Below are positions 1 to 29,897 of a stretch of 29,897 bases of DNA, in pieces; position 1 is the first letter of the stretch; each line of letters starts with the position of its first letter. The notes beneath the pieces were generated by a model. The model saw only the letters and a list, made by a program, of their open reading frames with translations, had not been told where the DNA came from and did no database searches. The stretch spans positions 1 to 29,897 of IMG/VR virus record IMGVR_UViG_3300043446_001653; one strand, 5' to 3'. Made by a program: the position numbers and the translations under genes. This DNA is from a virus.

Positions 1-63
1 GTCTGCGATCACCCTCGATGGATGGGCGAAGAGGGACCCAAACCCATTGCAGCGCAATGGATC

Positions 64-237
64 TCAGAGGAGAGAAGGCTGATTGTATCCGGGCTGCGAC
101 CGTGCGAGCAGCTCTTGGATGCGTTCCCATCGTGTCTCATCGAAGAAGGGTTGAGACTGATACCAGGTCAGGGCATCGGCCTGTAAGGGAGGTCGGTCAC
201 GGTCTGGGCAGCTTGCAACTGCGCCAGGCCAACACAT
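64..237 (-). CDS. Small hypothetical protein (57 aa)
   Basis: I do not recognise this protein. The ATG overlaps the stop of the upstream morphogenesis-like gene as TAATG, the same coupling style used by many real genes here. The product is mostly hydrophilic, with an aromatic and arginine-rich central part (around WYQSQPFFDETRWERIQELL) that looks like a short helix. Arginine codons are CGN, as in neighbouring genes. A competing open frame on the plus strand (1-186, open at the window edge) uses AGA and AGG codons, which are unusual here, so I favour the minus-strand reading. It would be the next gene of the leftward late region after the morphogenesis-like gene. Confidence 0.5.
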   Translation of the reverse strand: MCWPGAVASCPDRDRPPLQADALTWYQSQPFFDETRWERIQELLARSQPGYNQPSLL

Positions 238-905
238 TAGCGAGCTGACGCGAGCGCCTTCTCCAAGCTGCTGCGAAGGTAGATGCCGAAGCGGCGCTCA
301 GCCACCTTCGTGCCGATGTCTGCGATTGGGAAGATCGGGCGATAGGTGGCAGATGGCACGGCGACGAACAGGGGCTTGAGCCGACCGCGTGCTGCGCGCT
401 GGTAAACGCCGGGAGGCCGCCCATTGCCCTGTGGAGTGCCCACGAACACGCCATTGCGCCCTGGCTGCCCAATCTGCTGCGTGATGCGCTTCAGGGCGGC
501 CAGAGAGACGTTTCCTGCAGTGTTGCGCTTGATGGCCGCCGGGATGAGCTTGCTGCCGCTTGGAATGGCGCTAGAGGCGTCACCCAGGAACTTGGCCTCG
601 AATGGTTTGGTGCCACGTCTGCCGCCCGTGATGTTGGCGCGCAGGTAGGGCTCACGCTTGGCCTCGGGGAAGATCGTCACCACCAAGCTGCGCTTGCTGC
701 TCTTGTCCACCCTCCAGGCGTTCTGGATGAAGGGGGTGGGGTTGTCGAAGTACTGGCGTGATGCGCCCTTGAGTGACGTGCGGACGTCGAAGCCGGTGCT
801 GTTGAGCGCCTGGCTGATGGCGAAGGGGAGCTGCTTGGTCATCTGGTCGGTCCACCGGATGGCCTTAGGCAGCTCGGATTTGATATCGAGGGTGAGGGTC
901 GCCAT
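237..905 (-). CDS. Phage morphogenesis / minor tail-like protein
   Basis: Product of 222 aa from the ATG at 905; an in-frame ATG at 929 would add 8 residues. The N-terminal pattern, a helix followed by KQLPFAISQALNSTGFDV and then a segment around YFDNPTPFIQNAW, resembles a family of phage proteins found with head-tail and tail genes, in which a stretch like 'QLPFA...ALN.TA.DV' precedes a 'F..PTP' motif. The protein is basic (many K and R), without transmembrane segments or signal peptide. It lies alone on the minus strand after the non-coding region 906-1118 and is followed by a TAATG-coupled small gene. A structural or assembly role is inferred from family resemblance. The exact position in the virion is unknown. 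Confidence 0.72.
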   Translation of the reverse strand: MATLTLDIKSELPKAIRWTDQMTKQLPFAISQALNSTGFDVRTSLKGASRQYFDNPTPFIQNAWRVDKSSKRSLVVTIFPEAKREPYLRANITGGRRGTKPFEAKFLGDASSAIPSGSKLIPAAIKRNTAGNVSLAALKRITQQIGQPGRNGVFVGTPQGNGRPPGVYQRAARGRLKPLFVAVPSATYRPIFPIADIGTKVAERRFGIYLRSSLEKALASAR

Positions 906-965
906 GCCCCAAGGGTAGGCGGAGCCCATGGCGGGGTCGATCGAGAAGGCGTGAACCCGGTGTGT

Positions 966-1071
966 CCCACTGCCCCACTGTGCCCTACTGGACCCCCCGC
1001 TCCTAAAGGGGGTATTTATCCCTTACTACTACTTATTATCATAAGTCTTTAGAAGAAGTAGGGTAGTAGGG
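966..1071. promoter_or_regulatory. Non-coding AT-rich region with short repeats; candidate origin or promoter
   Basis: The whole gap 906-1118 lacks any convincing ORF. It contains three near-identical repeats (CCCACTG at 966-972 and 974-980, CCCTACTG at 983-990), a GC hairpin (ACCCCC 992-997 with GGGGGT 1008-1013), then an AT-rich island (about 1013-1056) ending in two inverted copies of the same motif (AGTAGGG at 1057-1063 and 1065-1071). The arms 1020-1034 and 1056-1071 can pair imperfectly. On the minus strand TATGATAAT (1043-1035) resembles a -10 box for the gene starting at 905, but no good -35 is visible. Iteron-like repeats beside an AT-rich island next to the primase-helicase gene would also suit a replication origin. 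Both functions are inference. Confidence 0.4.
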
Positions 1072-1118
1072 TAAGTAAGACAATCCCTTGCCGCGCAACG
1101 GTTTTCGGGTGTCCTACC

Positions 1119-3161
1119 TCATCTGAGAGGTGAGGCAATCCGGTAAATCCAGCGCCTCGAGCCGCCTTTCATCTCCCTGTGGCGCTCGTATCCCAGCTCT
1201 CTCAAGATGGACGCAACCTGCATCTGGTCGGCGCGGGTCTGCCTCTCCACGGGCTTGGCGATGGCATCGGACAGCAGTTTTTCGGTCGTGATGGGCTCCA
1301 CGCCGCGGTATTGATCGAGCCATGCGCGAATGGTGTTCATCCATGGCGACTCGACCATGTAGGCCTCGTTTTCCTTGTCCACCTGAGCCGCAAGCTCGCG
1401 GGTGAGGTGATTGGGCTCACCGGCGCGGTAGGCGTGCACGGCAGCGGACCAGATGGCATCGCGCTCGAGCAGCAGCTCATCAACAGGGATCTGGCTGTCT
1501 ACGGCGACCGGGATCACCCAAAAGCGACGGTTGCCGGTGTCATCCACCAGGAAGCCGCTGTCGCGGTTGGTGGAGCCCACGATGATGCAGCGCCGCGGGA
1601 AGGCCTCAGTCGAGCGGCCATAGGGCACGCGGAAGGTGTCGGTCTGCTGGGTGAGGAAGGCCTTGACCTGGCCGGCGTGCTTGCGGCCGGTGATGTGATC
1701 GAGCTCTGCCCACTCCATGATCCAGGAGCGGTGGAGCACCATCAGGTCGTCCTTTGAGCTGATGTCACGCAAAGCATCGTTAAACCAGAGGCCGCCGAGG
1801 TTGCGCCAGAAGGTGGATTTACCGCAGCCCTGCGGCCCCATCAGGACGCAGGCGGAATCGTGCTTGCTGCCGGGCTCGAAGATGCGGCGAACGGCGGCCA
1901 CCAGCGTGGCCTTCAGCATGGCGTCGTAGAGGGTGCCGGGCTGATCGTGCGGGCGGAGGTAGCAGGTGGAGAGGTAGTCGATCGAAGTGGGTGGCACCTG
2001 GTCGGCAACGTGCTCGAGGTATTCGCGCACGGGGTCGTAGGGGTTCTCCATGGCGACCTTGACCAGGGCATCAGCGGCGAGGTCTTTTGAGACCTTGATG
2101 CCCATCTCGGCGAACTCGAGGTAATAGAGGTCGATCTTCTCGATGGGCTTGGCATCGAGCTCGATGGTCTGGGTGAAGATGTTCCAGCGGAGGCGAGAGC
2201 CGAGCTGCTGACGCAGCAGGGTCATGAGCTCAGCCGGGTCAAGCTTGACGGCCTTTTCTGGGCGCACATCGGAGGGTGCGGGCTTGGCCTGCTGCTGCTG
2301 GCGTTGCGGTGTGCTGCTGCTGGCGCGTTGCGGCGGATCGGCCAGGTGGAACAGGGTGCCGAGGCCTACGCCACCGGAGCCGTTGAAGGATCGCCATTTG
2401 GCCTCGCAGACTCCGGGCTCGAACTTGCCGGATGCTGCGGACCAGTGGATCCAGTCTTGGAGCAGGGTGTCGTCGCCAACGCTGTGCAGCGCCATGCCGA
2501 CCTTGACCCATTCGTCGTAGTCGTCGGCCAGCGAGGTGGAGATGCGGGCGAGGTAATCGCGTGCTCGATCGGCGTCTGAAGTGAGATCTGTGAGACGGAG
2601 GAGGGGAGCGTGTTCCGGCTGCTTGCGCATCATCTGCTGAAGCAGCAAGGATGGCGCCTCAGCAATGGCAAGTTCTGATGGGCTGCGGCCGCGGATCCAG
2701 CGATAGGCGCCGGTGATGGGGTGAGCGCCAGCGACGACGGACTGGCAGCCGGTCCAGCGCAGCTCGAGCTGCTCACCCTTGATGGAGGATTTGAGCTTGG
2801 TGGTCTTGATCTGATCCCAGAAGGCGCGAGGCACCTGGTAGATAATCTGGAGGCGGCCATCGCGGCCTGAGGTGACGGCCCAGGATTTAGGGAGCTCGCG
2901 GAGCGGTGCGCCGAGCTGCTCGAGCACTTCGGAGGCGCCGAGGCCGTCGTGATCAACGAAAAGGAGGCCGCCGGATTGCGGGCCGGCGATGACGCCAACG
3001 GCTACGGCACGGCCGGATTGGATCTCAGCGGTGAGCTGGTCTTTGGTGAGCGGGTGCTTTTGCCATTCGGGCTGATAGGGGCGCTTGTCGTTGCCGACTG
3101 CGACGAAGCCCCAGTGGTCTGGGAGGGAGGAGAGCTGGTCTGTGAGCAGGGGCATGAGCAT
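1119..3161 (-). CDS. Bifunctional primase-helicase (prim-pol + PriCT-2 + VirE-type ATPase)
   Basis: Product of 680 aa in the replication block. The N-terminal 1-175 resembles a prim-pol domain, with LLFVDHDG (about 66-73) at the acidic motif and a VTSGRDG turn (97-103). Residues about 198-262 match a PriCT-2 domain (DEWVKVGMALHS; EAKWRSF). The C-terminal half is a virulence-associated-E / phage P4-like superfamily 3 helicase-type ATPase: Walker A GPQGCGKST near 441-450, Walker B-like IMEWAELD, and a sensor motif IIVGSTNRD. It should synthesise primers and unwind DNA at the phage fork. An ATG at 3155 is preceded at 6 nt by AGGG, so it may be the true start; 3161 is the outermost ATG. A 15-nt gap separates it from the VRR-NUC gene upstream, so the two are probably cotranscribed. 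Confidence 0.92.
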   Translation of the reverse strand: MLMPLLTDQLSSLPDHWGFVAVGNDKRPYQPEWQKHPLTKDQLTAEIQSGRAVAVGVIAGPQSGGLLFVDHDGLGASEVLEQLGAPLRELPKSWAVTSGRDGRLQIIYQVPRAFWDQIKTTKLKSSIKGEQLELRWTGCQSVVAGAHPITGAYRWIRGRSPSELAIAEAPSLLLQQMMRKQPEHAPLLRLTDLTSDADRARDYLARISTSLADDYDEWVKVGMALHSVGDDTLLQDWIHWSAASGKFEPGVCEAKWRSFNGSGGVGLGTLFHLADPPQRASSSTPQRQQQQAKPAPSDVRPEKAVKLDPAELMTLLRQQLGSRLRWNIFTQTIELDAKPIEKIDLYYLEFAEMGIKVSKDLAADALVKVAMENPYDPVREYLEHVADQVPPTSIDYLSTCYLRPHDQPGTLYDAMLKATLVAAVRRIFEPGSKHDSACVLMGPQGCGKSTFWRNLGGLWFNDALRDISSKDDLMVLHRSWIMEWAELDHITGRKHAGQVKAFLTQQTDTFRVPYGRSTEAFPRRCIIVGSTNRDSGFLVDDTGNRRFWVIPVAVDSQIPVDELLLERDAIWSAAVHAYRAGEPNHLTRELAAQVDKENEAYMVESPWMNTIRAWLDQYRGVEPITTEKLLSDAIAKPVERQTRADQMQVASILRELGYERHREMKGGSRRWIYRIASPLR

Positions 3162-3176
3162 CCCTGAGGTGAGCCG

Positions 3177-3587
3177 TCAGATCTTGCCGGGAGGTGAGGC
3201 AGGTAGGCCACTGGCTGTGACAATCTGCAACGCGTCCTGCACCGATCGGGCGACACCAGCGATGCCACCTGCCTGATAGACGGCATGGAGCCAGTGGCGC
3301 TGCGCTGGTGCCAAGCGGCCCGTAGGTGTCTTGATTTCCAGCGAGGTAAAAACGGCGAGGCGCTGGCCGACCATCTCAGGCGTTACCACGATCGTGCGCC
3401 AGCCGATCAGGTCTGCTGAGCCACGTGCGAGGCCGAACTGCACCAGGCGGCCGGTGCGTGGATCGGGAAGTGATCCGACCTGATTGCGGAAGATGCGCAG
3501 ATCGTGCCGTGTGCCGAGCGCTAGGCGGATGCGCTGCTGGAGGTCGGTCTCGGCGTTGGCCACGTCAGGCGGATCGGCTGCGCGCAT
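3177..3587 (-). CDS. VRR-NUC domain nuclease
   Basis: Product of 136 aa with a nearly complete VRR-NUC (PD-(D/E)XK superfamily) fold. Visible motifs are RNQVG (34-38), the catalytic-type GSADLIG (56-62, D59), the E-x-K pair SLEIKTPTG (E84, K86) and the Q96 helix AQRHWLHAV, followed by GGIAGVARSVQDAL. Stand-alone phage VRR-NUC proteins are thought to act on branched or structured DNA, in a role similar to a Holliday-junction resolvase. Its ATG (3587) lies 23 nt inside the 3' end of the SF2 helicase gene, and 15 nt separate its stop from the primase-helicase, consistent with one leftward replication operon. All key nuclease residues are present. The precise substrate cannot be read from sequence. 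Confidence 0.9.
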   Translation of the reverse strand: MRAADPPDVANAETDLQQRIRLALGTRHDLRIFRNQVGSLPDPRTGRLVQFGLARGSADLIGWRTIVVTPEMVGQRLAVFTSLEIKTPTGRLAPAQRHWLHAVYQAGGIAGVARSVQDALQIVTASGLPASPPGKI

Positions 3588-4932
3588 TGTGGACCTTGTA
3601 AGCCCACGCGGGGCTGTAGCCGCGCTGCCGTGCGAGCGCCAGCAGCTCGGGGAGCGTGCGAGCTTTGCGGCGCTCTGCGGTGCGCTGGCGGACGGCTTGG
3701 CGGTTCAGCTGCTGGAGTTCACCGGCCACCTGCTTGAGCTGCCGGGCCGGCTGCACGGCGCAGGGGGTGCCACAGACGGGGCAGGCCGGCTGCGGTGCAA
3801 ATGCAGCAAAGCAGGCCTCACATGTGCGAACGCACGGGGCAGCCTGGCCGGTGCGTGTGCGGCGGCGCCGATCATCGAGCGTCCACTCGCGGTGATCATC
3901 GGGGAAGCCATGGCGGTGGACGTTGCCGACGTGATCGAGGATGAGCGAGTGCGTCTTGCCGGGCGCCGGTCTGAGCACGCGGCCGACCTGCTGGAGGTAA
4001 AGGCCTTCGGACTGTGTGGGACGCAGCAGGATCGCGGCGCCGACCGATGGCACGTCGGTGCCTTCGCTGATCACATCCACCGAAACCAGAACGCGCAAAA
4101 CGCCAGATCCAAGTTCATCAATCAGGCGCTGTCGTTCGTCAACATCGGTCGTTCCAAGCACCACCTGCGCTGCAATGCCGCAGGAACGAAACTGCTGGGC
4201 GACGTGCTCAGCGTGCTGCGTGGTGCAGCAGAAGGCGATGGCGCTGCGCCCTTGGCAGAGCCGTTGAAAATGCTCGATTGCGTCGCCCGTGACGGTGGGT
4301 TTGTCCAGCTCAAGCGCTGCTGTTTCCGGGGCGTAATCCCCTGATCTGACTCTCAGATTCGCCTCTTGGAATCTGATTTGAGGTGCATAAATTCGCGCCT
4401 CTGTGAGGTGCCCCGCGGCGGTCAGATGCTGCACCGAGGGACCGAGCACAAGGCGATCGAACATGGCACCCAGGCCGCGGCCGTCACGGCGCACCGGGGT
4501 GGCTGTGACGCCTAATCGAAAGGCCTCAGGCCAGTGGCTGAGCACCCTGCTCCAGGTACCGGCTACGGCGTGGTGGGCCTCATCAATAACGATGAGATCG
4601 GGCTGCCAGGTCTGGCGCTCGAGGCGTCGGGCAAGTGTCTGCACCGACGCAACTTGCACAAGCTGCTCTGAGGGCTCGAAGCCCGCGGCGATGATGCCGT
4701 GCTCGACGCCGGCCATGGTGAGCTTCGCGCTTGCCTGGCGGATGAGCTCGCGCCTGTGCACCAGGATCAGCACGCGACGGCCACGGGCAACGGCGCCCTC
4801 CGTGATGGCTGAAAAGCAAACGGTCTTGCCCATGCCACAGGGCGCGACCAAGAGAGGTGCCCTTGCTCCAGATCGAAATGCTTGCCGAAGGTCTTCGATG
4901 GCCTTCTTTTGGTACGGACGGAGCTCAAGCAT
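3565..4932 (-). CDS. DEAD/DEAH-box superfamily 2 helicase
   Basis: Product of 455 aa from the ATG at 4932, which overlaps the HNH stop by 8 nt; an extension to 4977 would add 15 residues of poor quality. Motifs in order: a Q-motif-like LRPYQKKAI (4-12), Walker A APCGMGKT (30-37), LVHRRELI (58-65), DEAH (117-120), GVTATP (141-146), SEGTDVP and QQVGRVLRPAPGK in the C-terminal RecA domain. The tail carries two Cys pairs (CEAC and CPVC), a likely zinc ribbon. This is the architecture of phage type-III-restriction/UvrB-like helicases that remodel branched DNA during replication or recombination. The neighbouring nuclease and primase support a DNA-processing role. Confidence 0.93.
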   Translation of the reverse strand: MLELRPYQKKAIEDLRQAFRSGARAPLLVAPCGMGKTVCFSAITEGAVARGRRVLILVHRRELIRQASAKLTMAGVEHGIIAAGFEPSEQLVQVASVQTLARRLERQTWQPDLIVIDEAHHAVAGTWSRVLSHWPEAFRLGVTATPVRRDGRGLGAMFDRLVLGPSVQHLTAAGHLTEARIYAPQIRFQEANLRVRSGDYAPETAALELDKPTVTGDAIEHFQRLCQGRSAIAFCCTTQHAEHVAQQFRSCGIAAQVVLGTTDVDERQRLIDELGSGVLRVLVSVDVISEGTDVPSVGAAILLRPTQSEGLYLQQVGRVLRPAPGKTHSLILDHVGNVHRHGFPDDHREWTLDDRRRRTRTGQAAPCVRTCEACFAAFAPQPACPVCGTPCAVQPARQLKQVAGELQQLNRQAVRQRTAERRKARTLPELLALARQRGYSPAWAYKVHNARSRSA

Positions 4933-5512
4933 TGCGCTTGTTCCAGTTGCGCCGCGGCGTTGTCGCGATGCGTTCAACGGACCAGCCGGCGCGCAATCGG
5001 TTGCGCACCGTGCTCAACGGCAGCCCCAACTCATCAGCCCAATCGCGTGGCCAATACTGCCGGCCGTTCCACGTGATCTGCTCGGCATTGCCGTGCCAGT
5101 GCTCTCGGACATGCTCCGATTGCGTCATCACCTGGAGGTTGGTTGGGTCGTTGTTGTGCTTGTTGCCGTCTATGTGGTGGACGATCTCGTTTCGCCTGAG
5201 CGGCCTGCCCAGCATCTGCTCTGCGATGACCCGATGTTCGTGTCGCCCATGTCGTTTTCGGTAGGTGGTGGGCTTCACGTCAGTGACTCGCCGAAGCTGA
5301 GCGGCCCTGTTGTTCTCGCGCCTCTGCGCTTCGGGGGTGACGTAGTTGGGATCGCCATAGCGACGAACACGCTGAGCGTGCATCGAGCACATCCCGTGAT
5401 CTCCGCCTCCCCTGGATCTGTCGCATCCAGGCACGGAACAGGTCTTGTCCACTGACAAAGCCAACACTTCCCGGAAATGATAGTCCGCTTCCGGATTCTG
5501 TCGGTGATTCAT
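4925..5512 (-). CDS. HNH homing-type endonuclease with zinc finger and HTH tail
   Basis: Product of 195 aa. From the N-terminus: a Cys/His cluster (C25, C30, C42, H45) likely to bind zinc; an HNH nuclease core (EHRVIAEQ, VHHIDGNKHNNDP, N125, then SEHVREH); and a C-terminal helix-turn-helix-like segment (ADELGLPLSTVRNRLRAGWS, 159-178) typical of DNA-binding tails in homing endonucleases. The start at 5512 has GGGA about 8 nt upstream; an ATG at 5536 would add 8 residues. It is the first gene of the leftward replication block, beside the divergent promoter region. It is probably a free-standing mobile endonuclease rather than a phage-essential gene. Confidence 0.9.
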   Translation of the reverse strand: MNHRQNPEADYHFREVLALSVDKTCSVPGCDRSRGGGDHGMCSMHAQRVRRYGDPNYVTPEAQRRENNRAAQLRRVTDVKPTTYRKRHGRHEHRVIAEQMLGRPLRRNEIVHHIDGNKHNNDPTNLQVMTQSEHVREHWHGNAEQITWNGRQYWPRDWADELGLPLSTVRNRLRAGWSVERIATTPRRNWNKRNA

Positions 5513-5619
5513 CGTGAGTCCCACTGGGCTTGACATGCCACAGCGGGAAGGAATACCAACGGGAGCGGCCGGATGCTAGACGGCCTGAAAGGAAATACTT
5601 GTAACTACAGGGGGAAGGG
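5513..5619. promoter_or_regulatory. Divergent promoter region between replication and recombination blocks
   Basis: The two blocks diverge here, so both promoters should lie in or next to this gap. A short inverted repeat GGCCG (5567-5571) / CGGCC (5581-5585) with a 9-nt spacer could be an operator. A strong purine run (AGGGGG then AAGGG) immediately before 5620 serves as ribosome binding site for the exonuclease gene. No textbook -35/-10 pair is obvious on either strand. Confidence 0.4.
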
Positions 5620-6522
5620 ATGACGTGGCGGGAAGATGCGGTAAGGTTCGGGAGTATTCGATACGGCCTGCCTATGGAGATCGGCGACTACCACCGCCAC
5701 CCAGCGGTGAGCAAAAGCCACCTCGACCAGATCGCGCGCAGCCCGCTGCACTACTGGGCGCGCTATGTGGATCCGAACCGTGTGGAGCCTGAGCCGACGC
5801 CGGCGATGCTGATCGGCACTGCGGTACACACCCACGTCTTAGAGCTGGACGCATGGGACTCGCGTTATGTCGCAGCACCTGAGGCGATCGACCGGCGCAC
5901 CAAGGCCGGCAAGGAGGCATGGGCAGCGTTTGAGGCTGAGGCTGCCGGGCGCACGGTGATCAGCCGGGCCGATGCAGATCTGGTGATGGCGATCGGCCGC
6001 GCGGTGCACGGGCACCCTGCTGCTGCAGCGCTACTGAGCTGGGAGGGCCAGGCTGAGACCACACACATGTGGATTGACCAGGCGACAGGGCTCGAGTGCA
6101 AGTGCCGGCCGGATTACCTCATCACCGGCAACGGTTCCATGGTGGTAGATCTCAAGACCACCGAGGATGCGAGCCCGGCGGGGTTCCGCAAGTCGATCGC
6201 GAACTTCCGCTACCACGTCCAGGCGGCCTGGTATCTGCACGGGCTTGAGCAGGCCACCGGCAACCGACCGGATGAGTTCATCTTCATCTGCGTTGAGAAG
6301 AAGCCGCCCCATGCGGTCGCGGTCTACGCCGCCGATGCCGAGATGGTCGCCGCCGGCTACGACACCGCCATGCGCGATCTGGAGGTGCTGGCCACCTGCA
6401 AACAGGCGAACGCATGGCCCGGCTACAGCGAGCAGATCGAGCTGATCAGCCTGCCGCCATGGATGCGGCCGCGCCCTGATGGATCCATGCCCACCACATC
6501 ACCCGAAATCGAGTTGTACTGA
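5620..6522 (+). CDS. RecE-like PD-(D/E)XK exonuclease
   Basis: Product of 300 aa with the layout of phage exonuclease VIII-like proteins (DUF3799 type). Signature segments are HPAVSKSHLDQIARSPLHYW near the N-terminus, GTAVHTHVLE (66-75), KCRPDYLI (161-168), the catalytic D177-x-K179 in VVDLKTTEDAS, and YHVQAAWYLHG (198-208). It should degrade duplex DNA 5' to 3' to expose single strands for annealing. The RecT-like gene begins 2 nt after its stop, giving the classic exonuclease plus annealase pair. The start at 5620 has a strong AGGGGG; an internal ATG at 5674 (MEIGDYHRHP) lacks a ribosome site but matches where related proteins usually begin. Confidence 0.88.
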   Translation: MTWREDAVRFGSIRYGLPMEIGDYHRHPAVSKSHLDQIARSPLHYWARYVDPNRVEPEPTPAMLIGTAVHTHVLELDAWDSRYVAAPEAIDRRTKAGKEAWAAFEAEAAGRTVISRADADLVMAIGRAVHGHPAAAALLSWEGQAETTHMWIDQATGLECKCRPDYLITGNGSMVVDLKTTEDASPAGFRKSIANFRYHVQAAWYLHGLEQATGNRPDEFIFICVEKKPPHAVAVYAADAEMVAAGYDTAMRDLEVLATCKQANAWPGYSEQIELISLPPWMRPRPDGSMPTTSPEIELY

Positions 6523-6524
6523 CC

Positions 6525-7217
6525 ATGAGCGAATCAACAGCACTGACCACCACCCAACAGGGTGTGTTTTCAAGCGTGACGGCGTTTGATGAGGCGCAGC
6601 GTTACGCCAAGGCGCTGGCCAGCAGCACGCTCATCCCGCCGCAGTTCCAAGGGCAGCAGGGGTTCGCCAACTGTTTGGTGGCGCTGAACATCAGCCGCCG
6701 CATGGGCATGGATCCGCTGATGGTGATGCAGAACTTGCACATCATCCACGGCCGGCCGAGCTGGTCAAGCCAGTTCATCATCGGCCTGATTAACGGCTGC
6801 GGGCGCTTCAGCCCGCTGCGGTATGAACTGAGCGGCAAGGGCGACACGTTGGCCTGCACAGCAGTTGCCACGGAGCTGAGCACGGGCGAGGAGCTGCGCG
6901 GCCCTGAGGTGACGATGGCGATGGCCAAGCGTGAAGGCTGGGCCACCAAGCAGGGGTCAAAGTGGGCCACGATGCCCGAGCTGATGATCCGCTACAGGGC
7001 CGCGGCCTTCTGGGGCCGGCTCTACATCCCCGAGCTGCTGGTGGGGATCCAGACGCAAGAGGAAGTGCTCGACGTGGAATCGGTCACGGTGACGCAGGCC
7101 GAGCCAGCACCTGCCACTGCGGTCGAGCAGCTGAACGAGAAGATCAAGCAACCAAAGCCGGAGATGCTGCCGGTTGTCATCACAGAGGAGGTAGTTGCCG
7201 ATGACGAAATCTTTTGA
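6525..7217 (+). CDS. RecT-like single-strand annealing protein
   Basis: Product of 230 aa. The centre contains a pattern I associate with phage RecT-type recombinases: ISRRMGMDPLMVMQNLHII, HGRPSWSSQFIIGLINGCG, EVTMAMAKREGW, then the WATMPELMIRYRAAAFWGRL helix. The C-terminal about 45 residues are low-complexity and acidic, usual for a protein-interaction tail. It should coat and anneal the single-stranded DNA made by the adjacent RecE-like exonuclease. Its 3' end overlaps the next HTH gene by 17 nt and contains that gene's ribosome site (GAGGAGGT at 7184-7191). The family call rests on motif memory and strong context; RecT is not the only annealase family, and a profile search would settle which one this is. 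Confidence 0.8.
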   Translation: MSESTALTTTQQGVFSSVTAFDEAQRYAKALASSTLIPPQFQGQQGFANCLVALNISRRMGMDPLMVMQNLHIIHGRPSWSSQFIIGLINGCGRFSPLRYELSGKGDTLACTAVATELSTGEELRGPEVTMAMAKREGWATKQGSKWATMPELMIRYRAAAFWGRLYIPELLVGIQTQEEVLDVESVTVTQAEPAPATAVEQLNEKIKQPKPEMLPVVITEEVVADDEIF

Positions 7218-7431
7218 TCAGCCGGGTTATCTGCAGCCCCGTGAGCTTGCTGAGCGTTGGCGCGGTGTCGTCACCTTGGCAACGCTCGACAACTGGCGCA
7301 GCCAAAACCGCGGTCCGAGGTTCGTCAAGATCGGAGGCCGTGTGCTGTATCCCGTGGCTGAGGTGGAGGCCTATGAGGCTCGAAACCTGCGCGGGATCCC
7401 AAACCATCCACCTACCCAACCGAGACCATGA
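7201..7431 (+). CDS. AlpA/excisionase-type helix-turn-helix protein
   Basis: Product of 76 aa, almost entirely one MerR-like winged HTH of the helix-turn-helix_17 / AlpA type: YLQPRELAERW, TLDNWRSQNRGPRFVKIGG, RVLYPVAEVEAYEAR. Such proteins act as small transcription regulators or as excisionases. With no integrase in the window, a regulatory role is slightly more likely. The ATG at 7201 follows GAGGAGGT by 9 nt; a TTG at 7195 is also in frame but less likely. It overlaps the RecT-like gene by 17 nt and is ATGA-coupled to the next gene. Confidence 0.85.
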   Translation: MTKSFDQPGYLQPRELAERWRGVVTLATLDNWRSQNRGPRFVKIGGRVLYPVAEVEAYEARNLRGIPNHPPTQPRP

Positions 7432-7754
7432 GCTTCAAGCTGAACCTGAGCATCTTCAAGAGCACCAAGCCCGACAGCAAGATCGACTTTTCCGGCATGT
7501 TGAACGTGAAGGTGGAGGAGCTCGACGCCTTCTGCGCGTTCGTGATGAGCCAGACGCCGGATCAATACGGCAGTGTCCAGGTGCCGATCAGTGGCTGGAA
7601 AAAGACCGCGAAAAGCGGCTTGGCCTATGTGAGCGCAGTGGCGCAGCCGCCGCGCGACTGGGTGCCTCCTGTGACTGCACAAAGCGCCGCCCAGAGCCTC
7701 GCCCAGGCGACTGATGGCGTGGTGACTGAGATCGTGGAGGCCGATCTCTTCTAG
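7428..7754 (+). CDS. Conserved-looking hypothetical protein (108 aa) of the recombination module
   Basis: I cannot name a family. The protein starts MSFKLNLSIFKSTKPDSKID and has a beta-rich centre (VQVPISGWKKTAKSGLAYVS) in a style seen in small phage DNA-metabolism and single-strand-binding proteins. The C-terminal 35 residues are low-complexity and end in acidic EIVEADLF. A short acidic-aromatic tail is typical of single-strand-binding proteins, but this is only suggestive. It is coupled to the HTH gene by an ATGA overlap and ends by overlapping, tail to tail, the minus-strand gene at 7751. Position after an exonuclease and annealase pair supports a recombination accessory role. Confidence 0.78.
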   Translation: MSFKLNLSIFKSTKPDSKIDFSGMLNVKVEELDAFCAFVMSQTPDQYGSVQVPISGWKKTAKSGLAYVSAVAQPPRDWVPPVTAQSAAQSLAQATDGVVTEIVEADLF

Positions 7755-7954
7755 GGCTGCATCAGCTCGAGCTCCAGGCGCGCGATCTCATGGACTGCGA
7801 CCTGGAGCATCTCCTGCTGGTGGTAGCACTGCTTGAGGAGCTTGGCTGCGATGGTGCCGGCGTCTGGGTGCTGCTCCAGCGCGCGGCACTGCTTCTCGAT
7901 CTCGAACTGTTTTTCTGGTGGTATCTGCGCCACCATCCACTCACCGAACTTCAT
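7751..7954 (-). CDS. Small hypothetical protein (67 aa), convergent with recombination operon
   Basis: Not recognised. The 67-aa product from the ATG at 7954 is helical and charged, with a probable amphipathic coiled-coil-like C-terminal half (CYHQQEMLQVAVHEIARLEL). The opposing plus-strand frame across 7755-7954 has no good start or family match, which favours this minus-strand gene. It overlaps the 3' end of the 108-aa gene by 4 nt tail to tail and diverges from the zinc-ribbon gene, whose start is about 30 nt away. A longer start at 7999 would run into that gene and is rejected. Confidence 0.62.
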   Translation of the reverse strand: MKFGEWMVAQIPPEKQFEIEKQCRALEQHPDAGTIAAKLLKQCYHQQEMLQVAVHEIARLELELMQP

Positions 7955-7961
7955 TCTGTCT

Positions 7962-7976
7962 GGGGCGTATTGCCCC
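7962..7976. promoter_or_regulatory. Short perfect inverted repeat between divergent genes
   Basis: GGGGC (7962-7966) and GCCCC (7972-7976) are perfectly complementary around GTATT. The repeat sits between the divergent starts at 7954 and 7978/7987, so it could be a repressor operator or a hairpin near the start codon. There is no further support. Confidence 0.33.
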
Positions 7977-7986
7977 CATGGTGCCC

Positions 7987-8259
7987 ATGAACTGCCCAAA
8001 GTGCTCGAGCGCCGCGCTGCGTGTGCCGATCACAAACAATCGGCTGGCTGATCAGGTGGTGCGCCGGCGCGTGTGCGCTGACTGCGGCCACAAGTGGTTC
8101 ACGGTCGAGGTGGCGGTGCCGGATTATGCGGTGGGCTGGAGCGCCGCGCACCTGAACAAGCCGGTGCTGCGCGTACCGCTGGAGCTGAGCACGGGGCACA
8201 CGAAGCTGCGCGTGGAGGCGGTGGAGGAACGCGACTGCTGGAAACGTAACGGAGTGTGA
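7987..8259 (+). CDS. NrdR-type zinc-ribbon protein without ATP-cone
   Basis: Product of 90 aa. The N-terminus has two Cys pairs, MNCPKCSS and CADCGHKWFT, about 30 residues apart, in the spacing and style of the NrdR repressor zinc ribbon, including the RRRVCADCG-x3-FT pattern. NrdR controls ribonucleotide reductase genes, but the ATP-cone that follows in bacterial NrdR is missing. The remaining about 50 residues are beta-rich and unrecognised. It may be a DNA-binding regulator, or a zinc ribbon used for another nucleic-acid contact. An ATG at 7978 would add three residues; MNCPKC at 7987 fits the family start better. The 8-nt spaced stop region leads into the element at 8268. Confidence 0.78.
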   Translation: MNCPKCSSAALRVPITNNRLADQVVRRRVCADCGHKWFTVEVAVPDYAVGWSAAHLNKPVLRVPLELSTGHTKLRVEAVEERDCWKRNGV

Positions 8260-8267
8260 CAGCCGTC

Positions 8268-8299
8268 TTGGCAGGATGCGCGGTCTGCGGTGTATGATT
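8268..8299 (+). promoter_or_regulatory. Candidate phage promoter, copy 1
   Basis: Contains TTGGCA (8268-8273), a 19-nt spacer and TATGAT (8293-8298), with the core GTCTGCGG at 8283-8290. A second copy at 12004-12035 matches at 24 of 32 positions, although the genes downstream are unrelated. Conservation covers both the -35/-10-like boxes and the spacer, suggesting either a specific sigma-factor promoter or an overlapping activator site. It would drive the small-gene run starting at 8354. Confidence 0.55.
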
Positions 8300-8307
8300 C
8301 GCTCACC

Positions 8308-8346
8308 GGGGGCAAACGGTCCCCCACTCGGCAGCCCAGAGGCTGC
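8308..8346 (+). promoter_or_regulatory. Structured 5' leader with two hairpins
   Basis: Two stems follow the candidate promoter: GGGGG (8308-8312) with CCCCC (8321-8325), and GCAGCC (8331-8336) with GGCTGC (8341-8346) around a CAGA tetraloop. The second ends 7 nt before the ATG at 8354, where no Shine-Dalgarno sequence is seen. The leader may control translation or stabilise the mRNA. No known riboswitch was recognised. Confidence 0.45.
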
Positions 8347-8353
8347 GCTGAAC

Positions 8354-8527
8354 ATGCAGGAGCAGATCCTGAACCTGATCGCTCAGTTCACTGCTGAGGC
8401 TGAGCAGATCGCTCAGGAGCTGCGGGGCTTCCTGCCCCATAGCGATCCCGGCCGCTACCTGGAGCTGACCCGTCGTTACGGCGAGCTTCAGCGGTGGATC
8501 AGCACCTGCGAGGCGCACGCTGCCTGA
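8354..8527 (+). CDS. Small helical protein (57 aa), first gene after promoter copy 1
   Basis: Not recognised. Begins MQEQILNLIAQFTAEAEQIA and is almost wholly helical by composition, with hydrophobic residues at coiled-coil-like spacing and an acidic first half. An upstream in-frame ATG at 8276 lies before and across the promoter element and hairpins, so 8354 is preferred. A stable UUCG hairpin begins at its stop codon. It is probably an early, highly expressed small phage protein, inferred from its first-gene position behind the candidate promoter. Confidence 0.62.
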   Translation: MQEQILNLIAQFTAEAEQIAQELRGFLPHSDPGRYLELTRRYGELQRWISTCEAHAA

Positions 8528-8541
8528 GCCCTTCGGGGCTC
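8526..8541 (+). terminator. UUCG-capped hairpin overlapping the stop codon
   Basis: GAGCCC (8526-8531), TTCG (8532-8535), GGGCTC (8536-8541) form a perfect 6-bp stem with the very stable UUCG tetraloop. It starts within the TGA of the upstream gene. No U-run follows (TCCCC does), so it is not a standard terminator. Attenuation or 3'-end protection of the short transcript are possible. Confidence 0.42.
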
Positions 8542-8562
8542 TCCCCACACCCACACCACGCC

Positions 8563-8757
8563 ATGTTCACCGCCACTCTCCTGGTGATCTGGAAGCTGCT
8601 CCTGCCGCTGTTGTTCGTGGTCGCAGTGATTGACTGGCTCACCGCCAGCGACGATCGCCGCATCCGCGTTCTGCACAGCAGCGGTTACAGCCAGCGACAG
8701 ATCGCTGATCGTCTCAACCTCACCCGCTATCGCGTCCGCCAAACGCTTGCATCATGA
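8563..8757 (+). CDS. Membrane-anchored helix-turn-helix protein (64 aa)
   Basis: Product starts MFTATLLVIWKLLLPLLFVV, a single strong transmembrane segment (about 3-25), followed by a short linker and a compact HTH of homeodomain-like or RNA-polymerase-sigma-like type (VLHSSGYSQRQIADRLNLTR and YRVRQTL). The predicted topology puts the HTH in the cytoplasm. Membrane anchoring of such a small DNA-binding unit is unusual and could tether DNA or sense the membrane. The upstream in-frame ATG at 8494 overlaps the previous gene and the hairpin and is rejected. It is ATGA-coupled to the next small membrane protein, which may be its partner. Confidence 0.72.
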   Translation: MFTATLLVIWKLLLPLLFVVAVIDWLTASDDRRIRVLHSSGYSQRQIADRLNLTRYRVRQTLAS

Positions 8758-8885
8758 TCAACCGCATCAACAACGCCATCTGCCTGCTGATCGCCGCGGC
8801 CGTGTTCGCCATGATCGGCATCGAGTCCGGCGCACATCACAGCCCCACCCACTCCGGCACGCAGCAGGTGGTGCGGCATGACTGA
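8754..8885 (+). CDS. Small single-span membrane protein (43 aa)
   Basis: Starts at the ATG of an ATGA overlap with the membrane HTH gene. The product begins MINRINNAICLLIAAAVFAM, giving one transmembrane helix (about 7-23), followed by a short His/Ser-rich hydrophilic tail ending VVRHD. Its end overlaps the next ORF by 8 nt (ATGACTGA). The tight overlaps on both sides are the main support for a real gene. Function unknown; it could be a small inhibitor or partner of the neighbouring membrane HTH protein. Confidence 0.58.
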   Translation: MINRINNAICLLIAAAVFAMIGIESGAHHSPTHSGTQQVVRHD

Positions 8886-9051
8886 ACGCCGCTTCTACTT
8901 CCAGATCCGCTCGGCCAACGTGGTCGAGTGCATCACAGCCCACAGCTTCACCGAGGCCGTTGCACAGGCAGCCGAGAGCTGGCTGCCGTGGTGGTCAGAG
9001 CTGGAATGGCTCAACCCTGAAACCGTCACCGATCCGAACTGCCATGCCTGA
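8878..9051 (+). CDS. Small hypothetical protein (57 aa)
   Basis: Begins MTERRFYFQIRSANVVECIT, then an alpha helix (SFTEAVAQAAESWLPWW) and a short tail. A beta-strand plus helix layout of this kind recurs in small phage ORFs resembling a swapped half-domain. Both ends show 8-nt ATGNCTGA overlaps with neighbours, which strongly suggests translational coupling. Tryptophan content is high (four). No family recognised. Confidence 0.62.
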   Translation: MTERRFYFQIRSANVVECITAHSFTEAVAQAAESWLPWWSELEWLNPETVTDPNCHA

Positions 9052-9277
9052 GATCACTGGCGCCATGCTCCCGTGGCAGTGGCTCGAAGAATCCACCAGC
9101 CAGCACGGCGACGGCATCAGCCGGCCGCGGCCCAAGACTCGCACCAAGGAGTTTCGGCTGATCATCTACCCGCAGGGCGCCCGGCCGATGACGTGGATCA
9201 CGCGCGCGGAATCAAAGAAGCACGCGATCCGCTACGCCCAGAACCGCTGGCCAGGCGCCACCGTGGAGGTGGCATGA
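9044..9277 (+). CDS. Small hypothetical protein (77 aa)
   Basis: Begins MPEITGAMLPWQWLEESTSQ, has a basic middle (RPRPKTRTKEFRLIIYPQG) and a beta/alpha end (MTWITRAESKKHAIRYAQNR, then WPGATVEVA). The last 40 residues look like a small strand-helix-strand unit, resembling the end of the preceding ORF. It overlaps the preceding gene by 8 nt and the next by ATGA. The ORF could extend upstream to 8960, but that would be antisense-like sequence inside another gene. Function unknown. Confidence 0.66.
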   Translation: MPEITGAMLPWQWLEESTSQHGDGISRPRPKTRTKEFRLIIYPQGARPMTWITRAESKKHAIRYAQNRWPGATVEVA

Positions 9278-9471
9278 GCGACGTGCGCCAACGCATCGAG
9301 CAGCTGCTGAGCGACACAAGCGCATTCACAGCTGGTCAGACTGAGGAGCGCCATCGAATCCGCCAACTGATCGACATCCGCATCGACCAGCTTCAGCGCA
9401 CCGTTGGGGTCCGCAACCGCCAGCAGCTCTGCGCTGAGCTGCTCCGCATCCGTCAAAACCTCGAACCATGA
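9274..9471 (+). CDS. Small helical hypothetical protein (65 aa)
   Basis: Begins MSDVRQRIEQLLSDTSAFTA and is predominantly helical, with regularly spaced leucines and arginines (IRQLIDIRIDQLQRTVG, LCAELLRIRQNL), suggesting a coiled coil or helical hairpin. ATGA overlaps at both ends place it in the coupled run. No named family. Confidence 0.62.
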   Translation: MSDVRQRIEQLLSDTSAFTAGQTEERHRIRQLIDIRIDQLQRTVGVRNRQQLCAELLRIRQNLEP

Positions 9472-9737
9472 CATCAACCACGTTTCTCGATCAGCAGCGC
9501 GCCGACATGATGGACGCGCTCTACAAACGCAGCGGCCGCACCAACGGTCTCTACACCGGGCTGTGGGAGGAGTTCTGCCGTGATCTGGCGGCTAACTTCC
9601 GCGACACGCCATACCCTGAGCTGCTCGCCCGTGTGGTGCGCGCCATGGATGCCACCGAGTCGGTGATGACGCAGAAGCAGGCGCAGCAGGCGATCGAGGT
9701 CTGCCGCCAGCAGCTGCTGGGGGATAAGTGGCGATGA
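9468..9737 (+). CDS. Hypothetical protein (89 aa) upstream of thyX
   Basis: Begins MTSTTFLDQQRADMMDALYK, has an aromatic stretch (GLYTGLWEEFCRDLAANFRD) and a helical C-terminus (KQAQQAIEVCRQQLL). It is ATGA-coupled to the preceding ORF and to thyX, so it should be translated in step with thymidylate synthase. There is no transmembrane segment. Related to nothing I can name; a nucleotide-metabolism link is only positional inference. Confidence 0.72.
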   Translation: MTSTTFLDQQRADMMDALYKRSGRTNGLYTGLWEEFCRDLAANFRDTPYPELLARVVRAMDATESVMTQKQAQQAIEVCRQQLLGDKWR

Positions 9738-10360
9738 GCGTCGAGCTGATCCACTGCACGCCAGACGCTGAGGCGCTAATCGTGAAGATGGCCAGGGTGA
9801 GCAACCCGGCCAACGCTGACAACAGCGCCACCGCGCCGAAGCTGCTGCGCTACCTGATCGAGCACCAGCACTGGAGCCCATTCGAGATGGCAAGCTTGTG
9901 CGTCAAGGTCGAGACCGAGCGCGACATCGCCGCCCAGGTGCTCCGCCATCGGTCGTTCAGCTTTCAGGAGTTCAGCACCAGATACGCGGTGACCGGGAAG
10001 GCGCAGGCGCCACGCTTGCGCCGCCAAGACACCAAAAACCGGCAAAACAGCATTGACGATCTGGACCCAACCGCGCAGTCGGCATGGGGCAATTTGCTGA
10101 GCGATCACCTCACGCGATCACACGCCCTCTATTCCCAGCTGCTGGAGCAAGGGGTGGCAAAGGAAACCGCTCGGCGCATACTGCCGCTCTGCACGCCTAC
10201 CACTCTCTACATGCACGGCACCCTCAGAAGCTGGATCCACTACATCCATGTGCGGACGGACCCGAGCACCCAACTGGAGCACAGGCTGGTCGCGGAGGCC
10301 TGCCGGGAGATCTTTGCCGAACAGTTTCCAGTCATCGCCGAGGCAGCCTTTGATGTCTGA
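9734..10360 (+). CDS. thyX: Flavin-dependent thymidylate synthase ThyX
   Basis: Product of 208 aa. The ThyX signature RHRX7S is exact: RHRSFSFQEFS at residues 71-81. Further family landmarks are HWSPFEMA (46-53), the ARRILPLCTPTTLYMHGTLR segment and SWIHYIHVRTDPSTQLEHR near the FAD/dUMP site. It makes dTMP from dUMP using methylenetetrahydrofolate and reduced flavin, supplying phage DNA synthesis. Together with the dCTP deaminase encoded at 12532 this gives a dCTP to dUTP to dTMP supply; a dUTPase was not seen, so the host's would be needed. Start chosen at the ATGA overlap (9734). Length is typical. Confidence 0.97.
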   Translation: MSVELIHCTPDAEALIVKMARVSNPANADNSATAPKLLRYLIEHQHWSPFEMASLCVKVETERDIAAQVLRHRSFSFQEFSTRYAVTGKAQAPRLRRQDTKNRQNSIDDLDPTAQSAWGNLLSDHLTRSHALYSQLLEQGVAKETARRILPLCTPTTLYMHGTLRSWIHYIHVRTDPSTQLEHRLVAEACREIFAEQFPVIAEAAFDV

Positions 10361-10565
10361 TCAGATCAACCCAGACCACTACAAGCAGGGCGGCATTGAG
10401 TGCATCGATGCGATCGAGGCTGCGCTGACGCCGGAGGAGTTCCGCGGTTACTGCAAGGGGAACATCATCAAATACACCTGGCGCGAGCGCCACAAGGGTG
10501 AGGCGGTGTCACTTGCAAAAGCGCAGTGGTATCTCCGGCGACTGCTCGGCAAACTGGAGAAATGA
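10353..10565 (+). CDS. DUF3310 family protein
   Basis: Product of 70 aa covering a full DUF3310 domain: INPDHYKQGGIECIDAIEAA at the start, then YCKGNIIKYTWRERHKGE and AKAQWYLRRLLGKLE. The family is widespread in tailed phages and is sometimes called nucleotide kinase-like, but its biochemical role is not established. The ATG overlaps the thyX stop by 8 nt (ATGTCTGA), placing it in the same coupled unit, and it is ATGA-coupled to the next ORF. An upstream in-frame start at 10248 is inside thyX and rejected. Confidence 0.9.
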   Translation: MSDQINPDHYKQGGIECIDAIEAALTPEEFRGYCKGNIIKYTWRERHKGEAVSLAKAQWYLRRLLGKLEK

Positions 10566-10792
10566 TGCACCTGCCCGGCCTGAACCTGATCGAGCGTGCG
10601 GCGCTGTGGGTGCTGGTGCGCAGCCCGCGCACAACGCTGGTGGTGGTTAAGGAGCGCCTCTGGCCGACCGTGTTCGTGGCGGCCGATCCATCGGACGATG
10701 TGGCCTGCTATGTCACCAGCGGCGAGGAGGAGCCGGCGAGCATGACGCTCGAGCGAATCTTCCATCAGCCGGCCTACGGCGAAGAAGAATGA
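10562..10792 (+). CDS. Small hypothetical protein (76 aa)
   Basis: Begins MMHLPGLNLIERAALWVLVR; the hydrophobic N-terminal third might be membrane-associated but carries charged residues. It ends in an acidic tail with PAYGEEE. ATGA overlaps at both ends; a second ATG three bases in is equally possible as start. No family recognised. Confidence 0.62.
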   Translation: MMHLPGLNLIERAALWVLVRSPRTTLVVVKERLWPTVFVAADPSDDVACYVTSGEEEPASMTLERIFHQPAYGEEE

Positions 10793-11121
10793 TCAGATTG
10801 CACGCCGGCCGCCTGCTGCTGGTGTGCAGCCGATCCGATCGAAACTGGCACGCACGGGTGATCTTGGGGCCTAAGCCCGAGCACCAGCTTGAGGCTGACA
10901 CCGGCACCATTCACCTGCAGGAAGCGTTTCTGCGGGCGCAAAAGATCTATGAGGCGGCCTTGGTGCAGCTGCGGCCCAATGGCGGCCAGCGGATGTGTTG
11001 GGATTGCCTGCATTGGGACACCCACCGGCATCGCTGCGAGATGGGGTTGCCAGAATCGAAACAGAGCGGCGGCCGCTATGCGGCCAGGTGCGAGATCTAT
11101 GAACCAGCCGAAGGTGATTAG
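10789..11121 (+). CDS. Hypothetical protein with Cys-rich zinc-ribbon-like tail (110 aa)
   Basis: The N-terminal 60 residues are a beta-rich unit with an ARVILGPKP turn followed by a helix (LQEAFLRAQKIYEAALVQL). The C-terminus has the cluster CWDCLHWDTHRHRCEMG followed by a later Cys (ARCEIY), giving four Cys plus two His that could bind zinc. Such CxxC-His-Cys tails appear in several small phage proteins of unknown role. Coupled by ATGA to the preceding gene; the next start lies 23 nt inside its 3' end. Confidence 0.68.
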   Translation: MIRLHAGRLLLVCSRSDRNWHARVILGPKPEHQLEADTGTIHLQEAFLRAQKIYEAALVQLRPNGGQRMCWDCLHWDTHRHRCEMGLPESKQSGGRYAARCEIYEPAEGD

Positions 11122-11272
11122 CCGCACCGATCGCGGTGGCGGGTTGATCGAGACGCTCGAGCCTGATGGTGGCGGTGAACTGTATTACCGCAGCTGCGTC
11201 GGTGGCATCTGCCGCTACAGCTCAGACCTATGGCAGGCCGAGCTGTATCTCGACCACCTGCTGGCACGCTGA
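11099..11272 (+). CDS. Small hypothetical protein (57 aa)
   Basis: Begins MNQPKVISRTDRGGGLIETL; beta-hairpin-like, with GELYYRSCVGGICRYSSD and a C-terminal helix LWQAELYLDHLLAR. It overlaps the preceding gene by 23 nt. The gene is short but well formed, and the next ORF starts in its stop codon (TGATG). Function unknown. Confidence 0.58.
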   Translation: MNQPKVISRTDRGGGLIETLEPDGGGELYYRSCVGGICRYSSDLWQAELYLDHLLAR

Positions 11273-11358
11273 TGCTGCGCGACGTGCTGGTGCTGGTGGT
11301 GGAGTATTGGGCGACGTGCCTGATCGCGCTGTGGGTGTGCAGCAGGATCCTGCCGTGA
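11272..11358 (+). CDS. Possible 28-aa single-span membrane peptide
   Basis: The ATG overlaps the preceding stop by one base (TGATG). The peptide begins MLRDVLVLVVEYWATCLIAL, essentially one hydrophobic helix. Too short for firm support; coupling and hydrophobicity are the only arguments. Confidence 0.33.
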   Translation: MLRDVLVLVVEYWATCLIALWVCSRILP

Positions 11359-11445
11359 ATGGGGTGCCCGGTGGCCGGTCCTCACGCGGTGCCGGCCTCG
11401 ACGCTGCCGGGCGCAGCGCTACCGCCTAGTTTCCTGAAAAACTAG
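11359..11445 (+). CDS. Very short ORF (28 aa) ending in a palindrome
   Basis: Starts directly after the preceding stop, and begins MGCPVAGPHAVPASTLPGAA with an Ala/Pro/Gly-rich sequence. The Cys at position 3 without a hydrophobic signal argues against a normal lipoprotein. The stop lies inside the inverted repeat at 11425-11446. This may be chance reading-frame in a non-coding tail. Confidence 0.22.
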   Translation: MGCPVAGPHAVPASTLPGAALPPSFLKN

Positions 11446-11446
11446 G
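11425..11446. terminator. Perfect 8-bp inverted repeat at a convergent junction
   Basis: CCTAGTTT (11425-11432) and AAACTAGG (11439-11446) pair perfectly around CCTGAA. The repeat lies at the end of the plus-strand small-gene run and just beyond the stop of the minus-strand HNH gene, so it suits a bidirectional terminator. The A/T run within the stem works as a U-run on only part of each strand, making this weak as a terminator. Confidence 0.42.
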
Positions 11447-11454
11447 TCGCAACC

Positions 11455-11760
11455 TTAGCTCTCTCCAGCCACCCAGCGCGCGATTGCCCACTCGCCCAAG
11501 GGTGTCCAAAAGTGCTGGGCGCGATACCAGTCAACCCAGTTCTTGTGGCCTTTCTGGCTGTTGCACATCAGGCAGCAGCTCACCAGGTTCTCGCGCACCG
11601 TCAGGCCGCCGTGGACTTTGGGCACAACGTGATCGAGGGTGGGGGAGCGGCCCAGCGGGTCGTTGCAGTAGGCGCAGCGGTAGTTCCAGGCGAGGTGGAT
11701 CTGATCGCGTGCGCTGCGGCGCGTGACCAGGCGCGTCTCATCAATGTGGTGCTGGTCCAA
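11455..11760 (-). CDS. HNH endonuclease, compact form (101 aa)
   Basis: A classic minimal HNH nuclease: CAYC (29-32), TLDHVVPKVHGG (41-52, metal and catalytic D43/H44), N58, CCLMCNSQKGHK (62-73) closing the zinc pair. The first 25 residues are a basic helix and the last 25 a small aromatic tail. Compact HNH proteins of about 100 aa occur both as mobile endonucleases and as packaging partners of phage terminases. No terminase is nearby here, so mobility is at least as likely. The only usable start is a TTG at 11760, overlapping the upstream small gene by 20 nt. Confidence 0.9.
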   Translation of the reverse strand: MDQHHIDETRLVTRRSARDQIHLAWNYRCAYCNDPLGRSPTLDHVVPKVHGGLTVRENLVSCCLMCNSQKGHKNWVDWYRAQHFWTPLGEWAIARWVAGES

Positions 11761-11923
11761 GGTCCGGCGGCAGGGGAACGCATTTCACCTCGATGTCGAT
11801 GATGTCCTCATCGGAGGGGATGAACTCGGCCAGCTGGGAATAGATGTCCGCTGGCAGGTCGTCGGGTTCGGTGTTTGACCGGATGATGAGCTTGGCGGAG
11901 ATCTCAACAAAGAACGCCCGCAT
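11741..11923 (-). CDS. Small acidic hypothetical protein (60 aa)
   Basis: Begins MRAFFVEISAKLIIRSNTEP; first a beta-like stretch, then an acidic helical middle (ADIYSQLAEFIPSDEDIIDI) and a proline-rich tail. Strongly acidic overall, compatible with a DNA mimic or inhibitor, but that is speculation. It overlaps the HNH gene downstream by 20 nt. An extended start at 12058 would cross the promoter-like element and is rejected. Confidence 0.62.
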   Translation of the reverse strand: MRAFFVEISAKLIIRSNTEPDDLPADIYSQLAEFIPSDEDIIDIEVKCVPLPPDLGPAPH

Positions 11924-12003
11924 GGGCTGGCCGCCGCTTGCTGCACGGTAGCGGGCGCGACAAGGGTAGGCAGTGTGACGGATTGTGAACGGGCCGGCAC
12001 TGA

Positions 12004-12035
12004 TCTGCAGGGTGCACCGTCTGCGGGGTATAGTT
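12004..12035 (+). promoter_or_regulatory. Candidate phage promoter, copy 2
   Basis: TCTGCA (12004-12009), 19-nt spacer, TATAGT (12029-12034), with the GTCTGCGG core at 12019-12026; 24 of 32 positions match copy 1 at 8268-8299. It lies 22 nt before the ATG at 12058, giving a short leader without the hairpins of copy 1. Likely drives the genes at 12058 and 12264. Confidence 0.55.
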
Positions 12036-12057
12036 AGTTCAACAACGCACCGGACCA

Positions 12058-12231
12058 ATGCTCGCCACCTTCACCGCCAAGCTGACCACCCTCACCACCG
12101 CTGACCTTCTGGAGCTGATCCGCCAGCTGATCGCTGAGGAAGTGTTCAACGCCTGCTTTGACGCCGCTCTGGACGAAGCCTGCAACCGCGACCCCGACCT
12201 GGCCTTCACCATCGAGGCCATAATGGCCTGA
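12058..12231 (+). CDS. Small acidic helical protein (57 aa), first gene after promoter copy 2
   Basis: Not recognised. Begins MLATFTAKLTTLTTADLLEL and continues as an acidic helix (IRQLIAEEVFNACFDAALDE) with two Cys. It has the same length as the protein at 8354 but no visible sequence relationship. No Shine-Dalgarno is seen before the ATG. The stop region carries a short GGCC-TGAT-CGGCC stem. The antisense frame 12039-12464 is open but reads like a shadow. Confidence 0.62.
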   Translation: MLATFTAKLTTLTTADLLELIRQLIAEEVFNACFDAALDEACNRDPDLAFTIEAIMA

Positions 12232-12263
12232 TCGGCCGGGCTGGCCGCCAACCTGATCCACCC

Positions 12264-12485
12264 ATGCAATACATCCTCCGCATTGGCCCGTGGCACGTCG
12301 GGCCATTCCCCACGCACATCGGCGCGCAGCACTGGGCAGAGCGCCATGGTTGCGATGACTACACGATGATCCCGCTCGATGATCCGGCCGAAGCGCCGAT
12401 CAGGATCCACCGGCCGGCCGCCGAACTGCGCGCGCGCACGCTCAGGATGGCTGAGCTGCAGCATCCGATGAAGGCTCGCGAATAG
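12264..12485 (+). CDS. Small hypothetical protein (73 aa) carrying a segment shared with the endolysin gene
   Basis: Begins MQYILRIGPWHVGPFPTHIG, followed by AQHWAERHGCDDYTMIPLDD and a basic C-terminus containing AAELRARTL. The fold resembles a small strand-helix-strand domain common in phage accessory ORFs. Nucleotides 12417-12443, which encode AAELRARTL, are identical to 13855-13881 in the endolysin gene, where the opposite strand is coding. The C-terminal segment may therefore be a recent inverted copy. Function unknown. Confidence 0.62.
   Translation: MQYILRIGPWHVGPFPTHIGAQHWAERHGCDDYTMIPLDDPAEAPIRIHRPAAELRARTLRMAELQHPMKARE
12417..12443 (+). repeat. 27-bp exact repeat, copy A
   Basis: Identical to 13855-13881 on the same strand. 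Here the plus strand codes for AAELRARTL; in the endolysin gene the minus strand codes for ERARAQFGG. Similarity falls off quickly on both sides. An exact match of this length is unlikely by chance despite the GC-rich composition. Confidence 0.85.
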
Positions 12486-12494
12486 TGCGCGAAC

Positions 12495-12510
12495 GGCGCA
12501 GCATGGCGCC
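12495..12510. terminator. Short GC inverted repeat between convergent genes
   Basis: GGCGC (12495-12499) pairs with GCGCC (12506-12510) across a 6-nt loop, in the gap between the plus-strand 73-aa gene and the minus-strand dCTP deaminase. No U-run follows on either strand; terminator function is weakly supported. Confidence 0.28.
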
Positions 12511-12531
12511 TGCGTCGATTGCGCAGATGTC

Positions 12532-13050
12532 CTAGCCCTTGCTGGCGGTCACGGCCAAGTCGCCGTTGTACCGGCCGGTGACGGCATAGGTGCGGCCGGG
12601 GATTCCTTCCATCTTGTGAAACACTATCTGACCGATCTTCATGCCAGGCCAGATCGCCACCGGGTGCAGCTTGCGCGCGTTGCTGAGCTCCAGCGTCAGG
12701 CGGCTGCCATGCCAGCCTGGATCGCACCAGCCGGCCAGCAGGTGCTCGAGGCCTTCACGCGCGCGGCTGGACTTGAGTACGAACTGCGCGGCGATGAAGT
12801 CCGGCAGGTTGAAGATCTCGCGGGTTTCCGCCAGGCAGAACTCACCCGGCTGCAGCCAGTACGGATCCTCTGCAGTGTGGCCAGCGATGCCGTGAATCTG
12901 CAGCTCACGGCTCTCGGGCACCTCGATCATCAGGCGATCGCCCAGCAGCACATCGAGGCTGGCTGGGTTGACCAGATTAGGATCGAAGGGCACCACCATC
13001 GCGTGGCGCTTGCAGAGGTCGTGGATCTCGTAGTCGGGCAGCGGAGCCAT
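12532..13050 (-). CDS. dcd: dCTP deaminase
   Basis: Product of 172 aa. Key family residues are in place: SSRAR (94-98, equivalent to the catalytic Ser and Arg), AGWCDPGWHG (107-115), and the catalytic Glu in LTLELSN (E121), followed by the trimer-interface region LHPVAIWPGMKIGQIVF. The C-terminus GRYNGD matches the nucleotide-binding tail. It converts dCTP to dUTP, the precursor of the dUMP used by ThyX at 9734. Whether it also hydrolyses dUTP (bifunctional form) cannot be told from these motifs alone. The upstream frame to 13146 lacks family similarity, so ATG 13050 is chosen. Confidence 0.93.
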   Translation of the reverse strand: MAPLPDYEIHDLCKRHAMVVPFDPNLVNPASLDVLLGDRLMIEVPESRELQIHGIAGHTAEDPYWLQPGEFCLAETREIFNLPDFIAAQFVLKSSRAREGLEHLLAGWCDPGWHGSRLTLELSNARKLHPVAIWPGMKIGQIVFHKMEGIPGRTYAVTGRYNGDLAVTASKG

Positions 13051-13066
13051 GCACCAGCAGTAAGAT

Positions 13067-13606
13067 TTGGGTGCCCCAGCGGGTTGCCGCCCCTGGAGCG
13101 TGACCGACCTACGCAACAGGCCAGTGCAGGAAGTATGGCAGCCCATTCCGGGCTGGGAAGGACTCTACGAAGTTTCCGATCAGGGCAGGGTAAGGAGCCT
13201 TCCCGATCGCTTACGCAAATGCTCAATCGGCGCGCAGGGCTATCCGGCCGTGGACCTTAAGCACGCTGGCAAGCGCAAGACCTACACGGTCCACACGCTT
13301 GTGCTTTTGGCGTTTGTCGGTCCGCGCCCAGCTGGTTTTGAGTGCAGGCACCTTAATGGCATCAGAAGCGACAACAGGCTCTGCAATCTCACCTGGGGCA
13401 CCCCTGCGGAGAACGATCAAGATCGCCGGCGACACGGTACGTTCATTGAAGGAGAGAAGCACGGTGCTTCCAAATTGAAAGAGCACGACATTCGACGGAT
13501 TCGGGCAGCGCATAGCAGCCAAGCCAGCATTGCTCGGCAATTCAACGTGTCCCAGTCACTCGTTTCAATGATCAGGTCCGGCAAGAGATGGGCACACGTT
13601 CAATAG
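13067..13606 (+). CDS. NUMOD4-HNH homing endonuclease with HTH tail
   Basis: Three modules: NUMOD4 (EVWQPIPGWEGLYEVSDQGR with VRSL), an HNH_3 nuclease core (HTLVLLAFVGPRP, CRHLNGIRSDNRLCNLTWGT, ENDQDRRRHGT) and a C-terminal HTH (LKEHDIRRIRAAHSS; SIARQFNVSQSLVSMI). This is the arrangement of free-standing phage homing endonucleases. It is the only plus-strand gene between two minus-strand genes, and its 3' end overlaps the endolysin stop by 7 nt, as expected for an insertion. The start is uncertain: TTG 13067 is outermost, GTG 13100 or GTG 13124 would bring the protein close to the family's usual start at EVWQPIPG. Confidence 0.88.
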   Translation: MGAPAGCRPWSVTDLRNRPVQEVWQPIPGWEGLYEVSDQGRVRSLPDRLRKCSIGAQGYPAVDLKHAGKRKTYTVHTLVLLAFVGPRPAGFECRHLNGIRSDNRLCNLTWGTPAENDQDRRRHGTFIEGEKHGASKLKEHDIRRIRAAHSSQASIARQFNVSQSLVSMIRSGKRWAHVQ

Positions 13607-14682
13607 TCCCAGACCACTCTCGGGCTGCCCTGCCGAATCCCCGTGTGGATGAACCCCTTGGGCGCTCCCTTGCCGGTGCTGTATGCCCAGTTTTTGATGC
13701 ACCAGTCCTGCAGCGTGTAGATGTTCACGCCTTCGATGTACCAGTCCACGGCACCGACGCTAGGCGCTGAGTAAAGGTGCTCGCTGTTGCTTGCACCGTT
13801 CACGGCTCGGTTGATCGCTGTGGGTCGATAACCACTGGAAATCACAACGGGCTTGCCGCCGAACTGCGCGCGCGCACGCTCGAGGAACTGCGCCAGACGC
13901 ATGGCGGTGTCGCACTGGTGCTGATGATCAAAGCGCCGCTCCTCTTGGCCGAGCGCGAACTCGCCGTAACTGATGTGCGGCGTCAGCTTGTGGCTGAACG
14001 GGCTCTCCGGCGTGAACATCGCGGAGATCGGCCCGGTGGTCTGCCGCTCGCGGCCCCATAGGTCGCCTTCTGCAATGCGGCGCCGCTTGAGACCGGCCTC
14101 CACGTTGGTGCCTGGATTGCGATAGAGCAGCAGGGCATCAGGCACGCCTGCCCAGTTCTTGTCGCGCAGCCTGGCGGTGATCGTCTCAAATCCCTTGGCG
14201 CCGTAGAACCCGCTGCCGAGGTTGTAGGCAAAGGAGATCAGCGCGCACTTTTGCGCATCGCTCATCTCGATCCAATACGGCACCGAGCCGCGCAGCTTGG
14301 CGGCGATGCGGTCCACCTCCTGGCGGAGCAGCATGTCGGCCTCGATGGCGTTGATCTTGTCGCCGCGGCTGACGCGCCGGCCGTCGCTGTAGCGCGTGGT
14401 GCCGTAGCCGATCGTCCACGGGTCGCCGCCTGATAGCGGGTCGGGGTAGGCCTCGAGGTGGCAGCCCTCGAAATCACGGATTAGCTTCAGCGCCGCGCTG
14501 AGATCAGCCTGCTTGCCGTCTTGGCTCCAGGTGTTGAACCACGCGCGATCGCGCCGCATGGCGGCTGCGTAGCCGTTTACCGCCAGGTCCTGCTCCAGCT
14601 GCTGGATAGCCGCGGCCTGATGGGGCAGCGCCTTGTAGAAGCGAAACAGCTGCTCGAGCGTGATCGGGCTGGTGTTGCTCAT
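13600..14682 (-). CDS. Two-domain endolysin: GH24 lysozyme plus M15 peptidase
   Basis: Product of 360 aa from ATG 14682. Residues about 60-210 are a T4-type lysozyme (GH24): the catalytic Glu in RDFEGCHLEAYPD (E72), WTIGYGTTRYSDG (89-101) and AYNLGSG. Residues about 225-360 form a peptidase of the M15_3 type: ISSGYRPTAINRAVNGASNS, then metal ligands in SEHLYS (H302), AVDWY (D313) and FIHTGIR (H346). It should cut both glycan and peptide parts of peptidoglycan at lysis. The first 55 residues are extra and may be a cell-wall binding or regulatory piece. No signal peptide is seen, so export would need a holin. The ATG overlaps the stop of the upstream frame (ATGA). Confidence 0.94.
   Translation of the reverse strand: MSNTSPITLEQLFRFYKALPHQAAAIQQLEQDLAVNGYAAAMRRDRAWFNTWSQDGKQADLSAALKLIRDFEGCHLEAYPDPLSGGDPWTIGYGTTRYSDGRRVSRGDKINAIEADMLLRQEVDRIAAKLRGSVPYWIEMSDAQKCALISFAYNLGSGFYGAKGFETITARLRDKNWAGVPDALLLYRNPGTNVEAGLKRRRIAEGDLWGRERQTTGPISAMFTPESPFSHKLTPHISYGEFALGQEERRFDHQHQCDTAMRLAQFLERARAQFGGKPVVISSGYRPTAINRAVNGASNSEHLYSAPSVGAVDWYIEGVNIYTLQDWCIKNWAYSTGKGAPKGFIHTGIRQGSPRVVWDY
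13855..13881 (+). repeat. 27-bp exact repeat, copy B (inside endolysin gene)
   Basis: Identical to 12417-12443. The coding strand here is minus and gives ERARAQFGG, a natural part of the M15 domain, just before the ISSGYRP motif. This copy is therefore likely the original. Confidence 0.85.
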
Positions 14683-14810
14683 GGCTCGGTCCAAGGTGCG
14701 CGGATCCGCAGCTCATCGGTGTGGATGATCGGCGGCGGGATGTTCGGCGGCTGCGTTGCGTGCCATTCCGCGATGGCGGCATCAATCCGCGGATCAGGTC
14801 CGCGCTTCAG
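14679..14810 (-). CDS. Proline-rich tail frame, probably reached by -1 frameshift
   Basis: This open frame of about 43 codons has no ATG, GTG or TTG; a stop lies just upstream and the only near-start is a CTG at 14810. It ends exactly at the endolysin start (ATGA overlap), and reads sensibly: RGPDPRIDAAIAEWHATQPP followed by a PPP-containing stretch and TDELRIRAPWTEP. The slippery site at 14813-14819 would attach it to the 45-aa membrane peptide, giving an 88-aa protein. Alternative readings: a CTG-initiated, CTGA-coupled gene, or a remnant after a natural indel. Confidence 0.45.
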   Translation of the reverse strand: MKRGPDPRIDAAIAEWHATQPPNIPPPIIHTDELRIRAPWTEP

Positions 14811-14819
14811 CGCTTTGGG
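14788..14819 (-). other. Candidate -1 programmed frameshift signal
   Basis: On the minus strand, C CCA AAG (14819-14813) is a heptamer of the X XXY YYZ type in the frame of the 45-aa gene. It is followed by an 8-nt spacer (14812-14805, containing the zero-frame TGA) and a perfect 6-bp stem, CGCGGA / TCCGCG (14804-14799 with 14793-14788), loop CCTGA. The spacer equals that of the tail-chaperone frameshift signal at 25067-25108. Confidence 0.5.
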
Positions 14820-14944
14820 AAGATGACCTTGAGCGCTTTAAGGATGAGCTGCACCCAGCCGTTCTCACGGATTGGCAGCAGTGCAATCACTTCAGAGCCT
14901 GCAGCGACAATAATGGCAATGATGGCGAGCGTGGAGGGATCCAT
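14807..14944 (-). CDS. Small holin-like membrane protein (45 aa; 88 aa if frameshifted)
   Basis: Begins MDPSTLAIIAIIVAAGSEVI with one strong transmembrane helix (about 5-24), then VQLILKALKVIFPKR, a second amphipathic to hydrophobic stretch with basic end. Size, position directly before the endolysin and membrane character suggest a holin or holin regulator. It starts 2 nt after the stop of the upstream 83-aa membrane protein. Its last codons contain a slippery heptamer that could extend it with a proline-rich tail. Small cyanophage proteins ending in a similar basic FPKR-like stretch come to mind, so the zero-frame stop may be the normal end. Confidence 0.68.
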   Translation of the reverse strand: MDPSTLAIIAIIVAAGSEVIALLPIRENGWVQLILKALKVIFPKR

Positions 14945-14946
14945 GG

Positions 14947-15198
14947 CTAACAGTGTGGCGGTTGTGCTTCCAACTTAGAGACGCGCTGCTCAACCGTCGA
15001 GAGCCTGCCGAATGTTTCGCGGCGATCTTCCTTGATGTCTTTATGAAGAACCTCCAGCTGCGTTGCGATGTGCTCAACGGCAGAGGTGAGGCGGATCACA
15101 GCATCACGCGCTTGATCGTTGCGCCGACTGGCGCCTGCTGCACCCATTGCTGCAACGCTGATTGATGCCCCTGTCACTGCGGCGATGATTTCAATCAT
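14947..15198 (-). CDS. Membrane protein with coiled-coil tail (83 aa), lysis cassette
   Basis: Begins MIEIIAAVTGASISVAAMGA, a small-residue-rich transmembrane helix (about 3-23), followed by a charged coiled coil (VEHIATQLEVLHKDIKED, FGRLSTVEQRVSKLEAQ). One N-terminal span plus periplasmic or cytoplasmic coiled coil resembles i-spanin (Rz-like) or haemolysin XhlA-like holin-accessory proteins. A matching outer-membrane lipoprotein was not found. It precedes the 45-aa membrane protein by 2 nt, and the endolysin follows, so lysis is the likely job. Which lysis role remains open. Confidence 0.74.
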   Translation of the reverse strand: MIEIIAAVTGASISVAAMGAAGASRRNDQARDAVIRLTSAVEHIATQLEVLHKDIKEDRRETFGRLSTVEQRVSKLEAQPPHC

Positions 15199-15222
15199 GG
15201 CGGCAACGGCTACAAGATCAGC

Positions 15223-15360
15223 TTAACGCCCTTGGCCGCGCAGAGGCTTCCGGCCGCGGCGACGTGGACGGCTGCGCTGGCCATAGCCTTGGCGTGTGGT
15301 CTTGGGCGGCCCGGCCTGGTGGTCGAGCCTGGCGGTGCTGGTCTTGCTGCGAACGGCCAT
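15223..15360 (-). CDS. Very basic small protein (45 aa)
   Basis: Begins MAVRSKTSTARLDHQAGPPK, continues TTRQGYGQRSRPRRRGRKP and ends LRGQGR; about a third of the residues are Arg or Lys. Short basic proteins ending in a GQGR-like motif occur in cyanophage genomes as far as I recall, some virion-associated, so binding of nucleic acid or the virion is plausible. It begins 2 nt after the stop of the 79-aa gene and lies between fibre and lysis genes. A plus-strand frame over the same bases was considered a shadow. Confidence 0.62.
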   Translation of the reverse strand: MAVRSKTSTARLDHQAGPPKTTRQGYGQRSRPRRRGRKPLRGQGR

Positions 15361-15362
15361 GG

Positions 15363-15602
15363 CTACTCAGGAGCGGGAAGCCCAAACAGCTCGCGCAGCT
15401 CGGCGACAGTGAGGCCAGCAGCTTCAAGCTTTTGCTCAGTGGTGAGTTCAGGAGCAGGCAACGCCATCGCGGCGTCTAGTTCCTCCTGCATCACCGGCGT
15501 GGTGTCATCGTGCCAGATGATCTCCTCAGCATTGGTAGAGCCGGCAGGGATGCTCCACTGAGCGCCAGGGCGCAGCTGGAGTAGTGCTTGAGTAACGTCC
15601 AT
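15363..15602 (-). CDS. Small tail-fibre-associated protein (79 aa)
   Basis: Starts MDVTQALLQLRPGAQWSIPA, then AEEIIWHDDTTPVMQEELDA and a C-terminal helix (TVAELRELFGL). The central 'IIWHDDTTPVMQEELDAA' resembles XkdW-like small proteins that follow phage fibre genes and end with an 'EL-A' helix. The ATG sits in the fibre stop (TGATG), so it is cotranslated with it. A role as fibre assembly factor or minor tail component is inferred from position. Confidence 0.74.
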   Translation of the reverse strand: MDVTQALLQLRPGAQWSIPAGSTNAEEIIWHDDTTPVMQEELDAAMALPAPELTTEQKLEAAGLTVAELRELFGLPAPE

Positions 15603-16534
15603 CAGTTTGCAACCTCCATGATGGTCATGCGGATTGAGGTGGTCGAAGCTGTTTGACCTGCTCCGTTTGCGGCGTGCATCATTTGAAATGATCTTGTCGT
15701 AAGTGAAGTGTTGGCTAAATCCACTTGAATACACGCCAGTGATTGCAGGCCAATACCTCCGCTAGCAGAAAAAGACCTATGGGCATACCCGCTGCCTATG
15801 ACGCTGCTGCTTTCTCCAATAGCGTGGAAACTTTGAGCGTTTACGGACGTGACGTTATTTATCTGTGCGCCAAAAGATGCAATTAGAATAAGCGTCGAGC
15901 TAGTGCTGACCGGCGTGTAGCTGAAAAACGAGTTGTTTGCGTTGGTGTAGGAGCCACTGGTTGTGCTAGAGCCAGCATCAACGAAATGCTGAACTTTTAA
16001 CACCAGACCGCTGCCAAGCTTTGCGTTAGTGACGGCGCCCCCTGCAATCTTTGCCGTGGTGACGGCGTTGCTTGCTAGTGCCGCTGCTTGGATCTGGCTC
16101 CAGCTCAGCACCCCGCTGCCATCCGTCACCAGCGGGTAGTTGGCGGTGCCATCAGCAGCTGGCAACGTCCATGTGACGTTCGCGCCGACAATCGCCGGCG
16201 CTTCAAATGCGACCCAGTTGCTGCTGTCGGCGTCAGCAAAACGCAGGTCACTTTGGGCGTTCAGCGTCAAGTTGCCGGTGAGAGTGCCGCCGGTTGTTGG
16301 CAGCAGCCCTAGGTTCGCGTCTGCCAGCGTGCCGACAGTGATCCATGCGTTGTTCGACGCATTGCGAATCTTCAGCAGGCCGGTCGTCGTATCTGCCCAG
16401 GGCTGGTAAGCGTAGGTAGTGCTCGGCTCAGCAGCGCCGCTGTTCTGGCTGACGATCGCGGCCAGCGCGTTGTTCAGGTCCTGTCGAAACGCCAGGCCGG
16501 ACTGGTTGGCGATGATGTAGTCGTGCTGTGCCAT
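15602..16534 (-). CDS. Distal tail fibre protein (310 aa)
   Basis: N-terminus MAQHDYIIANQSGLAFRQDL with AIVSQNSGAAEPSTTYAYQ and DTTTGLLKIRNASNNAWITV matches a cyanophage/cyanobacterial prophage fibre module that I know well from pattern. Residues 88-145 (NLTLNAQSDLRFADADSSNW to DGSGVLSW) are closely related to residues 8-65 of the fibre gene at 27239. The rest is Ser/Thr/Ala/Gly-rich, likely a receptor-binding beta-structure (about 185-310). It lies directly after gpJ, the place of side or tip fibres in lambda-like phages, 3 nt from the gpJ stop. Confidence 0.9.
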   Translation of the reverse strand: MAQHDYIIANQSGLAFRQDLNNALAAIVSQNSGAAEPSTTYAYQPWADTTTGLLKIRNASNNAWITVGTLADANLGLLPTTGGTLTGNLTLNAQSDLRFADADSSNWVAFEAPAIVGANVTWTLPAADGTANYPLVTDGSGVLSWSQIQAAALASNAVTTAKIAGGAVTNAKLGSGLVLKVQHFVDAGSSTTSGSYTNANNSFFSYTPVSTSSTLILIASFGAQINNVTSVNAQSFHAIGESSSVIGSGYAHRSFSASGGIGLQSLACIQVDLANTSLTTRSFQMMHAANGAGQTASTTSIRMTIMEVAN

Positions 16535-16537
16535 GCC

Positions 16538-19500
16538 TTAGATCTCCCTGCCGTGTCCGATGGCGGTGTAGGTGAACTGACGGCTCACTGCGTTGCCGGC
16601 ACTGTTCCTAAAGGTTACCTCGAACCCTGTGCGCGTCACGCTGCCGATGGTGAAATAATCGCCTGTTGCCATGTTGAACCCGGTCACGCCAACACTGGGC
16701 GCCTGGTAAAAGCCGTTGCTGAACGTAGCTGTATAGGTGCCGGTGCCGCTTGTCAGCGTCGCAGACTGCTCTGTGCGTTGCTGCAGCTCGATGGTGCAGC
16801 CGAGCTCGTCGATCACGATGTTCTGAGCGGTGTCAGTGCTGGTGGCGATCGTCTTGAACTGGAAGCCGCGGCCGCGCACTATGGCGTTGGCAAACTCGCG
16901 CCAGGTGCTCCAGGTAGGTGTGCCGCTCGGGTCGTCTTCAGTGCTGCGCACATAGAGCGCTGCATTCACCCGATCGGGCGTATCGCCGTCGATCGACTCC
17001 CACGAGTCGATCAGCTCGGTGTTGTCGTCCCACAGTTCGCCCGGCAGATAGGGGCGGGTGACGAAACGCCGCTGCAGGTTCACGTCGAAGATGCCAGGCA
17101 TTGCCAGCGTGGAGCCGAACTCGTACTCGCCGCTGGTCAGCACGCCGCCCACGCTGTCAATCGTCGCCAGCGCATCCCAGTCGCCGTCGGTAGCCATGTC
17201 GTCCACATCCTCGCCGGAGGCGATCACCAGGCCATCGAGGTCGCTGCTGTACACCATGTCGGTAGTGTTGCCGCTGAATGGCGGAGTCTCCTGGTCCTCC
17301 GCATAGGTCTGCACCAGCAGCCGCGGCTGCGGGGTGGGCAGGTCAACCACCGCGGTGGTTGCGTCCGCCGAGCGACGGCCGCCGTCATCCTCGAACTTGA
17401 TCAGGTAGGTGCCCTCCAGCAGCGGCACCTGCTTCTGCGTCTGGCTGCCGGCGGCGCTGGGCACAATCTGCTGGCTGTTTTCCCAGGTCGCGCCAGTCAT
17501 CAGCACGTTGTGACGGATGAGCACCTTGCCGCCCAGCAGCACGTCCAGCTCGGCGGAGCGGTCCCAGCTCAGGATCGCGCTGGCCTGGTCGATCGGGATG
17601 AGGCTCACGCCTGTTGGCGCTGCTGGCGGTGCGGTCTTACCAAAAGCCTGCACCGTCAGTTTTGCCGGATCGACCGACTGCCGCAGGTTTTGGCCGATGC
17701 TGTACACCTCGACTTCGTAGATGCCGGCCGTGGTGTCGAGGATCTCGTAATCGGGCCGCGCCTGCGTAGTGCTTGTCCAGTTACCGTTCTGCGGCCGCCA
17801 GCGCACGCGATACTCGTTCACGCCTACCACCGGCTGCCAGCTGACGATCAGCTTCGCCAGCGCGCGGCCGTTCTGCTCGTAGAGCGCCTCAGTTGCGCGC
17901 AGGTTGGTCGGTGCTGCCGGGATGATGTTCAGGTCGGTGACATCACGCGGCTGCAGCGCCTGCCCCCGCTCGATGTAGTTGTATTTGCTGGCGTCATAGG
18001 CCAGCGCGCTAATGGCGTATTGAGCGCCGTCCTGCTCCTGCACCGATAGCACCCGCCAGGTCGATGCCTGCAGATCATCGCTCTGATGGATCCAGATGCT
18101 GTTCTCGTTTGGGGCCTCAGTGAACTCTGGCGAGACGGTGTAAGTCGGAGAGAGTGAAACGTCAGCAACAGAAACCGTTTCCACGCTGCCGTCCGGCATC
18201 ACAACAGACAGCGTGCCCCCCTCGGTGGGGATGCCGGTTGCATCATCAAGCGTGATTGTGCTGGTGGTCGCCGCAACAATCCGGCCGCCACGGCGCACGC
18301 CAGCACGCACCGGATCGCTCACTTCGATCACCTGGCCGGGGCGCACCACCACACCAGCGTCGATCGATGCGGTGAAGCTGATCACCTCGCTCTCGTACTG
18401 CTCGGAGTAGAGCAGCCATTCGCCGATGCGTGCAGCTTGGCCGCGGGATGTGCAGGCGAAGGCACTGATTTGCGTCGTTACCACGCCGTGCTTGGCAATG
18501 GCCTCTTGATCCTCCACCACCTCGTAGGCGATGTCTCTGGTGTCGAGGTCCAGGTAGCTGACCACGGCCACAGTGGGGCGACCCTTACGGCTGCTGCCCT
18601 GGTAGCTGAAGCCCTCCTCAGAGACGTTCGCCAGCGTGAACAGGTAAGCCGGATCTGATGGCCGGTCTTGGCTGATCGTGAGCGCGCCAGTGCTCCAGTA
18701 GGGCATCACCCGGAACACCGAACACATGTCGTTGATCAGCTTGTAGGCGTCCTCTGCGGTCTGAATGTTGACGTTGCAGGAGAAGCGCGGCTCCTGGCCG
18801 CCGAAGCCGTTAGGCACCAACTCGGAGGCGTACTGGCTGGCGGCGAAGAATGCCCACTTGTCGAGCTGCTCGGCCTTGATGTGATCACCGAAGCCATAGC
18901 GGGTCGAGGTCAGCAGATCCCACAGGATCCAAGCCGGATCAGAGCACCACTGTGCTGCGGCGAAGGTGCCATCCCAGATCCCGCTGTAGATCAGCCGGCC
19001 GTTGGCCTGATCCACCGTCGCGTTGGACGGGATGCGCACCTTGATGCCGCGGATCAGGTAGGAGCGGCTGGGGATGCTGGTGAACTGCTCAGCGTCTACG
19101 CGAAACGCCACCAGTGCGCTGTTGGGATAGCGCAGCTTGGCGTAGGTGATCTCGGTGTAGCTCGACCAGCTGAAGGCGTTGGCCAGCTTGGCGCTGCTGC
19201 TGTCGGCCGTGATCCGCGTCACCTGGATGTCTACCGGGAACGCACCGGAGAGGTTCACCAAATAGTCGCGCTGATAGGTGTCAGCAGTGCGGCCAGCGAT
19301 CGTGTCATCTATGACCGTGGTGTAGCCGCCGCCGTTGTACTGCACGGCGATCTGCAGGCGTACATCGGTGCCATTGATGTCGCCTTGATCGTTGAACTCC
19401 TGAAGCTGCGGCACCGTGATGGCGATCCGCGCAGCGTCCACATTGGTGTCGGTGATCGAGCGAACGATCGGCGTGGCCTGCTGCACCGTCACACCGACAG

Positions 19501-20260
19501 GCTTCTCGTCCTCGATGTCGCTGCTGCCGGGGATGTAGGCCTGTGACTGCGTGCCGTTGCGTGTGTCAATCTCTAGGTTCTTGAAGTTCAGGCTGCCGTT
19601 TGGGTTCTGAACTGGCGTGTTATTTAGGAAGATCGACTGAAGGCCATTTTTTAGGCCTTGGATCTCGCCCTCGCTGATGAGGTCGAGAACCTTGGCGTAC
19701 TGCGTTGAGTTGAGGTTGTCGGCCGCCTCGACAGGCGTCCTCTGCTGGCCGCCGCCGCCGCCGCCGCCCTTGCCGCCTCCACCGCCACCGCCACCACCAC
19801 CAGCGCCGGCGATGCGGCCAATGCCGAGGCCTGCGTTGTGAACGCGGATGCCGCCGGCGATGAAGGTGTGATGCCCCTCGACGGTCAGGTTGTAGACGGT
19901 GCCGTGACACAGCTCGGCCTTGCCGACGATCGGCCGTAGGTGGCCGTTCTCATCCACTAGGCAGTCGTCGCTGCCCAGCGTGTCGATCTCCACAAAGGCG
20001 TTGAACTGGTTCAGCACCCAATGGTTCGGGGTGGCATCAAGCACCGCGCCGCCCCATAGGCGGTAGCGGATCACCCGCTCGCCAGGGTGTTCGTGAACTT
20101 TCAGGATCTTGCCTTGATGAAGAACGCCCTGATCGTCGAAGCTCAGCACCAAGTCGCCGGGCTGTAGCTCATCGATCCGGCGCTGGCCGTCCGGCACCCG
20201 CACCAAGGTGTGCCCGAGGAAGCACCCGCCGCCACCACCTGAGCCGACAATTCGAGCCAT
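16538..20260 (-). CDS. Tail tip host-specificity protein (lambda gpJ-like) with embedded Hint domain
   Basis: Product of 1240 aa. The gpJ pattern starts at RTPVEAADNLNSTQYAKVLD with LISEGEIQGL (about 174-205), which in most relatives follows a short Gly-rich N-terminus. Here an intein-like Hint domain (13-142) and a poly-Gly stretch (about 154-171) precede it. The middle (about 200-720) covers the conserved phage-tail-tip domains, and two fibronectin type III repeats lie at about 785-960 (LIVSWQP, AILSWDR). The C-terminal about 270 residues should contact the receptor. The ATG overlaps the stop of the gpI-like gene (TGATG). gpJ determines adsorption in lambda; that role is inferred by homology and order. 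Confidence 0.95.
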   Translation of the reverse strand: MARIVGSGGGGGCFLGHTLVRVPDGQRRIDELQPGDLVLSFDDQGVLHQGKILKVHEHPGERVIRYRLWGGAVLDATPNHWVLNQFNAFVEIDTLGSDDCLVDENGHLRPIVGKAELCHGTVYNLTVEGHHTFIAGGIRVHNAGLGIGRIAGAGGGGGGGGGGKGGGGGGGQQRTPVEAADNLNSTQYAKVLDLISEGEIQGLKNGLQSIFLNNTPVQNPNGSLNFKNLEIDTRNGTQSQAYIPGSSDIEDEKPVGVTVQQATPIVRSITDTNVDAARIAITVPQLQEFNDQGDINGTDVRLQIAVQYNGGGYTTVIDDTIAGRTADTYQRDYLVNLSGAFPVDIQVTRITADSSSAKLANAFSWSSYTEITYAKLRYPNSALVAFRVDAEQFTSIPSRSYLIRGIKVRIPSNATVDQANGRLIYSGIWDGTFAAAQWCSDPAWILWDLLTSTRYGFGDHIKAEQLDKWAFFAASQYASELVPNGFGGQEPRFSCNVNIQTAEDAYKLINDMCSVFRVMPYWSTGALTISQDRPSDPAYLFTLANVSEEGFSYQGSSRKGRPTVAVVSYLDLDTRDIAYEVVEDQEAIAKHGVVTTQISAFACTSRGQAARIGEWLLYSEQYESEVISFTASIDAGVVVRPGQVIEVSDPVRAGVRRGGRIVAATTSTITLDDATGIPTEGGTLSVVMPDGSVETVSVADVSLSPTYTVSPEFTEAPNENSIWIHQSDDLQASTWRVLSVQEQDGAQYAISALAYDASKYNYIERGQALQPRDVTDLNIIPAAPTNLRATEALYEQNGRALAKLIVSWQPVVGVNEYRVRWRPQNGNWTSTTQARPDYEILDTTAGIYEVEVYSIGQNLRQSVDPAKLTVQAFGKTAPPAAPTGVSLIPIDQASAILSWDRSAELDVLLGGKVLIRHNVLMTGATWENSQQIVPSAAGSQTQKQVPLLEGTYLIKFEDDGGRRSADATTAVVDLPTPQPRLLVQTYAEDQETPPFSGNTTDMVYSSDLDGLVIASGEDVDDMATDGDWDALATIDSVGGVLTSGEYEFGSTLAMPGIFDVNLQRRFVTRPYLPGELWDDNTELIDSWESIDGDTPDRVNAALYVRSTEDDPSGTPTWSTWREFANAIVRGRGFQFKTIATSTDTAQNIVIDELGCTIELQQRTEQSATLTSGTGTYTATFSNGFYQAPSVGVTGFNMATGDYFTIGSVTRTGFEVTFRNSAGNAVSRQFTYTAIGHGREI
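19748..19801 (-). repeat. Poly-glycine codon tract in the gpJ-like gene
   Basis: A run of GGN codons encodes ten Gly, one Lys and seven Gly (residues about 154-171). With the short GSGGGGG run before residue 13, it places the Hint domain between flexible glycine linkers. Low-complexity GC-rich DNA such as this can slip during replication. Confidence 0.9.
19835..20224 (-). other. Intein-like Hint domain (BIL type) in the gpJ-like protein
   Basis: Residues 13-142 read as a Hint fold: Cys13 with CFLGHTLVRVPDG and IDELQPGDLVLS (block A), ATPNHWVL (block B, T77-x2-H80), and TVYNLTVEGHHTFIAGG ending VHN (blocks F and G, H141-N142). About 130 residues is the size of a mini-intein or bacterial intein-like domain; no homing endonuclease insert. 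The residue after Asn142 is Ala, not Cys, Ser or Thr, so normal splicing is not expected. Cleavage or alternative ligation as in A-type BIL domains is possible. Confidence 0.85.
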
Positions 20261-20841
20261 CAGCCGCTCACCTGCACAGTGTCGATACCGGCTGAGATCA
20301 CCACCGAGCCCACCAGGGTCTCGCCGTAAACCACGGGCACGGGCACACCCTGGCGGCTGGTCTGCTGGATGCCGCTGAAGCTGTAGGACTTGCGCGGATC
20401 TTGGTCAGTGTTGGCGCCAGTGCCGCCGGGCAACGGCCCAGCCTTGGGCACCGGGGTGAGCAGCTGCGCCACGCCGCCAAGCACCAAGCTGGCGCCGACG
20501 CCTACCAGCAGCTGCACGCCGAGCTCGCCGATGCCTGGCACCAATAAGCCGACAGCAAGCAGCGCCACGCCAGCGATAATCCGCCCCACTGCCCCTGCAC
20601 CCTGCAGCACCGGCACGATCTTGATCTGCTGCGCACCAACCGGGTCGTGCAGCTCATCCACGGTCAGGTCGTAGTCGCCCACACTGACCCGATAGTGCTG
20701 GTCAGCCATGTGCCGCTCCAGCTGCGGGAAGTTGGCCACCAAGAAACGCACAGCCTCAGCCGCGCTGGCCACCTCGGCCATGAACTTGCGGCGGCCGAGG
20801 AACTTGGCCAAGCGCCCATAGACACGGATCTCGCGCAGCAT
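20260..20841 (-). CDS. Tail assembly protein (lambda gpI-like)
   Basis: Product of 193 aa starting MLREIRVYGRLAKFLGRRKF, a ubiquitin-like beta-grasp beginning typical of gpI, with EAVRFLVANFPQLERHMADQ and a conserved centre DYDLTVDELHDPVGAQQIKI. Residues about 100-150 hold a hydrophobic Gly-rich stretch (AVGRIIAGVALLAVGLLVPG) with membrane-like character, also known in gpI, followed by GVPVPVVYGETLVGSVVISA. The start at 20841, 8 nt after the gpK stop, is preferred over 20904. gpI is needed for tail tip assembly; its exact action is unknown. Confidence 0.88.
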   Translation of the reverse strand: MLREIRVYGRLAKFLGRRKFMAEVASAAEAVRFLVANFPQLERHMADQHYRVSVGDYDLTVDELHDPVGAQQIKIVPVLQGAGAVGRIIAGVALLAVGLLVPGIGELGVQLLVGVGASLVLGGVAQLLTPVPKAGPLPGGTGANTDQDPRKSYSFSGIQQTSRQGVPVPVVYGETLVGSVVISAGIDTVQVSG

Positions 20842-20849
20842 GGCCTCGC

Positions 20850-21569
20850 TCAGCCTCCGCCCATTGTATTGAAGTTGGGATGCCGAAGCCTGCGGCCCGT
20901 GCACTTCATGAGCCAGCCGCCGTAAAGATCACGGCTGCTGAGCCTGCCGCGGATGTGATGCAGCACCAGCTGGTCGCCGATGTAGACGCCAACGTGGTTG
21001 AGCCCTGGTCCGCTGATGCTCATCAGCAGGGCATCGCCCACCTGCAGCTCCTCATTCTCCTCGAGCTCGCGAAAGCCCGCAGTGCGCCAGCAGCCATCGA
21101 ACATCGGCGCCGCCTCGAAGTCCTCCGGAAGCAGCGGCCGCTCCCAATCTGGGAGCTGCAGGCCGTGCTTTGCCCACCAGTCGCGCGCGAGCGTCCAGCA
21201 GTCGGTCATGCCCCACACCCACTCGCGGCCGATCAGTGGCGCCTGGTAGCCGCAGGGTTCGCAGCTGCCCCATGCTTCGGTCTTTGGGTTGACGATGTGC
21301 CAAGGCAGGCCGCTGCGCTCGCAGCCCACCAGATCGGGCTGGCTGGGTTGTGGCGGGGTGATCGGGTGGCTGTGGACCACCGCGGTAATCTCACCGGCAT
21401 CCTCGGCCGCGGCGTAGTCGCTCGGATCGAGCACAAACTGATCGGTATTGCACGCCAGGTTGCGGCACGGCCAGTAACGCTCGCGGCCTTTGACCACCAC
21501 CACCAAGCCGCAGGCTTCGCGAGGATCTTCCGCCTTGGCGTGTTCCAGTGCTGCAGCGCGCCAGCTCAT
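20850..21569 (-). CDS. Tail tip assembly peptidase (lambda gpK-like: JAMM plus NlpC/P60)
   Basis: Product of 239 aa with two domains. N-terminal Mov34/JAB metalloprotease: E18 in EACGL and HSHP-x6-S-x2-D (H66, H68, S76, D79). C-terminal NlpC/P60 hydrolase: catalytic Cys in TDCWTL (C124), His in NHVGVYIGD (H192) and the third polar residue near LVLHHI (H204). Both active sites look intact. In lambda-like phages gpK joins the tail tip and helps DNA pass the cell wall. ATGA overlap with gpL upstream and 8-nt spacing to gpI place it in the standard order. Confidence 0.95.
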
Positions 21570-22246
21570 GCGAGGAACGTCCCGACGCCAGGGAAGGAGC
21601 CGAACGGCAGCTCAGCGTTGCCGCCGAAATGTGCTTTGCAGGCGTCGAGCGTCTTGTCGCAGGTGGGCAGCCCGCCGTTGTAGCCACACTCCGCCGACTT
21701 GTAGACCCACTGGCAGATATTGGCGATGCACTGCCGCTTCGGCGCCCGCACGCCGGCGAGGTCGAACGCTGCCGCCAGCTCAAACTCCACCACGTCGCGG
21801 GTCTCAGCCGTCTTGCGGTCGATGTAGTAGATCTCGCGAGGGAACTCGGCTGTCGGGTCCGGTGTGCCGTAGGGGTTGACGCTGCCGGAAAAATTCACCG
21901 CATCGATGTAGCGCGCCAGCGTGCGAATCCGCGTCACCTTGGCGCCCTCTAAGCCATCCGGCAGAGTCAGCAGCAATGCGGTGATGGTGCCCAGGATGTT
22001 GCTGCAGCGGATCTTAGGCCGCGGCAGCTGGCCGTTGCCGCTGTACTCAAAGCCGTCCGCCTCAATCGGAAAACGCAGATACTCATTGCCGGCCCAGATC
22101 AGCGCGCCGTTGTTGTTCAGGTTGGTGCCGGCATGAAAGCGAAAGGTCTCGCTTGTGCCGTGCTGCGTGGTGTTGAGCTCCAGCTCGAATAGCTCGATGA
22201 CTGCGCTCGGCGCAACAGCCTGCAGATCAGAGACTGGAACTGTCAC
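21566..22246 (-). CDS. Minor tail protein (lambda gpL-like, Fe-S)
   Basis: Product of 226 aa. The C-terminal third has four Cys in the gpL pattern ([32 protein letters not shown]), where lambda gpL is known to bind an iron-sulphur cluster. Other family landmarks are VIELFELEL at the N-terminus and a conserved region around [19 protein letters not shown]. It forms part of the tail tip complex with J, I and K. ATGA overlaps with M and K support operon translation. Confidence 0.93.
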
Positions 22247-22578
22247 GGCTCAAACACCTCCCGAAAGGTGGCCTGAATCTGGTTGTTGTTGCAGTTGCTC
22301 AGCGTCACCTGCCATTCCTCGCACACATACTTGCCGGCCGTACCGCGTGGCGGGGTCCAGTCGAAGGCCTCCACACCGCCGCGTGCCTCAAGAAAAGCGG
22401 CGATGCTGTCGCGCTCGGTGTCGTCGCGATTGGCGAAAGTGAGGCTCCACTCCTTCGGATCGGTGTGCAGGCCGAAGCGCACACGTTGCTCGTAGCCGTC
22501 GCCAGCTTGGAACTTGCGCACCCGAGGCTTGCTGCTCTCGGTGGCGTCGAAGCTGGGGGTGAAGGTGAAGGTCGCCAT
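22243..22578 (-). CDS. Minor tail protein (lambda gpM-like)
   Basis: Product of 111 aa, full length for the phage minor tail (gpM) family: a beta-rich start MATFTFTPSFDATESSKPRV, RKFQAGDGYEQRVRFGL, then WSLTFANRDDTERDSIAAFL and FDWTPPRG. gpM binds at the tip end during lambda tail assembly. Located between tape measure and L as expected, 3 nt after the tape-measure stop, with ATGA overlap to L. Confidence 0.92.
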   Translation of the reverse strand: MATFTFTPSFDATESSKPRVRKFQAGDGYEQRVRFGLHTDPKEWSLTFANRDDTERDSIAAFLEARGGVEAFDWTPPRGTAGKYVCEEWQVTLSNCNNNQIQATFREVFEP

Positions 22579-22581
22579 CGG

Positions 22582-24783
22582 TTACGCCGCCAACAGGCCG
22601 CCAGGCCGCTTCTGCCTGACCAATTCTGCCTGCACCGCCTGCGAGATGGCGCGGCCGAGCTGCTCGCCTTGCCCGCCGTTGCCCTGCACGCTGGTGCCCT
22701 TGGCGTCCACGTTCACCACCACGCTGGTGCCGCCACCGCCTGCCACGCCGAGCTTGCCGTCGCGGCCGCGCTTCAGCGGGATGATCGCCTCAGGGCCAGC
22801 TTCGCCCATCAGGCCCAGCCGGCCTGCGCCGCCGTTGGCGAACTTGAACAGGGTGGGGCTGTTGACGACGCCGTTGGTGAAGGTGCCGCCGTTGGCGAAC
22901 AGGCCGCCAGGGAATAGCTTGCCGCCGGAGAGCGCACCAGCTCCGCTCAGGTTGGCGTTGGCGCTGGCCAGCGGTCCACCAGGGAGCAGGCTCTGGATGA
23001 ACTGCAGGATCGGCGCGATGATCAGCATTCGCGTCACCATCCGCGTCAGATCGTTGATGATCGACAGCGCGAAATCCTTGAAGCTGAACTTGCCTGTCGT
23101 CGTCAGGCTGACGATCGCATCTTCCAGCCCTTGGAAGGCATTCTGCGCCACGTTGCTGATGTTTTCAGCCAGCGACCCGATGCCTACTAGGTAGGTGGTG
23201 ATGCCATCGCGTGCGCCACGGATGGCCCCCTGTTGGGCCTCCGCAGCATCGGTGAACTCAAGCAGGCCGATCGCAGCCTCAGCCGCGCGGTCGCCAATCT
23301 CCTTCAGGCCCTGCTGATACTCCTTGTCCGCCAGCGCGACGTTGCCCTCTGAGATCGCGTTGATCAGATCCTCATACGGCTTAATGTCGATCTGGCCGCC
23401 GGCCTCATTGATCTCCAGCGCCAGCTTCACCACGTCGCGGGTCAGCTCATCGACCAGCCGGTTGTTCTCGATGATCGCCTCATTGCGGCGTAGCGCCAGC
23501 TTCTCAAACTCATTGGCGCCGACGCCTGCGTAGGCGTTGTTGAGATCCTCCACGCTTTGGCGCAGCTGCTGCTGCAGATCGAGAGCACGCTGGCCGAGAT
23601 CGCGCCGGCGCTCCTCAAGACGCTCCTGTTCCTTGGCTGCACGCTTGGCCGCGGCCTCGGCCTTCTTGGCAGCCGCTTCTGGATCAGATGCGCGCCCAGG
23701 CAGCAATGCTGGGATCGGCCGCGGTGTTGTCCGTGTCGGCCTATCGATCTTCTGGAACTCAGGCTGTTGCTGCAGCAGCCTGATGAAGTTCTGGGTGTCG
23801 AAGCCAAAGCCCAGGAAGCCAGGCCCAGCCTGCTGCTGCAGCTGACGACGGCGCGCCTCACCGATAATGCGATCGAGCGCCTCAGGGCCACCGAACGGCA
23901 GCTTGCCTGCCTTGATTGCAGCCCTAGTGTCCGCCTCCTGCGGTCCGTTAATCGCAGTCTTAATCGCTAGGTTGATCGTGTCGAGGATGTTGATCGCATA
24001 GTCCAAGATCGCCTTTATCGCAGGCGCAAGGATGTTGCCCAGCGTCTGCGATAGTGCCGTGATGTTGTCTTTGAGCGTGCTGAACTTGCCGTTCAGCGTG
24101 TCGCTCTGAGCGATCGCACCGTCTGCGTATTTGCCGCCGGCATCCGTCAGCCGCTCGATCGCCAGCTCAACAGCCTCGGCACTGATCCGTCCATCTTCCA
24201 GAGCCTTGGTGAACTCTTGGCCCTGCAGCTTATACATCCGCTGCAGCTCTTCAGATAGCGCCACGCCGCGCTCTTGGAACTGAAGCAGCTCCTCACCCTG
24301 CAGTCGCCCCTTGGCCACAACTTGCCCGTAGGCAGTCGCAAGCTCCGTCAGGTTGGCGCCAGTTGCACCAGCCACGTCGCCAAGGTTTTTCACAACCTCA
24401 ACAACACGCACGGACTCGATGCCGAATGCGTTTAGGCGCTTGGCTGTCTCGATCAGCTCCGTCGACTCAAACGGAGTTGCTGCTCCATAGGACTGCAGCT
24501 CCCTAATAATCTGAGACGCCTGCTTTGCGCTGCCGGTCAGAACCTCCAAGCTCTTGGCTTGGCTTTGCAGTGTGGCGGTATCACCGAAGATCTTGGTGAA
24601 GATGACGCCGCCGCCGACCAGGCCAATCAGGCCGCCGATGCCGCCGCGCAACCCAGCCATCGCTAGGTTCAGGTTTTTGACGCGCCCCTCGACGCCCTGC
24701 ATCGAGTTGCCGAGCCGGCGGATGTTGTTCTCGCCCTGAACGTCGGCTCTGATGCGAAGCAGCGCCTGGAGGTTCATCGCCAT
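22582..24783 (-). CDS. Tail tape measure protein
   Basis: Product of 733 aa. The N-terminal 1-300 resembles the lambda-family TMP domain (LEVLTGSAKQASQIIRELQS, AATPFESTELIETAKRLNAF, VVKNLGDVAGATGANLTELA). The middle has long charged helices (about 370-500, including KKAEAAAKRAAKEQERLEER) and the C-terminus a Gly-rich end with FANGGAGRLGLMGEAGPEAI typical of these proteins. Using the general rule of roughly 1.5 angstroms of tail per residue, the tail would be around 110 nm long. Starts one nucleotide after the G/T frame; an alternative ATG lies two codons in. Confidence 0.96.
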   Translation of the reverse strand: MAMNLQALLRIRADVQGENNIRRLGNSMQGVEGRVKNLNLAMAGLRGGIGGLIGLVGGGVIFTKIFGDTATLQSQAKSLEVLTGSAKQASQIIRELQSYGAATPFESTELIETAKRLNAFGIESVRVVEVVKNLGDVAGATGANLTELATAYGQVVAKGRLQGEELLQFQERGVALSEELQRMYKLQGQEFTKALEDGRISAEAVELAIERLTDAGGKYADGAIAQSDTLNGKFSTLKDNITALSQTLGNILAPAIKAILDYAINILDTINLAIKTAINGPQEADTRAAIKAGKLPFGGPEALDRIIGEARRRQLQQQAGPGFLGFGFDTQNFIRLLQQQPEFQKIDRPTRTTPRPIPALLPGRASDPEAAAKKAEAAAKRAAKEQERLEERRRDLGQRALDLQQQLRQSVEDLNNAYAGVGANEFEKLALRRNEAIIENNRLVDELTRDVVKLALEINEAGGQIDIKPYEDLINAISEGNVALADKEYQQGLKEIGDRAAEAAIGLLEFTDAAEAQQGAIRGARDGITTYLVGIGSLAENISNVAQNAFQGLEDAIVSLTTTGKFSFKDFALSIINDLTRMVTRMLIIAPILQFIQSLLPGGPLASANANLSGAGALSGGKLFPGGLFANGGTFTNGVVNSPTLFKFANGGAGRLGLMGEAGPEAIIPLKRGRDGKLGVAGGGGTSVVVNVDAKGTSVQGNGGQGEQLGRAISQAVQAELVRQKRPGGLLAA

Positions 24784-24784
24784 G

Positions 24785-25102
24785 TCAGCTGCTCCTATTG
24801 ATGCTCAGTAACGCCGCGGCTTCCATCACCTGCAGATCCTCCAGCAGCGCGCGCGGGTCTTTCACTTCGTACAGTCTAAGGAGCCACGCCACAGCCCCAT
24901 AATCGAGGCCCAGCAGGCCGCTCATGGTGGTCCGCCACTGTGTCTGCAGGCGTAGGAACATCTCCACCGCTGGCCAGTTCTCCTCAAGCACCTCGAAGTC
25001 CTCCGGCGGCAGTTCCGGCATCACAATGCCAAGGGCGGCCGCGTCTGCTTCCGTTTCATCCACCACGCCGCCGCTTGCCCAGTGCTCGGCGGCCTCGATC
25101 AG
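24785..25102 (-). CDS. Tail assembly chaperone, T frame (lambda GT-like extension)
   Basis: Open frame of 105 codons after the slip site, matching the DUF1799-like second half of tail chaperones: GGVVDETEADAAALGIVMPE, then EVLEENWPAVEMFLRLQTQW and LDYGAVAWLLRLYEVKDP. It is expressed as a -1 fusion to the G frame (225458-style join is not needed; the fused product spans 25458 to 24785, about 224 aa). A GTG at 25066 is the only ordinary start in this frame, but fusion is the expected mode. The GT fusion binds the tape measure and recruits tail tube subunits in lambda. Confidence 0.84.
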   Translation of the reverse strand: MIEAAEHWASGGVVDETEADAAALGIVMPELPPEDFEVLEENWPAVEMFLRLQTQWRTTMSGLLGLDYGAVAWLLRLYEVKDPRALLEDLQVMEAAALLSINRSS

Positions 25103-25108
25103 TTTTTT
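25067..25108 (-). other. -1 programmed frameshift signal of the tail chaperones
   Basis: A AAA AAC (25108-25102) lies directly before the TGA of the G frame, read as XXXYYYZ in that frame. An 8-nt spacer (25101-25094) is followed by a stem GCCGCC (25093-25088) / GGCGGC (25072-25067). Slipping back one base enters the T frame. Such a site between these two genes is a conserved feature of lambda-like and other long-tailed phages. Confidence 0.78.
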
Positions 25109-25458
25109 CGCTTGGCTCCCTTGATGCTGTCCATGTAAGCCTTCAGGACAGCAACAGCGAGGAAGGGCACCTCTAGCAGCTGCTCCAGTGCCTTCTGGCT
25201 GTAGGGGATCTCCTTGCCGTCATCGCCGGTCACACCGGACCAGCCGACCAGCACCTCAGCAGCAATCTCATTCAGTCGATCGAGATCGCCCAGATCCTCC
25301 AGCTTCATCATCTCGGCCACCATCGGACCGATCTTGCTCTGCGGTAGGCGTTTGAACTCACCGTCGAATGTTTGCCGCTCGTGCCGGCCACCATCGACGG
25401 GGAGATCGAAGGCAACCGGCCAGATGTAGGTGTCGGACTGCTTGAGAACAAACGCCAT
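25099..25458 (-). CDS. Tail assembly chaperone, G frame (lambda gpG-like)
   Basis: Product of 119 aa. Begins MAFVLKQSDTYIWPVAFDLP and has charged helices (IGPMVAEMMKLEDLGDLDRL, EVLVGWSGVTGDDGKEIPYS) followed by ALEQLLEVPFLAVAVLKAYM. Related phage proteins carry the GWSGV-like motif and the same end. It works with the GT fusion as a chaperone for the tape measure and is not expected in the finished virion. The last codons AAA AAC form the slippery site. It is 12 nt after the tail tube stop. Confidence 0.86.
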   Translation of the reverse strand: MAFVLKQSDTYIWPVAFDLPVDGGRHERQTFDGEFKRLPQSKIGPMVAEMMKLEDLGDLDRLNEIAAEVLVGWSGVTGDDGKEIPYSQKALEQLLEVPFLAVAVLKAYMDSIKGAKRKN

Positions 25459-25470
25459 GCAGGGCTCCTA

Positions 25471-26400
25471 TCAGGTGAAAGCGAGGCTCAGTTCATCATT
25501 GCCCGCCGTGGTCGGAGTGGCAACGTAGGGAATGCTCAGCATCTGCACGCCATCTTGATCCGCATAGGACGGGTTGGTGATGTCGCACTGTGCAGCCGTA
25601 AAGGTGACACGGTTGCCGGCGGTGGTGCCGTGCTGGAAGGTGAGGTTACCGGTTGTCTCGGTCTGGGCGATGTTGAAGAAGTCCTTGGTTGCCAGGGCAG
25701 GAGCCTCGATCACCACAGTGCCGCTGGGTGCGCGGTTGGTGATCAGCACCTCCTTCGTGCAACCCACCAGCTCGCGGTAGATGGTCTCATTGGCCATGTC
25801 GAAGCTCACCGACTGGAGGCAGCCGGCATAGCTGAAGAACTGGAACGCCGAGGTGTTGCCCTGCTTGAAGATCAGCGGGCTGGCCTGGTTGCTGTAGGTG
25901 ACGCTCGGCTGTGCGGTGTCGGTCGGTGCGTTGTAGACGCCCACCATCGTGAAATCGAGGGTAGGGATCTGACCCACTTCACCATTCAGCGTGAAGGTGC
26001 CGCGGCAGCCGGTCAGGATGTGGCGGATGCCGTCGTTGTTGAAGTAGATCGTGGCCGAGCTGAAGCTGCTGCTCACCGGCGCATAGGTGACGCTGGTGCT
26101 GGCCACGATCGTCTCGCTCAGGCCAGCAGCTTGCAGCAGCGCGCCATAACGAGGTGCAGTGCCAGCGGTGCCAGAACCAGCTAGCTCCACCTGAAAGGTG
26201 ATGCTCACGCGGCTGTTGGCCAGCAGCTGCGGGCTGTTGCCAAGGTAGGGGCGGATCAGGTCGCGGCTGACCACATCAGCCTCGATCGGGGTGATCTCAA
26301 GGTTGCGGACCAGCAGAGCGTCGGAACCGGCAGGGCTGCTGTCGGTGCCGTAGGTGCTCTCCTTCTTAACCTGGATGAGTCTCTTGCGTGTCAGAGCCAT
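25471..26400 (-). CDS. Major tail tube protein
   Basis: Product of 309 aa, directly before the tail chaperone pair, the position of lambda V. The sequence is beta-rich with repeated V/T/S strands and landmarks such as MALTRKRLIQVKKESTYGTD, VVSRDLIRPYLGN and RVSITFQVEL, resembling phage tail tube families with an N-terminal beta barrel. The tail region after about 200 may include an Ig-like or second barrel. It should polymerise around the tape measure to form the tube. The upstream small gene overlaps its start by 35 nt. Confidence 0.85.
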   Translation of the reverse strand: MALTRKRLIQVKKESTYGTDSSPAGSDALLVRNLEITPIEADVVSRDLIRPYLGNSPQLLANSRVSITFQVELAGSGTAGTAPRYGALLQAAGLSETIVASTSVTYAPVSSSFSSATIYFNNDGIRHILTGCRGTFTLNGEVGQIPTLDFTMVGVYNAPTDTAQPSVTYSNQASPLIFKQGNTSAFQFFSYAGCLQSVSFDMANETIYRELVGCTKEVLITNRAPSGTVVIEAPALATKDFFNIAQTETTGNLTFQHGTTAGNRVTFTAAQCDITNPSYADQDGVQMLSIPYVATPTTAGNDELSLAFT

Positions 26401-26533
26401 CGCTCTCTACCTCTGTTGGGGGTTGTGAGGGATTGGCCGGCTCTGTCCGCTCGATGAGCTTCCGTTTGCCGGTTTTCGGGTCCAGCAGGTAAGTCCCGCC
26501 TTGCCCGTGGTATTCGTCCACCATCGTAGCCAT
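26366..26533 (-). CDS. Small hypothetical protein (55 aa) overlapping the tail tube start
   Basis: The ATG overlaps the preceding stop (TAATG). Product begins MATMVDEYHGQGGTYLLDPK and continues TGKRKLIERTEPANPSQPPT, then an acidic end. A short stretch 'HGQGG-YLLDP-TG-R' reads like a conserved phage motif. It overlaps the start of the tail tube gene by 35 nt in another frame. Without this gene, 132 bases between two coupled structural genes would be empty, which supports it. Confidence 0.65.
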   Translation of the reverse strand: MATMVDEYHGQGGTYLLDPKTGKRKLIERTEPANPSQPPTEVESDGSDTQETHPG

Positions 26534-26961
26534 TACGCTGTTGCCAGATTAGTCACACTGGTGCGATAGCGGATCAGGTAATCGCAGCTGATCACGCCTG
26601 CCGGCTGATCTGCTTCCACCATCTCAAAGTTCACACTCACCGGCTGGATGTCGATCGCATAGCCGCCCAGCGTTAGGTCTGCCATCAGCCGGCTGTGCAT
26701 GTTCTCCACGATCGGGTCCGCCTGCTGGTCCGGAATGTTGCCGCGCACGATCACCGCCACACGCACCGTCAGGCTCCAGTCCAGCGTGGGCAGGCTGGTG
26801 TTCTGCTCCGCGGTGTCATTGACCGGTTCCACTACGATCGCCGGGCTCTCCTCACGCGCGATCGGCTCCACACGGCTGCGGTAGATCCGCGTGCCGACGC
26901 CGGTGGTGTTCGTCAGTGCCGTGCGTACTGCGGCAAGGATTGTTTCGCGCTTGGTGGTCAT
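26533..26961 (-). CDS. Tail terminator / minor tail protein (lambda gpU-like position)
   Basis: Product of 142 aa. Begins MTTKRETILAAVRTALTNTT, an N-terminal helix, then beta strands including EESPAIVVEPVNDTAEQNTS and a region LTVRVAVIVRGNIP, similar to phage tail terminator (gpU-like) proteins which open with a helix and a 'I..AV...L' pattern. It should cap the tube when the proper length is reached. Gene order (before tail tube) agrees. TGATG-type overlap with the upstream 91-aa gene and TAATG with the small gene downstream. Confidence 0.75.
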   Translation of the reverse strand: MTTKRETILAAVRTALTNTTGVGTRIYRSRVEPIAREESPAIVVEPVNDTAEQNTSLPTLDWSLTVRVAVIVRGNIPDQQADPIVENMHSRLMADLTLGGYAIDIQPVSVNFEMVEADQPAGVISCDYLIRYRTSVTNLATA

Positions 26962-27236
26962 CAGCAGTCCACCGCGTCGCTGTATTCAAGGTGCGTTTTG
27001 AGCCAGGCATAGCCAATCGCCAGCGGATTGTCGCCGGGCTGCAGTTCGCTAGTGGGCGCAAACATGGTGCGATCCCAAACCGGGCTGGCATCCTCGTTGC
27101 GGGCATCAGCGTTCGCGTAATGCGAAACCTGAATCAGCGTCTGCTCCTTATCGCAACGCATCAGGGTGATGCGGGCGTAGGTATCGGCCATGGGGATGCC
27201 GATGTTGGTTTGAGCCAAGGAAGAGGTCAGAGCCAT
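26961..27236 (-). CDS. Hypothetical protein of the head-tail/tail completion region (91 aa)
   Basis: Begins MALTSSLAQTNIGIPMADTY and contains ARITLMRCDKEQTLIQVSHY and a tail with LAIGYAWLKTHLEYSDAVDC. The beta-rich first half with conserved-looking 'YARI' and 'YAW-KTH' segments appears in small phage tail-region proteins, but I cannot assign a name. An in-frame ATG at residue 16 is possible as start; 27236 lies 2 nt after the fibre-like gene stop. Probably structural or assembly, from position. Confidence 0.72.
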   Translation of the reverse strand: MALTSSLAQTNIGIPMADTYARITLMRCDKEQTLIQVSHYANADARNEDASPVWDRTMFAPTSELQPGDNPLAIGYAWLKTHLEYSDAVDC

Positions 27237-27238
27237 GA

Positions 27239-28567
27239 TCAGTAGGTCATTTCCGTTGTTTCAATCTTCGCTACCCAGCGGATTGTGGTAGCTGCTGCGC
27301 CAGTGACTTCAACTTTAATCCCGCCGTTGGTGGTGTCTGCCGTGACAGCAACAGACCACGTTGCAGCACCAGCGTCGAAATGCGTCATGGTGACTGTAGG
27401 CGTGCCAACCATCGCGGTAGATGCTGCGTTAGCGCCACGCTTAATAGCGCCGTCGATCGTCCAGCGTGCGGTGTTACCTGCTGCCGTAACACCTGCGATC
27501 ACCTCGCCGCTGAAGCTATAAGCGCTGTTGTTGGGGAGGATGACTTGGTTATCAGTGCCGGCACCGCTTCCGTTGCTGCGGAGAATAGTGGCAGTGGCGG
27601 TGGTGGTTTGCGTGGCTAAAACAAGCAATCCTCCTTGACTAACACCACTTGCTGACGCGATTGGCACGCTGCAAGCTGGAAACGCAAAGTATCCTTGAAT
27701 GCTGCGTGTACTGCCGTACCTTCCTCCGGGAATAGTGCTAAATCGCCCATTTGCAGTGTTATTTGATCCACCGCCGACAACGCTAGAAATTAACCCGCTA
27801 GATACATTGTTATCCCCACCCCCCACAAACGAATACTGCCCAGTCGCTGTATTGCTACTACCCCCACACACCGCAGCGTGCGTGCTGGTTTGAGCGGTGT
27901 TGCTCTGACCGCCGCCGACGAAGGAAAAGCTACTAGAGGCGTTGTTACCGTCGCCGCCAGCAATAGCTGTGTAAGTGCCCGAAGCATTGTTAGTGCTACC
28001 AGCCCCTACAAACGAGTAAATGCTAGAAGCAATGTTGCTGATGCCAGCACCAACAAAAGATCCAGTGCCAGACGCAGTATTTTGGCTGCCTCCTGTTATG
28101 ACTGCGCGTAGCCCGCTCGATACCTGAGTCCCAGTATTGCGCAGTTTCTGTAAATCAGTCGCGTAAGCCCCTCGCTTATTGCCACCCGTTGCGGTCCCAT
28201 CCGGCACCTGCGCCAGTGTTGCGCCTGTGCCTTTGGCAACCAGCGCCACGTCAATGTTGGTGTAGCTCGCATCCGTTGCCGTCAGCGCATCGACCGGGAC
28301 TGTGGCATTAGGGCTGGCAGTTTCCTCGCTCTCGACAAAATGTGTCAGCCCGCCGCCACCACCTGCTGTTGCCCACGACAGCACACCAGAACCATCAGTG
28401 CTGAGCACTTGACCGCTGGTGCCATCAGCAGAAGGCAGTGTCCAGATGCGGTTGGTGGTAATGGTGGCAGGAGCCTTGAAGCCGACATAAGCAGACGAAT
28501 CCGCATCAGCCAGCCGCAGCTCGCGTTGTGCGTTGAGCGTTATGTCGGTTTCAAAGACCCGTGACAT
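27239..28567 (-). CDS. Tail fibre / adhesin with YadA-head-like repeats (442 aa)
   Basis: Residues 8-65 (DITLNAQRELRLADADSSAY to DGSGVLSW) form a module also present in the distal fibre at 15602. A glycine hinge (about 69-73) is followed by a stretch with RGAYATDLQKLRNTG and by about eight repeats of 15 residues (155-283) of the style SFVGGG-SNTASG-Y, which resemble the left-handed beta-roll head repeats of trimeric YadA-like adhesins. The C-terminus (about 295-442) is a beta-rich domain. A trimeric fibre or decoration protein is likely. Its ATG overlaps the preceding stop (TGATG). Confidence 0.85.
   Translation of the reverse strand: MSRVFETDITLNAQRELRLADADSSAYVGFKAPATITTNRIWTLPSADGTSGQVLSTDGSGVLSWATAGGGGGLTHFVESEETASPNATVPVDALTATDASYTNIDVALVAKGTGATLAQVPDGTATGGNKRGAYATDLQKLRNTGTQVSSGLRAVITGGSQNTASGTGSFVGAGISNIASSIYSFVGAGSTNNASGTYTAIAGGDGNNASSSFSFVGGGQSNTAQTSTHAAVCGGSSNTATGQYSFVGGGDNNVSSGLISSVVGGGSNNTANGRFSTIPGGRYGSTRSIQGYFAFPACSVPIASASGVSQGGLLVLATQTTTATATILRSNGSGAGTDNQVILPNNSAYSFSGEVIAGVTAAGNTARWTIDGAIKRGANAASTAMVGTPTVTMTHFDAGAATWSVAVTADTTNGGIKVEVTGAAATTIRWVAKIETTEMTY
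27719..28105 (-). repeat. Tandem 15-residue repeats (beta-roll)
   Basis: About eight imperfect repeats of 45 nt encode units such as SFVGAGSTNNASGTY, SFVGGGQSNTAQTST and SFVGGGDNNVSSGLI. The nucleotide repeats have diverged, indicating selection on protein structure rather than recent DNA duplication. Confidence 0.72.
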
Positions 28568-29358
28568 CAGCCGATCACCACCACGCGGTAGGCGTTACTG
28601 GCCGGTGCTGTTGCGAACACCAGCGTGGCGGTGGTTGTGCTGGTGCGTCGCACGTCCACCTCAACGTCGTCGTAATCGCCGGAGTTAGGGAATACGCGGA
28701 TGATCACGTCGCGGGTGTTCAGGTTGTGCGTCACCACGTAGCTGGTAGCGCTGCCGTCGCCCACGTTGGTGGAAACCTTACGGATACGCCCCGACCACGT
28801 AGCCAGCTTCAGCGGCGTGACGATGCGAAGGTCGTCAGTGCCAGCATCAACCTCAGCCTGCGTGGCGATCTCGGCAACACCAGCGGTTGTCTCGCTAGCG
28901 GCAGGTGCTGCAGTGCCAAAGGTCACCCAGCTGACAGTGCTGCTGCCAATCGTTCCGTTGACCTGATCTTGCCGATAGCTGGTGCCAGCACTGGTCCCTT
29001 CCTCGACCGTTGTGATGGCTTGCTCCAGCTCGGCGAAGGTGCTGGCATCCAGCGCCCGCGTCATGGTCACGGCAGAACCGTTCCACACATAGATGCCGTT
29101 TTCGGATGCGGTGCTCTGCGATCGCACCAGCACACGATCAGCCGAGGCCATCGTGATGCCGTCGATCGTGGCGCCGGGGCTGCTCAGGTTTAGGTTGGCC
29201 TGCGTTGCCACCCGGCAGCTGTCCTTCCATGCCAACCCCTCAACCAGCGAGTCCACATAGGATTTAGGCACGCCGTCGCCGGCCGCACTAGGCGTGGGCA
29301 GGTTGGTGACTCTGGAGGCCGACTGGAAATCGAAGTCGGTGAAGATCTTCCGAGCCAT
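28567..29358 (-). CDS. Cyanophage-type fibre protein (263 aa)
   Basis: Begins MARKIFTDFDFQSASRVTNL and continues with PTPSAAGDGVPKSYVDSLVE, GLAWKDSCRVATQANLNLSS, ASADRVLVRSQSTASENGIY and VWNGS: a module I recognise from structural proteins of cyanophages. The C-terminal part has VVTHNLNTRDVIIRVFPNSG, a beta domain also used at the end of the neighbouring gene 29360. Start ATG 29358 lies 1 nt after the upstream stop. Likely fibre or neck whisker component. Confidence 0.85.
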   Translation of the reverse strand: MARKIFTDFDFQSASRVTNLPTPSAAGDGVPKSYVDSLVEGLAWKDSCRVATQANLNLSSPGATIDGITMASADRVLVRSQSTASENGIYVWNGSAVTMTRALDASTFAELEQAITTVEEGTSAGTSYRQDQVNGTIGSSTVSWVTFGTAAPAASETTAGVAEIATQAEVDAGTDDLRIVTPLKLATWSGRIRKVSTNVGDGSATSYVVTHNLNTRDVIIRVFPNSGDYDDVEVDVRRTSTTTATLVFATAPASNAYRVVVIG

Positions 29359-29359
29359 G

Positions 29360-29897
29360 TCAGGTCAGCCTCGCAAAGCCGGATAGGGGCACTGTAAACA
29401 GGATAACGGTCTGGTTAGCGGTGGGATGCGTCACGTCCGCGTCCACCTCTTGACTGCCGCTGTCGAATACTTCCACGGACGGCACGTAGCCTAAGTTGTG
29501 GTTGATCGTCCAAGTAGAGGACGGCGCAGATTGCGTGAACACATAGGCGGCGCTTCCGTCCGTCCCGTCCACCCACTGCGTGCCGTCGTACTTGAGAACT
29601 TCGCCGGCCGTGGGGCTTGTCAGCTCCACATCGGCAAGATCAGACAGGCCGAAGGTCCGCGGATTCTGCCCAGGCGCCGTACTGCTGGGTGCTAGGCGCT
29701 GCAGCGCGATCTCGCTAAAAGCCCCGTCGTCCAGCTTGCGCACCTCGCGCACCTGGTAGTTCACCCCATCCACAGTGATGCCGTCGCCGTAGAGCAGGCC
29801 GCCAAAATCAGCCGTGCGCACCATCAGCGTGTAGTCGGTGGTCAGCACCATGTCGCCAGAGATGATCTGGCTCGGCATGTCCAGGATCCCGAATGCT
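29360..29897 (-). CDS. Head-tail connector fused to a fibre C-terminal module (5' end outside window)
   Basis: From ATG 29878 the product is 172 aa, but the frame stays open to the window edge (codons for FGILD precede that ATG), so the true start is probably outside. The N-terminal part (ADFGGLLYGDGITVDGVNYQ, VREVRKLDDGAFSEIALQRL) resembles head-tail joining proteins of the lambda FII class, with the GD-x-VTIDG-x-Y-V pattern. After LSDLADVELTSPTAGEVLKY and DGTQWVDG, the C-terminus (TWTINHNLGYVPSVEVFDSG) is the beta module known from cyanophage fibres. A connector carrying a fibre module could form a collar whisker; this combined reading is inference. Confidence 0.7.
   Translation of the reverse strand, partial: AFGILDMPSQIISGDMVLTTDYTLMVRTADFGGLLYGDGITVDGVNYQVREVRKLDDGAFSEIALQRLAPSSTAPGQNPRTFGLSDLADVELTSPTAGEVLKYDGTQWVDGTDGSAAYVFTQSAPSSTWTINHNLGYVPSVEVFDSGSQEVDADVTHPTANQTVILFTVPLSGFARLT

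Follow-up and report, generated by a model that had tools for sequence, protein, structure and literature searches.

A conserved, A-type BIL-like Hint domain at the N-terminus of a gpJ-like tail-tip protein in uncultured phages

Phage inteins are usually described in proteins of DNA metabolism and packaging. The locus analyzed here raises the question of why an intein-like Hint domain should stand at the start of a tail-tip protein, and what becomes of it there. The window, by which we mean the whole 29,897-nt stretch of the IMG/VR virus record IMGVR_UViG_3300043446_001653, carries on its minus strand a tail operon in the canonical order L-K-I-J: a minor tail protein gpL (21566..22246), gpK with JAB and NlpC/P60 domains (20850..21569), gpI with a ubiquitin-like (Ubl) domain of the MoaD/SAMP type from residue 24, followed by P-V-x-x-G-x-G and a plug region (20260..20904), and a 1240-aa homologue of lambda gpJ (16538..20260). 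Gene order and profile match both mark the last of these as a lambda-type tail-tip protein J. Its core aligns from its start with lambda gpJ (8iyk, 9e7m; E 1e-42), which is encoded in the same L-K-I-J order, and residues 167–889 align to positions 2–723 of the canonical gpJ profile NF049904. Because the profile alignment begins only at residue 167, residues 1 to ∼165 are an N-terminal addition; these extra residues, mostly Hint domain, distinguish the window protein from lambda gpJ. Elsewhere in the window, a 442-aa ORF adjoining the head genes (27239–28567, minus strand) had no PHROG match at 1e-5.

The original prediction, made from the letters alone, had assigned positions 19835–20224 to a Hint domain, and this interval corresponds exactly to residues 13–142 of the gpJ homologue on the minus strand, with the proposed active-site residues where they had been placed. 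The N-terminus reads MARIVGSGGGGG, then CFLGHTLV at the start of the domain, LDATPNHWVL within it, and GHHTFIAGGIRVHN at its end, directly followed by AGLGIGRIAGAGGGG. Residues 1–12 (MARIVGSGGGGG; 20225..20260, minus) form the N-flank, which holds a first copy of an [ILV]xG[AS]GGG motif and places Gly at −1. The domain itself has no endonuclease insert; it opens with Cys13, the block A nucleophile at intein position 1 (20222..20224), carries the block B TxxH motif as T77-P-N-H80 (20021..20032), and closes in block G with His141-Asn142 (19835..19840). Positions +1 to +4 are Ala-Gly-Leu-Gly (19823..19834), and the sequence from A143 onward, AGLGIGRIAGAGGGG, leads into a second motif copy, IAGAGGGG (residues 150–157; 19790..19813), that runs on into the Gly/Lys tract of canonical gpJ. 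Since the gpJ profile begins at residue 167, removal of the Hint domain would leave gpJ complete. There is no in-frame ATG, GTG, or TTG in the window gene between residues 102 and 257, which rules out an internal start that bypasses the domain and means that gpJ cannot be translated without it.

Residues 13–142 were confirmed as a complete Hint domain by profile searches and by the predicted fold. The isolated 130-aa domain scored above cut-off with both NCBIfam intein terminal models, at 26.2 bits for TIGR01443 intein_Cterm (cut-off 15.6) and 25.3 bits for TIGR01445 intein_Nterm (cut-off 24.5). The Pfam models Hint, PT-HINT, Hint_2, and Intein_splicing matched the window copy at E 1e-6 to 2e-5, slightly below their gathering scores, and some Pfam cut-offs were passed by two relatives (L328 and L275). 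A PDB sequence search matched the Mtu RecA mini-intein (E 4e-7). AlphaFold2, with 44 relatives in the alignment, gave block mean pLDDT values of 93–98 across residues 11–140; the predicted fold matched inteins, BIL domains, and Hedgehog at VIA Z ∼16–22, and its top Foldseek match was BIL2 of BUBL1 (3.8e-11, 22% identity). The Hint fold and blocks A, B, F, and G that define the HINT superfamily are thus all present, and the profile scores, the fold match, and the fixed catalytic residues described below rule out chance similarity.

A single IMG/VR scan returned at least 456 related contigs or stretches, 80 of which were kept, a number that rules out a one-off or assembly artefact. Scans by DNA pattern, by profile, and with divergent queries brought the total to 200 distinct full domains. 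In the flanks inspected, the domain comes early in gpJ-like ORFs, in most cases 10–18 residues past a Met. The gpJ-borne Hint was absent from 50,697 cultured-phage records, in which the nearest matches, at <32% identity, were mostly terminase or helicase inteins plus some unannotated hypothetical proteins. The only cellular match was a contig of one cyanobacterial MAG, with no further strong match in 300 genomes of that MAG's family. Given this sole cellular match, a cyanobacterial host is likely: the window phage probably infects aquatic cyanobacteria, and some of the Hint-bearing phages probably infect picocyanobacteria. A PADLOC search found nothing. The best viral structure match (BFVD A0A218MKA3, 37% identity) comes from an uncultured virus; this 1016-residue protein, deposited as "Putative gp62", is probably a further gpJ-Hint protein. 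One contig (that of L392) also encodes an 839-aa ORF (G003:C1:11763–13073) in which Hint N- and C-terminal parts lie ∼1 kb apart, probably a separate intein of endonuclease size.

Conservation of the active site is nearly complete. The C-terminal His-Asn occurs in all 200 distinct copies, Cys1 and TxxH in 199 each, and Gly at −1 in 197, while 182 copies have Ala, 17 Gly, and one Ser at +1. In an alignment of 181 distinct copies, the five catalytic positions are essentially invariant (single exception, H68N), and Trp81, Asn84-Gln85, and Cys100 are conserved beyond the classic catalytic set. The sole copy without Cys1 (L340) is scrambled upstream of block B with the remaining Hint intact, which probably reflects a frameshift, a sequencing error, or decay of the copy. 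Three subtypes were distinguished by the residues at the C-terminal junction: HN-AGLG, which is picocyanophage-like and includes the window; HN-AGIG; and HN-GGHR or HN-GGYR, found on contigs of up to 110 kb.

These features resemble an A-type BIL domain and not a class 1 intein. The A-type domain of Clostridium thermocellum (2lwy) has the same fold (Z 20.6, rmsd 1.6 over 132) and shares with the gpJ Hint the Cys at position 1, where A-type domains have Cys or Ser, TxxH, the C-terminal His-Asn, and the lack of an endonuclease and of a +1 nucleophile, the latter position being Ala143 in the window. The gpJ Hint differs from 2lwy in its N-terminal place on a virion tail-tip protein, its duplicated Gly-rich flanks, and its Ala-Gly or Gly-Gly pair at +1/+2, which is nearly invariant. 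Class 1 mini-inteins (Mtu RecA, gp41-1, Ssp DnaB) likewise share the fold (Z 20–22) and blocks A, B, F, and G, but the window domain lacks their Cys, Ser, or Thr at +1. Class 2 and class 3 do not fit, as Cys1 is present and block F (YNLTV) has Asn where class 3 has Cys (F:4). Nor does the PT-HINT of polymorphic toxins, in which the Hint immediately precedes a toxin domain within a secreted protein, as gpJ and not a toxin domain lies downstream. The proposal of a BIL-like Hint without endonuclease was therefore borne out by intein profiles, predicted fold, and conserved active site.

As originally described, the domain sits between two Gly tracts at a place where the gpJ of close relatives shows no more than a short Gly-rich start. 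Each flank contains one copy of the [ILV]xG[AS]G motif, the N-flank copy is kept in 190 of the 200 distinct domains, and AGLG occupies +1 to +4 in every copy of the window's clade (95/95). All synonymous codons are used at Gly −1 and AGLG, with six codons for Leu+3, so selection acts on the peptide. Rare deviations of the motif are common to both flanks (ASTGG/ASTGG, GSKGG/GSKGG) more often than in shuffled pairs, a shuffling that ignores phylogenetic relatedness. Third-position identity between the N- and C-flank motifs shows no excess, which rules out recent gene conversion as the source of their likeness; with the shared deviations, it suggests that the N-flank matters as protein. An N-terminal piece carrying one of two motif copies would be an odd thing merely to discard, and the retention of its motif is the main argument that the N-flank may be more than waste.

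Hint-less relatives clarify the ancestral state. Their gpJ starts M..IxGAGGGGGGGKGGGG, without AGLG, whereas the filled form is IxG[AS]GGG-[Hint-AGLG..]-IxG[AS]GGG. The Hint is thus an add-on with one copy of the ancestral N-terminal motif on either side. Among 123 distinct gpI+gpJ loci the domain is present in 98 and absent in 25, and the two states can be very close: an empty locus (L087) and a filled one (L131) share 95–98% identity per 300-nt block throughout the 1.5 kb that precede the start codon. A gpI+gpJ tree requires 13 presence changes, at least 10 of them forced by well-supported branches; these numbers are approximate, coming from a quick maximum likelihood tree (LG+G4, short search). 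At four-fold sites the Hint is as diverged as gpJ and gpI, near saturation in distant pairs, and its divergence agrees with that of the flanks at all depths. This agreement favours an old domain that was mostly inherited vertically and repeatedly lost. Some pairs show 90–93% nucleotide identity in the Hint and only 70–76% in the flanks, so limited exchange between phages is likely as well. The window also encodes an Exonuclease VIII-like and RecT-like recombination pair (5620–7217, plus strand), which could promote recombination around the Gly-repeat flanks.

At the amino-acid level, the Hint is unusually conserved. In the most distant pairs, Hint identity is 68%, compared with 52% for gpL, 48% for gpK, 39% for gpI, and 48% for gpJ. 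As synonymous sites are saturated in such pairs, very recent spread was rejected as the main cause, and the comparison indicates an old domain under strong purifying selection. Conservation above that of all tested neighbouring tail proteins may be more than self-excision alone requires. It would also suit a Hint that stays on gpJ unprocessed and serves the tail tip structurally or in binding, all the more as residues such as Trp81, Asn84-Gln85, and Cys100 are included; we regard this as very improbable, with the whole catalytic set fixed in the 200 copies and near-identical phages doing without the domain. The repeated, clean losses show that the Hint is dispensable on an evolutionary scale and argue against an obligatory maturation switch.

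The same changes in presence bear on whether the domain is a true mini-intein, a selfish or neutral element that persists while its flanks are spliced into a gpJ with two tandem motif copies, either by the aminolysis described for A-type BILs or, in a rare Ser+1 case, by the normal route. At least 10 changes on the tree, the pairs in which the Hint appears to have been transferred, and flank motifs that are both kept and share deviations without excess third-position identity would all fit such an element. So would L301 (1834–4389), which alone among the 200 copies has Ser at +1 (HN-SGLG) and is a natural candidate for true splicing. The +1 residue is otherwise never a nucleophile, however (Cys and Thr do not occur), no endonuclease is present, and the insertion site is a disordered Gly tract and not a conserved functional site. 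Excision would moreover not restore the host sequence, as a spliced product keeps the AGLG that empty relatives lack. On balance we consider a mini-intein unlikely.

The explanation we favour as probable is a self-removing, A-type BIL-like Hint module that is fixed at the gpJ N-terminus and has no endonuclease. A gpJ precursor that loses the Hint autocatalytically is the most economical reading; the residues needed are all conserved, and the +1 residue is small and non-nucleophilic. In type A BILs, a thioester arises at the N-terminal end and the C-terminal bond is cut through Asn cyclisation; the amine released in this way may react with the thioester and so join the flanks, but cleavage dominates (PMC4031507, PMC7664689). 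By analogy, the precursor would be made as M-IxG[AS]GGGG-Hint-AGLG..IxG[AS]GGGG-gpJ, cyclisation of Asn142 would break the predicted scissile bond N142-A143, and Cys13 would turn the Gly12-Cys13 bond into a thioester. This thioester would either be hydrolysed or react with the amine set free on Ala143, so that a minority of chains is joined again. The mature protein would start AGLG..IAGAGGGGKGGGG, or with the 12-residue leader ligated ahead, and would resemble the Gly-rich start of Hint-less relatives. Both the order of bond breakage and the timing, during or before tail-tip assembly, are predicted here. The chemistry first proposed, Asn-dependent C-terminal cleavage or a Cys thioester, is plausible, with more behind it than the letters alone could show. 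That gpJ undergoes some form of autoprocessing seems very likely to us, and C-terminal cleavage is plausibly, on somewhat better than even terms, its main reaction, although a cut at this bond alone would account for the kept N-flank motif only as far as Gly −1 is needed. Ordinary splicing had been judged improbable from Ala at +1; the residue stands, but splicing cannot be dismissed on that ground, as type A BILs ligate without a nucleophile (PMC4031507), and we rate it as a rather doubtful main product.

A last possibility involves the neighbouring genes. The Ubl fold of gpI was confirmed (MoaD/SAMP1 at VIA Z 10–11), and the domain ends in an invariant P..G.G motif. The tail after this domain (P-V-[ILV]-x-G-A-G) and the two gpJ flank motifs (IxGAGGGG) look alike, which could reflect a shared binding or JAB-recognition signal. 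The JAB domain of TAPK has been proposed to release the TAPI Ubl at a C-terminal glycine, and gpI-gpJ fusions were noted in some prophages (Iyer et al., PMC1779556). Lambda virions lack gpK, and the resolved part of their gpI begins only at residue 101 or 135 (PMC11101478, PMC10721106). Among the 200 copies no gpI-gpJ fusion was found, which rules out the Hint as a separator within such a fusion. In Tetrahymena thermophila, BIL2 of BUBL1 (6y75, 6tmm) attaches a Ubl to lysines (PMC8616854). An equivalent ATP-free conjugation would have the Cys13 thioester pass the Gly-ending leader on to a tail-protein amine, with gpK able to process or reverse the conjugation and the IxGAG tails of gpI and gpJ serving as a common recognition signal. 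Ubl and protease-like genes do lie near the gpJ Hint, BUBL1 BIL2 is the top structural match, Gly stands at −1 in nearly every copy, and the invariant gpI tail is like the gpJ flanks. In BUBL, however, the BIL and the Ubl domains on either side of it form a single polypeptide, whereas here the Ubl is a separate gene, the N-flank has 12 residues, and no Ubl lies directly upstream in the same chain; judged by Z, the fit to other inteins and to BIL 2lwy is just as good. The likeness to BUBL is attractive yet indirect; the gpJ protein is not itself a BUBL protein, and we consider conjugation of this kind quite improbable.

Conserved yet recurrently lost, this A-type BIL-like domain belongs to the receptor-binding tail tip of hundreds of uncultured phages. 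A known protein-processing chemistry thus appears to be used in a protein of the virus particle, and we found no earlier report of this, nor any description of a Hint domain in gpJ or the tail tip, in the open-access literature. Near-identical phages with and without the Hint provide a natural comparison, and the biological role of A-type BIL domains becomes directly testable. If the link to the Ubl and JAB proteins is true, the question of why lambda-like tails encode ubiquitin-like and JAB-domain proteins would also come within reach.
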